A stretch of DNA of 51,792 nt, taken from positions 1 through 51,792 of the IMG/VR virus record IMGVR_UViG_3300035659_000022. One strand, given 5' to 3'. The DNA comes from a virus. The notes under the pieces are model-generated. The model was not told the origin of the DNA, searched no databases, and saw nothing but the letters and a program-made list of their open reading frames with translations. The position numbers were made by a program, and so were the translations under genes. This document shows positions 1 to 51,792 of this stretch, in pieces; the stretch's first letter is position 1, and each line of letters starts with the position of its first letter.

Positions 1-77
1 TCCCCTTAACCACTACGACTTACTAGTGTATACCTCGTCGATTGAACACATGACTCCTGATAGGGGTAAACAGTCAC
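1..77. repeat. Terminal direct repeat, left copy (circular closure overlap)
   Basis: The first 77 bases are identical to the last 77 bases of the window (51716-51792). The methyltransferase reading frame continues perfectly across the overlap, so this is best read as the assembly overlap of a circular (or circularly permuted) molecule of 51,715 bp. A genuine short terminal repeat of the packaged DNA is possible but less likely, because it would split a gene. Confidence 0.9.
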
Positions 78-421
78 TTGTGGAAGCTCGCAAGGTCGCG
101 AGGAAGGGTGCAACGCTTTTTCTATCCTGCCCCGTCACCCCCGAGGGTCAGGACGGCTACAATACACAATATTCTGCTCATGTGTACGAGTGGAAGAGGT
201 CAGAAATCGAACAAGGGTTGAAAGACACCGATTGGCAACTGGAGGAAGCCTATGGATTACTCGTTAACAAATGTGACCTATTACCCCGTTTGACTAGTGA
301 ACTGCGCCGCGCCTTCGAGAGGCAGGCCGAATATATTCCCTGGGAATGGCTGATGCCCATTTGGGCGAGCCAGTTTCCAGAGGTCGCCAAAGAAGTGGCG
401 TACACTGCAAAAGCATTGTAA
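1..421 (+). CDS. SAM-dependent methyltransferase, 3' part (gene spans the joint)
   Basis: This is the C-terminal part of a class I SAM methyltransferase whose start is at 51366. The two parts join in frame through the terminal repeat (base 51716 equals base 1) to give about 256 residues. The part here holds the post-motif segment DLLVYTSSIEHM, equivalent to motifs IV and V around the catalytic face, and a basic segment RKVARKGATLFL that normally follows. Codons run from base 2 to the stop ending at 421. The gene lies between a MazG-like gene and the deazaguanine genes. The substrate is unknown: DNA, a small molecule or the modified base are all possible. The family assignment is firm and the substrate is not. 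Confidence 0.8.
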   Translation, partial: PLNHYDLLVYTSSIEHMTPDRGKQSLVEARKVARKGATLFLSCPVTPEGQDGYNTQYSAHVYEWKRSEIEQGLKDTDWQLEEAYGLLVNKCDLLPRLTSELRRAFERQAEYIPWEWLMPIWASQFPEVAKEVAYTAKAL

Positions 422-431
422 GGAGATCAAA

Positions 432-815
432 ATGCCTACATTCAAGCAAGTAAACCCAGATGAAATTGAGCTGCTACGAGGTAGGGCTAGAGGTCGCGTT
501 TCCTACCCTATTATCAAGGGGTTCTTAGAAACTGGCTTCTACATCGCTCAGGTTGATCTATCCGATACCACGCGGAAGGCGCCGACGATGCATGTACTAT
601 TGAAGTCCTATGTCCAAAACCACGACACACCTGTCAAGCCCCTCCTACGTCGCAATACCCTCTACCTAATGCGCCTCGATGTTGACAAAGAAGGCAATCC
701 AGTTCCGAATTGGCGTGCCATTCGCGATGCGGACATTGAGGGTGAGGTTACGGATGCCGGCGTAACCGAAATAATCGCCAAGCCCGTTGTGGAAAAAGGG
801 GCTAAGGCAAAATGA
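432..815 (+). CDS. Conserved-looking protein of unknown function upstream of queE
   Basis: A 127-residue protein with no family that I recognise. It is mixed alpha/beta with a central segment rich in Leu and Arg (around KPLLRRNTLYLMRLD) and a charged Lys/Ala-rich tail. It starts at ATG 432 after AAGGAGATCAAA, a strong ribosome binding site. Its stop overlaps the queE start by 4 nt (ATGA), so it is translationally coupled to deazaguanine synthesis. The location suggests an accessory role in base modification, but nothing in the sequence proves it. Confidence 0.8.
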   Translation: MPTFKQVNPDEIELLRGRARGRVSYPIIKGFLETGFYIAQVDLSDTTRKAPTMHVLLKSYVQNHDTPVKPLLRRNTLYLMRLDVDKEGNPVPNWRAIRDADIEGEVTDAGVTEIIAKPVVEKGAKAK

Positions 816-1456
816 GCACTAACTACCAGGTAAACGAGATATTCCAAAGCATCCAAGGCGAGGGGGTCCTCGCTGGCATACCCGCAACCTTCATCCGTCT
901 GCAAGGCTGTAATGTTGGCTGCAACTTCTGTGACACCAAGTACACGTGGAAGGCTGGCGGCAAGTCCATGACGGTCGACGAGGTCATCGTCGCATGCAAG
1001 CCCCTTAGACCGTTGGTGGTCGTGACAGGCGGCGAACCTACGTTGTACGACCTCGACGAACTGTTTGTCGAGCTCCGTGACGCAGGTCAGACTCTGTGGA
1101 GCCATGACTTCCGCATCCAACTCGAGACGTCGGGACAGAACTCCTTGAGGGGTGCTCGCACTCCGGACTTCATAACCTGGTCTCCGAAGGCTAACCTCAA
1201 GTATGACGCTCCGAAAGACATCAAGGCCCAGGCCTTTGAGGTTAAGTGGGTTGTGGACGACATTCTCGACCTGCACCTCGTCGAAATAGTCATGCAGGAG
1301 GTCAACGCGGTTTCGGCGCGAAACCCCATATGCGTCTTGATGCCGGAAGGCTGTCCACCTACACAGGAACACGCGCTGAAGGCGGTATCTTGGCTAAGCA
1401 AACACTCAGACTGGCGTTACGGCGACCGCCTACAATTCCGAATTGGGGTAAAGTAA
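812..1456 (+). CDS. queE: 7-carboxy-7-deazaguanine synthase (radical SAM, QueE)
   Basis: QueE converts 6-carboxy-tetrahydropterin to 7-carboxy-7-deazaguanine (CDG), using SAM and a [4Fe-4S] cluster. The 214-residue protein has the QueE N-terminus IFQSIQGEG followed by the radical SAM motif C-x3-C-x2-C (CNVGCNFCDTKY, residues about 33-44) and the TGGEPTLY motif near residue 71. The length fits the family. The start at ATG 812 overlaps the upstream stop by 4 nt, and folE follows 1 nt after the stop region. It acts with FolE (1458) and QueD (50670) in this same circular operon. Confidence is high. Confidence 0.95.
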   Translation: MSTNYQVNEIFQSIQGEGVLAGIPATFIRLQGCNVGCNFCDTKYTWKAGGKSMTVDEVIVACKPLRPLVVVTGGEPTLYDLDELFVELRDAGQTLWSHDFRIQLETSGQNSLRGARTPDFITWSPKANLKYDAPKDIKAQAFEVKWVVDDILDLHLVEIVMQEVNAVSARNPICVLMPEGCPPTQEHALKAVSWLSKHSDWRYGDRLQFRIGVK

Positions 1457-1457
1457 C

Positions 1458-2036
1458 ATGACAACAAAACCAAAACCCCGCACGGACGCCATTGACGAAA
1501 GTGGTATGACGGATATCCTCTCTCGCATATTCGGCGAAAATGTTTGGGACGACGACGTAAGTCAAACCGCAAAGCGCTGGTTGAAAGCAATGCAAGAGTT
1601 CACCCCACAGAAGACTATGCCCTTTAAGTTCACCGTGTTCCCTGCATCCGTCAACCAGTTGATCGTCGTGTGTGGTATCCAATTTGCAAGCCTATGTGCC
1701 CATCACCTATTCCCATTCGTTGGCGAGTGCCATGTGGGATACATCCCAAATAGGAAGCAGGTCGGTCTAAGTAAGATCCCTCGCTTAGTACACTGGTTTG
1801 CGACGCAGCCTCAATCTCAAGAAAAGCTAACGTCAGACATCGCTACCTTTCTCAAGCATGAACTCGAGGCGATGGGAGTCGCGGTTGTTATCGAAGCGAC
1901 TCATACTTGTATGTCAGCTCGCGGTGTACGCGAGCATAACGGTATCATGCGGACTTCCGAAATGCGTGGACTATTTTTAACCGCTTCTGAGGCCCGCAAT
2001 GAATTCCTTACTTTGATCGGGAGGTCAACAAAATGA
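1458..2036 (+). CDS. folE: GTP cyclohydrolase I (FolE)
   Basis: FolE opens GTP to 7,8-dihydroneopterin triphosphate, the first step to 7-deazaguanines (and to folate). The 192-residue protein has the zinc and catalytic signature SLCAHHLFPF (about residues 75-84), the substrate segment VGLSKIPRLV, and the second zinc cysteine in ATHTCMSARGV (about 149-159). The usual bacterial length is 180-220 residues. In this phage it sits directly behind queE and ahead of a DpdA-like gene, so its job is most likely to supply DNA-modification precursor rather than folate. Confidence 0.95.
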   Translation: MTTKPKPRTDAIDESGMTDILSRIFGENVWDDDVSQTAKRWLKAMQEFTPQKTMPFKFTVFPASVNQLIVVCGIQFASLCAHHLFPFVGECHVGYIPNRKQVGLSKIPRLVHWFATQPQSQEKLTSDIATFLKHELEAMGVAVVIEATHTCMSARGVREHNGIMRTSEMRGLFLTASEARNEFLTLIGRSTK

Positions 2037-2323
2037 CTAAGCCTCTGAGTGTAAGAGCGGCACTACAAACGGTTATGGATCAAGTTGACTACACCTCTGG
2101 CGCTTGCAGAGTAACCGAAATGGTTGGCGCTGTCTTATCCAAAGACGTAATCGAGCTTGCCAAAGAAGCCATTCGGGCAGCGTCCGACAACGCCCTCCAA
2201 GTTTGCCAACTACTACTTCGGTTTGCTGATAGTAAATATGATGAACAGGAAGCCAGCGACGCAGGTGATATCCTTGCCGAGGCTATTAACCTTGCTCGTG
2301 AAGTCTTAAAGGAGCCCAAATGA
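2033..2323 (+). CDS. Small helical protein of unknown function in the deazaguanine cluster
   Basis: A 96-residue, predominantly helical protein that I cannot assign. It overlaps folE by 4 nt (ATGA) and the DpdA-like gene by 4 nt, so it is part of a tightly coupled folE-x-dpdA unit. It has no cysteine pairs typical of zinc binding and no membrane segment. A partner or adaptor for base exchange is possible but is inference from position only. Confidence 0.75.
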   Translation: MTKPLSVRAALQTVMDQVDYTSGACRVTEMVGAVLSKDVIELAKEAIRAASDNALQVCQLLLRFADSKYDEQEASDAGDILAEAINLAREVLKEPK

Positions 2324-3057
2324 AACTGATGGTGATAGCACCCCCGAATGCGTTGAGTGTACTGACTACTATGCGGTTGAGCGCACATCTCGTTCTTGCT
2401 CAGCATGTGCAGGATCCTATCTATAGGGCTTTCTACCAATCGGCACAGCGTCGTGGCGCTTTCATTATGCTTGACAACGGCGCAGGGGAGCTAGGCCGCT
2501 CACTCCCAATTGCGGACCTCGTCGAAGCGGCCAATGAGGTGCATGCAGACGAAATCACCTTACCCGACGTACTCGGCGATGCTGATGCTACACTCAGCGC
2601 AACGAGGGCCGCCATGCCTGACGTACCTAGAAAAGCCCGAGCTGTATGCCCTCATGGTACTACCTGGGACGAGTGGGAGGCATGTGCATACGCAATGGTA
2701 CAATGGGGCTGTGCAACCATTTGTATAGGCCGCTACGACAACCTTCCTGGAGGGCGTATCCCAGCACTTGCAATAATCCTTAAAAACAATTGGCAATGGA
2801 CACATCATATTCACTTGTTCGGTTGTTCCGAGCCGCCACTCGCGGAGACTCGTCGTGAGCTTGCAGCCGCACCGTGGATTCGTTCGATGGACACAGGAGC
2901 AGCGGTAGCCTTCGCCCAAGAAGACTGCCTTATTAACGATGGTGCTGGACACGCTTCATTGAAATGGGGGGCACCTTTCAACTCTCGGTATACCGAGCAA
3001 AACATCGACCTGTTACTTGACATCTGTAATGGAGAGCGACCTTGCATGTTACATTGA
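2320..3057 (+). CDS. DpdA-like deazaguanine DNA transglycosylase (TGT fold)
   Basis: Phage DpdA proteins resemble tRNA-guanine transglycosylases and exchange guanine in DNA for a 7-deazaguanine. The 245-residue protein shows TGT/DpdA-like features in order: MLDNGAGELG (about residues 50-59, an acidic strand end), ITLPDVLGDAD (about 79-89, likely catalytic Asp), a segment ICIGRYDN, HIHLFGCSEPP (beta strand and loop), and SMDTGAAVAFA near residue 190 (the SxDT of TGT-like barrels). The C-terminal zinc site of bacterial Tgt is absent, as in small phage versions. The neighbours folE and queE support the call. Catalytic residues are inferred by resemblance and not by alignment. Confidence 0.75.
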   Translation: MKLMVIAPPNALSVLTTMRLSAHLVLAQHVQDPIYRAFYQSAQRRGAFIMLDNGAGELGRSLPIADLVEAANEVHADEITLPDVLGDADATLSATRAAMPDVPRKARAVCPHGTTWDEWEACAYAMVQWGCATICIGRYDNLPGGRIPALAIILKNNWQWTHHIHLFGCSEPPLAETRRELAAAPWIRSMDTGAAVAFAQEDCLINDGAGHASLKWGAPFNSRYTEQNIDLLLDICNGERPCMLH

Positions 3058-3281
3058 AAAATCAAACCACGAAAGAAGTCGAAGGTGTCCTTTGTGTTAA
3101 TAGGGAAACACATACCTGCATCATACTACAAGCGGACGTGGATAGGTTGGAAGACTTGGTAGCAATTGCCCGAGCGATGAAAGTTCCTAACGTGCAGCTA
3201 ATAGTACCCAAAGCTGCAGTTAAGGAGCTCGAAGCCTACGGTTGGGCGCCCATACCTGACTTGGTAGTGGTAACAAAATGA
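3042..3281 (+). CDS. Small protein of unknown function
   Basis: A 79-residue protein starting at TTG 3042, just behind GGAGAG; there is no in-frame ATG upstream. It overlaps the end of the DpdA-like gene by 16 nt and the next gene by 4 nt. The C-terminal half (strand, helix, strand ending in GWAPIPDLVVVTK) faintly resembles the end of a GNAT acetyltransferase fold, but it is too short for that enzyme. No function is claimed. Confidence 0.7.
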   Translation: MHVTLKNQTTKEVEGVLCVNRETHTCIILQADVDRLEDLVAIARAMKVPNVQLIVPKAAVKELEAYGWAPIPDLVVVTK

Positions 3282-3487
3282 AAAAGAAGCCGCCTGTCAC
3301 GAGCGAGAAGGTTAAAAACGCTTATCGTATTATTTGTGCGCATTCAGGAATTACTAAAGCAGCCCTGTGCAAGGAGCTCGGTATTCGCTCGCAAAATTTG
3401 GATGGGCTGCTAGCAGGATTGGAAAGGGCAAACATGCTCGTCTCCGAAGCGTACGGCGCTTACTACAAGTTTGAGGCTAAACCATGA
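3278..3487 (+). CDS. Small winged helix-turn-helix protein
   Basis: A 69-residue protein with a winged-helix pattern: an N-terminal helix, then ITKAALCKELGIRSQNLDGLL (recognition helices, residues about 25-45) and a C-terminal wing ending AYYKFE. It overlaps both neighbours by 4 nt, so it is co-translated with the DNA polymerase gene behind it. It may regulate this operon or assist replication. The fold is a reading of the pattern, not an alignment. Confidence 0.7.
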   Translation: MKKKPPVTSEKVKNAYRIICAHSGITKAALCKELGIRSQNLDGLLAGLERANMLVSEAYGAYYKFEAKP

Positions 3488-6400
3488 AACCTAAAGCACC
3501 GTTTGCGGAATGCAACCTGTGTACATTGAAGAGTGAGCCCTTTGTGCCTTCTAGCGGTAAGTTCGACGCAGCTCTTGTTTGCGTCGGAGAGGCCCCAGGA
3601 GGTGTGGAAGTAGAACAAGGGAAGCCTTTCGTTGGCCCTAGCGGACAGCTTCTCGACGCGGCCGTAGCACAGGCTCAAGGAAACCCTCTCGATTCTTTTC
3701 GGACAAATGCGGTACTATGTCGTCCGCCGGGTAATCGCGATCCTTCGCAAACGGAGATTGCGTGCTGCAATCAACGGCTAGTACAAGAGCTTCTCCAAAC
3801 CAAGGTACCTATTCTCTTGCTTGGGAAGGTCGCTTGCGAGGCGCTCGGTGTAGATGCTGGTCAGCAAGGTGCGTGGTTACAATGGCAGGGACACTGGGTG
3901 ATACCAGCTTGGCATCCTGCATACGTTTTACGCAAGGCAGACGAAGCATCGGTGTTCCTAAAAGAAGTTGAGTCTGCTATACAAGGCCCGGAAAAAAGGC
4001 GAGAGTTCCACCCTAAAGTCGTTTGGGCAGAGTCCGCCGAGAACTTGAAGGTGCTGTTGGACGAATGTCCCGACGGCGCATGGGTGTCTTTCGACCTAGA
4101 AACCGATCAGGTTCAGTGGTACGATACGCCAGAAGTACCTCGGGACGCGATACTTATGTTGCAGCTCGCTTGGTGTGAGGACTTCGGTATAGTGGTCTCA
4201 GACGAACTACTTTACGACAATCCGAAGGTTCCTGAAATCCTACGGGAGTTCTTTGCTCGGGTGAAGACGGTAGGACAGAATGCAAAATTCGATTGTATAT
4301 TCCTACGAAGCCATTTAGGTATCGCACCGTTCCTAGACTTCGACACGATGCTAGCCCAATATTGCGTATCACCTTTGACCCCGGTACTAAAGACCGACCT
4401 GACTTGGGTGCCTGCGGACTCCTTGGCACCTGGCGACGAACTGGTAGCTTTTCAAGTGCAGGATACCTCTCAGGCCCTACCGGCTGTAGTAGTCGCCACC
4501 AAAAAGCAGGAAGCCGAATGCTACGAAGTTGTAACCACTGAAGGGACGGTAGTATGCAGTAAAGGCCATCGCTGGCCCTGCCATATCAATCATCAAGGTT
4601 ATGTGCACTATCAGACAACAGAGCAGTTAGCACGCTCTAGGGGGCAACGAGACCTAATGTACTTCTGCGCTCCCTGGGAGGTAGACGTTACCTACGAGGG
4701 AGGCTACATTGCAGGCATACTTGATGGTGAGGGCTCCCTGGGCTGCGCCAACGGGGGCAAGAAGGCGGGGACGCAAGCCTACGACGTAAGCATCTCCCAA
4801 AACCCGGGTGTTGTACTTGACCGTGTTTCGGCTATTCTGGAGCGGAAGGGATTCAAAACGCGCCTTAGTAAGCTTGGCGATGGCTTGTGCATGCAGCTCC
4901 ATTTTCGGGGAGCTCGTGAGGGCTTACGAGCTTTGGGTACTTTCCGTCCTGTCCGTCTATTACCGAAGGCTCGGCAACTATGGGAGGGTAGACGTAAACA
5001 CCGAAAAGCTTCTATCCTGGCAATCAACTACCTTGGTATTCGGGAAGTAATCGGTATCGAGACTACTACTGGTACCTTTATCGCGAACGGGTTTTTGAGT
5101 CATAATTGTCTTGATGAGACAATGCCTTTAGGGCTGAAGAAAATGGCAACCCTGGAGTTCGGCATTCCTGATTACGAGCCGGAGCTGGTTACGCAGTATC
5201 TAACCTCCCGGAATGACCGGTATTCAAAAGTCCCTCCCGATAAGTTGGCACAGTATGGGGTTTTAGATGTTGTAGTCACACTTGCACTACGTGAGGTCCT
5301 CGAGAAAAGACTCCGCGACGCGGGGCAGTATGAATCGCCGTTTATGAATATCATTATGCCTGCATCTCGCATGCTCGAGAACGCAGAGCTCCGGGGGTTG
5401 TTAGTAGACAACAACGCACTCGAGACAGCCGGTGAGCGGTTTCAAAAACTCATTGCCGAGAAGGCTGCAGCCCTTAGGGAGTGCGTAGAAGAGCCCGACT
5501 TGAATCCTAATGCTCCAACACAAGTGGCTGCAGTACTCTACGATAAACTAAAGCTCCCGATGCCGCACGGCTACAAGATACAACCTCGGTCGACGGGAGC
5601 TCCCGCTCTCGATCAGCTAAAAGGACTCCACCCGGTGATTCAACTTTTGGAGGAGTATCGTAGAGTTGCGAAGCTGTACTCCTCCTACGTTAAGAATGTT
5701 GTAGCGTTTCGCGATAATCAAGGTCGCGTACATGCCCGCTTTTTGATTCAGGGGACGGAGGTTGGAAGGTTGGCTGTCCGCGATCCTGCTTTGCAAACTA
5801 TCAGTCGCCCGGATGATGAGTATGGTGGAATGGTTCGTAGTATGTACGTTGCAGCTCCCGGAAAGGTACTTGTCATTGCAGACTACAGTCAAGCTGAACT
5901 GCGGGTATTAGCTGCATACAGTAAAGAGCCTTTCCTTCTGGACGTCTATGCTCGCGATCGTGACCTACACGAAGAAGTTGCCTTGGTAATGTTTGGACCC
6001 CAGCGTACCAAGGCGCAGCGGGCGATATGCAAAATGTTCAACTTTGCCTATGTCTACGGCGGCACGATATATTCGTTTGCGGAAGAGTTGGGATTGCCGT
6101 TGGAAACAGCTCGCCAGTTTGTACGCAAGTATGACGAGAATATGCCTGTAGCGCTCGCGTGGAAAAAGGAGCAGTTTGTCAAAGCGCAGGCGGATGGGTA
6201 TGTCGAAACAATCTTTAGGCGGCGTCGGCACTTTCCACTCATAACCAACGACAACATAAAGGATGTGCGAAAGGCTAGTGTACATATGGTGGTTGCGGGA
6301 ACTGCTAGCGATCTCACGCTAAGGTCTTGCATCGAGCTTGAGGCCTTAGGGATACCCGTAGTACTTACGGTACATGATAGCGTTATGGCCGAAGTGGATG

Positions 6401-6585
6401 AGGAGACTGCTAAGGCCGTTGGTGAGCGGATGCACAAAGTGCTGATGGGGATGGGAGAAAGGTATTTGCCGGAGGTGCTGTGGAAAGTGGATGTTGAGAT
6501 CAGGCGTAGGTGGTACGGAGATGATTACTTGACCTTAGAGGATGGAGAGTGGGTGGAGCATGAGACTAAAGGAGTTATTGGATGA
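3484..6585 (+). CDS. Fused uracil-DNA glycosylase / 3'-5' exonuclease / family A DNA polymerase, with intein
   Basis: Replicative polymerase of 1033 residues before splicing and about 785 after. Residues 1-165 are a family 4-type UDG: cluster cysteines C10, C13, C79 and C94 or C95, motif GEAPGG (35-40), and HPAYVLR near the domain end. A DnaQ-like exonuclease follows: DLE at 204-206, NAKFD, then YGVLDVVVT. An intein (294-541) splits the exonuclease before its last motif. The polymerase part has motif A DYSQAELR (Asp800), a finger motif KMFNFAYVYGG, and motif C VHD (Asp965). Exonuclease and polymerase catalytic residues look intact. It starts with a 4-nt overlap on the upstream gene and ends with a 4-nt overlap on an HNH gene. 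Fusing UDG to PolA couples uracil removal or sensing to synthesis. Confidence 0.93.
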   Translation: MKPKAPFAECNLCTLKSEPFVPSSGKFDAALVCVGEAPGGVEVEQGKPFVGPSGQLLDAAVAQAQGNPLDSFRTNAVLCRPPGNRDPSQTEIACCNQRLVQELLQTKVPILLLGKVACEALGVDAGQQGAWLQWQGHWVIPAWHPAYVLRKADEASVFLKEVESAIQGPEKRREFHPKVVWAESAENLKVLLDECPDGAWVSFDLETDQVQWYDTPEVPRDAILMLQLAWCEDFGIVVSDELLYDNPKVPEILREFFARVKTVGQNAKFDCIFLRSHLGIAPFLDFDTMLAQYCVSPLTPVLKTDLTWVPADSLAPGDELVAFQVQDTSQALPAVVVATKKQEAECYEVVTTEGTVVCSKGHRWPCHINHQGYVHYQTTEQLARSRGQRDLMYFCAPWEVDVTYEGGYIAGILDGEGSLGCANGGKKAGTQAYDVSISQNPGVVLDRVSAILERKGFKTRLSKLGDGLCMQLHFRGAREGLRALGTFRPVRLLPKARQLWEGRRKHRKASILAINYLGIREVIGIETTTGTFIANGFLSHNCLDETMPLGLKKMATLEFGIPDYEPELVTQYLTSRNDRYSKVPPDKLAQYGVLDVVVTLALREVLEKRLRDAGQYESPFMNIIMPASRMLENAELRGLLVDNNALETAGERFQKLIAEKAAALRECVEEPDLNPNAPTQVAAVLYDKLKLPMPHGYKIQPRSTGAPALDQLKGLHPVIQLLEEYRRVAKLYSSYVKNVVAFRDNQGRVHARFLIQGTEVGRLAVRDPALQTISRPDDEYGGMVRSMYVAAPGKVLVIADYSQAELRVLAAYSKEPFLLDVYARDRDLHEEVALVMFGPQRTKAQRAICKMFNFAYVYGGTIYSFAEELGLPLETARQFVRKYDENMPVALAWKKEQFVKAQADGYVETIFRRRRHFPLITNDNIKDVRKASVHMVVAGTASDLTLRSCIELEALGIPVVLTVHDSVMAEVDEETAKAVGERMHKVLMGMGERYLPEVLWKVDVEIRRRWYGDDYLTLEDGEWVEHETKGVIG
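4363..5106 (+). mobile_element. Intein with LAGLIDADG endonuclease domain inside the DNA polymerase
   Basis: A 248-residue in-frame insertion (residues 294-541 of the host protein). It begins with Cys294 (CVSPLTPVLKTD, block A) after the extein residues TMLAQY and ends GFLSHN followed by extein Cys542 (CLDET). The terminal His-Asn and the +1 Cys are the residues used for splicing. Removing it restores the exonuclease segment TMLAQYCLDET. The middle holds YIAGILDGEGSL, one LAGLIDADG-type motif, in a domain of about 110 residues. Block B is slightly unusual (SKGH rather than TxxH). Splicing is predicted and not shown. Confidence 0.92.
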
Positions 6586-7007
6586 TTACCCTAGAGGAGT
6601 TGGTTGAAGAACGAAAACAAAAGGCGAAGGCTCGTTCAAAGCGCCAGCGGGATAACATGTCCGGGGAGCAGAAGCGGAAGGATCGGGCAACGAAGAAGCG
6701 GTACCTCGCGACACCTAAGGGAAAGGCGGTAGTCCGCACTGCTATGAGGCGACAGCATACCAAGCGAAGGGCCTTCCTACGTGAATACAAAGCAGCCCGA
6801 GGATGTCTGCGGTGTGGTGAGCATAATTGGGTTGTGTTAGAACTGCATCATAGAGACCCCGGTGAGAAAGAGCTTACCAGCACACAGTTTGCTTGTGTGG
6901 GCACTGAGAAATTGGAAAAAGAGCTAGCGAAATGTGATGTCCTTTGTGCTAACTGCCACCTCATTGTTGAAGCCGAAAGGCGTCAAGTTAAGGAAGATGA
7001 AAAGTGA
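6582..7007 (+). CDS. HNH endonuclease
   Basis: A 141-residue protein with a long Lys/Arg-rich N-terminal helix region and a C-terminal HNH/zinc-finger domain: CLRCG (about residue 84), ELHHRD (His-His catalytic strand, about 97-102) and CDVLCANCHLIVE (second zinc pair and His, about 122-134). It overlaps the polymerase stop by 4 nt, which is tight for a free-standing homing endonuclease and suggests long residence. A paralogue sits at 47047. It may be a homing nuclease or a domesticated packaging or recombination nuclease. Confidence 0.88.
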   Translation: MITLEELVEERKQKAKARSKRQRDNMSGEQKRKDRATKKRYLATPKGKAVVRTAMRRQHTKRRAFLREYKAARGCLRCGEHNWVVLELHHRDPGEKELTSTQFACVGTEKLEKELAKCDVLCANCHLIVEAERRQVKEDEK

Positions 7008-7279
7008 CTAGGCCGGCGCTACGCGATGCTACCGAAATAGTACTTGCACATGGGCGGGCTTATTTGTATCGTGCCAAATACCCACAGCTAGTAGTGTTCA
7101 CTAGGTATGTTTCTGAGCTTGACTTGCTTGTACGTACATTTGGGGGGCACACGTATAAGCACTTAGCTGGGTACGTTTGGCAGCTGAGTGCCAAAGCGGG
7201 GCTTGCTGCACTGCTTGAGAAGGTGAAACCGCACCTACCCTCGGAGACCGGTTTCGAACACGTGTTAGACAAAAAGTGA
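7004..7279 (+). CDS. Small protein resembling half of a LAGLIDADG endonuclease
   Basis: A 91-residue protein starting at GTG 7004 (4-nt overlap, GTGA). The run ELDLLVRTFGGHTYKH, then YVWQLSAKAGLAALLEKVKPHL, resembles the second half of a LAGLIDADG repeat, where a Gly-Gly turn is followed by a Trp-containing strand and a helix ending in the PxL motif. The catalytic LAGLIDADG helix itself is not present. It could be a degenerate homing endonuclease remnant or a domesticated DNA-binding unit. It is the last plus-strand gene before the convergent terminator. Confidence 0.6.
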   Translation: MTRPALRDATEIVLAHGRAYLYRAKYPQLVVFTRYVSELDLLVRTFGGHTYKHLAGYVWQLSAKAGLAALLEKVKPHLPSETGFEHVLDKK

Positions 7280-7305
7280 CCCCGCACCTCCTCTAAAGTG
7301 CGGGG
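7280..7305. terminator. Hairpin between convergent transcription units
   Basis: A perfect 8-bp stem, CCCCGCAC (7280-7287) with GTGCGGGG (7298-7305), and a 10-nt loop, lies right behind the stop at 7279. The minus-strand virion block ends at 7325, so the hairpin separates the two converging units. The plus strand then reads TTGTGT, a weak U tract. Confidence 0.75.
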
Positions 7306-7324
7306 TTGTGTCGATGACGCGAGA

Positions 7325-7675
7325 CTAGCTGAGCTTCTTCCCGAGCAGGGGAATACTGCCTGAGCTCAACGCCTTATGGAATAGCGGAGCAGCGGCAATC
7401 TGTGTAATGAAGCCCAAGATGAACGTCAGGATGGTAGCAATCTTGAGGGCGGCCTCGTTTAGGAATGCGGGGGTCAAGTCTGGTTTGAAGATACCCAGGA
7501 CCGCAACGGTGATGAACATCACCAAGCCAAGGCCTGAGGCCCAGTATGCTGACGCGCCTTCCTTAATCACGCCGAAGACCTTCAGGATGTTCACGATAAC
7601 CGCCACGAGAGCGGCGACTCCCAATAGGGAGACAAACTGGACGGTAAGTCCGACGAGCATGTCTAACATATTCAT
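7325..7675 (-). CDS. Holin-like membrane protein
   Basis: A 116-residue protein with three hydrophobic segments: residues about 8-35 (LTVQFVSLLGVAALVAVIV), 44-63 (WASGLGLVMFITVAVLGIF) and 76-98 (IATILTFILGFITQIAAAP), and a short basic C-terminus. Size, topology and position at the end of the virion block fit a holin that opens the inner membrane for lysis. A strong AAAGGAG precedes ATG 7675. No sequence-level family was recognised. Confidence 0.7.
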   Translation of the reverse strand: MNMLDMLVGLTVQFVSLLGVAALVAVIVNILKVFGVIKEGASAYWASGLGLVMFITVAVLGIFKPDLTPAFLNEAALKIATILTFILGFITQIAAAPLFHKALSSGSIPLLGKKLS

Positions 7676-7691
7676 AGTTCTCCTTTCGAAC

Positions 7692-7718
7692 GGCTCTGTT
7701 GAATGACAGAACCGGAGT
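7692..7718 (-). other. Hairpin between lipoprotein gene and holin-like gene
   Basis: On the minus strand GGTTCTGT and ACAGAGCC can pair around a CATTCA loop (one G-U pair). It sits in the 50-nt gap between the two lysis-region genes. No U tract follows, so it may be a processing or attenuation structure rather than a terminator. Support is modest. Confidence 0.4.
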
Positions 7719-7725
7719 TACCGTA

Positions 7726-8382
7726 TTACGGCTCGAAGGTCACGTTACCCAAAAACCATGATCTGAGATCTGTTGGCTCTCTGTTAATCTGCCCCGGCGG
7801 TAATTTTGATACTGTCACTCCGTAAACAACAGATGCGCCCCACCGAACGGCTGTGTTGTAATCCACCTCTACCACTATCTTCATGTAGACGACCATGCCA
7901 TATATATCTGCCGGTCGTGCACAGTCCATCACGTAGAAGGGACCCTCATAGTCGCCAAGAGGTCGGCGCAACCAAACAGAGTCTCCAATATCAGCGCAAA
8001 ACATCAGGGCTACAGCCCCAACATACTCACTGCCGTAGTAGCGGCCTGTGTTATCGGCTACAAGCTCCATCATACCGGGACCGTAAGAGTCTGCTACACC
8101 AACAACTAAATCGGGCATTGATAGACTCAGAGTATCATAGGACACCATACCAGGGATCCAATATTTGCCGTGCCAAAAATACCCACCACTTGCAGGGGTT
8201 GGAGACGAAGGTGTCGCTGTCGGTGTTCGGCTAGGAACGGTCGTAGCAGTCGGCGGTTTGTGGGTAGGAGTAGGCGATACCGTAGCCGTAATAACGACTG
8301 GTGTGCCAGTGAGCTGCGTTGGTGTTACTTTTGTACAAGTAGCTAGCAGCAATAGTAGGGCGATTAGCGATGCTCTTCTCAT
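7726..8382 (-). CDS. Predicted lipoprotein with Pro/Thr-rich linker and double-psi-barrel-like domain
   Basis: A 218-residue protein. A short basic N-terminus and hydrophobic run (SLIALLLLLATC) end in a Cys that fits a loose lipobox (Thr at -1 is atypical). Residues about 18-65 are a Pro/Thr-rich spacer of the PTPTATP kind. The C-terminal part, with MFCADIGDSVWLRR, YVMDCARPADIYGM and TAVRWGA, resembles RlpA/3D double-psi barrel domains of the cell envelope. It lies in the lysis region next to the holin, so it may act on or bind the cell wall, or act as a spanin-like outer component. The enzymatic residues of a known endolysin are not visible. Confidence 0.6.
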   Translation of the reverse strand: MRRASLIALLLLLATCTKVTPTQLTGTPVVITATVSPTPTHKPPTATTVPSRTPTATPSSPTPASGGYFWHGKYWIPGMVSYDTLSLSMPDLVVGVADSYGPGMMELVADNTGRYYGSEYVGAVALMFCADIGDSVWLRRPLGDYEGPFYVMDCARPADIYGMVVYMKIVVEVDYNTAVRWGASVVYGVTVSKLPPGQINREPTDLRSWFLGNVTFEP

Positions 8383-8406
8383 TTTGCCTCGATGGGTCTA
8401 GTCATA

Positions 8407-8676
8407 TTATTGTCGGCTCCCGAACCAGCCAGCGATGCTTGAAAACACCGCTGAAATTATTACGGCAATCGCTCCAACTATTCGGTCAGAACGTCCCAGA
8501 TCTCGACGCAATGTATCGACGCGCTCATTAGATGTTGCCATGTACTTGACAACATCTAATTGCCAGCTAGCAATGCCCTCTTGGTTCGCCACGATCTGAG
8601 CCAGGCGGGAATTAATAGCCCTTAACTCTGCGGCGACTTCTCCAGCCCGGAAACGACTATTTGTTTGCTCAGCCAT
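8407..8676 (-). CDS. Small coiled-coil protein with C-terminal membrane segment (XhlA-like)
   Basis: Starting at ATG 8676 behind AAAGGAGACAAC, the protein has 89 residues; a longer reading from 8748 lacks a binding site and overlaps the next gene. Residues about 8-60 are amphipathic helix (ELRAINSRLAQIVANQE) and the end is a hydrophobic segment (IVGAIAVIISAVFSSIAGWF). This helix-plus-TM layout matches XhlA/gp28-type accessory lysis proteins. It may be the second lysis membrane component with the holin-like protein at 7325. Confidence 0.65.
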   Translation of the reverse strand: MAEQTNSRFRAGEVAAELRAINSRLAQIVANQEGIASWQLDVVKYMATSNERVDTLRRDLGRSDRIVGAIAVIISAVFSSIAGWFGSRQ

Positions 8677-8686
8677 GTTGTCTCCT

Positions 8687-8893
8687 TTAGATGACCTGTA
8701 CCGGGGGACCTTTTCGACCTGGTACCGGCCACGATCCGCGATATTCAACTTGTATCAGCACTTGAGTAATTCTACGAAAGTTAGTAGGGGTTGCGTATTC
8801 GACTCCTGCCAGGACTTGAGTGACACGCCTAACATTAGTAGGGGTTGCGTATTCGACTTCGGTCAGAACCTGTGTAACTCTGCGATCAGCCAT
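8687..8893 (-). CDS. Small triple-repeat virion-type protein
   Basis: A 68-residue protein built almost entirely from three copies of a 17-residue unit of the form RRVTQVLxxVEYATPTN, the last copy ending VEYRG. Such VTQV/VEY repeats are commonly met in phage tail or fibre genes, where they follow structural proteins. It starts at ATG 8893, overlapping the upstream stop region, so it is coupled to the LamG-type adhesin gene. Its role is unknown; a trimerising or surface segment is possible. Confidence 0.65.
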   Translation of the reverse strand: MADRRVTQVLTEVEYATPTNVRRVTQVLAGVEYATPTNFRRITQVLIQVEYRGSWPVPGRKGPPVQVI

Positions 8894-8894
8894 A

Positions 8895-9905
8895 TTATCT
8901 CACAACCGCTCCCGCTTGCAGGGCATTTACTTTTGCTTCTGTCCAAGTAGGATCCTCGCCCCCTGCAGGGTCTACAAGGTACTCCGCAGATAAATAGCGT
9001 GCATAGGCAAGCGTCAAGGCTTGGTCTGCGCCCTGGGCGTCTGTCGTAGCGCTGCGTAGAAGTGTGGCAATCTTGTCTCCGTCTGCTGCCGTTTCCAGAG
9101 CATCTACCTCTACCCATACTCGAGCAATGGAAGCACCAGACGGCAGTCCAGCAAGATCAGATAAAAGGTAAGTGGACTTTTTGTTCACAGTAGACTCATA
9201 GACGTAGTCGGCATTGGCTGGGATCTCATTCACGCAATCCCAGGCGTTGCCAGTACTAGCAATCAGATCGGCGTATTCAGCCGCGCCAGTAATAGGGACT
9301 AAAGCGGCCAACACCCCACCATCTCCACACCAGGAATTGTCAACCGCGCCGGCGGTATCATTAAAGGCAATATCATCATACCAAGTGGCTTGAGCTGCTT
9401 GAGTACTCCTCAATTGAAACCTATTCATTGCAGCTTGTACATTTGTTGCACCGGACCAATCAAGAACAAGCGCCCCATCAAATTTAACCTGAAAAACTCC
9501 ATTGGGGGCTGCGGCGAGTTTGACATGAACCTCAAATATGTGCCACTCGGTGACAGACATACTGAACACAGAACTTGTTGCCCGCAGTGTCGTACCGTCA
9601 TACATCTCTATAGTTGCTGCGCCCGCGCCGAAGGTTTTGGTTCTTAATGAACCGGCCTCACTCGCATCGTTGAGCCACTCAAAAAAGCGAGCAACCCCCG
9701 CTGCATCAAACGCAACAGCAAAGCGGATATAAAATTCTGTTGTAGAGACAATAGTTCTTTCCGCGTAGGCAATACCAGAAGCGGAATAAATTTGATATGA
9801 ATAAACACCTGTCCTTTTCTTCACACTACTGACCCAACCGCCAGGTGTGGTTGACCACCTCAGCATATCACCACTTTCTGCACCATCTGTAAATAGTCGA
9901 GTCAT
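8895..9905 (-). CDS. LamG/concanavalin-like virion surface protein
   Basis: From ATG 9905 (behind CAGGAGAATAAC) the protein has 336 residues; a longer frame to 9965 runs into the upstream gene. The first 200 residues have the jelly-roll pattern of concanavalin-like domains: alternating strands with FYIRFAVAF, WHIFEVHVK, GVFQVKFDGALVLDW and TWYDDIAFND. The last 130 residues form a second, all-beta-plus-helix domain of the kind placed after such lectin domains in tail proteins. A receptor-binding or decoration role at the tail is likely. Confidence 0.7.
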   Translation of the reverse strand: MTRLFTDGAESGDMLRWSTTPGGWVSSVKKRTGVYSYQIYSASGIAYAERTIVSTTEFYIRFAVAFDAAGVARFFEWLNDASEAGSLRTKTFGAGAATIEMYDGTTLRATSSVFSMSVTEWHIFEVHVKLAAAPNGVFQVKFDGALVLDWSGATNVQAAMNRFQLRSTQAAQATWYDDIAFNDTAGAVDNSWCGDGGVLAALVPITGAAEYADLIASTGNAWDCVNEIPANADYVYESTVNKKSTYLLSDLAGLPSGASIARVWVEVDALETAADGDKIATLLRSATTDAQGADQALTLAYARYLSAEYLVDPAGGEDPTWTEAKVNALQAGAVVR

Positions 9906-9927
9906 GTTATTCTCCTGTAGGGTAGCA

Positions 9928-10689
9928 TTACCAAAGATTATACTTCGCTCTGAAGTATTCCTCAACAGCAGCCCTTGTTACCGCGTCTGTAGAATGATCA
10001 ACATCGTAAACTGCTATTTCCGCAATGTCTCCTGTTAGGCACCTACTGCTGTCAGCACTCTCTCCAATCGCGAAACCATCATTGCCAGAACCGGCTGCAC
10101 CACCTGCATAAGAATTAATAAGAGTTCCGTTCTTATAAATCTTTGGGGTTGTTGTGGCAGCATCGGTATAAAGGCAGACAAGTACTGCAGCAGTGCCATA
10201 ACCTATGCCCGAGTTGATCCAACGGACGTATTCATAAAGTGCGATCATGTTGTTGCCGTTGCCGTCAAAATCGTTGCCGCCGACACCGAGGGCTATACCG
10301 CCACCGCCCTGACCATTCTTAAGTGTAGTCCCTTTAACCGATGCTGCATACTTAACAACCGTATAATAGGACGCAGTTGCGATTGTAGGCGTTGCCTTCG
10401 CTGGTGCAAGTAAACCCTGCGAGGCCGAGTTATCAAATCTTACAATGGGCAAACCATTTATAATATTAGTCTTAAAAATAGGGCGCTTTGAGTCTGTTGC
10501 TTGAACAGGAGAGTTTCCGATTATCAGTTCGGTCCAGGTTGCGACATGATCGCCATCATTCAGGGTAAGCTTATCAGCTGAGACACGAAACTTCAGATGC
10601 TCTACTGGCGGACCTTCGGCCAATGGCTGTACACCAGGAATGTATCCCAAACTTCGTGTACGCCTGTAGTGAGTCAGATAGTCGGGCAT
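9928..10689 (-). CDS. LamG-type lectin-like virion protein
   Basis: A 253-residue protein. After a short N-terminal lead come typical LamG strands: LTLNDGDHVATWTE, GLPIVRFDNS, ASYYTVVKYA, LYEYVRWINSG, TPKIYKNGTLINSYAGG and a final DIAEIAVYDV. The Gly/Asn-rich middle (GGGGIALGVGGNDFDGNG) is a surface loop. It is probably a carbohydrate-binding adhesin of the tail. It is adjacent to a second LamG-type gene (8895), so the phage carries two lectin-like surface proteins side by side. Confidence 0.75.
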   Translation of the reverse strand: MPDYLTHYRRTRSLGYIPGVQPLAEGPPVEHLKFRVSADKLTLNDGDHVATWTELIIGNSPVQATDSKRPIFKTNIINGLPIVRFDNSASQGLLAPAKATPTIATASYYTVVKYAASVKGTTLKNGQGGGGIALGVGGNDFDGNGNNMIALYEYVRWINSGIGYGTAAVLVCLYTDAATTTPKIYKNGTLINSYAGGAAGSGNDGFAIGESADSSRCLTGDIAEIAVYDVDHSTDAVTRAAVEEYFRAKYNLW

Positions 10690-10693
10690 AGGG

Positions 10694-11053
10694 TTAGTCC
10701 GTTATCGCATTCACAAAACCATGGATCGTTATTACGTTTGCAGCAGCTGCGAAAGCAGTTACTGCACAACCATTCTGTAGAGGGAGACCAGGAACAATCA
10801 ACATCAATCCTGACTGGGATGCAACATTGACCTTAATTGTATCATCAGGCACTGTGACGCCGCCGAATTCTATGGTCAGTAACCGCGTAACAGTATCACT
10901 ATTGTAAGCAAATAACCATATTTCATCATAGGTGCCTGGTGTAGTTCCGGCCACAGCAGTATGAACGGTTGTACCTAGCGTTGCAGTTGCTACAACCTTG
11001 ATCCCTCTTCCGTTTGTCGAACCCGATAGTTTTCTCTTTACGGCAGTTGCCAT
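10694..11053 (-). CDS. Small virion-associated beta protein
   Basis: A 119-residue Ala/Thr/Val-rich protein with strands throughout (VVATATLGTTVHTAV, DEIWLFAYNSDTVTRLLTIEFGGV), compatible with a small immunoglobulin-like or fibre-associated domain. It is preceded by AAGGAGACATAAT at ATG 11053 and lies between the tail fibre and the LamG proteins. No family was recognised; the location indicates a tail accessory role. Confidence 0.65.
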   Translation of the reverse strand: MATAVKRKLSGSTNGRGIKVVATATLGTTVHTAVAGTTPGTYDEIWLFAYNSDTVTRLLTIEFGGVTVPDDTIKVNVASQSGLMLIVPGLPLQNGCAVTAFAAAANVITIHGFVNAITD

Positions 11054-11064
11054 ATTATGTCTCC

Positions 11065-13104
11065 TTAACTAAATACTTGAACTACCAAAAAGTCTGCCCC
11101 GCCGCCACCGCCCGGAATTGTCACGAGGGTTTTTGAACTGCCTGGAACATCGGTAACAGTAACTCCCACCCCTGCAAAGTCAAGATTTGGTTCGGCAGCA
11201 AGCGGCGTTCCCTCATCTTGAATAACGTGACCCCCGCCTGCACCCGGCGCACCACCATCTCTTATAAGTTTCCCAGTCGTCGTATCAAAAACAGCCATGT
11301 TCCCATCAACAGCATCTGCTGGACCTACTACATCGCCACCGCCTGCAGGAACTGTACCACCATCCTTGATATGATAACCATCTGTATCGAATACTGCTAG
11401 ATGTTCATCGGTTGCAACAGCATCACCATAAACATCGCCGCCTGCACTAGGTGAACTCACCCAGCCTGCATCTTGTCTCGAGTAGGGCGTGCTATCTATA
11501 GGCGCTTCTTCTATACCTGCTTCGGGGAGATCTTTTGCCTCCCACTGGTCGTTTACGTCAACCCACGTTAAGACTTGTGCATCACCTGGAGTAATATCTG
11601 CATCAACAGTCGTCCCAGCGATTGCGGCTGCGTCATCTACAATGCCATCATCATCAGTGTCATAGATGGACTTAAGCATATCCCCCACCTCCCCCATAGG
11701 AGAGTTAAATGTAGCAATAACGTGAACGGTTAAGTCTTCACCTGCGTAGGTACTTCCAACTTGGTCCATATCAGCTGATAAGTAGTCGCCATCAGCCCAA
11801 GAAGTATCGTCCACAGTTACTGAAAAACCAGTGTGTGCACCATCGGCAATCTGTGGTCGATGTGCCTGGTTCGTGAAGATAGTTGTTCCGTTCTTATGAA
11901 CATCTACAATAATCGCAGCCCCAGTCGGCGCGACAGTAGCTGTAAGATAAACCTGAGAGATGGTTGCCGTTACACCTAGTTTGTTGTATATCCGGATCGT
12001 ACCACCAACAGCAGTTAACCTACCTTCAAAGGTAAAAACAGCTGCACGTGTTGCTATTGGCGCTCCCTCTATCGTAACCATCGTGGCAGCATTGCCTGGA
12101 TCGTTTTCTGCCAAGACACCTGTACCTTTGAAGTTTAGGTTTGGTTGTACCGCTAGTGGAGTACCTTCATCTTGTATTACGTGACCGCCTCCCGGGATTG
12201 TCACCAAAGTCTTAACACTACCTGGAACATCTGTGACTGTTACTCCTGCTCCCGCGAAGTCGAGATTTGGCTCAGCATCAAGAGGTACCCCTTCGTCCTG
12301 GATAACGTGACCACCACCGGTACCGCCACCGGTAGAAACAAATCGTAAGTCTACGAAGTCATTGACGTTGCCGGTACAGCGTAGTGCTGTTTGGCCATAG
12401 TATAGCTTGGCCGCACAAATAGCTCTGTCTCCGTCTTCCAACTCTGGGATGTCAGTTTCTGTTAGCATCATGTATGCTGAGATGAATGGGTCCGCCTGTT
12501 CCGCTACAAGATCGCCATCTCGAACTGCAAAGATCCCATCTATATCAGCAACGATGACGGCGAATCTTGCACAACCCGTAGTAATGGATGTGACACTGTC
12601 TGCTAGACTGACATTAGTTATCTGAGAGTACACCTTCCAACCAGTGGTCGTGCGGTAAGCATTTGGGTAGATATCTACAGTCAATGTACTAACAACAGGG
12701 TAATACATCGAAGGTAGGAACTGTTCGCCTCGAACATAGACAGTATCTCCACTCGGCCACTCATGTTGTTTGTGGTGCCAGACAGGACCAACCCCAGTAC
12801 CAACACCAACACCAACACCAGGAACACCATAGAACGAATCTCGCACTCCCAAAACTTGTAAGGTACCTGGATAGCTACTAGCCGGATCATAACCAATTTT
12901 GACTTCTAGCCCTGATAGATTGGGAACACGAACATTTAGAACATTATCAAGGACTACCCCAGTCTTAAGTGTTACATAGATTATCGACGTCTTACCTGGT
13001 ACTTCTATGATACCCGTCGAGAGATTACCAATAACGCCAAACAAAACGTTGGGCTTCTGTTGGTAAATCTCTAATCGCTTGGTTACAGCATCTTTTATCT
13101 TCAT
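11065..13104 (-). CDS. Tail fibre-like protein with repeated HVIQDEG modules
   Basis: From ATG 13104 the protein has 679 residues; a TTG at 13146 would overlap the upstream gene by 35 nt. Three modules of the form GGHVIQDEG-x-PL-x3-PNL-x-F-x-G-x-GV occur at about residues 285, 320 and 650, a pattern familiar from phage tail fibres and neck appendages. Two further units of the form GGDV-x-DAV-x3-LAVFDT occur before the C-terminus. The N-terminus (residues 1-60) is a likely baseplate-attachment domain. It presumably extends from the tail tip and contacts the host together with the LamG proteins. Confidence 0.75.
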   Translation of the reverse strand: MKIKDAVTKRLEIYQQKPNVLFGVIGNLSTGIIEVPGKTSIIYVTLKTGVVLDNVLNVRVPNLSGLEVKIGYDPASSYPGTLQVLGVRDSFYGVPGVGVGVGTGVGPVWHHKQHEWPSGDTVYVRGEQFLPSMYYPVVSTLTVDIYPNAYRTTTGWKVYSQITNVSLADSVTSITTGCARFAVIVADIDGIFAVRDGDLVAEQADPFISAYMMLTETDIPELEDGDRAICAAKLYYGQTALRCTGNVNDFVDLRFVSTGGGTGGGHVIQDEGVPLDAEPNLDFAGAGVTVTDVPGSVKTLVTIPGGGHVIQDEGTPLAVQPNLNFKGTGVLAENDPGNAATMVTIEGAPIATRAAVFTFEGRLTAVGGTIRIYNKLGVTATISQVYLTATVAPTGAAIIVDVHKNGTTIFTNQAHRPQIADGAHTGFSVTVDDTSWADGDYLSADMDQVGSTYAGEDLTVHVIATFNSPMGEVGDMLKSIYDTDDDGIVDDAAAIAGTTVDADITPGDAQVLTWVDVNDQWEAKDLPEAGIEEAPIDSTPYSRQDAGWVSSPSAGGDVYGDAVATDEHLAVFDTDGYHIKDGGTVPAGGGDVVGPADAVDGNMAVFDTTTGKLIRDGGAPGAGGGHVIQDEGTPLAAEPNLDFAGVGVTVTDVPGSSKTLVTIPGGGGGADFLVVQVFS

Positions 13105-13111
13105 AGCTATT

Positions 13112-16100
13112 CTAGACACAAACGTTATATATATTAACAGGGCCAAGACCTGCAGACCAGGGGACGATTACGCTCGCTGCAATTATTTGCAATGCCCCTT
13201 CTTGATGCACGGTAACATCACGAACAGATGGGTTTGGGAGGGCGGTTTGGGCACAACCAGCGTGCCACGTCCCGCCCCACGAATTTACAGGGTCAGGATC
13301 CCCTGCTACGATACCTGTAAAATAGATAAGACCGAAATAATCCCACTGACAAAGGCTTGCTCCATACCCTGGGCCTACAGGAATAAGAGGACCCGCTGAT
13401 CCAATTCCTCCTCCAGCACTAATTTGGATATGACACAAAAATTTAGAAGATAGTCCTGGCTGCAATTTAAGATTTCCTGACACGTAGGGAAACGCTGCAT
13501 AGTACCACCAAATACCAGCACCATAGGTATCGGCTCCCCAGTAAAACAGCAGTTGGTTCGTACCAGGGAAATATAGCTCCTGATGTGTAATTTCACAATG
13601 GGAAGAGCCATAACCGTACGGAGTGGCTTCAGCACCTGACTCCTCTTGAATTATTGGTGGGCCTTCACTATCCCCTCCTGCATCCATCACTAGTTCGTAC
13701 CCAGCTATAGAGGTAGCAGCAGACTGAGCGAAAGTACCTTCCATGGTATAGACATTGCCGTTAATTGAGAGCACAGATAAGTTGCCGACAGCAACTCGTG
13801 TTCCGCTTGCATCGATACCATAAAGGTGTACGTGCGAGTAAGAATTTCCCCTGTTAATAATATTGAATATAAGAACCGTTCGATTAACTGCTGCTCCCGA
13901 GCGGAGAGTACTTGTGTGCCACAAGTATGTGCTATGAGTCCCAGGTGTCGTGAAACTCCCATCTATCCACGGTCTATCCCAATTGGCAAAGAATGGACCG
14001 TTTGCCGGAGAATCATCTAGGCAATCTTCTGACGGCGGTGGGGGAGGAGGAGGCGGCGGTGGCGGTGTCACAATAATCGGAATAATTGGGGGGAATATGG
14101 GGATTGGGTACTCAATAGGCGGAATGTCATCAGGTGGTTCAACGATGATGGGGATATCACCTGTAACCACGTTGACTACTTCAACAGTCTCAGGTTCGCC
14201 ATCGACCTCGATTGATATGCTTTTAGCCTTGTCGTTGAATGCAATGGTCATTCCTCTTACAAATATGTTGTTGCTGATAGTGATCTCTCGGGGATTCATG
14301 TCAGTATCTGTTACCACAAACAGTTGTTGCTGCGGACACACGTCTACCAGTCTCATATTACAGGCTAACTCAATACGCAAGTCGGGATATTCGTTATTAC
14401 GTTGAGCTAGAATGCGTGCAGCTAATTCGTTACAATGATCCTGGTCTGCTACAATTATCTTGTCTATCCCTTCTGTCCTACCATACCTACCCATAACATG
14501 ACCATGAGCTAGCGCTCGTACCGCGTACCCTGTCACACCGTCAAACCAGACACCTGAAAGGTCAATCGTGCTAGTTGGGTCGACAGTCGAGCGCTCAACT
14601 TCTATCTCGCCTATGCGATCATATGCTTCAATGGTCATCACGTTAATGAAGTTTCTTTCGCCAAGTGGGACGTACTGGCCGTTAACTTCTATAAACAATC
14701 GTCCATACCGGTCACAACACGCCGTAGCTAACATCGTGCTGTACGCTTGACCTGTTATTTGTTCCCATAAAGAGCCTACTGACACCGACTCCATAGTGGG
14801 TATCAACTGAGTACTCCCCGTCAGTTTAACATCTATTACCACAGTAGCAGTAGAGCGCCAATGAAGCAGATCCCACAAGCCCTTGTCTACTGTCAGGTCT
14901 AGTACGTAGTTCCACTCTGTTGGGGCAGTCTCACTATGTCGTAGACCGGATATGAAGCCCTCCATTTGGTTGAGCCAGTAGTTAGGGCCGTGAGCGGTGA
15001 ATGAAGCAGTCCCGCCGTCGATATCTAGTTTCAAGTCCTCTTTGTCTATCCAGCCACTGGCTATAATGTTCTCGCATCCGGGGATCTGCCCGATGCTAAG
15101 CTCCGTATGACCATTTAGTATTTGGATGGTTACAGAGGCACCAGCTGATTCGTCTACCAAAGATTCTGCAACAACGAGGTAGGACGAGCCGCTGCCAGAG
15201 AGGACAGTGAAAGTACCACGGTTGTGGGCCGACCCACTTACTTGAATAGTTGATCCTGCGAGGAATATATCTAGTCCCGAAGACTTCTTTATCTTGTGTG
15301 AGGAGGCCTCAAATGATATCGCTGCAGAAGTTAGGTGACTAGTTACATCCCCATACCAGTCTCGTGCAAACAAAATCACCTGTGCTCGGTCACGAACTAA
15401 GTCCAGGTCGGCGTGGCCGTACATAGTCACTTTGAAGTCCCAGCCGCCGCCCTGATAATCTCCGCGGCAGGATGCGAGTTTGAAGTCGCTAACTGGTAGT
15501 GACGTATCGTCATACACTACTGTAACACGACGTCCTGTAAAGCTCTTACCACCGATTGTCACTTCACAAGAAACTCGGTGCGTCCCAGGTGTGTGGAAGT
15601 GGATGGTTGGATTGGCTACAGAAGCGTTATCAATCGTGCCGGTTGCGGCAGTCCACGCATAAGTTTTTGCACCTGATGAACTAAGGCAGTAGGATTCGGA
15701 CGCGTCCATTTGGGTGGAAACACTGTTACCTGGGTGCGCAGCCAAAACACCTTTATAAAACAACACGCGGTCTGGCCCCAGCACTGGCACAGGGTCTAGC
15801 AGTTCGTGCTGATCAGTGTACACAACGTTTCTATCCATGTAGTCAATGTGCTCGTCGCCGGACTGAACATACTTGTGGCGAGGCCATAGTCCATACTCGT
15901 CGATAACAGTCAAATGCATGTCATCAGCGAATTTCACTTCAGATGTTTCGCCGATGTAGAGCAGTGTGTCAGTGGCGGGGACTTCGGCTACACCGTCCTT
16001 ACGTATTCGCGCTATTCCCAAGTCACAGCCTTCCTCCTCAGATCCTACTAACAAGGTCATATCAGGGAGGATATTAGCCCAAGAGCCAGGCACGTCGATG

Positions 16101-16264
16101 GTGTCGTACTCTATACTAGCAATCATATCGTTGTTAATGCTGGCGTTGTTGACTAGAGCCTTGAACACTATCGCAGGTTGGGGGAAAGCTAAATACAACC
16201 GACTGTGCTGCCCGTCGGTTCTCAAGTACGCTTTCTCGACGTCGGAAGCCTCTCTAATAGCCAT
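13112..16264 (-). CDS. Large tail-tip/baseplate protein with PKD-like domain and polyproline hinge
   Basis: A 1050-residue protein directly behind the tape measure and one small tail gene, the slot of the tail-tip hub. A PKD/Ig-like domain lies at about residues 170-252 (STQMDASESY, YAWTAATGTID, GTHRVSCEVTIGG). The middle third is a mixed-fold region. A run of about ten prolines (about residues 734-743, DNA 14035-14064) forms a rigid hinge before an all-beta C-terminal domain rich in Tyr, Trp and Gly, a likely receptor-facing segment. Assignment rests on position and architecture. Confidence 0.7.
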   Translation of the reverse strand: MAIREASDVEKAYLRTDGQHSRLYLAFPQPAIVFKALVNNASINNDMIASIEYDTIDVPGSWANILPDMTLLVGSEEEGCDLGIARIRKDGVAEVPATDTLLYIGETSEVKFADDMHLTVIDEYGLWPRHKYVQSGDEHIDYMDRNVVYTDQHELLDPVPVLGPDRVLFYKGVLAAHPGNSVSTQMDASESYCLSSSGAKTYAWTAATGTIDNASVANPTIHFHTPGTHRVSCEVTIGGKSFTGRRVTVVYDDTSLPVSDFKLASCRGDYQGGGWDFKVTMYGHADLDLVRDRAQVILFARDWYGDVTSHLTSAAISFEASSHKIKKSSGLDIFLAGSTIQVSGSAHNRGTFTVLSGSGSSYLVVAESLVDESAGASVTIQILNGHTELSIGQIPGCENIIASGWIDKEDLKLDIDGGTASFTAHGPNYWLNQMEGFISGLRHSETAPTEWNYVLDLTVDKGLWDLLHWRSTATVVIDVKLTGSTQLIPTMESVSVGSLWEQITGQAYSTMLATACCDRYGRLFIEVNGQYVPLGERNFINVMTIEAYDRIGEIEVERSTVDPTSTIDLSGVWFDGVTGYAVRALAHGHVMGRYGRTEGIDKIIVADQDHCNELAARILAQRNNEYPDLRIELACNMRLVDVCPQQQLFVVTDTDMNPREITISNNIFVRGMTIAFNDKAKSISIEVDGEPETVEVVNVVTGDIPIIVEPPDDIPPIEYPIPIFPPIIPIIVTPPPPPPPPPPPSEDCLDDSPANGPFFANWDRPWIDGSFTTPGTHSTYLWHTSTLRSGAAVNRTVLIFNIINRGNSYSHVHLYGIDASGTRVAVGNLSVLSINGNVYTMEGTFAQSAATSIAGYELVMDAGGDSEGPPIIQEESGAEATPYGYGSSHCEITHQELYFPGTNQLLFYWGADTYGAGIWWYYAAFPYVSGNLKLQPGLSSKFLCHIQISAGGGIGSAGPLIPVGPGYGASLCQWDYFGLIYFTGIVAGDPDPVNSWGGTWHAGCAQTALPNPSVRDVTVHQEGALQIIAASVIVPWSAGLGPVNIYNVCV

Positions 16265-16671
16265 TAAGGGTCTTCCTGCAGTTCCAACTGCCTAAATTCA
16301 AGGGTGAAGTCGAGAGCCTTGGTGTTGTCAGTTTCCTCGTCAATCGATGGCCATATCATCTGACACAAAAAGTACTTGGGAGCTCCGGCGTTGTCCTTGG
16401 TATATGTACGTATGTATACTGCCGATGATACTCCCGGGCAGAATTCACGTAGTTTGTCTCTCATGTTCCTTGGGAGGAAACCCCAGTGCCATGATGCAAC
16501 AGGAGCACCAATACCCCGTTTGCTCCCGTCAGCTAATTCTACTATTGATGAGTACAACGAGAACGTAGACTTAGGTGGAATGATAGGGACCGCAAGTTCC
16601 TCTAAGTTGGTTATCGGGTCTGCCCCTCCCGTCATAGTAGTGCCGATCATAAAGAGATATCGAGTAGTCAT
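16264..16671 (-). CDS. Tail protein between tape measure and tip (distal-tail-like)
   Basis: A 135-residue protein that overlaps the tape measure stop by 4 nt and the tail-tip start by 1 nt. The predicted strands (TTRYLFMIGTTM, SRWHWGF-like aromatic core, ALDFTLEFRQLEL) fit a small beta barrel. In siphoviruses this position is often taken by the distal tail protein or a minor tail protein. No diagnostic motif is visible. Confidence 0.7.
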   Translation of the reverse strand: MTTRYLFMIGTTMTGGADPITNLEELAVPIIPPKSTFSLYSSIVELADGSKRGIGAPVASWHWGFLPRNMRDKLREFCPGVSSAVYIRTYTKDNAGAPKYFLCQMIWPSIDEETDNTKALDFTLEFRQLELQEDP

Positions 16672-19190
16672 TGTTTCATCGCCTCCGCAACCACCTCATA
16701 TGAAACTTCGTACATATCGCGTCTAATGGCTGCACGATCAGCTTCGGTTACGCCAGTAAACTGTATGGTACGTTGGTCTACATACCTGCCGCCACGGCCG
16801 CCCCCGCCCATCATAGCAGCAAGAATACGCTCTTGAGACAGCTGGCCTCCAATAGCACGTTCTGCTATTTGTGTAGAGCGGTTGTTCAAAACGAACTCTT
16901 TTTTCCGTCCCTCTCCTAACCAGTAAAGGCCGTAATCGGCGTACCCACCGGCCGCTTTGGTGCCGGTAGGAGCTGGCAAGTTTAGTTGAGCGGCCCTAAT
17001 CAACCACGCTCGAAAGCTCGCGACCATTTTAGCCGTGGCAGCTTGAACAGCTGCAAGATCACCCAAGATAGCTGCATCGAGACTTCGCAGCCTATCTTTG
17101 AAAGCCGTCTCCAACGTGGAGATTTGTTCTCTGTAGGAGTCAGCAAGTGCTGCCACTTGGTCGTCATACTCGGCCTTCGCGCGCGCCACAGCATCCGCAT
17201 GGTCAGCGGCCATCTGTTCCATCTCGATCTTGTGTTGTGCCGCGTTGTCGGCTAGTCTCTGTAGAAAGTCGCGCCGCCTTGTAGCACGCTCCTGAGCGAA
17301 CTGTGATTCCATCTCGCGCAAGCGTGCCGCAGTCTCACTACTAAGCCGACTAACTTCTAATGCAAAGTCTTCTTCTTTACGCCGACGTTCCAACTCATAT
17401 TGCTCGTCCTCGCGTATCATTGCCAGCCCGTCACGAGTTTCGAGTAAGTCTCTTTGCCTAATCTCGTGATCTTCCAAATCGCGGGCCATCCCGAGCTGGT
17501 GGTCCTGTTCCATTTCCTGAAGTCTCTTATTGTTGTCCGCCAGAGCTTGTGTTCTACTCGCGTAGTATTGACGCTGTGCGTCCCCCTCGCTTTGTATGTA
17601 GGCACGCCAGTCTCGAGAAACTCCAAGATGGTAACTTGTTTCTGCCGCCGCTCGCTGCTTGGCGTAGTCTGCAGCGGTCTGTGTACGTTGCTTCTCGTAG
17701 GCAACCTCTAAGGCTGCTCGCTGCTTGCCGTAAGACTCAGTAGCAGCAGTTATCTGTTTGTTGTAGTCTATGTACAGTTGGAGGTTTTGCTTTACAAATA
17801 AGTCCATGTAGGCGGCAGTACCTGCTGCAGGCGCCTTCTCGCCTTCAAGTTTGAGGGGCAACCAACTTACAATTTTCCATATGGCCTTGGTAGCGGTATC
17901 TGATAGTACTCCAATTTTCTCTAACCCAAGGAGAGCAGCACCCCAAATACTCGCCGAACCTTTTTCAAAGGTGGCCAGAATGTCTCTGAACCCCTGCTTT
18001 TCGTACTCAGGACCATATATTAACTTCGCGATTGCATTGCCTAGGGATAACCCGACTTCAGCTCCGATGATGAGAGCGGCGGCTGTTATCATGACCGTCC
18101 CTACAGACAGCTTGGTAGCAGTAGCTGCTGCGGTCGGTGCTACAGTTGCTACCGCAGGTGAAACATACCGACCAGTTGCTAAACTATAATATCCGCCGGC
18201 TTTAAGGCCATAACCAGCTGCGAGCGTCGCCTTTGCTGCAGCACTAGCTACAGTAGCAGCAGTAGCAGCTGCAGTAGCGGCAGTACCGGCGGCAGTAGCG
18301 CCAGCAGCCCCCGCTTTCCAGACTGCCGCCTCGGCTAACCTAGCTTTTTCCCAAGCGGCTGCTGTCCCTGTAGCCTGAGCGATCGCCGCTGTCCGCTGAG
18401 CTGTTGCTACTAGCCCTGTAGTTGCAGCTCCTGCAAGAGGTACGCCGGTAACTTGTAGTGTAGCGGCTGCCATATGTATATTGGCTGCTTCAAGGTCTAC
18501 GGCAGCTGCCGCCGCGTTTGTGGCCGATGCTGCTTCCACTGCAGCCGCGGCGGCCACCTGAGCACGTGTTGCTAGCATATAGCCGATGTCGGCGTAAATC
18601 TTGAAGCCCTTAGAGACTGCTATGCCTATAGCAGAGAGAACAGCGACTACGCCCGCTACGTTTACAGCCGCCTTGAGTAAGTCCGGATGCTTCTCAGCAA
18701 ATGTAGCTGCCTTGTCCGCCAACGCAGCAGCCTTTTCAAGCAATGGTAACATCACCCCCGCTAGCACAGCCCCTCCGCGAGTCTGGGAGGTTGCTAGGCT
18801 GTCGGCCGCTACCCGCCACGCTTGAATAACAGGTGTAGAAGCCTTAGCGTTGTTAACAAACTTGGTCGCCCAAGCGGCCGCCCCGACAAATATAGCAGTA
18901 CTAGCAAGGGCTGTAATTTGGAACACTTCCCCCATGGAACGGGCGGTGAATTGTAACCGGCGCCAGGCGGATTGTGTCCGCAGGGCTTCAGTTGCTTGAG
19001 CCTTCAGACCCTTTATGACGTTTTCCTGAGCGGCCTTGGCGGCGGTTTCGTCTGCAGTTTGTTTTCGTATCTTATCGAGCTCTTCACTAATAGAAGATAT
19101 ACCCTGCTCAACTCTTTTTTGAGCAGCCTCATCGAGCTCGAACCGCAGTATTACAGCAACATCAGCGTCTGCCCTACCGAATGCCGTCAT
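16668..19190 (-). CDS. Tape measure protein
   Basis: The longest helical virion protein (840 residues), located behind the frameshifting chaperone genes, as is standard. The N-terminal 60 residues are coiled coil; residues about 75-440 are very Ala-rich with hydrophobic stretches (TALASTAIFVGAAAWA, TVMITAAALIIGAEVGL) that could insert in the host membrane during ejection. Residues about 455-730 are a long Gln/Glu/Arg coiled coil with KQRAA and REMEQDHQ repeats. At about 1.5 angstrom per residue the tail would be near 125 nm. No lytic or peptidase domain is visible. Confidence 0.92.
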   Translation of the reverse strand: MTAFGRADADVAVILRFELDEAAQKRVEQGISSISEELDKIRKQTADETAAKAAQENVIKGLKAQATEALRTQSAWRRLQFTARSMGEVFQITALASTAIFVGAAAWATKFVNNAKASTPVIQAWRVAADSLATSQTRGGAVLAGVMLPLLEKAAALADKAATFAEKHPDLLKAAVNVAGVVAVLSAIGIAVSKGFKIYADIGYMLATRAQVAAAAAVEAASATNAAAAAVDLEAANIHMAAATLQVTGVPLAGAATTGLVATAQRTAAIAQATGTAAAWEKARLAEAAVWKAGAAGATAAGTAATAAATAATVASAAAKATLAAGYGLKAGGYYSLATGRYVSPAVATVAPTAAATATKLSVGTVMITAAALIIGAEVGLSLGNAIAKLIYGPEYEKQGFRDILATFEKGSASIWGAALLGLEKIGVLSDTATKAIWKIVSWLPLKLEGEKAPAAGTAAYMDLFVKQNLQLYIDYNKQITAATESYGKQRAALEVAYEKQRTQTAADYAKQRAAAETSYHLGVSRDWRAYIQSEGDAQRQYYASRTQALADNNKRLQEMEQDHQLGMARDLEDHEIRQRDLLETRDGLAMIREDEQYELERRRKEEDFALEVSRLSSETAARLREMESQFAQERATRRRDFLQRLADNAAQHKIEMEQMAADHADAVARAKAEYDDQVAALADSYREQISTLETAFKDRLRSLDAAILGDLAAVQAATAKMVASFRAWLIRAAQLNLPAPTGTKAAGGYADYGLYWLGEGRKKEFVLNNRSTQIAERAIGGQLSQERILAAMMGGGGRGGRYVDQRTIQFTGVTEADRAAIRRDMYEVSYEVVAEAMKQ

Positions 19191-19813
19191 TTAAGTCACC
19201 GGTTCCTGTTTTCTACGCTTGTCATGTTGAACTTCAATTCGCGTATACAAATCGTCAAGTAACATAACTACGTTCAATATTCTAGAGGGTATGCCCAGCG
19301 AGGCGGCAAAGTCGAGACGCCTGCCAGTTGCTCGCCACAACAGCCACCACCCCCAGTACTTAAAGATCTCCTCTATGGGCAAGTCAAGGTAATCAGGTAA
19401 GTCGCCTACACCGCTTCTACCGCTCTCGAATGCCGCGATCAGTCTTTCGTAGACTTTATCGGCTTCTTCTCTTTTTTTTCGAGTGGGGCCTCTCCAGCCT
19501 TAACATCAGTAGCTGGCGGTGCGGAGGGTACAAACCAGTCGGGGTTCATCCTTTTAACGGCAAAGTACCACTTGTCCAACTCCGACGACGGCATGTCTAT
19601 GGCTTCTTGCAGGCTGGGGACTTTACCGGAAGAGCAGGCTAAGAGTTTGGGATACAGGACCAAATTGAAGGTCTGTAGTTTGCTATCCTCAAGGGGGTCC
19701 TTGGTAGCCTGCTCTTCTAGTTCCTGAAGTTTCATAGAGACGGCCCAGTTAGCCTCCGTTACGGTTACCTTAGTTCCATCTCGGAACTTGACAACTTCGC
19801 GGTTGAGTTCCAT
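19191..19813 (-). CDS. Tail assembly chaperone GT fusion made by -1 frameshift
   Basis: Ribosomes translating the 124-residue chaperone can slip -1 on A AAA AAA (A8 tract at 19472-19479) and continue without a stop through 19191, giving about 207 residues (114 from frame 0 and 93 from frame -1). The extension is otherwise a frame with only a TTG at 19382 and no good binding site, which supports expression by frameshift. Lambda gpG/gpGT and many other siphophages use this arrangement just upstream of the tape measure. The coordinates cover the whole product. Confidence 0.85.
19439..19813 (-). CDS. Tail assembly chaperone G (frame 0 product)
   Basis: A 124-residue protein starting at ATG 19813, directly behind the tail tube gene (1-nt gap); a longer frame to 19912 lies within that gene and is rejected. 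The N-terminus (VVKFRDGTKVTVTEANWAV) is a small beta unit, and the rest is helical and acidic/basic, ending in a Lys-rich tail after the slippery A8. It chaperones the tape measure protein during tail assembly and is not part of the finished virion in known systems. Confidence 0.85.
   Translation of the reverse strand: MELNREVVKFRDGTKVTVTEANWAVSMKLQELEEQATKDPLEDSKLQTFNLVLYPKLLACSSGKVPSLQEAIDMPSSELDKWYFAVKRMNPDWFVPSAPPATDVKAGEAPLEKKEKKPIKSTKD
19472..19479 (-). other. Slippery sequence for -1 ribosomal frameshift
   Basis: An A8 run on the minus strand is read in frame 0 as GAA AAA AAA GAG, that is X XXY YYZ with all A. Re-reading the last A gives AGA GAA GAA GCC and an open frame of 93 codons to 19191. 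It is followed by a purine-rich stretch. No strong downstream pseudoknot was worked out. Confidence 0.8.
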
Positions 19814-19814
19814 A

Positions 19815-20624
19815 TTAGTACTCGTAGATGCAAACGACGATCGCGCCAGTCCCAGGCTTCGGGCTTGGCGTAACTGCGAGAACGGTCTTGGTCCCAGCAT
19901 CCAAAACGCCATTCACGTACACCGCGTGAATCTTGGCGGTGGATACAGCAGGTTTGGCGACTGGGAGAAGGAACTCAACCTCGGTGTTATCGCCCAACCA
20001 GGCTACGATGTTTGGTCGGCCTTCAGCCATGCCTTCGACCACACCAGCTTCCAGACAACCATCATCCGCGATTGTGAAGGCCAGGCCCCACAAGTGCTGG
20101 GTTGTCGGGCTGATAGCGATCTCGTACTTGGTCTCAGCTGGGTTCTCGTTCATGCCAGGAGGGGCCGCGGAGACAACGCACTTCGGGACGACCTGATAGC
20201 GATATCGGCGACTGCGGCTGGTAGCGTCTTTGGCCTGCTGAGCGATGAACAGCGCTACGTCGGGCTCGGAACCTTGCTGGTCGGTATCCTGCGCGAGAAA
20301 CTGGCTCTCGCCCAAAGTCACCACTTTGACGCCAGCAATCATTGCGTCCAGGGTTAAGTCGCGACCCGCAACTGTTAACGTCCCGCCAGCACCTTCAATC
20401 GCCGGCAGGAAGTCGTGAGCCAACACGCGGTCGTTGCCTGAGTGGACGATCTTGCGGACGGCAGGAATATTGAGATCGAAGCTCTTGATGCCTAGGAGCT
20501 CAATACCTTCGTACGGAGTGTGTGCGGGTGCAATAGCCTTTGGGTATCCCAAGGCGTCCAACTCGAACAATATTGCTCGGCGCGCACCAACAGCATACAT
20601 CTCACCAGATACAACGCTAGTCAT
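19815..20624 (-). CDS. Major tail tube protein
   Basis: A 269-residue, mostly beta protein directly in front of the tail chaperones, the standard position of the tail tube subunit. The N-terminal part (GARRAILFELDALGYPKA) and a C-terminal Ig-like add-on (STAKIHAVYVNGVLDAG, then VLAVTPSPKPGTGAIVVCIYEY) fit tube proteins with a C-terminal Big-type domain. It forms the tail channel around the tape measure. Confidence 0.82.
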   Translation of the reverse strand: MTSVVSGEMYAVGARRAILFELDALGYPKAIAPAHTPYEGIELLGIKSFDLNIPAVRKIVHSGNDRVLAHDFLPAIEGAGGTLTVAGRDLTLDAMIAGVKVVTLGESQFLAQDTDQQGSEPDVALFIAQQAKDATSRSRRYRYQVVPKCVVSAAPPGMNENPAETKYEIAISPTTQHLWGLAFTIADDGCLEAGVVEGMAEGRPNIVAWLGDNTEVEFLLPVAKPAVSTAKIHAVYVNGVLDAGTKTVLAVTPSPKPGTGAIVVCIYEY

Positions 20625-20802
20625 TTCTCACCTCTTTCTCCTTGACGGACGGATAGGACTTGCCAGTAGAAGCAGGGGCGTCGATCACTGCTACTTTTGA
20701 ACCCCTGCAGGTACAGTACGCTACCTGCCTACCTGGCTTGTCAGGATGCGGCTCAAGTTCAACCATCTTGCCGCAAATGGGACACTTCACTTTGTCTGTC
20801 AT
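20617..20802 (-). CDS. Small zinc-ribbon protein between tail terminator and tube genes
   Basis: From ATG 20802 behind AAAGGAGACGTT, 61 residues; the longer frame to 20907 is antisense to nothing useful and overlaps the upstream gene. CPICG near residue 7 and YCTCRG near residue 29 form a likely four-cysteine zinc site. It overlaps the tail tube start by 8 nt. Zinc ribbons are unusual between tail genes; it could regulate or assist tail assembly. Confidence 0.65.
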   Translation of the reverse strand: MTDKVKCPICGKMVELEPHPDKPGRQVAYCTCRGSKVAVIDAPASTGKSYPSVKEKEVRND

Positions 20803-20818
20803 AACGTCTCCTTTCGAA

Positions 20819-21292
20819 CTAGAATTCACCTTCTGAATAGTGGATGTATTGCGTGATGATAGCTCTGACCGTCTGGATGATAAAATTAGGGGTAGCATCT
20901 GGCGCATCAGAGAACTTCAAGTACTGAGCCCGCTCGTCGCCGGTTAGGTCGGCACGAACAACACCTGGAGTGTCGTTAAGGGTTGGGTGCTCCATTAGCA
21001 AGTTGAATATGGCAGAACGGAATGCTTTGAACTTGTTCCAAGACTCCTTGTAGTCCTTATACGCTACATAAAGGTCCACCACGACTGACCAGTTAACAGT
21101 AGCAAGCTGCTCTGTTTGCCTTGTGAAAGGAAAAGCACCAGGACGGCAGATTGCAAAGTATTCCGCACCCTTCATGAGAACTGAATCATCGTCGGCAACT
21201 TGCCAGTCATGCTTGAAGTACGTGGTTAATGACCTTAGTAAAGTCATTAAGCCCGCTTCGCACTCACAGTAAAAATCTGGCGTTGGGGTCAT
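20819..21292 (-). CDS. Tail terminator-like protein
   Basis: A 157-residue protein in the slot between the neck (gp10-like) gene and the tail tube. It has alpha/beta segments (WSVVVDLYVAYKDYKESWNKFKAFRSAIFNLL) similar in pattern to proteins that cap the tail tube, with the conserved central strand followed by a helix. It overlaps the upstream gene by 4 nt. Assignment is by order and general pattern. Confidence 0.65.
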   Translation of the reverse strand: MTPTPDFYCECEAGLMTLLRSLTTYFKHDWQVADDDSVLMKGAEYFAICRPGAFPFTRQTEQLATVNWSVVVDLYVAYKDYKESWNKFKAFRSAIFNLLMEHPTLNDTPGVVRADLTGDERAQYLKFSDAPDATPNFIIQTVRAIITQYIHYSEGEF

Positions 21293-21798
21293 TCAGTCTC
21301 CGAATCTTCACTTGCCCAGCCTTGCACGCCTCTGGCAACAAACTTCCTCAGGTTCTCTACAACGGCCTTAGGTAACAAGTTCACAACTGCATCGATTGCA
21401 TCTCGGAATAAAGGCCACCTCCCGGCATGAATGCGGGATTGCCCTAGCCCGCTTAAGAGGCCGCCAATGTACTTAGCGGACCACACCGAGTTAATAACGG
21501 TATAGCTTTGAAGGGTGTTTTGGACAACCTTCCAACCGCTTATGTAACGATCCGTCCGCACTGTCGGTATGCCATGACCAAAGCCGCCCGACGCGAAAAA
21601 TGCTTTCTTCTGTTTGTTGCTATCCCATGGAACAGGATAGACGATCGGTTTGCCAGGCACTTGCATCAGGTCTCTCACATCTTCTGCCGCGTGGCGTAAC
21701 CGCTTACGACCAATCTTAGGTATAGCTCCTCTAAGGTGCTCAAGGCCTTGGCGCACTATCGGGATGTTAGTCCTAATGCGAAAAGTTACTTGCGGCAT
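21289..21798 (-). CDS. HK97 gp10-like neck/tail-completion protein
   Basis: A 169-residue protein with the layout of gp10-type neck proteins: an N-terminal helix with Arg/Lys clusters (GLEHLRGAIPKIGRKRLRHAAEDVRDLM), a tyrosine- and proline-rich middle (KPIVYPVPWDSNKQKKAFFASGG) and a C-terminal helix. In the HK97 family it contributes to the head-tail joint. Start and stop are TAATG-coupled with the gene in front. Confidence 0.7.
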   Translation of the reverse strand: MPQVTFRIRTNIPIVRQGLEHLRGAIPKIGRKRLRHAAEDVRDLMQVPGKPIVYPVPWDSNKQKKAFFASGGFGHGIPTVRTDRYISGWKVVQNTLQSYTVINSVWSAKYIGGLLSGLGQSRIHAGRWPLFRDAIDAVVNLLPKAVVENLRKFVARGVQGWASEDSETE

Positions 21799-23912
21799 TA
21801 GAGTTGCCTCACTGCAGGTACAGAGAAAGCGACTAGCTCCTCACCTGTTGGCGACCACGGAACACCGAGTTGTTTGAGAGCTGTCGTCCACTCTTTAACC
21901 CAGTTCCCAATTTGTTGGTTGACCAGAATCATTGGAGACAGCCCACGCGCGACTACCTTCTCGGTAAACAGCCGACCGCTTGAATTTGCTGCGTGACAGA
22001 GATCTGCAACAACGGAGGTCACTAACAAGTCAATTGCCCTTGCAGCATCTGCCTGCACGACAGGTGTGCTAAACCCCGCTCCTCGGAGGGCCATATCGAC
22101 CATGGAGGAGATACTATAAAGCCAAGTACTGACTTGTGCCAGCGTAGGGTTGGTACCAGGGACTTCAGGATCCGGGCCTATGGGCGGTACGGTGTTATAC
22201 CACGCCCCGTCCCTTGTCCACATTTTCGCTAATGCCGATACCTCCGCCACAGTTCCGTAATGCGTAACTATTGCTACAGTACCGAAGGCCGCTGCACTAG
22301 GAATCCCAATTAGCGATATGTCAATTGTATGAATGACGTTGGGGTGACCGAAAGCTTCCTTGGTAGCAATCGACACCATGGACATGTAGTAAGTGTATAT
22401 GGCGTGTGCTAGACCGAAAGCTTCTTCACTTTCGATGCCGACTAAGGATAGTCTTGCCTGCGTGCTTGGTGGGCCGAAAGCTTCTTCGCTAGTTATCCCC
22501 GTTACAGATATGCTAGTAGCCAGGTCAGGCGCGCCAAGCGCTTCTTCACTCGTAATCGAGACCGGAGACATGGCAACGGACAATGTGGGGGACCCAAAGG
22601 TCACACCGCTTGCAATTCCGGCCAGAGACATGTCCACGGACGCTGCTGGAGATCCTAAGGCTTCTTCACTTGCAATTCCGGTTACAGACACGCCTGCAGA
22701 CACGACAGGTGTGCCAGAGGCTTCCTCACTTACTATTCCAACCGCGGCTATGTCGACAGCGAGGTCTGGAGAACCGAGCGCTTCCTCGCTTGGTATTCCT
22801 ATCGCGTATACATCAGTAAGATCCGGCTCACCGAAAGCTTCTGCTCCGGCGATCGATACTGCGTCCACTTCTGCGGCTACTTCAGGAGACCCGAGAGCTT
22901 CTTCGCTGGTAATACCTACCACCGACATATCAGTATCGAGGCTCGGAGAACCTAACGCCTCTTCACTAGCGATCCCTGTTACAGATACGGTTGCAGCTAG
23001 TACAGGTTCGCCGATTACTTCTTCGCTAGCGATAGCACCTAAACCTGCTGTATCGACGGTAAGTGCAGGTACGCCGAATGTCGCTCCACTTGCAATCCCG
23101 GTTGGGGACAGATCTACTGCAAGCGCGGGTGAACCAAAAGCCTCTCCGGTAGCAATTCCAGCTGGTGATATAACTTTGGTCACTACAGGTTCACCTACTG
23201 CTTCTTCGCTAGCAATAGCGCCTACGCTGGATATATCAACGGCGAGGTCAGGAGAACCAACCGCTTCTATACTAGCAATACCTGTCAGGAATGTGTCAAC
23301 AGCAAGTGTAGGCGAGCCAAACGCTTCTTCGCTTGCAATTGCCGCTCCAACTAAGTTTACGTCAAGAGGCAGATCAGGCTCGCCTAGCGCCTCTTCACTT
23401 GCAATCCCTGCGAGAGATATGTCTGCGTCAAGCACAGGCTCGCCGATTGCTTCTACACTGGCAATACCTGTGGGAGCAATGTTAGTAGCGAGTGAGGGGG
23501 TGCCGAAAGCTTCAGCACTTGCGATGCTCGTTAGGGATGTGTCGATAGCAAGCGCTGGAGACCCGAATGCTTCTGTACTGGCAATCCCCGCTGGGGACGT
23601 CTCCACAGTAAGTACAGGAGACCCGAATGCTTCTGCACTAGCGATTCCAGTCGCATGTACATCAGTCAAGTCTGGAGAGCCGAATACTTCTTCACTGGTA
23701 ATTGAGGCTACGGATAAATCAATAATAACATCTGGAGAACCCAACGCTTCCACACTGGCTATCCCAACCGCGTGCACATCACGGAGGTCAGGCAAGCCAA
23801 AAGCTTCCGCGCTTACGATCGAAGCAGCGGATAAGTCAATGCTTGCATCAGGAGAACCAAAAGCTTCCGTACTGGCAATCGCTCCGACGTCAGTTAGGTC
23901 GATATCAGCCAT
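21798..23912 (-). CDS. Giant repeat protein with adaptor-like C-terminus (27 SEEAFG repeats)
   Basis: A 704-residue protein. Residues about 12-546 consist of 27 imperfect units of 19-21 residues with the core I-A-S-E-E-A-F-G-S-P, followed by a variable Leu/Val/Asp/Ser part. The core motif is very regular, with Glu and Gly-x-Pro almost fixed. Residues about 575-704 are a non-repeated helical domain (STWLYSISSMVDMALRGAG, AARAIDLLVTSVVADLC) in the position where a head-tail adaptor (gp6-like) belongs between capsid and neck genes. The repeats may form an elongated fibre or solenoid on the head-neck. A 500-residue extension is unusual for an adaptor. The repeats are at protein level and have diverged in DNA. 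Confidence 0.7.
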   Translation of the reverse strand: MADIDLTDVGAIASTEAFGSPDASIDLSAASIVSAEAFGLPDLRDVHAVGIASVEALGSPDVIIDLSVASITSEEVFGSPDLTDVHATGIASAEAFGSPVLTVETSPAGIASTEAFGSPALAIDTSLTSIASAEAFGTPSLATNIAPTGIASVEAIGEPVLDADISLAGIASEEALGEPDLPLDVNLVGAAIASEEAFGSPTLAVDTFLTGIASIEAVGSPDLAVDISSVGAIASEEAVGEPVVTKVISPAGIATGEAFGSPALAVDLSPTGIASGATFGVPALTVDTAGLGAIASEEVIGEPVLAATVSVTGIASEEALGSPSLDTDMSVVGITSEEALGSPEVAAEVDAVSIAGAEAFGEPDLTDVYAIGIPSEEALGSPDLAVDIAAVGIVSEEASGTPVVSAGVSVTGIASEEALGSPAASVDMSLAGIASGVTFGSPTLSVAMSPVSITSEEALGAPDLATSISVTGITSEEAFGPPSTQARLSLVGIESEEAFGLAHAIYTYYMSMVSIATKEAFGHPNVIHTIDISLIGIPSAAAFGTVAIVTHYGTVAEVSALAKMWTRDGAWYNTVPPIGPDPEVPGTNPTLAQVSTWLYSISSMVDMALRGAGFSTPVVQADAARAIDLLVTSVVADLCHAANSSGRLFTEKVVARGLSPMILVNQQIGNWVKEWTTALKQLGVPWSPTGEELVAFSVPAVRQL
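22275..23879 (-). repeat. 27 tandem protein-coding repeats of about 60 bp
   Basis: The repeat units are 57-63 bp, always a multiple of three, and encode the IASEEAFGSP core. Units of similar sequence alternate irregularly (for example the DVHAVG and DVYAIG types at units 2, 4 and 18), suggesting internal duplication and shuffling. The long open frame on the opposite strand here is a by-product of this regular composition. Confidence 0.9.
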
Positions 23913-23967
23913 AGCTATACCTCAAACAGGTGGTAGCAGGCCCCCGCCTGCTACCATCATCTCGTGG

Positions 23968-24375
23968 TTATAACTTGAAGATCAGGTTCGCGCCGACATC
24001 CCAGGCGATGTTGACGGTCTGTCCGGCCGCAGGCGTGAACGGCAGGCCAGTACCTACGTCGATGTAGGCGATCAGGCGAGCATCGGCATCGGCGGCGGCG
24101 TACTTGTAAATCACAAGCGCGTCGCTAGCCAGGGCGGCCGTGGCAACCAGTGAGGTACCTGCCGCGCCGGCAACACCGTCGGCGACAGTCTTGGTGCCAA
24201 GCGCAGCCGTACGACCGTTGTCGTTCGTGGCTGGGATAAGATCGGCGACGTCGTTGTCGTCCGCGTCGAAGATGTAGGTGTCCAAGACGAGCATGACGCG
24301 GATATCGTCGGTATCCCAGTCAATGCTGCCGTCAAGGAAGCCTTCGCGTCCTTTGTTGTACAATGCACTAGCCAT
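23968..24375 (-). CDS. Head or head-neck accessory protein
   Basis: A 135-residue protein with strong binding site AAGGAG before ATG 24375. It begins ALYNKGREGFLDGSIDWDTDDIRVMLV, a start I have met in other phage structural clusters between capsid and neck genes, and continues as alternating strands and Asp/Ala-rich turns. Function is not established; a decoration or tail-tip-like domain is possible. Confidence 0.65.
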   Translation of the reverse strand: MASALYNKGREGFLDGSIDWDTDDIRVMLVLDTYIFDADDNDVADLIPATNDNGRTAALGTKTVADGVAGAAGTSLVATAALASDALVIYKYAAADADARLIAYIDVGTGLPFTPAAGQTVNIAWDVGANLIFKL

Positions 24376-24421
24376 AGTTACTTCTCCTTATGCTTATTCC
24401 AATAGGTAGGCTCAGGCAGTT

Positions 24422-24640
24422 TTACTTCTTAGCCGCCTTTGCCTTTTTAGAGCCAGGAACTTCGCCGACAACTTCCACGGAAACAGTCGGTTGAGCAATA
24501 GCGCTCACCGGCGCGGGAGCCGGGGTTGGCAAGTTCAATACAGTTTGAGCGACTTCGTCCGAAATCGGCTTGCCGTCGGCGTCATGATACTTGCCGTTCG
24601 CGCCCTTGTAGAGGCCACCAGGAATCTTTGCAGTTGCCAT
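24422..24640 (-). CDS. Small Pro/Lys-rich head-cluster protein
   Basis: A 72-residue protein with a short N-terminal turn-rich part (LYKGANGKYHDADGKPI) resembling a small SH3-like or head-protein module, a Pro-Ala-rich middle and a Lys/Ala-rich C-terminus. ATG 24640 follows AAGGAGATGAACAACT. It sits between capsid and head accessory genes. No known function. Confidence 0.7.
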   Translation of the reverse strand: MATAKIPGGLYKGANGKYHDADGKPISDEVAQTVLNLPTPAPAPVSAIAQPTVSVEVVGEVPGSKKAKAAKK

Positions 24641-24646
24641 AGTTGT

Positions 24647-24775
24647 TCATCTCCTTTTCTTGGGCTTCCATCCGGTTTTCCGGAGGGTGCCATAAATGTA
24701 CCGCAAGCGAGCCTTTCCTTTGAGGTGCTTACGCCTTGCTTGTTTTTTGAGCTTACGTTCTAGCACTTTTGGCAT
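24647..24775 (-). CDS. Very small basic protein next to the capsid gene
   Basis: A 42-residue protein, starting at ATG 24775 behind AAGGAGATGTAG and ending at TGA 24647-24649. It is highly basic: MPKVLERKLKKQARRK, then KARLRYIYGTLRKTGWKPKKRR. Tiny genes of this PKVLERKL...YGTLRKTGWKP type are recurrent in phage structural clusters. It could bind packaged DNA or the scaffold. It was found by reading the gap between 24640 and 24837. Confidence 0.75.
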   Translation of the reverse strand: MPKVLERKLKKQARRKHLKGKARLRYIYGTLRKTGWKPKKRR

Positions 24776-24836
24776 CTACATCTCCTTGGATGACGGGAGC
24801 TGGAGGTCTCCCGTCATCCTAACGCGGGAGCGGCGT

Positions 24837-25901
24837 TTACGTGATAGTGGGGCTGGTGTAGCTAGCACCACTGGCGAAGAAGAGCAGGGCGCCGTTGGTA
24901 CGTGTCCAAACACCGAGGCCGAACTCTGCTTCCATGATCCTGGCAAACAAAGGATAGTCGCCATTCTCGGCCGCAATATACAAGCCTGAGAGACCTGCGC
25001 CAGCTCTCTGGCGGAAAGCGAGCGGTTTCTCTGGAGACATTGCGTCCCATGCGAACAAGTAGTTCGCAATGGCCCAGGACTTCACCCACACCTCGGCGCC
25101 ATTGAAGATGCCGATAGCCCGATTGTCCAAGCGGGCGATGTCCAAGGTGGTACCTGGGGTATCCGAAGCCCTATAGATGATGCGGGGATCCGGATAAGGT
25201 ACGAAACCTGTCAGTGGGGCGCGGAACGCAGCCTCATCAGTCTTACTGATCGCCAACTTAACCATCCCCCCGTGGCCGTGTTCGATGACGTCGTTGATGC
25301 AGGCCAAGGCGACCGCCGCGGTCAGAGACGCATTGTAGTCAAAATGCGTGTGGGTCGTGGGGTCATAAATCTCTCCGTTCGGGCCATTCGGAATTGCAAC
25401 GGAGTCCGCGTTCAGGAAGCGCTTGATGGCCAACGCGACGCCGTCCACCAAGTGATCGTTGAACGCATAGTTCGCTGCCCCGTAGACGGCCTTCTTGATC
25501 TCTTTCTCGACCTTGCGCCAGTGAGCCGCTTCGGCTGCGAGTACCATCGTCGCCATATCGGCCGGCGTGTGGTTCTGCAGCCACTTGTACGTCCAACCAA
25601 CGTTGTACTGGAACAACCGTAGCGGGAAGCCAACGGTCGCACCTGGCTGTGAGCGTTGAGTCGGCGCCTTGCCGTACTCATCCACCTCAACCATTTCGCC
25701 ACCAGCGGACGTACCGTAAATGCGTTGGCGGTCGGTAGTGAACTCGCACATCTCGCCAGCCATCTCGGTAACGATGGCGTTATGTGCGTCAATATCGGCT
25801 TGGAGGACCTTCGCGATCGTATCCAGTCCGAACTCGACAGCGCTTGAGAAACGCGCAGCTAACAGATCATTGATATCGTGGGCACCAGTTTGGAGTGGCA
25901 T
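24837..25901 (-). CDS. Major capsid protein (HK97 fold)
   Basis: A 354-residue protein behind scaffold and decoration genes. Elements of an HK97-fold capsid protein: an N-terminal helical arm (LLAARFSSAVEFGLDTIAKVL), an extended loop region, the spine helix (ATMVLAAEAAHWRKVEKEIKKAVYGA), and a C-terminal A-domain strand set (GMVKLAISKTDEAAF, EVWVKSWAIANYLFAWD). The length is typical for phages using a separate scaffold. A good binding site (AAGAGGTGATGAC) precedes ATG 25901. Confidence 0.88.
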   Translation of the reverse strand: MPLQTGAHDINDLLAARFSSAVEFGLDTIAKVLQADIDAHNAIVTEMAGEMCEFTTDRQRIYGTSAGGEMVEVDEYGKAPTQRSQPGATVGFPLRLFQYNVGWTYKWLQNHTPADMATMVLAAEAAHWRKVEKEIKKAVYGAANYAFNDHLVDGVALAIKRFLNADSVAIPNGPNGEIYDPTTHTHFDYNASLTAAVALACINDVIEHGHGGMVKLAISKTDEAAFRAPLTGFVPYPDPRIIYRASDTPGTTLDIARLDNRAIGIFNGAEVWVKSWAIANYLFAWDAMSPEKPLAFRQRAGAGLSGLYIAAENGDYPLFARIMEAEFGLGVWTRTNGALLFFASGASYTSPTIT

Positions 25902-25913
25902 GTCATCACCTCT

Positions 25914-26804
25914 TTATGCAGACCGGACGCCCAGAATGACGACTTCGACGGCCACATTAAGAGCACCGCCGCCCTTGGCTGCAGAAATCGTAACAGTAGC
26001 ACCAGCAGCAACCAGGAGGTTGGCTGGGACCAATGCGGCAGGCCGGATAACCGCACCGACTGCAGCCGTCTTGGGGGTAGCTGCGAAGATCGAACCAGCG
26101 GTCTGGGCAGCAGCGATAGTATCGGTAGTAGCGTGCGCAGCGACACCGAGGTTACGGAACCAGATGTCGAGGATCTGCGTCTTGTGAGTGAGCACAAGAG
26201 TCGTATCGGCAACTGCATCAGCAATCGCGATACGGTGAACCACTGGAATGCCTCCGATGACGTTGACGTCAGCGACGAACTTGGCCACCAAGCCTGTAAG
26301 CCCTGCGCCTGCAGCGCCTACAGCCAGCTTAGCTTGGGTCACACCAAGATCCGCGAGCTCAGTCTCACCGATGGTGCCTGCACCAACGGTTGCTGAGGTC
26401 AACTTTGGTACGAAGACGCGCATGATCACAATATCCGTTGCAGTCACCGCAACAGCATACCCAAACGCGTCACCGGTTGTGGCAGCGGGGTCAAGGCGAC
26501 CAGCGGTTGCACTCAGGTAAAGGATATCTCCTGGGGTGAGTAGGCTGTCACTATATTTGAATCGGCTGCCCGGGCCGAACAACGTGACAGGCTGGCCAAT
26601 GACGACCGCACGAGGTGTGAAGCCTGCAACTTCAGCAGCTTCGTTCGCAGCGGCGCCAGTAGCCATGTATACTAGACTGTCGGAGCTCTTGATGTAGCAC
26701 GGAGCCACGATGTCTAGGGCCTCGCCAGCAATGAGACCTGCCAGGATTTGGTGCGCTTGGTTGAGGTCCATACTGGCAAGTGTACTACGTACAAATGGTG
26801 CCAT
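25914..26804 (-). CDS. Capsid decoration-type protein
   Basis: A 296-residue, Ala/Val/Thr-rich beta protein between scaffold and major capsid genes. The N-terminal third (DIVAPCYIKSSDSLVYMATGAA, QPVTLFGPGSRFKY) is the kind of beta-tulip domain seen in head-decoration proteins, and the C-terminal part adds further strands. The RBS AAGAGGAGAAACAC is strong. Alternatively it is a second capsid component; position is the main argument. Confidence 0.7.
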   Translation of the reverse strand: MAPFVRSTLASMDLNQAHQILAGLIAGEALDIVAPCYIKSSDSLVYMATGAAANEAAEVAGFTPRAVVIGQPVTLFGPGSRFKYSDSLLTPGDILYLSATAGRLDPAATTGDAFGYAVAVTATDIVIMRVFVPKLTSATVGAGTIGETELADLGVTQAKLAVGAAGAGLTGLVAKFVADVNVIGGIPVVHRIAIADAVADTTLVLTHKTQILDIWFRNLGVAAHATTDTIAAAQTAGSIFAATPKTAAVGAVIRPAALVPANLLVAAGATVTISAAKGGGALNVAVEVVILGVRSA

Positions 26805-26816
26805 GTGTTTCTCCTC

Positions 26817-27539
26817 TTACACCGGATGGTATATACCGCGGGCGCGTTTCTTCTTCATGATTTCTTCTTTGGATGCACCCTTTCGGGGGCCTCCGCGCTC
26901 GCCCGCGTTGAGGTTGAAGTGCCCTACAATAGGCTCTCCAACCAAATGGGGTTTTGCTTTCAGTAACGCCTTCAAGACCGTTTCTACATCGTCCTCATCT
27001 ACGTTCCCATCGTCGTCGATCTCCAACTCATCGATGTCGGTGAAGACAACAGCATCTTGCACGTCTGCGAAGCCCAACTTCGCAGCCACGGCTCTGATGA
27101 CGCCTTTAGCCTTTTCGACTTGCAACCCCTTTTCGAGTACTACAACTTTGGCCTCAGCCGCTTCCTTAGCCGCCTTGACCTTATCTGCCTCACTCGTCGT
27201 GGCTGCTATACGAGCAGCTTCGGCAGTTTCGAGCACAGCAAGCTTCTTCGCGTCACCTTTGTGCGTCTTGTGGAACTCGCGTTCCTTACGAAGTCCTGAT
27301 AGCAACCCCTTGTTGTGTACAAGGTACGCTTTCTTCACTTCAGGTGTCGCGTCTGCGAGGAAATCAGGAACTTCCTCTTCCTCTTCCTCTTCCTCTTCCT
27401 CTTCCTCCGCCGCAGTAGCTTCGGCAGCAAGTCGGGCGGCTTCAGCCGCTAAGGCTGTGTTAGTAGGAGCTGCGTCCGCGGCCGTCTTGGCCGCTAGGGC
27501 TGCAGCTTGCGCTGCAGCAATCTCATCTTGTGTTGCCAT
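26817..27539 (-). CDS. Scaffolding protein
   Basis: A 240-residue, highly charged helical protein directly behind the portal gene: an Ala-rich N-terminal coiled coil, an unbroken run of about 12 Glu (residues about 45-56), then more coiled coil (KLAVLETAEAARIAA), an acidic turn (DIDELEIDDDG) and a basic C-terminal tail (KKKRARGIYHP) of the kind that binds the capsid lining. It follows the portal stop by 1 nt. It guides head assembly and is normally absent from the finished capsid. Confidence 0.85.
   Translation of the reverse strand: MATQDEIAAAQAAALAAKTAADAAPTNTALAAEAARLAAEATAAEEEEEEEEEEEEVPDFLADATPEVKKAYLVHNKGLLSGLRKEREFHKTHKGDAKKLAVLETAEAARIAATTSEADKVKAAKEAAEAKVVVLEKGLQVEKAKGVIRAVAAKLGFADVQDAVVFTDIDELEIDDDGNVDEDDVETVLKALLKAKPHLVGEPIVGHFNLNAGERGGPRKGASKEEIMKKKRARGIYHPV
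27371..27406. repeat. Hexamer microsatellite (CTTCCT)6
   Basis: Six perfect CTTCCT units, which on the coding (minus) strand encode the poly-Glu run of the scaffold protein. Slippage here would change the length of the Glu tract by two residues per step while keeping the frame. Confidence 0.9.
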
Positions 27540-27540
27540 G

Positions 27541-29166
27541 TTACACTTGTCCTTTTGGCTTCTCGCCAGTAGTTACCGGCTTCACGTCGGTAGTTTTGGT
27601 CGCAGGTATGAGCTTCACACCGGCGGTTTGTCGTGTCGGCAGCGTCGGCGCCATAGGCGCAAACAGCCAACTGAATTCTTGCGAAAGAGCGGCTAAGAAA
27701 GTTGCCGCTTCTGGTGTGGTGGATACCATTGGCCACAGCTTCACCAAGAACGCAAGGCGGTACGCGTCTGTCCGCTTCATATTCGTTATCTGCTCTTGAG
27801 TGTAGCCGGCCTCGTTCCAAATAGTCTCCTCGGGGACACCCAGGCCCAACTTCGCCTTAAGGTCATCCAACGTTTCGTTGTTCGACCAAATAGTTGAGAA
27901 CGTAATGAGCTCATCAAAGTTAGTGTTCCCAAACATATTGGCCACTTTACGAGCCATTTCCATACAGGCTTCCCAAGCATCCCCGAACAAAGTACGGCGA
28001 TCCTGAGCCTTCTTTTTCAACTGCGCGTTCTGTTCTTTAAGGGTCTCCGCGGATGCAATTAGTTTTGTCGTAGTAAAGCGTGCAGTAGGCGTACTCGTTA
28101 CCTGTGCTGCCATTAATACAAGATCTTTAAGTGCATCTACCAAGGGCGTCGGGTCACTACCAGTAACAACTTGTAATTTGCCGTCAGGATTCTGCGTGCC
28201 GATCCACTGACCTGCACCAACCTTGAGTAAATTCGACTTGTCGTCCTTTGGCGCCTCGCCGTCTGTGGTCGGGTACCATCCTAAGGCTACAAGCATTTGA
28301 AACGCAGTGAGGTCATTGCTGGCGAGGATGTCTATCAAGGTTTTGTTAATTGCATCCTGAATGGGAATCGCATCCCATGCTTCCGGAGTGAGGTTTACAT
28401 TGCGGAAATGAATTACAGCTATGCCTACGGGTTTACCGTCTCTACCTAACCACGGAATCGGCCACGGCTCCGGGGGGACACTCGGATCCATCGAAGGAGG
28501 CTCTATATACTTCTCCCAAGCAGCTCCTGAGTACGTCCACTTCTCAATGCGATCAGGATAATAAATAGTACGCCGAATGGCCGAAGACGCCTGACCGGTC
28601 TCTTTGTCATAGTCCGTTTGTATCCACTGCTTAACGGCACACCTAGCAGGCTGATTTACATCGTCGTTCTCGTAAAGCATCCAACAGCCTTGCCCATCAC
28701 CTTCTGCATCTAGTGAAGTGTATTTGTAATTGTGGATGAGCCTCGGGCGCAATCTTGCATAATCAAAATCAACAATAATAAAGGTCTCGCGGTCTGAAAG
28801 AGCCGACTCATGCACTTCCGCCTGCACCGCATCCATGCGATTCTTAGTCCAAAGGTCCCAAGCCCAAGCTGCCTGCGCTTTGACACCCCCAGCATCGGCA
28901 ATCTCGCTTGTATTGAAACCGCTCACCGATAGCTCGTCCTTAACAGCAAGCGTTATCGTACGGCAAACATTGAGGTTGAACTTTCTAATTGCTGTGTGAA
29001 GGTCAAGGAACACCTTCACACGGTCTGTCATGTACGTATCTTGATCGCCGTTGTGGTACTTTCGGGCAAGGACTACAATAGCATCGTCATCCTTGACAGC
29101 AGCAATCAACGCGTCAATATAGGACATGTCGACGGTTTCAATGGGTACGGAACTGGCCAATGCCAT
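27541..29166 (-). CDS. Portal protein (SPP1 gp6-like)
   Basis: A 541-residue portal with the pattern of the Gp6/SPP1 family: an N-terminal clip and wing (ALIAAVKDDDAIVVLARKYHNGD), then a beta-rich wing domain (FIIVDFDYARLRPRLIHNYKY), a central stem (IPIQDAINKTLIDILASND, then MAAQVTSTPTARFTTTKL), and a long C-terminal crown. It starts at ATG 29166 behind AGAGAGG and overlaps the terminase gene by 29 nt. It forms the dodecameric DNA gate at one vertex. Confidence 0.9.
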   Translation of the reverse strand: MALASSVPIETVDMSYIDALIAAVKDDDAIVVLARKYHNGDQDTYMTDRVKVFLDLHTAIRKFNLNVCRTITLAVKDELSVSGFNTSEIADAGGVKAQAAWAWDLWTKNRMDAVQAEVHESALSDRETFIIVDFDYARLRPRLIHNYKYTSLDAEGDGQGCWMLYENDDVNQPARCAVKQWIQTDYDKETGQASSAIRRTIYYPDRIEKWTYSGAAWEKYIEPPSMDPSVPPEPWPIPWLGRDGKPVGIAVIHFRNVNLTPEAWDAIPIQDAINKTLIDILASNDLTAFQMLVALGWYPTTDGEAPKDDKSNLLKVGAGQWIGTQNPDGKLQVVTGSDPTPLVDALKDLVLMAAQVTSTPTARFTTTKLIASAETLKEQNAQLKKKAQDRRTLFGDAWEACMEMARKVANMFGNTNFDELITFSTIWSNNETLDDLKAKLGLGVPEETIWNEAGYTQEQITNMKRTDAYRLAFLVKLWPMVSTTPEAATFLAALSQEFSWLFAPMAPTLPTRQTAGVKLIPATKTTDVKPVTTGEKPKGQV

Positions 29167-30595
29167 ACGGTTGCCTCTCTACGTAGCTAACTGCAAATGA
29201 ACCTGAAGGATTAGCAGCGGCGCTCGTCAGAGCTAGCATAAAAGCGATTGCATAGTCGTCGTTCTCACCCTCGGGAGCCTTGAGGGTCGCTCCTTCAATA
29301 AGAGATAATTGCGTCCTAGTCTTTGGACAATGAATAACTGCTTTACCGTCACGCAGTAACTCGGCTCCGCTCGAATACATGAGGTCCTTACTCTTACTGG
29401 TGGTTTGCCAGCCAACGTGGCCGTCCCCACCACAAAGTAAGTAGCTCCTGTAGTTATAGACCTCCTCAAGTGCTAACAAAACCGCGTGGCCATGGTTGTT
29501 ACGCTCCACCATCAGTTTTGCACCACCAAAGGTCTTCGAAAGGGCGTGCAAATATCCTGCAAACACCTTCGGTTCTATTTTGCCAGCAAGAACGCAAACC
29601 TCCTCGAGAGTGTCCCGAGCAACTACGTGCGCAACCGAGTCGTTGCTTTCAGGACTGCCTTCTGCAGGGTCCGCACCAATCACGTACTGGTGGGATAACT
29701 GAGGGACCACGTATAATTGCAAAAACGGTAAACTGTACTTATGGTCGGTTATAACCGGCAGCTCGTGAAAGCACTTCAAGATCCACTTGAAAGGTATACG
29801 GCGATCTAACTCCGGAGGTGCTAAAGCTTCCTCATCTGTAGCGGGGTACTGCTGGTGCAAGTCATCGAGACCACCGGTACGAGATAAGATGTCATCCTTC
29901 TGCGTCTGGTACCATACCTCATCGCGACCTGGATGCGCGTACCATGGCAGGAAGATGGACTTCCAGTCGTTCTTGCCGTCCCTTGCTGCCCGGTAGGTTT
30001 GCTTGAAAAGGCTGTTCGGCGTCGTCTTGTCAGCCCGACTCAACAAGGCCATACCGCCACCACCGTCAATAGTTGGTTTCACTGCATTCATCAATGCATC
30101 TAAGTCAGGCACCAAGTCAGCTTCATCAACAAAGGCGTAACTGGCTGTGTAGGAGTCACCTGCCGTGGTAGGGAATCCGTATGCAACGGATCCATTACTT
30201 AGTACCCACTCGTGCGATGCGTCGGTTAGTATTTGACGAACACGCATCCACTTCGGGAGGCGGAGGTAGATACCTCGGAGACGCTGCAATCCCAATAAGT
30301 AGATAGCTTCCGTCTCACGCCGGGAGAACAGAAGTGCGGTAAACGAGGGCCGAAACAGCATACTCCAAAGGACGAAGCACAGTACCAACCAAGTCATGCC
30401 TAACTGGCGTGCTTTGAGAATAACATTCAATCGGTTGTTAAGGAGCAAGTCTAACGCGTCAAGTTGTCTTGGCCATAACGCAAAAGGGATCCACTTACCT
30501 GTCGGAGCGTCGTAAATCTTACAGTAAGTATAAATAAAATATGCAACCGAGGCACTACACTTCAGCCACTCCTCACGGATCCTGGTTTCCGCCAT
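29138..30595 (-). CDS. terL: Terminase large subunit
   Basis: A 485-residue packaging motor. The ATPase part has a Walker A-like KARQLGMTW (about residues 61-69), a Walker B YAFVDEAD (about 132-139) and a coupling segment ALLSRADKTTPNS. The nuclease (RNase H-like) part begins with GADPAEGSPESNDSVAHV (acidic residue cluster, about 313-330), followed by MVERNNHGHAVL and a final ENDDYAIAFMLAL acidic motif. All look intact. The packaging strategy (pac, cos or headful) cannot be read off. Confidence 0.95.
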   Translation of the reverse strand: MAETRIREEWLKCSASVAYFIYTYCKIYDAPTGKWIPFALWPRQLDALDLLLNNRLNVILKARQLGMTWLVLCFVLWSMLFRPSFTALLFSRRETEAIYLLGLQRLRGIYLRLPKWMRVRQILTDASHEWVLSNGSVAYGFPTTAGDSYTASYAFVDEADLVPDLDALMNAVKPTIDGGGGMALLSRADKTTPNSLFKQTYRAARDGKNDWKSIFLPWYAHPGRDEVWYQTQKDDILSRTGGLDDLHQQYPATDEEALAPPELDRRIPFKWILKCFHELPVITDHKYSLPFLQLYVVPQLSHQYVIGADPAEGSPESNDSVAHVVARDTLEEVCVLAGKIEPKVFAGYLHALSKTFGGAKLMVERNNHGHAVLLALEEVYNYRSYLLCGGDGHVGWQTTSKSKDLMYSSGAELLRDGKAVIHCPKTRTQLSLIEGATLKAPEGENDDYAIAFMLALTSAAANPSGSFAVSYVERQPYGIGQFRTH

Positions 30596-31181
30596 AGGTG
30601 TCTTTCTCCCAAGCGGCTACCTCTTGCTCAGCCTTGTGCAGCTCGTCCGCTGTATACGGTTCAATTCGGCTTACACCGATGTTCGTCGTACCCGGCAACC
30701 CACCACGGTCAAGTATTTCCTTTGCAGCTGACACCTTCAGACGAGGAATGGTTAGCGCGTCGGCCAATGCGTCTGCTGCATCCTCCATGCTCCGCATTAT
30801 CTTATCACGGGCCTTGTCGACAAGAGTAACATACTCTAACAAGTTGAGCCTATCAAAGGCCTCTGCTCGCTGCCTCCACTGCCAGTCATGACACGCATGT
30901 TGCCAACTAACGGCACCCCGGACAGTGTTAGCGGTCTTTTTAAGCCCTACAGCATTCGGACGTTCAGCCGCTAAATAGGCCAAATACGCTCGCGTGAGTG
31001 TCCTACTCGGCCCAAACGGCAAGAAGTATGTCATAAACCGCACATACCACCTTAACGGCTCGTTTGGCATCTGTAGCCAAGGAGTCTCAATTACCGCCGA
31101 GGGCGAGGGTACAACTAGAACGCCGGGCCTGTTGGCAGGGGTAATCGCAAGTTGTGCGTCATCGATCGTTTGCTCAGCCAT
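30573..31181 (-). CDS. Terminase small subunit
   Basis: A 202-residue protein in front of the large subunit and overlapping it by 23 nt. ATG 31181 is chosen because an AAGGACTCG binding site precedes it; a TTG at 31196 overlaps the upstream stop. The middle holds a small HTH-like or helical DNA-binding pattern (RTLTRAYLAYLAAERPNAVGLKKTANTV, long N-terminal helix bundle) and a C-terminal coiled coil (AEQEVAAWEKD). It recognises the packaging site. Confidence 0.8.
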   Translation of the reverse strand: MAEQTIDDAQLAITPANRPGVLVVPSPSAVIETPWLQMPNEPLRWYVRFMTYFLPFGPSRTLTRAYLAYLAAERPNAVGLKKTANTVRGAVSWQHACHDWQWRQRAEAFDRLNLLEYVTLVDKARDKIMRSMEDAADALADALTIPRLKVSAAKEILDRGGLPGTTNIGVSRIEPYTADELHKAEQEVAAWEKDTYGGNQDP

Positions 31182-31188
31182 CGAGTCC

Positions 31189-31581
31189 TTATTCAAACTG
31201 GTGTAAGTACAAAGCAGCTGCTAAAAGAGACTCTTCACTATCGAAGGCATACCCTAATAACTTGTTGCAGTTAGGACATAGGAGCCCGCGCACGCGGTTA
31301 GTCATGTGGTCGTGGTCGACCTCAAGCCGCTCAGCAAGCTCACTTTGGTGTTTGCCACAAATGGCACAACAACCTGCTTGCGTTGAGAACAATACGCTGT
31401 AGTCGTCGAGGGTAAGGTCATATTTCTGCCGAAGGTGCTGTTCTTGCATGTACGTGCGTTTGCACTCCTTACAGACTCGGCTAAGCCCTCCAATGTTACC
31501 TACCTGAGCGGGAAATTCCTCCACCGGCTTATCCCGGTGACACCTATTGCAAACTCGAGTCAGGGCTACAGACTCACTCAT
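31189..31581 (-). CDS. Recombination endonuclease VII-like nuclease
   Basis: A 130-residue protein from ATG 31581. The N-terminal zinc fingers (CNRCHRDKP, CKECKRTYM) are followed by the Endo VII (His-Me) core: CCAICGKHQ, LEVDHDHMTNRVRGLLC and PNCNKLLGYA, with DHDH as the catalytic His pair. It resolves branched DNA, for example before packaging; it is the first gene of the virion block. The ATG lies directly behind the promoter -10, so the mRNA may be leaderless. A paralogue is at 44256. Confidence 0.85.
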   Translation of the reverse strand: MSESVALTRVCNRCHRDKPVEEFPAQVGNIGGLSRVCKECKRTYMQEQHLRQKYDLTLDDYSVLFSTQAGCCAICGKHQSELAERLEVDHDHMTNRVRGLLCPNCNKLLGYAFDSEESLLAAALYLHQFE

Positions 31582-31609
31582 ATTATAAGTATACCAGAAA
31601 AGAGTCCAA
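31582..31609 (-). promoter_or_regulatory. Leftward promoter for Endo VII and probably the virion block
   Basis: Minus-strand TTGGAC (31604-31609), 16-bp gap, TATAAT (31582-31587); an alternative -10 TATACT (31588-31593) would start transcription at the ATG itself. No other promoter of this strength was found ahead of the 24-kb minus-strand block. Confidence 0.65.
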
Positions 31610-31665
31610 AAAAATCTACCGTCGGTAAAGGACCTAGGCATACCTTCGAGATCCGTAATAGTCTC

Positions 31666-31695
31666 TAGACAAAAAATCCAAAAACTGATTATAAT
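31666..31695 (+). promoter_or_regulatory. Rightward promoter for HTH gene 31734
   Basis: TAGACA (31666-31671), 18-bp gap, TATAAT (31690-31695), with a leader of about 35 nt to ATG 31734. It is divergent from the promoter at 31582-31609, about 57 bp away, forming a control region between the late block and the accessory block. Confidence 0.65.
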
Positions 31696-31703
31696 TGATC
31701 AAT
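31694..31703. promoter_or_regulatory. Perfect palindrome at the transcription start (candidate operator)
   Basis: ATTGATCAAT is a perfect 10-bp palindrome overlapping the -10/start region of the rightward promoter. It is a candidate operator for the HTH protein at 31734. Only position supports this. Confidence 0.4.
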
Positions 31704-31733
31704 GCTCAATAATCGCACAAGGAGGCGACAATC

Positions 31734-32183
31734 ATGGACACAACTAAAGAGGCCGAGATCCTACAAATGCAGGCCGCAGGCATGAAACCAGCCGCCATCG
31801 CTACCGAACTCGAACTAGCCATCACAACTGTCCGGGGGGTGTTAAGGAAACACGTGCCGCAAGTCGTTGCGGTAGTAGACGAAGAGGCAGTTGTGAGCGA
31901 GTACACCAAAAGCGTTCCCGTAGGAGAGATCCTAAGGGAGCACGGCATTAGCTACGCGACTTTGTATCGCATACTCGCAGACCATGATATACCTACACGA
32001 GTAGCGGCAAGCACTGTCGGGAGGCATTTGCAAATGCAGGCCGCTATAGACCTGTATAAAGCTGGAACCCCCTTGTGGCAAATACTTGAAGAAACTGGAG
32101 TCCCACAACCAACGCTTCACAACGAGCTTCACCTACAAGGCATCCCCCTACGCCGTCCGCGCAGGCACCTAGCACAGCCCTAG
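31734..32183 (+). CDS. Helix-turn-helix protein with two HTH units
   Basis: A 149-residue protein with three short helical DNA-binding patterns: MKPAAIATELELAITTVRGVLRK (residues about 16-38), SVPVGEILREHGISYATLYRILADHDIP (62-89) and GTPLWQILEETGVPQPTLHNELHLQGIPL (about 113-141). All end in the GIP/GVPL turn seen in recombinase-like HTH. It follows AAGGAGG 10 nt upstream. The last unit is shared with the protein at 36643, so these are paralogues. It is the first gene of the accessory region and a candidate transcription regulator of the divergent promoters. Confidence 0.75.
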   Translation: MDTTKEAEILQMQAAGMKPAAIATELELAITTVRGVLRKHVPQVVAVVDEEAVVSEYTKSVPVGEILREHGISYATLYRILADHDIPTRVAASTVGRHLQMQAAIDLYKAGTPLWQILEETGVPQPTLHNELHLQGIPLRRPRRHLAQP

Positions 32184-32228
32184 ATATTGCGCGTAGCGCC
32201 CCGTTGATTCTTCGTTCGGAGGTGTAAA

Positions 32229-32507
32229 GTGAAAATGCTTTCTACTGCAGAGAAGCGAGACGTTACCAAACTTAGGCGTATTGTTGCACTAGCAGACGAG
32301 ATACTATCCCTTACGGGCGACGATGGGTTGTTCCTGACTGTGTTAGGGGGAGAGATGAGCATTATACAGGACTCTGCTCTTAAGGTTCGAGTTGCCGCCG
32401 CGAACGCTTTGGTAGTCGGTTTCGAAGATACTTCAGCGGTGATGAAAGACCCGCCGCACCAGGTTGACCGGAGTCATGTAGAGGTGTCACATGTCCAAAG
32501 CAAGTGA
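32229..32507 (+). CDS. Small helical protein of unknown function
   Basis: A 92-residue protein starting at GTG 32229 behind GGAGGTGTAAA. The first part is helical and charged (EKRDVTKLRRIVALADEILSLTG), with an alpha/beta middle. It overlaps the next gene by 17 nt. No function was recognised. Confidence 0.7.
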   Translation: MKMLSTAEKRDVTKLRRIVALADEILSLTGDDGLFLTVLGGEMSIIQDSALKVRVAAANALVVGFEDTSAVMKDPPHQVDRSHVEVSHVQSK

Positions 32508-32736
32508 TCCCCAACCACGCCCGGTAAAAGGCTTTGGTGCGCAGGTTGTTTTTGAAATAGTAATCGAAGACGTTCGGGAGCGCTCGGAGGTAGGTAGGGT
32601 GCGGTACGGTACTCCTCTTATGACGTTTAACGGCCGAGATGCTTTGTGGGATGCCTATCAGGAGGCCATAGATTTAGTGATGTATCTCCGCCAAGTAATT
32701 TTGGAGCGGGAAGCTACTCCTCATGACCACGGGTAA
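32491..32736 (+). CDS. MazG-like / DUF5664-type small protein
   Basis: An 81-residue protein with VGRVRYGTPLMTF, NGRDALWDAYQEAIDLVMYLRQ and ILERE at residues about 34-74. This signature is typical of a phage protein family related to MazG-like nucleotide pyrophosphohydrolases (the DAYQEALDLVMYLR helix carries the acidic residues). It might trim alarmones or dNTPs. The family is recognised by pattern. Confidence 0.65.
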   Translation: MSKASDPQPRPVKGFGAQVVFEIVIEDVRERSEVGRVRYGTPLMTFNGRDALWDAYQEAIDLVMYLRQVILEREATPHDHG

Positions 32737-32871
32737 AATACGACACCCCCTTTAGTTTGATGTCTATGGGCCGGAAAATGGGCTACTCTTGAAATTCAGT
32801 CGGAGGGTTTTACCCCCCAAAAAATACCCGGTTAAGTTCCCTTAACAATTAAGGCCCTTTAACTATTGAAT

Positions 32872-32907
32872 AACCTTAACAACCTTAACAACCTTAACAA
32901 CCTTAAC
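32872..32907. repeat. Four tandem 9-bp iterons AACCTTAAC
   Basis: Units at 32872-32880, 32881-32889, 32890-32898 and 32899-32907 are identical. The 9-bp spacing is just under one helical turn. No other copy of this array was seen in the window. Confidence 0.9.
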
Positions 32908-32960
32908 AATTTTATTAAGTCATAAACTCATATAAACTTCTAATGTAATTCAAATACTAA

Positions 32961-32981
32961 GGTTATATACTAAATATAACC
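32961..32981. promoter_or_regulatory. Inverted repeat GGTTATAT-ACTAA-ATATAACC
   Basis: A perfect 8-bp inverted repeat with a 5-bp spacer, upstream of the promoter-like TATAAT (33035-33040) of the HTH gene at 33110. It is a candidate operator or origin element. Confidence 0.5.
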
Positions 32982-33034
32982 AAGTAGGGAGGTGGGAGGG
33001 AAATATAAAACAATTTTAGGGGTTGTCGAACCTT

Positions 33035-33040
33035 TATAAT
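33035..33040 (+). promoter_or_regulatory. Promoter -10 for HTH gene 33110
   Basis: TATAAT in a very AT-rich context (TTTATAATAAAATAAAC); the -35 is weak (AATTTT at 33012-33017, 17-bp gap). It would put the start of transcription near 33047, which argues for GTG 33110 rather than TTG 33023 as the translation start. Confidence 0.45.
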
Positions 33041-33109
33041 AAAATAAACTACCAATCAATAACAAAAGAGGTTATTGGATCCAAATCATCCAACATAAAA
33101 GAGGATAAA

Positions 33110-33442
33110 GTGGATACAGAAAAGTTACTTTCTATCAAAGACATCTGTCGGTTATATGGTCTTAGTGATATGCGGGTTAGAGCCGCTATCCGGAAGGGTC
33201 AATTCAAAACTACCTTAGGGTTAGTTTCCGGGACTAAAACCCCTAAGCACTATGCCAAGCCGGTAGATGTTGAAAATTGGAGGAAAGCTTCCACTACTCA
33301 TACCAAACGGATGGATGGTCGGAATAAGTATTCCATCTACGCAACAAAAGAAGAGAAAGAGGTGTTGGACAGACTGCTTTCGGAAAATAAGTTGAGTCTT
33401 CCACTCAACTTTGCTAACCGGAAAAAAGTTGAAGTAGAATAA
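33110..33442 (+). CDS. HTH DNA-binding protein, GRNKYS family (copy 1)
   Basis: From GTG 33110 (behind AGAGGATAAA) the protein has 110 residues. Order: MerR/excisionase-like HTH SIKDICRLYGLSDMRVRAAIRKGQF (residues about 8-32), a strand-rich linker (TTLGLVSGTKTPKHYAKPVDVENW), then the family tag KRMDGRNKYSIYATKEEKEVLDRLL. It is a close paralogue of 35163 and a more distant one of 39239 and 40738. The gene is markedly AT-rich against its neighbours, and its codons differ accordingly, hinting at a separate origin. It stands next to the candidate origin. Confidence 0.75.
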   Translation: MDTEKLLSIKDICRLYGLSDMRVRAAIRKGQFKTTLGLVSGTKTPKHYAKPVDVENWRKASTTHTKRMDGRNKYSIYATKEEKEVLDRLLSENKLSLPLNFANRKKVEVE

Positions 33443-33447
33443 CTAAA

Positions 33448-33483
33448 AGAGAGGTTAGTTGACAAACTAACCTCTCTTTTTTT
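33448..33483 (+). terminator. Strong Rho-independent terminator
   Basis: A 13-bp perfect stem, AGAGAGGTTAGTT (33448-33460) with AACTAACCTCTCT (33465-33477), a 4-nt loop, and a run of seven T. It terminates the HTH gene 33110 unit. Confidence 0.92.
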
Positions 33484-33540
33484 GTTAGGATATACACGTA
33501 ACATACGTCGAATACGTCTATATTATATGAAGGGTTAGGA

Positions 33541-33673
33541 GGCCCCCGTGGAAAGAGTGGAACCCATGGAAACGGGGGGGCGCCTATGGAACATGGAAGC
33601 GGGGCCCCGGATGGAAATGTAACGCCCGTGGAAGTCCCTTGGAACGCGGGGGGCCATAGGACTTGTTTGGAAC
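33541..33673. repeat. TGGAA(C) repeat island A
   Basis: TGGAA occurs at 33549, 33558, 33567, 33587, 33594, 33612, 33629, 33640 and 33668, all on the plus strand; the first three are exactly 9 bp apart. A GGGGCCCC palindrome is at 33601-33608. A related island is at 34975-35047, and a thinner one near 36172-36204. Confidence 0.75.
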
Positions 33674-33700
33674 AGTACCCCATGCGCGTCCAAACAACAA

Positions 33701-33729
33701 AAGAGAAACCGCCCCCCTCGGTTTCTCTT
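33701..33729 (-). terminator. Leftward hairpin terminator
   Basis: Perfect 11-bp stem AAGAGAAACCG (33701-33711) with CGGTTTCTCTT (33719-33729). Read on the minus strand it is followed by TTGTTGTTTGG. It ends the leftward gene 33748-33984. Confidence 0.82.
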
Positions 33730-33747
33730 GCGCATCACGCTTGGCGG

Positions 33748-33984
33748 TTACTCGTGAGCAGTAACCGCATGCCGGCGATAGCTGCCCTCGCGGGAGCTGT
33801 GGCCGTCGGTATCTATTGAAAACTCGATGCCATATTCCTCAACGGTATCGGTGAGATTGCGCTCAGTAGTTTCTACTGAGGAGATCGCTCTCGCAACGAT
33901 CTCGAGGAGCCCTGCCTCACTTAGGAGGTTGTCGAGCGCCTCATCCAACGCTTCATGCAGTTGCTTTCTCGTTTCTGTTCTCAT
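33748..33984 (-). CDS. Small helical protein of unknown function
   Basis: A 78-residue acidic protein beginning with a Glu/Lys helix (RKQLHEALDEALDNLLSEAGLLEIVARA), then a short strand-turn part. Strong binding site GAAGGAGAGATAGC before ATG 33984, and a promoter (34039-34068) and a terminator (33701-33729) of its own make it a monocistronic unit. No family was recognised. Confidence 0.72.
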   Translation of the reverse strand: MRTETRKQLHEALDEALDNLLSEAGLLEIVARAISSVETTERNLTDTVEEYGIEFSIDTDGHSSREGSYRRHAVTAHE

Positions 33985-34038
33985 GCTATCTCTCCTTCAT
34001 GTTTTCGAAGCCGGCGGCTTCGATTCCTCATTATTATA

Positions 34039-34080
34039 ATTATAAGTAGTCCACAGGGCACATTTCAAGTATGCTCTTTT
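34039..34080 (-). promoter_or_regulatory. Leftward promoter of the AAAAGAG class for gene 33748-33984
   Basis: Minus strand: AAAAGAG box (34074-34080), 5-bp gap, TTGAAA (34063-34068), 18-bp gap, TATAAT (34039-34044) followed by TATAATAA. It drives the leftward gene 33748-33984. Confidence 0.75.
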
Positions 34081-34144
34081 GTAACGGGGGTACGCCCTAT
34101 GCCCAGCAGGATACCTAGGGGCCTCCTGACTCCTAAGTTCCTTG

Positions 34145-34552
34145 TTATTGCTTGGCTGCGAAGTATCTACCTAACTCGATGGCGGGGCCGGGCTCTCCAA
34201 TCCAATCTTCAATCCAATCCCCAAAGCGGTTTATCAGCGACTCCTGCAGCGCTCTCTCCTCTTTGGAAACCTCTTCGGTTGGGTCCCACTTGAAATCTCC
34301 TCTCGCGTAGTAGTTCATCGCAAGTTGGCCAACAACCTCGAGCTCGCGGTCGCTGAGGCCGTAGGAGAGATCTTCTTTGGCCTCTTCCACCATATGAGGA
34401 TCGAGGTCCACGAAGATCCTCATCGGCGTACCCTCAATAGTAACGTCGACGAAGAATAGCTTCGGGTTACCTTTGGGGTCGAACTGCCTCATAGGGACTT
34501 CGGCCGCCGGCTGGTCCTTGTCCTTGGCGTAGACGATCAATTTCGGTTCCAT
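34145..34552 (-). CDS. Acidic protein of unknown function
   Basis: A 135-residue protein with a beta-strand N-terminal half (KLIVYAKDKDQPAAEVPM, LFFVDVTIEGTPMRIFVDL) and a helical C-terminal half (EELSKEERALQESLINRFGDWIEDWIG). Strong binding site GAAAGGAGAGATGAC precedes ATG 34552. Its neighbour is 34566-34754, 13 bp upstream. Function is unknown. Confidence 0.75.
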   Translation of the reverse strand: MEPKLIVYAKDKDQPAAEVPMRQFDPKGNPKLFFVDVTIEGTPMRIFVDLDPHMVEEAKEDLSYGLSDRELEVVGQLAMNYYARGDFKWDPTEEVSKEERALQESLINRFGDWIEDWIGEPGPAIELGRYFAAKQ

Positions 34553-34565
34553 GTCATCTCTCCTT

Positions 34566-34754
34566 TCAAGCTACAGGCCCATACATCACTTCATAGGCCT
34601 CTTCCAAAAGGTGACCAAGTCGTACCATGGTCTCCTTAGGGGTATCATCAGGATAACTCTCCGGCTCGGTCCCAAGCCCGTACTCGCCTGGGAACAAGAT
34701 CATATGCATCCTCCGGAGGATCTTTTGAAGCTCTTGCTCTTTCGTTTCATCCAT
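34566..34754 (-). CDS. Small helical protein (unknown)
   Basis: From ATG 34754 (behind AAAAAGGAGTAATGGC) 62 residues: an N-terminal helix (KEQELQKILRRMHMILFPGEYG), a turn-rich middle and a C-terminal helix (ETMVRLGHLLEEAYEVMYG). It is the first gene of a two-gene leftward unit. The promoter is at 34811-34839. Confidence 0.72.
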   Translation of the reverse strand: MDETKEQELQKILRRMHMILFPGEYGLGTEPESYPDDTPKETMVRLGHLLEEAYEVMYGPVA

Positions 34755-34810
34755 GCCATTACTCCTTTTTATTTTTGAGGCCCACGGCCTCAATTCTTTA
34801 TGATACTATA

Positions 34811-34851
34811 ATTATAATGCATTTTGGGGAATCTTACCAGAATACTCTTTT
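34811..34851 (-). promoter_or_regulatory. Leftward promoter of the AAAAGAG class
   Basis: Minus strand: AAAAGAG (34845-34851), 5-bp gap, TGGTAA (34834-34839, weak -35), 17-bp gap, TATAAT (34811-34816) with TATAGTAT following. It drives 34754-34566 and 34552-34145. Confidence 0.68.
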
Positions 34852-34974
34852 GGATTTAGGAAGGGGGTCGCGCATGGCACTTCTCTTCTGCCTATCGCGC
34901 TGCCAAGTGACAAGGGGGCCCGCTGGCGTCCAAGGAACTAGGGTAAGGGGAAGGGATGAACCCATACAGACCCA

Positions 34975-35047
34975 TGGAACAGATGGAAAGTACGCCGGGG
35001 GTGTCTTTGGAACAAGTGGAACGGGGGCCCCATGGAACCCGATGGAA
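34975..35047. repeat. TGGAA(C) repeat island B
   Basis: TGGAA begins at 34975, 34984, 35008, 35017, 35033 and 35043, all on the plus strand, with 9-bp spacing in two pairs. A GGGGGCCCC palindrome-like core is at 35024-35032, as in island A. It lies between two divergent promoters. Confidence 0.75.
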
Positions 35048-35066
35048 CACTGCTCGCGCGCGTACC

Positions 35067-35107
35067 AAAAGAGGTAACTTGTAAATTCCCAGTAGTGCTG
35101 GTATAAT
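35067..35107 (+). promoter_or_regulatory. Rightward promoter of the AAAAGAG class for 35163
   Basis: AAAAGAG (35067-35073), 5-bp gap, TTGTAA (35079-35084), 17-bp gap, TATAAT (35102-35107). The leader to ATG 35163 is about 50 nt and includes AAGGAGTAACGC as the binding site. Confidence 0.78.
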
Positions 35108-35162
35108 ATATGCATAATAAAGGATCCCGCTAGGGCTCCCCCACCCAAGAAGGAGTAACGCA

Positions 35163-35522
35163 ATGTCTCAGAAAGGTTCCACCCAGTCCTTCACTTTGAA
35201 GGAAGCCGCTCATGAAGTCGGCCTATCCGACTTCCGCGTCCGGAGCGCCATCCGTAAGGGTGACCTCAAGACGACCCTCGAGCCTATCAAGGAAGGCTCC
35301 AAGACCAACCGCCACGTGATCACGGAGGCGGATCTCAAGGCTTGGCGCGCCGTAACCGGCAGCCATACCAGGCGCGCCGACGGCCGCAACAAGTACTCTA
35401 TGTACGCGACCGCCGAAGAGTACGAGGCGGTGATGAAGCTTCTGGCCGAACAGAAGCTGGCGCTCCCGATCGTCCGCGCGAATGTCAAAAAGGCCGTTGA
35501 GGCCGAGCCCGCAGCCGAGTAA
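35163..35522 (+). CDS. HTH DNA-binding protein, GRNKYS family (copy 2)
   Basis: A 119-residue protein: MerR/excisionase-like HTH TLKEAAHEVGLSDFRVRSAIRKGDL (residues about 11-35), a linker (TTLEPIKEGSKTNRHVITEADLKAWR) and the family tag RRADGRNKYSMYATAEEYEAVMKLL. It is nearly colinear with 33110 (SD[FM]RVR[SA]AIRKG, GRNKYS[IM]YAT). The TATAAT promoter, a clean 5' leader and a strong terminator isolate it as a single-gene unit. It may bind the nearby TGGAA repeats or its own promoter; this is inference. Confidence 0.78.
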   Translation: MSQKGSTQSFTLKEAAHEVGLSDFRVRSAIRKGDLKTTLEPIKEGSKTNRHVITEADLKAWRAVTGSHTRRADGRNKYSMYATAEEYEAVMKLLAEQKLALPIVRANVKKAVEAEPAAE

Positions 35523-35543
35523 CCCCAAGCCAAGCAACAATAG

Positions 35544-35575
35544 GAAAGCCGCCAGTAGGCATAGGCGGCTTTCCG
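35544..35575 (+). terminator. Terminator after HTH gene 35163
   Basis: Perfect 11-bp stem GGAAAGCCGCC (35544-35554) with GGCGGCTTTCC (35565-35575) and 10-nt loop, 22 nt behind the stop. There is only a short T run after it. Confidence 0.75.
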
Positions 35576-35600
35576 CCATCCCTTACTAAGGAGACGAATC

Positions 35601-35915
35601 ATGAACGAGCATAAGCTTGAAGTCATGACCGCAGAGAACATCGAGAAGTTCGCTGTCATGGGCAGTTGGCCATCGGCCGCCAGGATGCGGGTGGACCTTG
35701 GGTTTGATGAATCCGCGACCGACGCACTCATAGGTTGCTATACGGACCTAGAGGGCGTTGTTAACTTCAGTCGAGAGGCCCCCGAGGGCCCCGTGCGTAA
35801 GGGCCACGGATTCTCGATCATCCACGGACGCCTATACCTGCGGCCCGTCGAAGGAGTCGAAACAGAGCCTGGGGTCCTCTGGGTCACGGAGGAGCAGTAC
35901 CGCCAACTCTTTTAG
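35601..35915 (+). CDS. Small protein of unknown function
   Basis: A 104-residue protein with AAGGAGACGAATC before ATG 35601. Helical N-terminus (TAENIEKFAVMGSWPSAARMRV), beta-rich C-terminus (FSIIHGRLYLRPVEGVE). No family was recognised. It is followed by a tiny gene (35925) with a 9-nt gap. Confidence 0.75.
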   Translation: MNEHKLEVMTAENIEKFAVMGSWPSAARMRVDLGFDESATDALIGCYTDLEGVVNFSREAPEGPVRKGHGFSIIHGRLYLRPVEGVETEPGVLWVTEEQYRQLF

Positions 35916-35924
35916 GAGGCCAGA

Positions 35925-36083
35925 ATGCTAAAAGTGTATTTTAGCCTACTCACAGAAAACTGGTGGGTGGTGCTCTGCAATAAGGTTAGTGGAGAAGTAG
36001 AACGGTTCGTAGCCGGCCCATTCGTCGGCGGTGAGCTGGTAGCCCAAGCGTGGGCTGACGAGCATCAAGGCTCCTACACCTAA
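35925..36083 (+). CDS. Very small protein of unknown function
   Basis: A 52-residue protein: ATG 35925 behind AGGAGGCCAGA, stop TAA 36081-36083. It reads MLKVYFSLLTENWWVVLC, then VERFVAGPFVGGELVAQAWADEHQG, a compact alpha/beta unit. The good binding site and the immediate terminator afterwards support it. Confidence 0.72.
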   Translation: MLKVYFSLLTENWWVVLCNKVSGEVERFVAGPFVGGELVAQAWADEHQGSYT

Positions 36084-36091
36084 ACAAGATG

Positions 36092-36122
36092 GCACGCTGG
36101 AAGGGGGCCGGCGTGCTTTTTT
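36092..36122 (+). terminator. Terminator after gene 35925
   Basis: GCACGC (36092-36097) pairs with GCGTGC (36111-36116), followed by six T (36117-36122). Stem length is 6 bp with a 13-nt loop. Confidence 0.8.
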
Positions 36123-36210
36123 GTTACCCTAAGGCGGGGCCATAGGACACAACCCCTAAGCACAGTCCTCGTGGAATGCCGTCGATTCGGTGGCACGCGT
36201 GGAACTAAGT

Positions 36211-36300
36211 GCGTATGGGTTAGCAAGTGGGTTGTTGGACAGATGGCCCTGGAAAAAAAGAGAAGACATCGCCCAAACCAAATGCCCCATACGCTAACCC
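36211..36300. repeat. Two overlapping inverted repeats
   Basis: GCGTATGGG (36211-36219) pairs with CCCATACGC (36286-36294), and GGGTTAGC (36217-36224) with GCTAACCC (36293-36300). The arms overlap, so the two hairpins exclude each other. It might be an attachment or switch-like element; no function is known. Confidence 0.55.
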
Positions 36301-36450
36301 ACCAGTAACATCGTATGCGCGACCCGGCACCAGCACGCACCCTAGCGCACATAAATAATAATAATAATAATAAATAAACAGCAGATGACAATTATAATAT
36401 AATAATACAATTCCCAAGGCGTACGTCCAGTCTAAAGCATTAGTGATACC

Positions 36451-36501
36451 GGGTGTAAGATCAAGAAGAACTTTTATGTACATCTTCATCTTCCTACACC
36501 C
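36451..36501. other. Imperfect hairpin
   Basis: GGGTGTA (36451-36457) with TACACCC (36495-36501), continued by AAGAT/ATCTT after a two-base bulge. It could be a small RNA structure or a leftover of a terminator. Confidence 0.4.
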
Positions 36502-36590
36502 TAGACTTCATATGCTGGGGATCCAAAGGCCGCCCTCAGGCAATGTTTTTATTTTTTGCTTATCAAACAAGAAGGGCCTCAATCCTAGCT

Positions 36591-36619
36591 ATACAAAAAA
36601 GTTGTACTCGGTATATAAT
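36591..36619 (+). promoter_or_regulatory. Promoter of HTH gene 36643
   Basis: TATAAT (36614-36619), with only a weak -35 (ATACAA at 36591-36596, 17-bp gap). It is within 24 nt of the ATG, and the leader carries a strong AAGGAGG. Confidence 0.55.
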
Positions 36620-36642
36620 TTATAGAAGAAAAGGAGGTAGAC

Positions 36643-36939
36643 ATGACCAGCGAAGTCGATACCGTTGTGGAGTTCCTCCAAGGTGCCCCTATTACTGACA
36701 TCCTCGAGAGGCATCAGCTCACTCTCGAAGCCTTCCATGTCCTCATTAACTCGGAAGACCTTGCACTCAAACCGCAAGTGCGAGACGAGTTAAGACGGAG
36801 GGCATACAATATTGCTGTACAAATGTACATCGACGGTAAGCACCTTTGGGAGATTGAACTAGCAACTAGTGTGCAGTCAGCTTACTTGTACAAAAAGCTA
36901 CGGCAACGAGGCGTGCCGCTTAGGAATCGAAAATTGTAA
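36643..36939 (+). CDS. HTH protein, paralogue of 31734
   Basis: A 98-residue protein. The C-terminal unit (AVQMYIDGKHLWEIELATSVQSAYLYKKLRQRGVPL) matches the last unit of the 149-residue protein at 31734 (AIDLYKAGTPLWQILEETGVPQPTLHNELHLQGIPL) in spacing and key residues. The start at 36643 follows AAAGGAGGTAGAC. It is a candidate transcription regulator. The N-terminal half (residues 1-45) is helical with no homology seen. Confidence 0.72.
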   Translation: MTSEVDTVVEFLQGAPITDILERHQLTLEAFHVLINSEDLALKPQVRDELRRRAYNIAVQMYIDGKHLWEIELATSVQSAYLYKKLRQRGVPLRNRKL

Positions 36940-36977
36940 AAGAGCTCCTTCCGAAAATCCTAAAGATACGTTATAAT
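36938..36977 (+). promoter_or_regulatory. Promoter of the AAAAGAG class for 37006
   Basis: AAAAGAG (36938-36944, overlapping the previous stop), 4-bp gap, TTCCGA (36949-36954), 17-bp gap, TATAAT (36972-36977) followed by TACTATAAC. Confidence 0.78.
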
Positions 36978-37005
36978 TACTATAACCTAAAAGGAAAGGA
37001 GCATC

Positions 37006-37359
37006 ATGTCCAAACCCCCCAAGCTCACCGTAACAGACGTTATCCAAATAGCGATGCGCGATAACGGAGATCCTGCTGCAGCTGTCCTGCAGTACATGCA
37101 GCGTACTGACTCAGGCGCGACCTTCCGAGATGCGATACTCGCCGTTTGGACCTACTTGCAGCAGTCTAACACTCCACCTCACGGCAGTGTAGCGTGTTCA
37201 AAATGTTACCACGTCGTTGAAGAAATCGAGGCCAGGTTCGGTCACTTCCACCCCCTAGCCCTACTGGAACCGTATTGCGTGGATTGCGCGAGCGACCCAA
37301 ACTTCCTAGACGAGTCGGACAACGTGTTTCTCTTCGGCCGTCCCCGCCATCGCCCATGA
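37006..37359 (+). CDS. Small protein with zinc-binding cysteines
   Basis: A 117-residue protein after AAGGAAAGGAGCATC. Two CxxC pairs, CSKCYH (about residue 64) and CVDCAS (about residue 91), fit a zinc site. The N-terminus is helical (TVTDVIQIAMRDNGDPAAAVLQYM). Function is unknown. Confidence 0.75.
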   Translation: MSKPPKLTVTDVIQIAMRDNGDPAAAVLQYMQRTDSGATFRDAILAVWTYLQQSNTPPHGSVACSKCYHVVEEIEARFGHFHPLALLEPYCVDCASDPNFLDESDNVFLFGRPRHRP

Positions 37360-37365
37360 TGTAAC

Positions 37366-37405
37366 ATAAGAGCCTCTTCAAAGAAGCTCCAAGGTATGTT
37401 ATAAT
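37366..37405 (+). promoter_or_regulatory. Promoter of the AAAAGAG class for 37463
   Basis: ATAAGAG (37366-37372), 4-bp gap, TTCAAA (37377-37382), 17-bp gap, TATAAT (37400-37405) followed by TATAGTAAC. The leader to ATG 37463 is about 50 nt. Confidence 0.8.
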
Positions 37406-37462
37406 TATAGTAACCTTAAGTACCCACCTAAATCCCTACCCCAAGAAAGGAAAGGAAGCACC

Positions 37463-37639
37463 ATGCCCCCAAACCAAGATGTAATGGCCAAGATGGAAGC
37501 CGCAGCAGCGGAAGCTGCTAAAGAGCTCCCAACCACTGGCACAGCCCAGCAGCTTGCTGACTGGATCGCGAAGTGGTATATGCAAGCCGGTTACAAGCGC
37601 CTATGTCGGCTGATCCTACAAGCGTTCGGTCATCGCTAG
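37463..37639 (+). CDS. Small helical protein (58 residues)
   Basis: ATG 37463 behind AAAGGAAGCACC; stop TAG 37637-37639. A helix-rich sequence with Ala-rich N-terminus and GTAQQLADWIAKWYMQAGYKRLCRLILQAF at the end. A recurring DW-KWYM-GYKRL pattern suggests a conserved small family. Function is unknown. Confidence 0.7.
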   Translation: MPPNQDVMAKMEAAAAEAAKELPTTGTAQQLADWIAKWYMQAGYKRLCRLILQAFGHR

Positions 37640-37641
37640 CC

Positions 37642-38007
37642 ATGGACCCCAAATTCGCAGCGGTACTCCAAGCCCGACGTGAGCGCAGAACGCAACCTAA
37701 GCATTACTTTGCGACCCTGCGCGTTGTCGGAGACGATGACAAGCTCCACAGAACCGCCCGCACTGAAGACTTCATGACACTCGGTGAAGCTCGCACAAAC
37801 CTCGATGCGATGATGTCCAGCGCAGACGGTAAACAGGAAGGTTCTGTTGGAACAATCTTCCGCGTTGGCCCCAACGGAACCGAGACGATTGAGCACGCGG
37901 TTACCGTCAACGGCGAAGTCCGTCAAGCTTACCGTTCCAAGCCGAAATGGTACCTCATCGTCGCACCCTTTATCCGCACCAGCCTGTTCTACCACAAGAC
38001 CCCGTGA
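37642..38007 (+). CDS. Small protein of unknown function
   Basis: ATG 37642 is chosen, 2 nt behind the previous stop; an upstream in-frame start at 37573 lies inside the previous gene. The 121-residue protein is alpha/beta (HYFATLRVVGDDDK, EARTNLDAMMSSADG, GTIFRVGPNGTETI) and ends in a short hydrophobic stretch (YLIVAPFIRTSLFY). It may be a small membrane-attached or nucleic-acid binding protein. Confidence 0.68.
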   Translation: MDPKFAAVLQARRERRTQPKHYFATLRVVGDDDKLHRTARTEDFMTLGEARTNLDAMMSSADGKQEGSVGTIFRVGPNGTETIEHAVTVNGEVRQAYRSKPKWYLIVAPFIRTSLFYHKTP

Positions 38008-38276
38008 CACCGACCTATTGTTCCCACCCGCAACCGTTCACTCGTGAAGAGCGGATCCAGTCGAACTATGAGTTTGCGCTCGGCCTTGGACGCTACGATC
38101 TCAACCGGCTTGACAACGCAAAACAACTTGCTCTCGATCCCGAAAAGTTCCACCTAAAGATAGCCCAGTACGAAACAACTATATGGCGTTGTTTATGTAT
38201 GGATCACGCGTACCGAACCAACATTACTTGTAAACACCAACTAGCGCGTATGCTAGAATCTTGCATCTTTGTGTAG
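38004..38276 (+). CDS. Small SWIM-type zinc-finger protein
   Basis: GTG 38004 overlaps the previous stop by 4 nt (GTGA). The 90-residue protein ends with CLCMDHAYRTNITCKHQLARML, which fits the SWIM zinc-finger signature CxCxnCxH. SWIM domains bind DNA or proteins in many contexts. The rest is helical (FTREERIQSNYEFALGLGRYDL). Confidence 0.68.
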   Translation: MTPTYCSHPQPFTREERIQSNYEFALGLGRYDLNRLDNAKQLALDPEKFHLKIAQYETTIWRCLCMDHAYRTNITCKHQLARMLESCIFV

Positions 38277-38335
38277 AACCGACGCCGGCCGAGTCACCTG
38301 ATGGAAAGCGCAATGTGATATCTGACATGCGGAAC

Positions 38336-38376
38336 AAAAGAGCCCCCTTCCAAAAAGCCCCAAGATACGGTATAAT
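38336..38376 (+). promoter_or_regulatory. Promoter of the AAAAGAG class for 38425
   Basis: AAAAGAG (38336-38342), 5-bp gap, TTCCAA (38348-38353), 17-bp gap, TATAAT (38371-38376) followed by TATAGTAAC. It supports a translation start at ATG 38425 rather than at ATG 38386, which would be leaderless. Confidence 0.82.
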
Positions 38377-38424
38377 TATAGTAACATGAAAAATCCAAAC
38401 AGCCACCTGGAAAAGAGGATACCC

Positions 38425-38751
38425 ATGACGATTGCACATAAGATTAAGAACGTGCCTGACGCCACCTGCGAGAAGTGTCCGATGCAGTGGGAGGGCGAGT
38501 GTAGAGCGTTTAGTACCCCTCACAGCCAGGAAGAGCGTCAACAACGGTCCAACCTCGCGCCGCTATGCGACCCGCCAAAGAACACCTGGAAATGTACACG
38601 ATGCGGACGACGGCTGCCTACAGGCGGTAGCGTCTGGTCCTGGCGGCGGAGCAAACACACGCAAGGGGAACCGAGCGGCTATTTGTGTGACCCTTGCGCA
38701 GACGCACGCGAGGCTGGAATAGACTGGATACCCCATAACCAGGATACGTAA
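38425..38751 (+). CDS. Small zinc-finger protein
   Basis: A 108-residue protein. AAAAGAGG precedes ATG 38425. It has cysteine pairs CEKC (about residue 15), CTRCGRR (about residue 57) and CDPCADA (about residue 88), plus extra CDPP, giving two probable zinc sites. Role unknown. Confidence 0.7.
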   Translation: MTIAHKIKNVPDATCEKCPMQWEGECRAFSTPHSQEERQQRSNLAPLCDPPKNTWKCTRCGRRLPTGGSVWSWRRSKHTQGEPSGYLCDPCADAREAGIDWIPHNQDT

Positions 38752-38764
38752 GGATTCGTCCATA

Positions 38765-38974
38765 ATGGATAGTGTCGCAGCCAAGTTACGTAAGGATGCA
38801 AAGCTCATTAGCCACTTGGTAGCAGTTCTAAGGCGGATGACTAGAATGCTACAATTATGGCAAGAGAGATTTGCCGAAGCCCGGCCGATCGTTAGCCAGT
38901 ATTTCAAGGTAGAGCTGATCCCGCTCTTACAAGAGTGGATAGCCGAATTAGATCCGACTCAACCAAGGAGGTAA
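38765..38974 (+). CDS. Small helical protein
   Basis: A 69-residue basic helical protein (SVAAKLRKDAKLISHLVAVLRRMTRML, then FKVELIPLLQEWIAEL). The binding site is weak (AGGATTCG). It is 2 nt ahead of the next gene, whose AAGGAGG lies inside its end. Function unknown. Confidence 0.6.
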   Translation: MDSVAAKLRKDAKLISHLVAVLRRMTRMLQLWQERFAEARPIVSQYFKVELIPLLQEWIAELDPTQPRR

Positions 38975-38976
38975 CT

Positions 38977-39234
38977 ATGATCAAAAACCCCTACACTATA
39001 CACCCCGACGAAATTCAGCCGGGCGACGTATTCGTACAAACCGTCACCATCCACGTGAATCGAAGGGATTCTCTAGGGCGTGTGCTAGTCCGAGCGTACC
39101 GTTGTGGCTACCCACCCCAAGTCTCGGACGACGGCATTCCTCAAGGCAATCCTATTGCTCCGGAACTCCTCAATGCAATCCTCCAGGCGTTTGCACCTAC
39201 CCTACTGGATGTAAACGCTCAACCGGACCTTTAA
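38977..39234 (+). CDS. Small protein of unknown function
   Basis: ATG 38977 behind AAGGAGGTAACT; an earlier in-frame start at 38935 lies inside the previous gene. 85 residues, beta-rich start (DEIQPGDVFVQTVTIHV), helical end. No family was recognised. Confidence 0.7.
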   Translation: MIKNPYTIHPDEIQPGDVFVQTVTIHVNRRDSLGRVLVRAYRCGYPPQVSDDGIPQGNPIAPELLNAILQAFAPTLLDVNAQPDL

Positions 39235-39238
39235 TGCT

Positions 39239-39604
39239 ATGGTCACACCAACTAGCTACGATATTGAAGATGCGGCAACGGAGTTAGGTTTCTCGGCTAT
39301 GTACATTCGGGTGTTAGTTCATAGTGGACGCCTTAACTCTACCATGGAACCTATCACTCCAGGTTCCTTGGTCACCAAGCATGTGATTACGGCCGAAGAG
39401 CTGGAACGCTTCCGGAACGAGGTACCACACAAATCGAAGCGCGCCGACGGACGGAACAAGTTCATCATCTACTTGCTTCCTACCGAAATTGCACCCGCCC
39501 GAAAGGCTTTGGAAAAGGCGGGGCTACCAGAGGTCGCAAGTGGAATCAGGCCATCGAACAGGCTAAAGGGCTACACCCCACCAACCAAGGGGGGTAAAAA
39601 GTGA
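39239..39604 (+). CDS. HTH DNA-binding protein, GRNKYS family (copy 3)
   Basis: A 121-residue protein with EDAATELGFSAMYIRVLVHSGRLN (HTH, residues about 8-31), the linker ITPGSLVTKHVITAEELERFR, and the tag SKRADGRNKFIIYLLPTE, matching 33110 and 35163 (GRNKYS with F for Y). Its C-terminus (NRLKGYTPPTKGGKK) is basic and lost in the others. Overlaps the next gene by 4 nt. Divergence is larger than between copies 1 and 2. Confidence 0.72.
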   Translation: MVTPTSYDIEDAATELGFSAMYIRVLVHSGRLNSTMEPITPGSLVTKHVITAEELERFRNEVPHKSKRADGRNKFIIYLLPTEIAPARKALEKAGLPEVASGIRPSNRLKGYTPPTKGGKK

Positions 39605-40176
39605 GCCCTTTTCATGTGTATGACTCCTTCACAGGTGAGGAGTTCCCGAAGCACTCCATGGCGGCGGTTTCTTACTCTCCGTTGTGGCAGCTCGTACGCC
39701 TCCGGTGTCACTTCAAGACGTTGGACGCTACACGTGTGGCCGTTGCTACACTAGATGTGTATATAGGGTTGTCAGCTAGTAAAGAGGAGAGGCAATATCG
39801 TGCCTGGCGGGCGGCTAACTTATTGAGGGCAGTACCTCTTGCAACTCCGTCGTCGATTGGCATCCACTATGTTGACCGGGAGGTTGGTAGCTATATGCCC
39901 ACCCAAACCGAAAGGCTCTTCAAACTAACCCAAGAGGTAGGGCTACCGACTTACTGGGACTGGGCGGTCACGCGGAGGGAGGTACTTAGTTTGTGGCAGA
40001 AGACTCCCGAGCTCTTCATGCACTGCATCAAGCAGAAACGAGGGCTCGTAGCTCGCAGGGCACACCAAGGCCCTAAGAATGAACTACGTTACTACCTAAC
40101 GATTTGTCAGGACATTATGGATGAATACATCCCACTCGCATTGTTCAAGGAGACCTATGACCAAAATGCAGAATGA
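39601..40176 (+). CDS. Protein of unknown function (191 residues)
   Basis: Start GTG 39601 overlapping the previous stop by 4 nt; the GGGGTAAAAA is a weak binding site. A helix-rich protein (EERQYRAWRAANLLRAV, QTERLFKLTQEVGLPTYWDWAVTRREVLSLW) with Trp/Tyr content. No family is apparent. Overlaps the next gene by 20 nt. Confidence 0.72.
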   Translation: MSPFHVYDSFTGEEFPKHSMAAVSYSPLWQLVRLRCHFKTLDATRVAVATLDVYIGLSASKEERQYRAWRAANLLRAVPLATPSSIGIHYVDREVGSYMPTQTERLFKLTQEVGLPTYWDWAVTRREVLSLWQKTPELFMHCIKQKRGLVARRAHQGPKNELRYYLTICQDIMDEYIPLALFKETYDQNAE

Positions 40177-40429
40177 CCCCCCACAAGCCGTTTCCCCCAA
40201 CGACGACCACGTACCTGACAGGCAGAAGGCCCTAGCACAGGAAAAAGCTAGGCTAACCTTCCACCAGCCTACACGGCAAAAGCATTGGCGCCCCGCTGGT
40301 CATGAGGAGGCCGAGGAGGCCGAGGCCGAGGAGAAGAGGCGGCGTAAGATGGCAAAGGCAAGTACAAAAGCGAACCGACGGCATGCAAACAAGAAACGCA
40401 AAGCGTCAAGGCCCAAGAGGCATAAATGA
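40157..40429 (+). CDS. Small basic protein with Glu/Ala and Lys/Arg tail
   Basis: ATG 40157 behind AAGGAGACCT is preferred over 40121. 90 residues: an unstructured N-terminus, a Glu/Ala block (AEEAEAEEKRRRKMAKAS), and a very basic C-terminus (ANRRHANKKRKASRPKRHK). A nucleic-acid-binding tail is likely. Overlaps the previous gene by 20 nt and the next by 4. Confidence 0.6.
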   Translation: MTKMQNDPPQAVSPNDDHVPDRQKALAQEKARLTFHQPTRQKHWRPAGHEEAEEAEAEEKRRRKMAKASTKANRRHANKKRKASRPKRHK

Positions 40430-40641
40430 CCGCTCAGACTATAGCCTTTATAGCGTTGGCAGTAGCTTTTGCCATCCAGACCTACATCACCGGCCGAGTC
40501 TTGTTCCGACACCAACGAGTCCTCGAATGGTTTGCCCAACACATCAAGCTGGACTCCCGCAATATACCCGCGGGCATTCCAAAGGACCTACAAGCACTGA
40601 TTAAGGAGGAGGCCAATATCGACGATACGACAAAGTCCTAA
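40426..40641 (+). CDS. Small single-pass membrane protein
   Basis: A 71-residue protein overlapping the previous gene by 4 nt. One hydrophobic segment at residues about 4-26 (QTIAFIALAVAFAIQTYITGRVLF) then a basic/helical C-terminus. A small membrane protein of unknown function; superinfection or lysis timing are mere possibilities. Confidence 0.65.
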   Translation: MTAQTIAFIALAVAFAIQTYITGRVLFRHQRVLEWFAQHIKLDSRNIPAGIPKDLQALIKEEANIDDTTKS

Positions 40642-40660
40642 AAAACACTAGCCAAAAACT

Positions 40661-40677
40661 AAAGAGGCTGTTACAAT
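40661..40677 (+). promoter_or_regulatory. Weak promoter-like site for HTH gene 40738
   Basis: TACAAT (40672-40677) with a nearby AAAGAG (40660-40665). The element resembles the AAAAGAG class but the -35 is poor (TAGCCA at 40649-40654). The leader to ATG 40738 has AAAGGAGCTTTACC as the binding site. Confidence 0.35.
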
Positions 40678-40737
40678 TACTTCAACATCAATCAACCAGG
40701 GCGCCATGCCCGCACACAAACCGAAAGGAGCTTTACC

Positions 40738-41184
40738 ATGGCACAACTCGATCTGAGCAACATCAAGTGGCCCGACAAGATGGATCTGCGCACAGCCTCC
40801 ATCTTCCTGGAGCTGTCTGACATGCGTGTGCGTACGCTCGCGCGTGAGGAGACGCTCCCCTCGACGAAGGACGAAGAGGGCAATTGGGTCTTCGCACTGG
40901 CCGACCTCAAGGCCTACAAGTCCACTCCGCACCCCCGCAAGGGTGGTGGTGGCGGTGGACCTCGCGGTGAAGGCAAGACCTGGAAGATCAAGGTCAAATT
41001 CGAGGACGTCGAGAAAGTGAAAGCCGCCCTCGCCCCCTTCGGCATCGTCCTCCAGCCCGCGTACGACGCGGCAAAGATGAAGGAAGGCAATATCCGGCGC
41101 AAGGCAGCGAAAGCGGCTGCTACGGCCAAGTCAACGGCCGGCTATCAGCAGGCCAAGCAGGCCTCCAGCCCCACCAAGAAATAA
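40738..41184 (+). CDS. HTH DNA-binding protein, GRNKYS family (divergent copy 4)
   Basis: A 148-residue protein with HTH at residues about 15-37 (DLRTASIFLELSDMRVRTLAREETL); ELSDMRVR matches copies 1 and 2. The GRNKYS tag is replaced by a Gly-rich loop (GGGGGGPRGEGKTWKIKVKFEDV) and the C-terminus is long and Ala/Lys-rich. It is the most divergent paralogue, linked by the HTH. Strong binding site AAAGGAGCTTTACC precedes ATG 40738. Confidence 0.68.
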   Translation: MAQLDLSNIKWPDKMDLRTASIFLELSDMRVRTLAREETLPSTKDEEGNWVFALADLKAYKSTPHPRKGGGGGGPRGEGKTWKIKVKFEDVEKVKAALAPFGIVLQPAYDAAKMKEGNIRRKAAKAAATAKSTAGYQQAKQASSPTKK

Positions 41185-41191
41185 CTCCAAC

Positions 41192-41224
41192 GGAGGTAGG
41201 CTCTCACAAAGGGAGCCTACCTCC
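41192..41224 (+). terminator. Hairpin after HTH gene 40738
   Basis: Perfect 12-bp stem GGAGGTAGGCTC (41192-41203) with GAGCCTACCTCC (41213-41224), loop 9 nt. There is no T run afterwards (TAAGGA), so it may be a processing or attenuator hairpin rather than a clean terminator. Confidence 0.55.
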
Positions 41225-41239
41225 TAAGGACATGATGAG

Positions 41240-41686
41240 ATGATCATACTTGCATTGGATCCAGGAGCAACTACCGGCTATTGCCTAGTCGACGACAGTA
41301 CCGGCTTTGGAGTTGTGAGCGTTGGTGAGATACCGTGGGATTCCCGTCTCGGGTTGCTCACGGCCCTCATCGGCGGCACGTCCGCACACAACGGGCTGCT
41401 GCAGCCCCAGGCCGTGGTCGTTGAAGCATTCCGTTTACGACCTGGCCGAGCGATGGAACAGGTCGGTTCGATATTTCCAAGTGTGCGTATCATAGGCATC
41501 ATCGAGGCGCTGCTCTACCAACGTCCCGACCGTTCGAAAGTACCCCTCGTCTTTCAAGAACCTGGCATTATGGCCCGCGTAGAGGTCCTACCAGAGCACG
41601 CCGACCTCTTCGTAGGCATGCCGCATGCAAAAGACGCCTATAAACACGCCCGCTACTATACCCTAACAACCAGAGAGCACACATGA
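41240..41686 (+). CDS. RuvC-like Holliday-junction nuclease
   Basis: A 148-residue protein with the RNase H-like RuvC motifs: IILALDPGATTGYCLVD (residues 2-18, catalytic Asp in DPG), VVVEAFRL (Glu, about 59-66) and HAKDAYKHA (about 129-137, final Asp). It resolves recombination junctions, beside the Endo VII paralogues. Overlaps the next gene by 4 nt. Confidence 0.85.
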   Translation: MIILALDPGATTGYCLVDDSTGFGVVSVGEIPWDSRLGLLTALIGGTSAHNGLLQPQAVVVEAFRLRPGRAMEQVGSIFPSVRIIGIIEALLYQRPDRSKVPLVFQEPGIMARVEVLPEHADLFVGMPHAKDAYKHARYYTLTTREHT

Positions 41687-41904
41687 ACAATCAACACCTT
41701 GACGTTATACTAACCGAATGCTGTTGTACCGAAATGGCTCGAGCAAGGACCGTAGGCACCATCGTAGAGTGGTCCACCGGCACCCTTGCTATCCGAAATA
41801 CTCCTCACATGGTCGACGACGGCAACGGCGTTATGGATGACATGTCTGGAGAATGTCCTATCAAATTCTGCCCATTCTGCGGTTCGGAGCTTCCGCACAC
41901 ATGA
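41683..41904 (+). CDS. Small zinc-ribbon protein
   Basis: A 73-residue protein. N-terminal CCC near residue 13 and C-terminal CPIKFCPFCGSELP (about residues 58-71) form a zinc ribbon. It overlaps the RuvC-like gene and the next gene by 4 nt each, so it is part of that unit. Function unknown. Confidence 0.7.
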   Translation: MNNQHLDVILTECCCTEMARARTVGTIVEWSTGTLAIRNTPHMVDDGNGVMDDMSGECPIKFCPFCGSELPHT

Positions 41905-42122
41905 GCGCCAACGGAGTATACGTTCACGTAGCATACCTCAAGCGGGTGCTGAGAATTGCCGCAAAAGAGGTTTTCGGGGTGGAAGCCTCTGAGACCCAAA
42001 TTCAACAAAAACTCGACGCTTGGCATAAGGAAGCAAGGCTACCGGTGAACCATGCACTCAAAGAAGAGCGTATCCTCTCAAATCGCGTACCTGTTCAAAC
42101 CGTGGATTGTAAAGCGGCCTAA
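41901..42122 (+). CDS. Small helical protein
   Basis: ATG 41901, overlapping the previous stop by 4 nt. 73 residues: helical (YLKRVLRIAAKEVFGVEASETQIQQKLDAWHKEARL). Function unknown. A second frame at 42052 overlaps its end. Confidence 0.62.
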   Translation: MSANGVYVHVAYLKRVLRIAAKEVFGVEASETQIQQKLDAWHKEARLPVNHALKEERILSNRVPVQTVDCKAA

Positions 42123-42210
42123 TGGCGGTTGTCAAGTCTTGTTCCCCCTCACAGAACTCGACAAACTCGTCGCGGCGATAATCAAGATAGTGAAAGCAGG
42201 CGAGTCATAA
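42052..42210 (+). CDS. Possible small overlapping gene (52 residues)
   Basis: A 52-residue frame from ATG 42052 to TAA 42208-42210 overlapping the previous gene by 71 nt in another frame. It reads SQIAYLFKPWIVKRPNGG and then FPLTELDKLVAAIIKIV. The binding site is poor. It ends where a remnant of the helicase start begins. Treat as tentative. Confidence 0.4.
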   Translation: MHSKKSVSSQIAYLFKPWIVKRPNGGCQVLFPLTELDKLVAAIIKIVKAGES

Positions 42211-42248
42211 AAACACCTTACCCATTCCAAGTACAGGCCATCCAGGCG
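42210..42248 (+). repeat. Remnant copy of the helicase start (39-bp direct repeat, left)
   Basis: 36 of 39 bases match 42921-42959, the start of the SNF2 helicase gene. The frame reads IKTPYPFQVQAIQAQ then stops, against MKTPYPFQTQAIQAI in the helicase; its ATG is ATA here. It is a truncated pseudogene-like duplicate, 711 bp upstream of the intact copy. Confidence 0.85.
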
Positions 42249-42253
42249 CAAAA

Positions 42254-42565
42254 ATGATGCTACATTCGATCCCCCCTGCAAATCGCCAGCCCCGGCACCC
42301 CCCTAGTTCCATGCGGGCTGCTGCGAATGCCGGCCTTACTATGGTCGGGAGGCAAAGCCGCCAACCGACTCCCTCCGAAGAAACATTCCGGCCTAAGACT
42401 GTCCGCCCTAACCCTCAAGTCCAGGAACAAAAGGAAGGCTATTACAAAGCCGTTGAATTGCTCGCCAAACAGTTAACCGGACTAGCTGCTGCTGCTACCG
42501 ATCCGAGTGAGATTTTACATTGGCAGCGGGCACTAGACCAGTTGAAGGAGAATACAATATGGTAG
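42254..42565 (+). CDS. Small protein of unknown function in the inserted cassette
   Basis: A 103-residue protein starting at ATG 42254 (or 42257), 5 nt beyond the helicase remnant, and without a good binding site. A Pro/Arg-rich N-terminus (NRQPRHPPSSMRAAANAGL) precedes a helix (EGYYKAVELLAKQLTGLAAAATD). Start may have been created by the rearrangement. Overlaps the next gene by 7 nt. Confidence 0.6.
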   Translation: MMLHSIPPANRQPRHPPSSMRAAANAGLTMVGRQSRQPTPSEETFRPKTVRPNPQVQEQKEGYYKAVELLAKQLTGLAAAATDPSEILHWQRALDQLKENTIW

Positions 42566-42921
42566 CCGACGAAAGTGATGTCGTTAACTCTATGATCAGC
42601 GTTCAGACTAGATATTTCCCCGAGCTTCAAGGTACGCTATTTGAGATCGTGTTTGATCAGTCTTTCGATGGCGTGGTAGGCCGTGCGCTCTCCGGGAAAG
42701 TGCCTAAAGTGATCCTACATTACAGCGATATCCGTATTTTGGAGCCAGCGTACCGTATGGGCTTGGTCCCAGTTATCGCCCACGAGCTAGCGCACTTTAT
42801 CGATCCAGTCGATCCCGAACGTATCATGCGTGAACGGCTGCCTGCGCCGATGATGGCACTGTGGGAAGAACTGTTAAAGGAGGGTTACGCTAAATGCTCC
42901 ATGGCACAATCACTACGATGA
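42559..42921 (+). CDS. Small HExxH metalloprotease-like protein
   Basis: From ATG 42559 the protein has 120 residues. It contains PVIAHELAHFID (HELAH, residues about 75-86), the zincin HExxH motif, in a context (helix before, DPVDPER after) like SprT/ImmA-type minimal metallopeptidases. Third zinc ligand not obvious. It ends with 4-nt overlap (ATGA) on the helicase start. Possibly processes a phage or host protein; unproven. Confidence 0.65.
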   Translation: MVADESDVVNSMISVQTRYFPELQGTLFEIVFDQSFDGVVGRALSGKVPKVILHYSDIRILEPAYRMGLVPVIAHELAHFIDPVDPERIMRERLPAPMMALWEELLKEGYAKCSMAQSLR

Positions 42922-44198
42922 AAACACCTTACCCATTCCAAACACAGGCCATACAGGCGATTACTGAGTCGCCTGGTTTCCTGCTATGTGATGAATGTGG
43001 CTTAGGCAAAACGTTGCAAGCCATCGAGATTGCCAAAGCTACTCGCAAAACAACGGCGGGATGGCAATGCTTGGTTATCACACCACCAGTACTGATCCCC
43101 CAGTGGAAAGCCGAGATTGAGGGTCAAGACCCAGGGCAGCTGATCACCATCGTAAACCGCATGCCCCTAGACTACGCATCGCTAAGCGGGTATATACTAA
43201 TGAGCATTTACGACCTTACATCCGCAATCGTTCGGCAACCCCTGTTCACCCACCTCTTCGACATGACCATCGTCGATGAAGCGCACAGGATCAAAAATCG
43301 GAAGACGAAGACCGCGATGTGGATAAAACAGATCCCTGCGGCCCGCCGGCTTTGCCTGACCGGTACCCCTATGGAAAAAAACCCCGCGGACTTATGGTCG
43401 CTACTCAACTACGTTGCTCCTGACGACTTTCCCGCCTACTGGGGCTTCGTTATGACCCACCTTCAGGTCACCGAAGGGTACTTTGAGAAGTACGTGGTCG
43501 GTGGTGCAAAAAACCCCGCGAGGTTTGGAGAGCTATTACGCCCGTACATGCTCCGGCGTACTAAGGTGCAAGTCGCCCCCCAACTGCCCGAAAGAATCGA
43601 CATATTGCAACAGGTAGCTTTGGGAGAGGAGCAGGGTGCCTTGTACGACGAGGTCCGGCACCAAAAGGATATCTTGGTAACCGCCGGCGGGCAAGAATTT
43701 CTAATTCAAAATGCCCTCGTACTGCTTACCCGCTTACAGCAAATCTCCGCATGGCCCCCATTGTTGGGCTTTGAAGGGGTGCCTTCAGGCAAGCTCGATT
43801 GGCTTCACGAGTTCCTCCTAGATCACCCCGATGACCGAGTTGTTATCTTTACCCGATTCCGCAACCTTGCAATTTACCTAGCTGTGATGTTGGACTGCGA
43901 CATTATCATCGGAGGGCGGAAAGAGATGTCCGCCGAGCCTAAGGTCCTCGTCGGCACCATTGACGCTATGGGTGAAGGACTAAACTTAGGTTGGGCAAAA
44001 CATGCTATCTTTTTAGATTCGCACTGGAGTACCATTCGCATGTCACAAGCCCTCGACCGCATTCACAGGATCGACATCAAGGAGCCCAAGAATGTGTATA
44101 TGCTGTTTTCTACACTCGAAGACAAGCTTGTCTTGGACGCGTTGGCAAATAAGTGGTCGGAAGCGGAATTAGTCTATCACTTTATAGACACTCTATAG
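42918..44198 (+). CDS. SWI2/SNF2-type helicase
   Basis: ATG 42918 is chosen (4-nt overlap); an in-frame ATG at 42894 is inside the previous gene. 426 residues with SF2 motifs: LCDECGLGKTLQ (Walker A, about 25-36), IVDEAH (about 119-124), LTGTPMEKN, and SQALDRIHRI (motif VI, about 383-392). Family: SNF2-like DNA translocase without a separate nuclease. It may remodel replication or recombination intermediates or strip proteins. It is followed by the Endo VII paralogue. Confidence 0.9.
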   Translation: MKTPYPFQTQAIQAITESPGFLLCDECGLGKTLQAIEIAKATRKTTAGWQCLVITPPVLIPQWKAEIEGQDPGQLITIVNRMPLDYASLSGYILMSIYDLTSAIVRQPLFTHLFDMTIVDEAHRIKNRKTKTAMWIKQIPAARRLCLTGTPMEKNPADLWSLLNYVAPDDFPAYWGFVMTHLQVTEGYFEKYVVGGAKNPARFGELLRPYMLRRTKVQVAPQLPERIDILQQVALGEEQGALYDEVRHQKDILVTAGGQEFLIQNALVLLTRLQQISAWPPLLGFEGVPSGKLDWLHEFLLDHPDDRVVIFTRFRNLAIYLAVMLDCDIIIGGRKEMSAEPKVLVGTIDAMGEGLNLGWAKHAIFLDSHWSTIRMSQALDRIHRIDIKEPKNVYMLFSTLEDKLVLDALANKWSEAELVYHFIDTL

Positions 44199-44215
44199 AT
44201 ATAATAACTAGGCCC

Positions 44216-44244
44216 TTCCTTTTTTCAATCAAAGAAGTTATAAT
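44216..44244 (+). promoter_or_regulatory. Promoter of Endo VII gene 44256
   Basis: TTCCTT (44216-44221), 17-bp gap, TATAAT (44239-44244). The ATG is 11 nt behind the -10, leaving a leader of only a few bases and no binding site, so this is a (near) leaderless gene. Confidence 0.68.
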
Positions 44245-44255
44245 TTTAGACTATT

Positions 44256-44744
44256 ATGGAACCTCTACGATTGTGTACCAAGTGCGGCGAATTCAAGCCC
44301 CTATCGGCGTTTTACAAGCAAACGGCGAGTCCTGACGGCTTGAATAACCATTGTAAGGAGTGTATATATGCATACGTTGATGCACATAGAGAAGTACACA
44401 AAGCACGCCGCGCGGCACGGCGAAAGGCGAGCCAAGAACGCGATGCAGCATATATTGCCCATTACAAAACACGCGATGCCGCATCCATGCGTAAGCGTAA
44501 GTACAACCTTACGACGGAGGGTTACAATGCTTTGGTAGCCGCCCAAGAAGGCAAATGTGCAATCTGTGGCAACCCTCCAGTAGAAGGCAAGGAGTTATTT
44601 GTGGACCACAATCACCTATCCAACAAGGTGCGTGGACTGCTTTGTCACAGGTGTAACCAGGGCTTGATTGATGACATTGCTTGGCACCAGAAGGCTATTG
44701 AATACTTGCAAGAGGCAGGTAGAGATGCAGTCGATCCATATTAG
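44256..44744 (+). CDS. Recombination endonuclease VII-like nuclease (second copy)
   Basis: A 162-residue protein with zinc fingers CTKCGEFKP and CKECIYAYV, a basic helix, then the Endo VII core KCAICGNPP, VDHNHLSNKVRGLLC and HRCNQGLIDD (catalytic DHNH). Its core matches the gene at 31189 (VRGLLC, CAICG), a clear paralogue. An Asn in DHNH replaces Asp of DHDH. Overlaps the next gene by 20 nt. Confidence 0.85.
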   Translation: MEPLRLCTKCGEFKPLSAFYKQTASPDGLNNHCKECIYAYVDAHREVHKARRAARRKASQERDAAYIAHYKTRDAASMRKRKYNLTTEGYNALVAAQEGKCAICGNPPVEGKELFVDHNHLSNKVRGLLCHRCNQGLIDDIAWHQKAIEYLQEAGRDAVDPY

Positions 44745-45768
44745 CGACGTGAGGATGTTCCGCCAATGTAGACGTAGTTGGAATTGGGCATCTAGGATGA
44801 GAGGCAATTTAGAGCCTACGGTGCCCTACCCGCCATTCTACGTTGGCCGTATTGTCCATACAGCTTTGGAGTTGTATTACCGGGACGGTACCCCTCTGCT
44901 AGATTCGATGGAAGCAAATCTTGATAAGGATGCCCGCAACTTGTGGCCGCAAGAGGTGGTAACCTTCGACGAGCAGGTGGCCCTCATGCATAATATGTTG
45001 CTTCACTATAGTATGTGGACAGCATTAGACAAGAAGGCGTACTCGGATAGTAACCTTGAGTTTGTTTCGCTGGAACAAGAGTTCGAAGTGCCGATGCCTA
45101 CGCCATCAGGCCGACCTTCGCGGAAGTTTTTGCTAGCAGGACGCTTTGATGGTGTAGTGAGGCACAAAGAGACCGGCGAGTATTGGGTGTGGGAAACAAA
45201 GACCACCCGCAGTATCGAGGAACTAGTTAGGTCGTTAGCAAACGACGAGCAGTGCGGCGTCTATATGTACGCGGCGAATAAAATGCTTGGCGTGCCGGTA
45301 GTTGGAGTGCTCTACAATATAGTGAGAAAAAAGGCGCCGACACGCCCTACGGTTCTACAAAGCGGGCTGTTGTCAAAGAATACGAGTGTCGACTGTACCG
45401 CTTTCTTTTATCTAAACTGCATCAAGGAACTATATCCTGATTGGACTAAGGAAACGATTGCGGACTTCTTCGGCGACATTCTAGAGACCCTTGTGCCGAA
45501 CGAGTCAAAGTTCTTTATGCGCTACCCCGTTTACCGTTCCCCGATGGAAATCAAAAACCTAATGCAAGGGCTCTATTACACTGCCTGCGAGATGACTCGT
45601 AAGTCGTTACGTATATATCCTTCACCGAGTTGGTTGAGCTGTAATTTTTGCGTTTTCAAGGGGCCTTGTTTAACAATGAATATGGGGGGCGATTACGAAG
45701 TACTTCTTCGTGAGGAGTATCAGTCCCGCGACCTCGAAACACTATCAAAGGAGAATGGAGATGTCTAA
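44725..45768 (+). CDS. Cas4/RecB-like PD-(D/E)xK nuclease
   Basis: From ATG 44725 the protein has 347 residues. An N-terminal Cys (FRQCRRSW), catalytic LAGRFDGVV and YWVWETKTT (about residues 137-164, Asp and ExK), and a C-terminal cysteine set (CNFCVFKGPC, about 313-322) fit the Cas4/AddB type with a possible [4Fe-4S] cluster. It processes DNA ends for the Sak4-type ATPase behind it. Overlaps that gene by 8 nt. Confidence 0.85.
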   Translation: MQSIHISDVRMFRQCRRSWNWASRMRGNLEPTVPYPPFYVGRIVHTALELYYRDGTPLLDSMEANLDKDARNLWPQEVVTFDEQVALMHNMLLHYSMWTALDKKAYSDSNLEFVSLEQEFEVPMPTPSGRPSRKFLLAGRFDGVVRHKETGEYWVWETKTTRSIEELVRSLANDEQCGVYMYAANKMLGVPVVGVLYNIVRKKAPTRPTVLQSGLLSKNTSVDCTAFFYLNCIKELYPDWTKETIADFFGDILETLVPNESKFFMRYPVYRSPMEIKNLMQGLYYTACEMTRKSLRIYPSPSWLSCNFCVFKGPCLTMNMGGDYEVLLREEYQSRDLETLSKENGDV

Positions 45769-46561
45769 ACGTTTTGCAGAAGAGGAAGGGGGACTGAGGG
45801 GCCTCATTTACGGGCAGCCCGGTTGTGGTAAGACTGTCTTAATGGCTACAGCTTGTGATGACGAGCGCTTCGGGCGTGTCCTAGATTTAGATGCCCATGG
45901 CAACCCGGAAGTACTGCGCCGCCGGAAGGACAAGCCCGACATCCTTGCTATGGAGGCCATGGAAGACTTCAATGAGCCCTACCGTTGGCTATCCGACGGG
46001 CAGGAACCGAAGGACGATGTTGCTAGGGAGTTCAAGCTCACTCCTCCTTATAAGACTATCTTCGTCGACAGTACAACCGAAGTGCAGCGGTTCGTTACAT
46101 CTATCATCACTGGTTCACTTAATGCCGCACCAGGAGACATAGTTGGAGGCCTAGATCGACTGGGCTTCGGTAAGTTGTTTGGTACTATGATGCATTGGTC
46201 GACAAAGATGTTTGAGCTCACCAAGCCCCCACACAATCTCAATGTCTTCTTCAATTGCCACGAGGCCTGGAAGCAAGACGAGAAACAGATTTTTCATTAC
46301 GCACCTCTTATCTGGGGTCAGTCAGGACTAGAGTTACCCGGATATGCTTTGCTTGTGATGCGCCTTACTGTAAAATCTCGCGTCGATGGAGACATTAAGG
46401 CATCCGACACCGCAGTGTTCGACGATGGGGTATTCAATGTTGGACAGATACGGGCAACGACGCAATCATACGCCAAAGATCAGTACGGCTGTGGTGTGAC
46501 GCATATTATCAATCCTACAATGGCGAAAATCATGGACCTCATTAGACAGGGTAGCTTATGA
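45761..46561 (+). CDS. Sak4-like RecA-fold ATPase
   Basis: From ATG 45761 (AAAGGAGAATGGAG) the protein has 266 residues. Walker A YGQPGCGKTVLM (about 18-29), Walker B TIFVDSTTE (about 102-110), and downstream segments with NVFFNCHEAW (sensor-like strand). Phage Sak4 proteins are single-strand annealing or RecA-like partners of a Cas4/exonuclease and a DUF669 SSB, exactly the gene order here. Confidence 0.85.
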   Translation: MSKRFAEEEGGLRGLIYGQPGCGKTVLMATACDDERFGRVLDLDAHGNPEVLRRRKDKPDILAMEAMEDFNEPYRWLSDGQEPKDDVAREFKLTPPYKTIFVDSTTEVQRFVTSIITGSLNAAPGDIVGGLDRLGFGKLFGTMMHWSTKMFELTKPPHNLNVFFNCHEAWKQDEKQIFHYAPLIWGQSGLELPGYALLVMRLTVKSRVDGDIKASDTAVFDDGVFNVGQIRATTQSYAKDQYGCGVTHIINPTMAKIMDLIRQGSL

Positions 46562-46564
46562 CCG

Positions 46565-46592
46565 TTCACCATTCACCATTCACCATTCACCA
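46565..46592. repeat. Four tandem heptamers TTCACCA
   Basis: TTCACCA occurs four times in a row (46565-46571, 46572-46578, 46579-46585, 46586-46592), filling the gap between the Sak4 gene and the SSB gene. The binding site AAAGGAAACC follows. It may be an operator or a replication slippage tract. Confidence 0.88.
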
Positions 46593-46609
46593 TACGAAAG
46601 GAAACCAAC

Positions 46610-47005
46610 ATGCCGAGTATCAATTTTGCACAAGTTAAGGGCCTCGAGCCCGTTCCCGTCGGCAATTACACCGCAACTATCATCAAAGCCGAGACCGGGG
46701 TGTCCAAAAAGGGCAACGAGAAGATTGACCTCCAGTGGCGAGTCGAAGGCGGGGCGTTCGATGGCCGCATTATCTTCGACACGCTGACCTTTACCGAGAA
46801 GGCTCTCTTCCGGGTCAAGGCAACCTTGAAAGGTTTGGGATTCCCGGACAACTTCAAAGGTGAGGTCAGGTCCGATATGCTCGTCGGCAAGTCTGCCAAA
46901 CTTACGGTGGACATCCAGATGGGCGAAGGCACGGACGAACAGACCGGCGAGGTCTATCCGCCCCGCAACCGTATCAAGAAGGTTGCCCAGCTCAAGGGCA
47001 AGTAA
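46610..47005 (+). CDS. DUF669-type single-stranded DNA-binding protein
   Basis: A 131-residue OB-fold protein: PVPVGNYTATIIKAETGVSKKGN (residues about 15-37), EKIDLQWRVEGGAFDGRIIFD (about 37-57), then KLTVDIQMGEG. The DUF669 signature at the N-terminus and charged C-terminus is clear. It binds single-stranded DNA for replication and Sak4 recombination. Confidence 0.88.
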   Translation: MPSINFAQVKGLEPVPVGNYTATIIKAETGVSKKGNEKIDLQWRVEGGAFDGRIIFDTLTFTEKALFRVKATLKGLGFPDNFKGEVRSDMLVGKSAKLTVDIQMGEGTDEQTGEVYPPRNRIKKVAQLKGK

Positions 47006-47046
47006 GTAAGTACCCATAAGCTACTCTGTCTAATGAGGTTTATGAT

Positions 47047-47400
47047 ATGGATCCTATTCTCGCACAAGCTATTGAAGGACGCAAAGCTGAACAACATGCC
47101 AAATATGTACGGCGCCGGGAAACCCAACTTGCAACGGAGAAAAGACGCTATGACAAGCGAACTACTTTCCTAAACGAGTACAAGGCTTCTCAGGGGTGCT
47201 TGCGTTGTGGTAATCGAAACCCGATTGTATTGGACTTTCACCACCGAGACCGCAATGGGAAGGAACTTACTACTGACCAGTTGCACCATGGGCGCCTAGA
47301 AGTAGTAAGAGCCGAGATTGCAAAGTGCGATGTGCTATGTTCTAACTGTCATCGTATAGTTGAGCACAAAATAAGGGTAGCGTCGCATGACTATGCCTAA
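47047..47400 (+). CDS. HNH endonuclease (second copy)
   Basis: A 117-residue HNH protein, paralogue of 6582: KTTFLNEYKAS-like start, CLRCGNRNP (about residue 57), LDFHHRDRNGKELTT (HHRD), AKCDVLCSNCHRIVE (about 95-110). ATG 47047 has only a weak site (GAGGTTTATGAT). Overlaps the next gene by 14 nt. Confidence 0.86.
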   Translation: MDPILAQAIEGRKAEQHAKYVRRRETQLATEKRRYDKRTTFLNEYKASQGCLRCGNRNPIVLDFHHRDRNGKELTTDQLHHGRLEVVRAEIAKCDVLCSNCHRIVEHKIRVASHDYA

Positions 47401-49786
47401 CGAGTTCTTAGCATGTTTCGCATTCGGTGGTTTGTTGGCAGTTGCAGTAGATAAGCCGTTGCCGACCTTTACTAAGTACTATACCCCCGAACAAGTCTCG
47501 TCGCTTGTAATTCCGGAGGGCAAGGACGCTTATTTCGGTCCTGCAATGAGGTCTAACCTAGGGGCTGACAAAACTGATATACTTGGGTCTGTTGCTTTGT
47601 GGGTAGACATAGATAATGTACAAAAGCCGCTAAGCACACTCCTGCCCTCCGCGGTGGTGTTTAGTGGTCACGGTTGGCACCTTTATTGGTTCCTTGACTC
47701 ACCAGTATTGGATATTGAGACTCTCGAGAGCCTTAACAAGGTTATGGAGGGGGACGTACCAACGGCGGACAAGGGCTGCTGGAACGCAAACCGCGTGTTA
47801 AGAATTCCGGGAACGCTCAACCAAAAGGAGAAACTACATGTTCCAGTACGTTTGGAGGGCTATCAGCCTGAACGACGGTACAGCCAAGCCGATATTGCGG
47901 TTATTGCAGGACTGGACAGTAAGACGCGGCATAAGATTCGAACCGGAGACCATCGAGGTTACAGGTCCCGCAGTGAACGTGATTGGGCAATTGTTACCCG
48001 GCTCGTGCAGTGCGGCGCCAGCGACGATCTTATTCGAGCTATTTTTGCGGGGCAACCTTGTGGTGATAAGTCAAGTGAAAATCCTGCCTATTTGGGCCAG
48101 ACTATCGAGCAAGTTAGACTAAAAGCCCCGAGCGTTGCAGCCGTAACCGATGCAAGTGGAATCGAGGAGTCAGAAGATGGATACATCATCCAGACCAAAC
48201 GAGGTCCTAAGCGCCTCAGTACCTTTACGGTTTCCCCTACCGTCTTACTCGATGGCAGTAAATTCGGTGCTGAGGATGCAATTGTCGGCGATGTGCATGC
48301 AGCAGGTTATACCTGGGAAGGTATTACTTTCAGCCGCTCGGCTTTTACATCTGTCAACAAGTTCGACCGTGAGGCTCCTGTTGCCGCGTGGCAGTGGTTG
48401 GCACACGACGACGATTTACGTGCTCTCCTTCCCTTTCTCCTTGACCAATTACGTGCGGCAGGGCTACCGAAAGTTGGAGCTACCTCAGTCCTTGGTCTAC
48501 ACAAGATTCATGACACGTGGCTGTTCCTTGGCAACAAGCAAGTTATTGGCGCGAAGGAAGTCTGGCAAGGACACGACGGTCCAATCTGTTGGCTACCTTC
48601 GCAGAAAGAACATCCAATACTCAACTTGGAAACGAAAGTCTCTAAGGGCGAGCTCAAGACAGTCAGAGAGCTCGTCCCAATGCTAAATGCGGAGTCTACA
48701 ATATGGCCGATGATAGGATGGTACGCTGCAAGTATCTTGAAGCCATGGTTAGAGGAACACCATTACCGTTTCCCCATTCTCAACGTGGCAGGTACAAAAG
48801 GCTCAGGTAAGACGACGTTGATACAGAGGGTGTTCCTGCTGTTGCTGGGCCAGATAGACCCGAAGACGTACGACGCGGGGACGACAAGGTTTGTCACGCT
48901 TGCTTTGCTAGGCTCATCCAACGCCGTTCCTATCGCGTTCAGCGAGTTTCGTTATGAACTTGTAGAGCGACTCTTGCGAACCATACTCCTCGCGTATGAT
49001 ACTGGACACGATCCTCGAGGTAAGGGTGACCAGACAACTGTAGACTACCCATTATCTGCACCCTTCAGCGTTGATGGAGAAGACCTAATTGCAGATCCCG
49101 CAGCTAGAGAGCGTCTTGTAGTTGCCCGATTACACCCCGAGGCCATCGCAGAAGGTTCCGCGGCATATATAGCATTCCACAACCTGAGGGAAGCGATGCC
49201 ACTCAACTTTGGCGGTCACTATGTCCAACAGGTCCTCAAGTTAGAGCCAGAGTGGCAACGGATGCTTGATGAAGCTCGCGAAGCGCTTTTTAAGGCCTAT
49301 CCCACGAAACTTCCCGACCGTGTGAGGGCTAACCACATCGTCGCGTATTTCGGCATAATGCTTTGGTGTGCCGTCACCCAGACAGCGCTACCTGCACCTA
49401 CAATTCTTGAAGAGAGCATTTCGTCCGTGTTTAACTTAAAGAGTGGCCGTGCGATGACGTTAGCGGATTCGATGGTCGAAGATTTGGTCAATGCGGTAGC
49501 ACAAGGTAACGCGTACTTCAATTGCGCTCTCAAAGCTGACGAGGGCCAGCTGTGGTTTCAATTAGCTCCAGCACATGCTTGGTGGGTGTCATCCAGACGT
49601 CGTCAGGGCCGGGGTGCACTCGAGAGGGACGCCATTCGTGCACAACTCAAGGAAGCGCCCTACTCAGTCTCACCTCAAGTCTTGAACGACGTCTGGATGT
49701 ACGGTGTCGACCTACAGAAAGCCGCAGACGCAGGGTTAGACGTTCCTACCAAAATATCGGAACGTGTATTCGTTGTGAGGTTCTAG
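47387..49786 (+). CDS. Bifunctional primase-helicase
   Basis: A 799-residue protein. The N-terminal primase-polymerase part has ALWVDIDN (catalytic acidic pair, about residues 67-74) and SGHGWHLYWF (about 90-99), then a conserved RIPGTLN. The C-terminal SF3-like ATPase part has LNVAGTKGSGKTTLI (Walker A, about 468-482). It opens and primes the origin and unwinds DNA for the Pol A. The start at 47387 is inside the HNH gene; ATG 47393 is an alternative. Confidence 0.88.
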   Translation: MTMPNEFLACFAFGGLLAVAVDKPLPTFTKYYTPEQVSSLVIPEGKDAYFGPAMRSNLGADKTDILGSVALWVDIDNVQKPLSTLLPSAVVFSGHGWHLYWFLDSPVLDIETLESLNKVMEGDVPTADKGCWNANRVLRIPGTLNQKEKLHVPVRLEGYQPERRYSQADIAVIAGLDSKTRHKIRTGDHRGYRSRSERDWAIVTRLVQCGASDDLIRAIFAGQPCGDKSSENPAYLGQTIEQVRLKAPSVAAVTDASGIEESEDGYIIQTKRGPKRLSTFTVSPTVLLDGSKFGAEDAIVGDVHAAGYTWEGITFSRSAFTSVNKFDREAPVAAWQWLAHDDDLRALLPFLLDQLRAAGLPKVGATSVLGLHKIHDTWLFLGNKQVIGAKEVWQGHDGPICWLPSQKEHPILNLETKVSKGELKTVRELVPMLNAESTIWPMIGWYAASILKPWLEEHHYRFPILNVAGTKGSGKTTLIQRVFLLLLGQIDPKTYDAGTTRFVTLALLGSSNAVPIAFSEFRYELVERLLRTILLAYDTGHDPRGKGDQTTVDYPLSAPFSVDGEDLIADPAARERLVVARLHPEAIAEGSAAYIAFHNLREAMPLNFGGHYVQQVLKLEPEWQRMLDEAREALFKAYPTKLPDRVRANHIVAYFGIMLWCAVTQTALPAPTILEESISSVFNLKSGRAMTLADSMVEDLVNAVAQGNAYFNCALKADEGQLWFQLAPAHAWWVSSRRRQGRGALERDAIRAQLKEAPYSVSPQVLNDVWMYGVDLQKAADAGLDVPTKISERVFVVRF

Positions 49787-49787
49787 T

Positions 49788-49889
49788 ATGAGCAATAGCG
49801 AAAGTCTCGTGGATTCTCTATCGTTTGCCCTTCTACAGGTTATCCGGGACAATCCGGTCCTGATAGCCATGATACAGGAGTTGAAGTGA
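49788..49889 (+). CDS. Very small protein (33 residues)
   Basis: ATG 49788 to TGA 49887-49889, 33 residues (SESLVDSLSFALLQVIRDNPVLIAMIQELK), helical. It sits 1 nt behind the primase-helicase stop and could be translationally coupled. The binding site is weak. Tentative. Confidence 0.4.
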   Translation: MSNSESLVDSLSFALLQVIRDNPVLIAMIQELK

Positions 49890-49896
49890 GGTTCCG

Positions 49897-50118
49897 ATGG
49901 ATACAGGAAAAGGAAAATTCGAGATTGTCAATGCTAAAATCGAAGATGAACTTAAAGAGGCAATGCAGAGGATGGAGGCAAAGTATCCCCAGCACGGTGG
50001 TTGGTTCCACGTTGGCGAAGTTGTTGAGCTCCGTGGTAGTCGCTTTAGAGTGAAAGCGGTCAAACCCACCGAACTCCGCCTCAAGCTATTACGGCGTAAG
50101 GAATCGATTGGTGCCTAA
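49897..50118 (+). CDS. Small SH3-like basic protein
   Basis: A 73-residue protein: helical start (ELKEAMQRMEAKYPQHG) and a strand-rich end (VGEVVELRGSRFRVKAVKPTELRLKLL). Binding site GAGGTTCC is modest. The fold resembles a small SH3-like barrel, possibly binding nucleic acid. Confidence 0.7.
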   Translation: MDTGKGKFEIVNAKIEDELKEAMQRMEAKYPQHGGWFHVGEVVELRGSRFRVKAVKPTELRLKLLRRKESIGA

Positions 50119-50680
50119 TATAGATTTCGTCGCGGTTGATACGCCTCGCTTTACCCGTCCCGAGTTACTACGGCACGGAACAATCCCGCATGCGATGTAT
50201 GGGGTTGCTCCTCGGAACATCAAGGGGGGAGCTTGGTGGGACGTTACCAGACGAGCGGCGTATGAGGCAAACAACATGAGATGTTGGGCGTGTGGAGGCC
50301 CGGGACCTCTTGAGGCTCACGAAGCGTATCAGATTGACTACTACAAGTACCGGATGATATTCATTGAGACTGTGGCGTTATGTAGTTATTGCCACACGTT
50401 CATACATATTGGCCGACTTATTGGAATGTTCGCTCACGGTGAAGTATCGTCTACGGCGACTAAGAGAGTTGTCTTACATGGCTACCAAGTACTTAAAGCC
50501 GCCGGGCTCAAGTGCCCTTGGCAAACCAGAGTCGTCGGCAGCGACCGGCTACCTTGGAAAGGTTCCACTGGGTGGATTCGGAAAGTGCTAACCAACTGTG
50601 ACCCTATTGAGTACTTAGTAGAGGGGACCAGGTGGTGTCTAGTCTTTGAAGGAAAGGAGTATTACCAATATGCCTTATAG
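50111..50680 (+). CDS. Zinc-binding HNH-like protein
   Basis: Start GTG 50111 or TTG 50108, behind AAGGAATCGA; 189 or 190 residues. CWACGGPGPLEAHEAYQID (about residues 58-76) and VALCSYCHTFIHIG (about 91-104) form an HNH-like zinc site with two CxxC pairs and His residues. The C-terminal half is without a recognised motif. A nuclease or a metal-binding regulator. Overlaps QueD by 11 nt. Confidence 0.6.
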   Translation: MPNIDFVAVDTPRFTRPELLRHGTIPHAMYGVAPRNIKGGAWWDVTRRAAYEANNMRCWACGGPGPLEAHEAYQIDYYKYRMIFIETVALCSYCHTFIHIGRLIGMFAHGEVSSTATKRVVLHGYQVLKAAGLKCPWQTRVVGSDRLPWKGSTGWIRKVLTNCDPIEYLVEGTRWCLVFEGKEYYQYAL

Positions 50681-51116
50681 CATATCGCGTGCGTATTCTT
50701 TTTGCGCCGCACATAGGATTGAAGGCCATCCTAAATGCGGCCGGCTGCACGGTCACAACTACGAAGTTATTGTCGAGTATGCCCATCCCGCTATCCCACA
50801 AGACGGGATGCTCATCGACTACGGCGAACTCGACAAGATCGTGAAGCCTATCATCGGCCGGATGGACCACCGCTACATTCTATCGTCGAGTAACATCTTG
50901 ATGAATGATCCCTACAGGAAGGTCGCGTTTGAACGCGGTGACGTGTTTGAGTTACCTACGGCTGCATCAACAGCGGAGCTTCTTGCGGAGTTTCTGTGGA
51001 ACGAGGTCTTCCAAGCCCTTCGGCTTGACTATCCTGTCTACCCGCAGAACCTAAGGATCATCGTGAAAGAGACGCCGAAGAGTAGCGCCGCCTACCAAGG
51101 AGAGGTGCCAAAATGA
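50670..51116 (+). CDS. queD: 6-carboxy-tetrahydropterin synthase (QueD)
   Basis: QueD turns dihydroneopterin triphosphate into 6-carboxy-tetrahydropterin, the QueE substrate. 148 residues from ATG 50670: FCAAHRIEGHPKCGRLHGHNYEV carries the Cys/His zinc set (FxAAH, CxxLHGH, here as two separate runs about 10-31); IDYGEL and MDHRYIL follow, with catalytic Glu in the C-terminal IIVKETP. Strong binding site GAAAGGAG precedes it. The MazG-like gene overlaps its end by 4 nt. Confidence 0.94.
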   Translation: MPYSISRAYSFCAAHRIEGHPKCGRLHGHNYEVIVEYAHPAIPQDGMLIDYGELDKIVKPIIGRMDHRYILSSSNILMNDPYRKVAFERGDVFELPTAASTAELLAEFLWNEVFQALRLDYPVYPQNLRIIVKETPKSSAAYQGEVPK

Positions 51117-51373
51117 AAACACTTACAGAAGAGCGACAAGCGGTATACGGGAACGCTAGTACACTAACAGGTCAGATGTGTCGGCTTGTTATTGGCGACC
51201 TCACAATCTTGTGCCTTCACCATCCAGAAATGTTCCACCCTTGGATAAGGATATTGAACAAGTTACTCCGTATACTGTACTCGCCGACTAATGTAGACCA
51301 CTGGGTAGACATCCGGGGCTACACGGAGATCGTTATCCACCATTTGACTGCGGAAGGAAAGGGTAGTGACTGA
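51113..51373 (+). CDS. MazG-like protein (DUF6378-type)
   Basis: An 86-residue protein with ERQAVYGNAS (residues about 7-16), a helical middle with many Ile/Leu, and HWVDIRGYTEIVIHHL at the end, a pattern of DUF6378/MazG-like proteins (YG...D-x-GY). Overlaps queD by 4 nt and the methyltransferase by 8 nt. It may hydrolyse a nucleotide; the exact role is unknown. Confidence 0.68.
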   Translation: MKTLTEERQAVYGNASTLTGQMCRLVIGDLTILCLHHPEMFHPWIRILNKLLRILYSPTNVDHWVDIRGYTEIVIHHLTAEGKGSD

Positions 51374-51792
51374 AGACTCTTGCTCGACGTACCAGATGCG
51401 TAACTTCTACGCGCAGTTCGGCGACGGCTTCTTTACCTCGTTGGATGTTATGAACTATATACAGCATGCGGCTGTCGTGCGTAAAGCTCGAGACGACGAC
51501 AACGTTCTGGACATCTGCTGTGGGCGGGGCCTCTTGCTTCCGTTACTACGTTATCAGAAGAAGACTATAAATTCATACACAGGTGTTGACCTTGAACCAA
51601 ACAATGTGATCTTTCGGACGCGTCGAGTTACAGACGGCAAGCCGGTAGCGCCCGGCTACTACCCCTTCAAGGTATACTTTGCTAAGGTAGATGCAGTCGA
51701 AATGACTAACCTACTTCCCCTTAACCACTACGACTTACTAGTGTATACCTCGTCGATTGAACACATGACTCCTGATAGGGGTAAACAGTCAC
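51366..51792 (+). CDS. SAM-dependent methyltransferase, 5' part (gene spans the joint)
   Basis: From GTG 51366 (overlapping the previous stop by 8 nt). The SAM site is in VLDICCGRGLLLP (about residues 42-54, motif I GxGxG-like as CCGRG), followed by YTGVDLEPNNV (motif II acidic residue). The frame enters the 77-bp terminal repeat and continues at base 2 on the other side, ending at 421, total 256 residues. Positioned between queD and queE, it may methylate DNA or a modification intermediate. Confidence 0.85.
   Translation, partial: MTEDSCSTYQMRNFYAQFGDGFFTSLDVMNYIQHAAVVRKARDDDNVLDICCGRGLLLPLLRYQKKTINSYTGVDLEPNNVIFRTRRVTDGKPVAPGYYPFKVYFAKVDAVEMTNLLPLNHYDLLVYTSSIEHMTPDRGKQS
51716..51792. repeat. 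Terminal direct repeat, right copy
   Basis: Identical to 1-77; see the left copy. Unique genome length is 51,715 bp. Confidence 0.9.

What the first reader, a model, noticed from the sequence alone, without database searches (positions are those of the whole stretch)
812..3057. Deazaguanine DNA modification pathway without QueC
Seen: QueE (812), FolE (1458), DpdA-like enzyme (2320) and QueD (50670, adjacent across the circle joint). No protein in the window carries the QueC ATP-binding motif (SGGxDS). Known: FolE, QueD and QueE give 7-carboxy-7-deazaguanine; QueC is needed to reach preQ0, and DpdA-type enzymes insert deazaguanines into phage DNA. Inference: the inserted base may be the carboxy form (dCDG), or host QueC supplies preQ0. 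Carboxy-deazaguanine in phage DNA has been reported for some phages, but which base this gene set makes is open. The unknown genes at 432 and 2033 and the methyltransferase across the joint are candidate decorating enzymes.
Basis: partly seen in the sequence, partly recalled or inferred. Interest (0 to 1): 0.8.

Follow-up and report, generated by a model that had tools for sequence, protein, structure and literature searches.

The report
Phage deazaguanine operon without QueC
This phage carries one operon that can make a carboxylated guanine look-alike, a small enzyme that probably swaps it into DNA, and a methyltransferase that recurs next to such enzymes in dozens of unrelated phages, suggesting a methylated DNA base that is not yet described.

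Summary
In a circular 51,715-bp genome (77-bp terminal repeat), one tight operon runs across the joint: queD, a DUF6378 gene, a SAM methyltransferase (MTase), an unknown 127-aa gene, queE, folE, a 96-aa gene and a DpdA-like TIM barrel, just before polA. QueC is absent. In sister phages QueC sits between primase and QueD, so here it was lost, cleanly. CDG (7-carboxy-7-deazaguanine) is the last base this phage can make alone. New here is the MTase. Its family has 53 IMG/VR loci. In 39 a DpdA gene lies within 3 kb. Of 34 loci with CDG genes, 30 lack QueC. Other loci pair DpdA and MTase with a queuosine-precursor transporter. A Nitrosotalea MAG and Faecalibacterium genomes also carry the pair. Close homologues are absent from 50,697 sequenced phage records. 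Best reading: CDG is made, DpdA exchanges it into DNA, and the MTase methylates the base. The chief rival is host QueC/QueF finishing the base to preQ1, then methylation. The DNA product is untested. dCDG is itself already reported (from memory), so this is a new variant of a known kind.

The parts
50670..51116 (+). QueD (6-carboxytetrahydropterin synthase)
   Evidence: PF01242 E 7e-26, PHROG 2389, TIGR03367 below cut-off
51113..51373 (+). DUF6378-like small protein, conserved at this position in the clade
   Evidence: PF19905 E 3.5e-4, below cut-off; found in clade members
51366..51791 (+). SAM-dependent methyltransferase, N-terminal part (joins across the circle to 26-421; 256 aa in all)
   Evidence: PF13489 E 8e-7; intact across joint; 53 relatives in IMG/VR
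26..421 (+). SAM-dependent methyltransferase, C-terminal part (continuation across the joint)
432..815 (+). P127, unknown protein conserved in most members of this phage clade
   Evidence: 37-45% identical homologues in L001, L007, L009; further members by HMM; no Pfam hit
812..1456 (+). QueE (CDG synthase, radical SAM)
   Evidence: PF04055 and PHROG 2076 E 2e-32; CX3CX2C motif
1458..2036 (+). FolE (GTP cyclohydrolase I)
   Evidence: PF01227 E 1e-51
2033..2323 (+). Unknown 96-aa protein between folE and dpdA
   Evidence: no significant hit
2320..3057 (+). DpdA-like TIM-barrel transglycosylase, 245 aa; D52, D83, H112, G137-R138, H165/G168 and D191 lie at barrel strand ends
3042..3281 (+). 79-aa protein between dpdA and polA, similar small gene in relatives
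3484..6585 (+). DNA polymerase I with UDG-like N-terminus, interrupted by an intein (DNA 4363-5106)
50108..50680 (+). HNH endonuclease; directly followed by queC in sister phages, directly by queD here
   Evidence: 53% identical to L007 homologue; gene order

Best explanation
The phage makes 7-carboxy-7-deazaguanine (CDG) itself: FolE takes GTP to dihydroneopterin triphosphate, QueD makes carboxytetrahydropterin, QueE makes CDG (roles shown by family match; chemistry known). Having lost QueC, it does not go on to ADG or preQ0. The small DpdA-like barrel exchanges guanine in phage DNA for CDG (inferred), probably as a shield against host restriction (inferred from other phages). The SAM methyltransferase of the operon then methylates the deazaguanine, before or after insertion, perhaps at the 7-carboxylate to give a methyl ester (inferred from linkage; site unknown).
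For: One operon with overlapping genes and ribosome-binding sites. CDG genes present, QueC absent from the complete circle. QueC is ancestral: it sits between primase and QueD in about 11 sister lineages and is missing in the window, in L001/L002/L008 and in L046. The two QueC-less sisters with a readable dpdA share a DpdA lineage (64% identity, against 42-48% to QueC-bearing members) with changes at the positions matching the TGT base pocket: PQG to PHG and loss of a lysine in AKRYE. The methyltransferase family lies within 3 kb of a DpdA gene in 39 of 53 IMG/VR loci; 30 of 34 loci with CDG genes lack QueC, and whole-record searches agree. Partner DpdAs match PHROG 887, queuine tRNA-ribosyltransferase, E about 1e-54. 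Cellulophaga phage phiST, a sequenced isolate with a relative of this DpdA plus QueD, QueE and FolE, also lacks QueC in its whole genome.
Against: The methyltransferase also occurs with QueC, with QueC plus a DpdC-like gene, with the YhhQ transporter, and with QueF plus YhhQ, so CDG is not its only plausible substrate. Host QueC could finish the base. The pocket change rests on two related sequences; phiST, QueC-less, keeps the Q and the K, while BSP7 and Youna2, with QueC, have H. DpdA identity rests on fold, motif order and context, not on a significant sequence match to TGT. 14 of the 53 methyltransferase loci have no DpdA recognised, several of them at contig edges.
Confidence: 0.45

Rival explanations
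1. Host completion: the host's QueC and QueF turn phage CDG into preQ1, DpdA inserts preQ1, and the methyltransferase makes 7-(methylamino)methyl-7-deazaguanine, a base already reported in phages (from memory).
For: L038 (DpdA, MTase, QueF-like, YhhQ) and L079 (MTase and QueF-like in one ORF, then YhhQ) tie close relatives of this MTase to preQ1. Faecalibacterium hosts of the MTase lack QueC and QueF, which leaves imported preQ1 or queuine as the likely source.
Against: About 30 phage loci keep CDG genes with this MTase and drop QueC, which is odd if every host supplies QueC but not QueD or QueE. The L079 fusion may be an assembly frameshift, as its MTase end is short. No QueF in the window.
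Confidence: 0.27
2. Plain dCDG: DpdA inserts CDG, and the methyltransferase does something unrelated to the base, such as methylating another DNA position or an RNA.
For: dCDG in phage DNA is known (from memory). The MTase occurs with several different base sources. Sister L001/L008 lacks QueC and lacks this MTase in the fetched region.
Against: The MTase is repeatedly linked to DpdA in bacterial, phage and archaeal contexts.
Confidence: 0.15
3. The genes raise host queuosine supply for tRNA and the DpdA-like protein is inactive or acts on tRNA.
For: FolE, QueD and QueE alone feed the queuosine pathway.
Against: A conserved barrel with both catalytic Asp positions, next to polA in every clade member where both genes were fetched; no tRNA gene in the window.
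Confidence: 0.06
4. Base exchange happens on free nucleotides (for example dGMP) before replication, with pyrophosphatase- and kinase-like neighbours, and the adjacent polymerase incorporates the product.
For: phiST has MazG and a P-loop kinase-like gene by its DpdA; Bacillus BSP7 has a weak dNK-like match there; CPt10 has an HD ATPase and a dTMP kinase. The window has a DUF6378 gene.
Against: No kinase was found in the window operon; the DUF6378 match is below cut-off; its link to MazG is from memory.
Confidence: 0.07

Closest known systems
Phage DpdA pathway (FolE, QueD, QueE, QueC, DpdA; Hutinet et al. 2019, PMC6884629)
   Same: FolE, QueD, QueE and a transglycosylase-like gene in one cluster
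   Different: No QueC, so no preQ0 by phage enzymes; DpdA outside the annotated DpdA PHROGs; extra SAM methyltransferase and P127
Cellulophaga phage phiST cluster
   Same: QueD, QueE, FolE and a related DpdA-like protein, no QueC in the genome
   Different: MazG and a P-loop gene; no methyltransferase or P127 in the region fetched; has pocket residues Q and K
Campylobacter CPt10/CP20 DpdA-like protein
   Same: DpdA-like protein related at 26%
   Different: QueC present in CPt10; Campylobacter phages are reported as highly modified with dADG (PMC6884629)
dPreQ1 methyltransferase DpdM (Cui et al. 2023, from memory; paper not held)
   Same: SAM methyltransferase in a deazaguanine DNA pathway
   Different: Reported to have an unusual fold; this one is a class I Rossmann methyltransferase whose only distant matches in sequenced phages have no annotated que genes nearby
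mRNA cap guanine-N7 methyltransferases
   Same: Rossmann fold; among the Foldseek and weak Pfam matches
   Different: Generic class I match, about 11-16% identity, many other families score equally

Membership tests
Phage DpdA-type deazaguanine DNA modification | FolE, QueD and QueE making CDG | tested here: met
Phage DpdA-type deazaguanine DNA modification | QueC making preQ0 | tested here: not met
   no PF06508 in the circular genome, no motif
Phage DpdA-type deazaguanine DNA modification | TGT-superfamily transglycosylase (TIM barrel, two catalytic Asp) | tested here: inconclusive
   barrel model and ordered motifs D52/D83/D191; 7ui4 Foldseek E 5e-5; no significant TGT profile match
Phage DpdA-type deazaguanine DNA modification | Deazaguanine in virion DNA | not testable with these tools
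   needs LC-MS
DpdA2 or DpdA3 subfamily | Clusters with the named reference proteins (nt-1; Campylobacter phages) | tested here: inconclusive
   tblastn relative of CPt10/CP20 and phiST, 26-30%; nt-1 not among the hits; reference networks not available
DpdM preQ1 methyltransferase | Homologous to the validated DpdM of a sequenced phage | tested here: inconclusive
   only distant homologues (23-30%) in 50,697 phage records; DpdM sequence not held
Class I SAM methyltransferase | Rossmann fold and SAM-binding motif | tested here: met
   PF13489, motif DxCCGRGLL, model of the 61% identical L011 homologue
QueF or YhhQ salvage phages | QueF or YhhQ encoded by the phage | tested here: not met

The most novel reading that the evidence does not exclude
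A widespread phage system makes a new DNA base, a methylated carboxy-deazaguanine (for example 7-methoxycarbonyl-7-deazaguanine), through QueC-less CDG synthesis, a CDG-accepting DpdA and a dedicated methyltransferase family shared by bacterial phages and an archaeal MAG.
Probability: 0.35. Interest if true: 0.85.

Novelty: new variant of a known kind. Interest (0 to 1): 0.62.

Why it matters
Phage DNA bases decide which restriction and defence enzymes can act. A recurrent methyltransferase beside DpdA-type enzymes in over 50 environmental loci, in Faecalibacterium genomes and in a Nitrosotalea MAG points to a base chemistry missed because close homologues are absent from sequenced phage isolates. 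It gives a direct test: which base is in the DNA, and whether QueC loss switches the inserted base. Faecalibacterium prausnitzii APC923/51-1 and Faecalibacterium sp. I4-1-79 offer cultured genomes carrying the DpdA-MTase pair.

Tried and rejected
Profile search of the first, too diverse DpdA alignment in viral contigs failed for lack of conserved stretches. HMM search of the window-clade DpdA profile against PDB gave no TGT, only chance hits; the smaller, mixed profile had 7ui4 at E 0.0097 below an unrelated DUF89 match, so I do not rely on it. hhalign of window-type DpdA against the partner DpdA family was weak (E 0.009, probability 5%), though it lined up the DNGA/DSGA and IHxxG motifs. P127 and the DJ-1/PfpI protein have no useful hit in sequenced phages. 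QueF hits in L007, L075, L113 and others are cross-hits to FolE, which shares its fold. The Q-to-H pocket change as a general CDG signature was rejected because phiST lacks it and QueC-bearing BSP7 and Youna2 have H. Key papers (Cui 2023; 2024 review; DpdA structure) were not held, so dCDG, dDG, mdPreQ1 and DpdM are cited from memory. Promoter and terminator scans were at chance level.

Full report
Observation. The window is a circular phage genome: a 77-bp direct repeat joins 1-77 to 51716-51792, giving 51,715 bp. Across the joint lies one operon on the plus strand, with overlapping or abutting genes and Shine-Dalgarno-like sequences: queD 50670-51116, a DUF6378-like gene 51113-51373, a SAM methyltransferase 51366 to joint to 421 (256 aa), P127 432-815, queE 812-1456, folE 1458-2036, a 96-aa gene, and dpdA 2320-3057, followed by a 79-aa gene, a 69-aa gene and polA. 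Pfam, PHROGs and NCBIfam support FolE, QueD and QueE, and their key motifs are intact. No QueC profile match or motif exists in the genome, nor GATase, QueF or YhhQ.

The DpdA-like protein. It has no Pfam hit. Translated searches find relatives beside que genes in phiST, BSP7 and Youna2, and a relative in CPt10. An AlphaFold model from 14 family members has pLDDT 93 and is an eight-stranded barrel. The conserved residues D52, D83, H112 (Q in most of the clade), G137-R138, H165/G168 and D191 sit at successive strand ends, in the order of TGT residues D102, D156, Q203, G230-L231, M260-G261 and D280 (TGT numbering from memory). Foldseek ranks bacterial DpdA second (E 5e-5), but other TIM barrels score similarly. 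I take it as a DpdA-type enzyme at about 0.85.

QueC loss. A scan with the primase recovered the phage clade. The usual order is primase, optional HNH, queC, queD, DUF6378, optional methyltransferase, P127, optional DJ-1/PfpI, queE, folE, dpdA, polA. QueC is present in about 11 distinct sister lineages. It is absent in the window, where the HNH gene now overlaps queD, in L001/L002/L008 and in L046, where primase is followed directly by queD. The primase tree places the window near QueC-bearing L060 (support only 0.5) and L008 with QueC-bearing L045, while the dpdA genes of the window and L001 are sisters. This fits two losses, or exchange of a QueC-less dpdA module. Both share PHG for PQG and lack the lysine of AKRYE. 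Because phiST, which also lacks QueC, has neither change, this is suggestive only. The reverse also occurs: L055 and L059 keep queC, dpdA and a YhhQ-type transporter but show no queD, queE or folE in the fetched region.

The methyltransferase. A scan with it gave 27 loci, and an alignment scan 53. In 39 of 53 a DpdA gene lies within 3 kb; the partner DpdAs match PHROG 887 at about 1e-54. Of the 34 loci with queD or queE, 30 lack queC and 4 have it; whole-record QueC searches agree. In a rough set of related clusters without the methyltransferase 11 have QueC and 2 do not; Fisher p 4e-6, but the loci are not phylogenetically independent, so this is only a guide. Other contexts are DpdA-MTase-YhhQ (8 loci), DpdA-MTase-QueF-YhhQ (L038), QueC plus a DpdC-like DUF6884 gene (L032, L037, and Nitrosotalea MAG L072), and Faecalibacterium genomes lacking QueC and QueF. 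Sequenced phages hold only distant (23-30%) methyltransferases; in the two examined no que gene is annotated within 8 kb. The model of the L011 homologue is a class I Rossmann methyltransferase; the window's own protein was not modelled because it spans the joint.

Mechanism. Shown: CDG synthesis genes, no QueC, a DpdA-like barrel, and a DpdA-linked methyltransferase family. Inferred: CDG insertion, methylation, and protection from restriction. The 7-substituents predicted across the contexts (carboxylate, amide, aminomethyl) all carry an O or N that a methyltransferase could use, which would reconcile most of them; clusters with QueC alone (preQ0) do not fit this. The chief rival is host completion to preQ1.

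Comparison and novelty. The QueC-less cluster is of a known kind: phiST has it, and dCDG is reported (from memory). The methyltransferase linkage was not found in the searchable literature, with the limit that the main paper was not held. I rate it a new variant of a known kind.

Noticed in passing
window 4363-5106: A 248-aa intein with a LAGLIDADG-like motif interrupts DNA polymerase I; relatives L002 and L007 lack it.
   Followed up: partly
L055 3771-8198 and L059 12391-15028: Sister phages keep QueC, DpdA and a YhhQ-type transporter but show no QueD, QueE or FolE; QueC would be pointless if only preQ0 were imported, so the transporter may bring CDG or the host may supply it. L055 also has a glycosyltransferase plus methyltransferase protein next to dpdA.
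   Followed up: partly
L001 1657-2280, L010 8199-8831, L011 8101-8733, L009 10806-11462: A DJ-1/PfpI protein with a conserved Cys lies in the cluster next to P127 in several sisters; isocyanide hydratase belongs to this superfamily (from memory), so it could act on the nitrile of preQ0.
   Followed up: no
L028 9986-11965: A DpdA gene carries a large in-frame insert that looks like an intein.
   Followed up: no
L037 11061-13644: Three tandem DpdA paralogues beside the methyltransferase, QueC and a DpdC-like gene.
   Followed up: no
L009 4740-6150: QueC is split in two by a homing-endonuclease-like ORF.
   Followed up: no
L072 6377-11304 (Nitrosotalea MAG): QueD, QueE, FolE, QueC, a weak DpdA match, the methyltransferase and a DpdC-like DUF6884 gene in one run, probably an archaeal virus or island.
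   Followed up: partly
L070 and L073 (Faecalibacterium genomes): DpdA-methyltransferase pair in cultured gut bacteria that lack QueC and QueF.
   Followed up: partly
L079 1916-3016: Methyltransferase and QueF-like domains in one ORF, followed by YhhQ; may be a fusion or a frameshift.
   Followed up: partly

Follow-up and report, generated by a model that had tools for sequence, protein, structure and literature searches.

A repeat array fused to a head-tail adaptor-like domain and paired with a phrog_644 gene: a putative neck appendage in a virus from IMG/VR

Introduction

In phages Mu and JBD30, the head-tail adaptor forms a dodecamer, and its C-terminal arm is inserted between the clip domains of the portal (PMC11915804, PMC11445458). 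Few phages are known to have neck appendages, and the genes for these have often escaped identification; for example, assignment of the putative whisker of phage 812 was not possible (PMC12886913). An appendage arm is found in the structure 9D93 of mycobacteriophage Bxb1 (PMC13243192). The DNA studied here, from an uncultured tailed phage, is the IMG/VR virus record IMGVR_UViG_3300035659_000022, analysed over its whole length of 51,792 bases (the window), in which the head, neck and tail genes all lie on the minus strand. Related loci are referred to by L numbers. The gene of main interest, at 21798-23912 on the minus strand, encodes 704 residues from an ATG with GAGG upstream, and it joins a long N-terminal repeat array to a C-terminal domain resembling a head-tail adaptor (Table 1).

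Table 1. Features of the capsid-neck interval of the window
Feature	Position	Strand	Remarks
Major capsid protein	24837..25901	-	phrog_3990; 83% identical to L007
Small 72-aa gene between capsid and adaptor	24422..24640	-	Kept in L007, 68% over 41 aa
phrog_644 protein, 135 aa	23968..24375	-	Directly upstream of the array gene; phrog_644 at E 1.5e-23
N-terminal array	22260..23912	-	Residues 1-551; 27 units of ~20 residues, consensus GIASxEAFGSPxL
Head-tail adaptor-like domain, 153 aa	21801..22259	-	Residues 552-704; call based on homologues, helical model and Mu gp36 comparisons; stop codon 21798-21800
Neck/tail-completion gene adjoining the adaptor	21289..21798	-	55% to L007, 61% to L009; named by position and our own reading; no library match
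Gene in tail-terminator position	20819..21292	-	78% to L007; named by position; no PHROG match

Results

The repeat array

One loose motif recovered exactly 27 units in the protein, the number given in an earlier note on this DNA, whereas 2000 shuffles of the same 552 residues yielded a mean of 0.76 matches and a maximum of 5. The unit spacing is 20 residues, with a few units at 19, 21 or 22; unit 1 begins near residue 7 and unit 27 stops near residue 550, and the array accounts for about 77% of the protein, close to the three quarters that had been estimated. The SEEAFG core described in the same note needs to be widened: SEEAFG in its exact form occurs only three times and EAFG 11 times, and the core consensus is GIAS-x-EA(F/L)G-S-P. 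Within the core, I and G are found in 27/27 units, P in 25/27 and E in 24/27. The array is strongly acidic (77 D/E vs 4 K/R).

The repetition exists at the protein level only. In DNA, the cores of adjacent pairs are 62% identical and the best of all pairs 81%, and Tandem Repeats Finder reported no tandem repeat over the array. Because the units are well diverged in DNA and this search was blank, the array appears to be old or strongly diversified. A recent gain or loss of units is not supported, as neighbouring units are hardly closer than distant ones (protein 0.56 vs 0.55; DNA 0.62 vs 0.59, adjacent units being slightly closer) and the DNA is strongly diverged; the earlier suggestion that unit number could change by recombination is thus not borne out for recent events. 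A 526-aa ORF on the plus strand (22393-23973), antisense to the array gene, was taken as its mechanical shadow.

Unit 27 passes directly into the first residue of the C-terminal domain, with no leftover spacer. A free adaptor made from an internal translation start was also considered and rejected, since no ribosome-binding site was seen upstream of either internal ATG (residues 510 and 512). The predicted model of the repeat reached a pLDDT of 50, and its strand pattern and structural neighbours are those of beta-solenoids; at this low confidence, a beta-solenoid fold of the array is a guess. Foldseek of the repeat model against BFVD returned nothing at E 0.001, and searches of the PDB by sequence, with the whole protein and with the repeat profile, gave no credible match.

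The C-terminal domain

Relatives of residues 552-704 were found in 11 IMG/VR loci and in one more locus (L089), and in six distinct lineages (L007, L008, L011, L013, L017 and L089) the domain stands alone as a protein of 152-170 aa. Their alignment contains 28 invariant columns. The domain is encoded after the capsid and small genes and before the neck gene, the terminator-position gene and the tail tube gene, an order that parallels that of Mu (capsid, gp35, gp36 adaptor, gp37). In a model built from nine sequences the main helices had a pLDDT of 80-90. The best match of this model in VIA-align was Mu gp36 (9knu_M), with Z 6.2 over 104 residues against 3.9 for the next row, a value that is under 8 and concerns a helical protein; Foldseek of the same model returned nothing significant. 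With hhalign, the profile of the domain matched a profile of eleven Mu gp36 relatives with a probability of 53% and E 1.3e-4, vs probabilities of 0.4-0.9% for two control profiles.

Other searches for this domain were negative. The profile of HK97 gp6 showed no similarity to it, Pfam PF07030, searched over the window with an E-value limit of 10, had no match, residues 552-704 were matched by none of the Pfam or PHROG adaptor models, and nothing credible was obtained from the PDB by sequence with the adaptor profile. No relative was found in annotated phages by tblastn and none was confirmed in bacterial genomes; therefore, no host could be derived from prophages. The window contains no second adaptor of the same family, and its capsid-neck interval no other adaptor candidate.

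Based on the fold and profile comparisons, each of them moderate, taken together with gene position and the stand-alone homologues, a head-tail adaptor of the Mu gp36 type is the best call for residues 552-704, as the earlier note had proposed from the C-terminus and the gene position. The domain might instead be another neck or tail protein with a similar gene position, as could be argued from the moderate structural score and the lack of any library match. This we regard as improbable, given the Mu-like gene order, the profile match with clean controls and the lack of any other adaptor candidate in the interval. In this reading, the product of the gene is the only head-tail adaptor recognised in this phage. 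We use the term adaptor-like domain and do not assign it to PF07030, because the Pfam model has no match and the similarity is a profile-profile match only. Its C-terminus (AFSVPAVRQL) is similar to that of L007 (AFSVPPKRQL), and for this reason the contact of the adaptor C-terminus with the portal has probably been kept, by analogy with Mu and JBD30.

Gene neighbourhood and origin of the fusion

The head genes are most closely related to those of L007 (portal 78% identical; for the capsid see Table 1). In L007 a 152-aa adaptor comes immediately after the small gene, and both phrog_644 and the array are absent. Compared with L007, the window has gained exactly phrog_644 and the array, which lie between the adaptor and the small gene that follows the capsid gene. 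The tail genes are nearest to those of L009 (16264-16671, 100% over 132 residues; 13112-16264, 94% over 863). Sequence identities of the two sets of genes point to a sharp recombination mosaic of head and tail, with the repeat module at the seam of two ancestries.

The same domain is extended N-terminally by different sequences in L009 (131 residues) and L010 (112 residues), joined at the same conserved tyrosine; neither had a match in annotated phages. By the alignments, the adaptor N-terminus has thus been extended with three different sequences, each flush with the domain. As the record is a metagenome virus contig, it could be suspected that two neighbouring genes were joined in assembly through a lost stop codon. 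This is very improbable indeed: three flush extensions at one residue, two of them in L009 and L010, argue against an assembly error, and in the window no spacer is left between unit 27 and the adaptor domain. Other unexplained or repetitive genes lie directly upstream of the adaptor in L009 (5608-7593) and L010 (2-430), and because of these the capsid-adaptor gap appears to be a hotspot for the insertion of virion decoration genes.

Further observations were made elsewhere in the window. Thr/Pro-rich stretches are common in Chloroflexota, and such a stretch, together with a signal-like start, is present in a protein encoded after the tail genes (7726-8382, minus strand), a possible hint to a host in this phylum. 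A protein in scaffold position (26817-27539, minus strand) contains a glutamate run whose coding sequence, read on the plus strand, consists of six perfect CTTCCT units (repeat at 27371-27407). An HNH-type endonuclease ORF (31189-31641, minus strand) lies beside the terminase genes and has a relative in L017 (44% over 80 aa). Short perfect or near-perfect tandem arrays at 32872-32909 (AACCTTAAC x4.2) and 46561-46593 (ACCATTC x4.7), near or between ORFs of the early region, might be binding sites.

The partner gene

The profile of the phrog_644 family matched chain Ra of PDB 9d93, named 'Tail wing arm, gp31', with E 2.6e-24 over 100 positions, and by this similarity the window protein is considered a homologue of the Bxb1 tail wing arm. 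Among 54 array loci, 37 have phrog_644 in the fetched DNA, 22 of them within 200 bp, and in many of the remaining loci the sequence ends at the array. Among annotated phages, the 40 repeat records all fall within the 93 phrog_644 records, vs 0.07 expected from independent draws, though many of the 40 are near relatives that by eye form about six independent groups. This co-occurrence shows the array and phrog_644 to be, at the level of gene content, a linked two-gene module.

In L064 (5532-6944) and L065 (7042-8454) the partner occurs in fused form, phrog_644 lying within a larger ORF (~470 aa) that adjoins the array gene. In Pseudomonas phages such as F116, H66 and Epa33, the phrog_644 homologues adjoin a gene annotated 'CsrA-like regulator', and no EAFG array was detectable with them; the partner repeat of these homologues may differ.

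The repeat in other phages

The whole array protein matches PHROG 13352, 'minor tail protein', with E 5.2e-62, and the profile of this group is matched by 29/29 aligned array fragments from the window and other phages; the repeat is also assigned to PHROG 8501. Pfam gave nothing convincing for the repeat and no solved structure matches it. These profile matches place the array in a phage repeat group that is widespread and annotated 'minor tail protein' but has no name of its own. Annotated phages with array relatives comprise 40 records, i.e., 39 mycobacteriophage records and Virus Rctr197k, and one Rctr197k fragment used as query retrieved 60 IMG/VR loci with the repeat. Neither a literature search on the motif strings, which returned no phage papers, nor a DNA search of annotated phages with 8 kb around the gene gave a match. 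A 505-aa protein of L006 (132-1649) contains a related-looking yet different repeat (VTGVQASGAVGTATV), and the two repeats possibly belong to a wider phage repeat superfamily.

The units of the relatives are mostly of 20, 22 or 23 residues. Extra sequence flanks the array on both sides in 22 of 45 proteins, only after it in 12 and only before it in 6. Laminin_G_3 lectin-like domains are joined to arrays in 5/44, and other arrays are joined to tail proteins, in one case to a lysin-type minor tail protein. The annotation of most array relatives is that of a tail protein, not of a neck protein; judged by its fusion partner and gene position, the array protein of the window would be a neck protein.

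A second fusion to a neck protein

The fusion of the array to an adaptor is known from the window only. A different neck fusion was found in L193 (IMGVR 3300028840_001576), part of a myophage with a contractile tail. Its gene order is portal (phrog_21), capsid (phrog_29), a small gene, phrog_644 (E 1.8e-62), an array ORF that also matches DUF2341, a second ORF combining array and head closure, tail terminator and tail sheath. The last 150 residues of the second array ORF are a head closure protein (PF05354, E 4.9e-14; phrog_82 'head closure Hc1', E 4.1e-16). The array spans two overlapping frames, and represents either two proteins or one broken by a frameshift. L193 shares with the window the capsid, the small gene, phrog_644 and an array N-terminal to a neck protein, followed by the terminator; its neck partner, head closure Hc1, is of another family than the adaptor of the window. 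The gene orders indicate that the pair of phrog_644 and array is present between the capsid and tail genes of two unrelated phages, and that in both a neck protein bears the array at its N-terminus.

In L191, L194 and L195 the arrays are located just before or near tail-tube genes (phrog_807 in L191). A fusion to the terminator in L191 and L194 is not claimed, since the C-terminal part of the repeat protein had no match to the terminator family of the window.

Discussion

A long repetitive extension is not a standard part of a neck protein, as the earlier note had pointed out, and a neck whisker is still the best reading of it. We consider it somewhat probable that the protein is an adaptor with an N-terminal appendage, and that the module stands on the neck as about twelve beta-solenoid whiskers with phrog_644 as partner and a role in adhesion. 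Twelve copies would form the adaptor ring beneath the portal. The adaptor C-terminus would enter the portal as in Mu and JBD30, and because of this the N-terminus would be the end free to bear the 551 extra residues outside. Beta-solenoids rise by 0.48 nm per coil, and at this rise each array could form a rod of 27 coils and about 13 nm. The rods together would make up an acidic collar of whiskers. The phrog_644 protein might cap or link these rods, as its homologue forms the arm in Bxb1, and the collar might help the virion to hold cell or environmental surfaces, in addition to the receptor proteins of the tail tip.

We take surface binding to be the likeliest role of the array, since lectin-like domains and tail proteins are found linked to other arrays. 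The main rival is a stiffening collar that the array and the phrog_644 protein would form around the adaptor-stopper junction, with no part in binding. The presence of the array on two neck proteins of different family, in the window and L193, could be explained in this way; however, the Laminin_G_3 domains, the tail proteins and the lysin-type minor tail protein joined to the relatives would suit surface contact better, and 27 units are long for a clamp, which makes a mere reinforcement of the neck rather unlikely. It could also be proposed that the fusion is a precursor cut after synthesis, the adaptor going to the neck and the array elsewhere, e.g., to the tail tip. Arrays elsewhere are indeed tail proteins, and the Mu portal protein may be processed (PMC11915804), but no protease gene was recognised nearby when the proteins were read, in three lineages the extension stops exactly where the adaptor domain starts, and L193 has the same kind of fusion on another neck protein; there is little probability of such a cleavage.

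A wider proposal, advanced tentatively and with somewhat less than even confidence, is that the array and phrog_644 are a portable appendage that evolution attaches to whatever ring protein is available, a tail protein in mycobacteriophages, the adaptor here and the head closure protein in the myophage, and that here it makes a twelve-fold, surface-binding beta-solenoid collar. That two non-homologous neck proteins bear one and the same module suggests that the appendage site on the virion is itself open to evolution. An appendage fused to the adaptor would have a fixed copy number and place, and its function could be tested by trimming one gene. Moreover, the strict pairing of the repeat with phrog_644 provides a partner and a probable role for two large unnamed groups of phage genes and links them to the solved arm of Bxb1.

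Among known adaptors, Mu gp36 (DUF1320, PF07030) and JBD30 gp41 share with the window domain, as modelled, a helical bundle, and also a similar length and gene position, and profile similarity; unlike the window protein they have no 551-residue N-terminal extension, and the window sequence is too distant for the Pfam model. Among known repeat proteins, Marvin gp88, prophiFVLQ01-1 gp73 and Rctr197k gp090 share the unit of 20-23 residues, the I..S.EAFG core and a phrog_644 gene nearby. In these mycobacteriophage and Rctr197k proteins the array is on tail or unknown domains outside the capsid-neck interval, whereas in the window it is on the head-tail adaptor, adjoining the capsid genes. Bxb1 is absent from the annotated records with the repeat; its gp31 arm is part of the tail, whereas the phrog_644 gene of the window adjoins the neck. 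The neck whiskers of T4 are separate proteins. Like the neck decorations of Staphylococcus phage 812 (PMC12886913), they are appendages around the adaptor/stopper, as is proposed for the window phage; the decorations of phage 812 are separate proteins, whereas the appendage of the window would be part of the adaptor chain.
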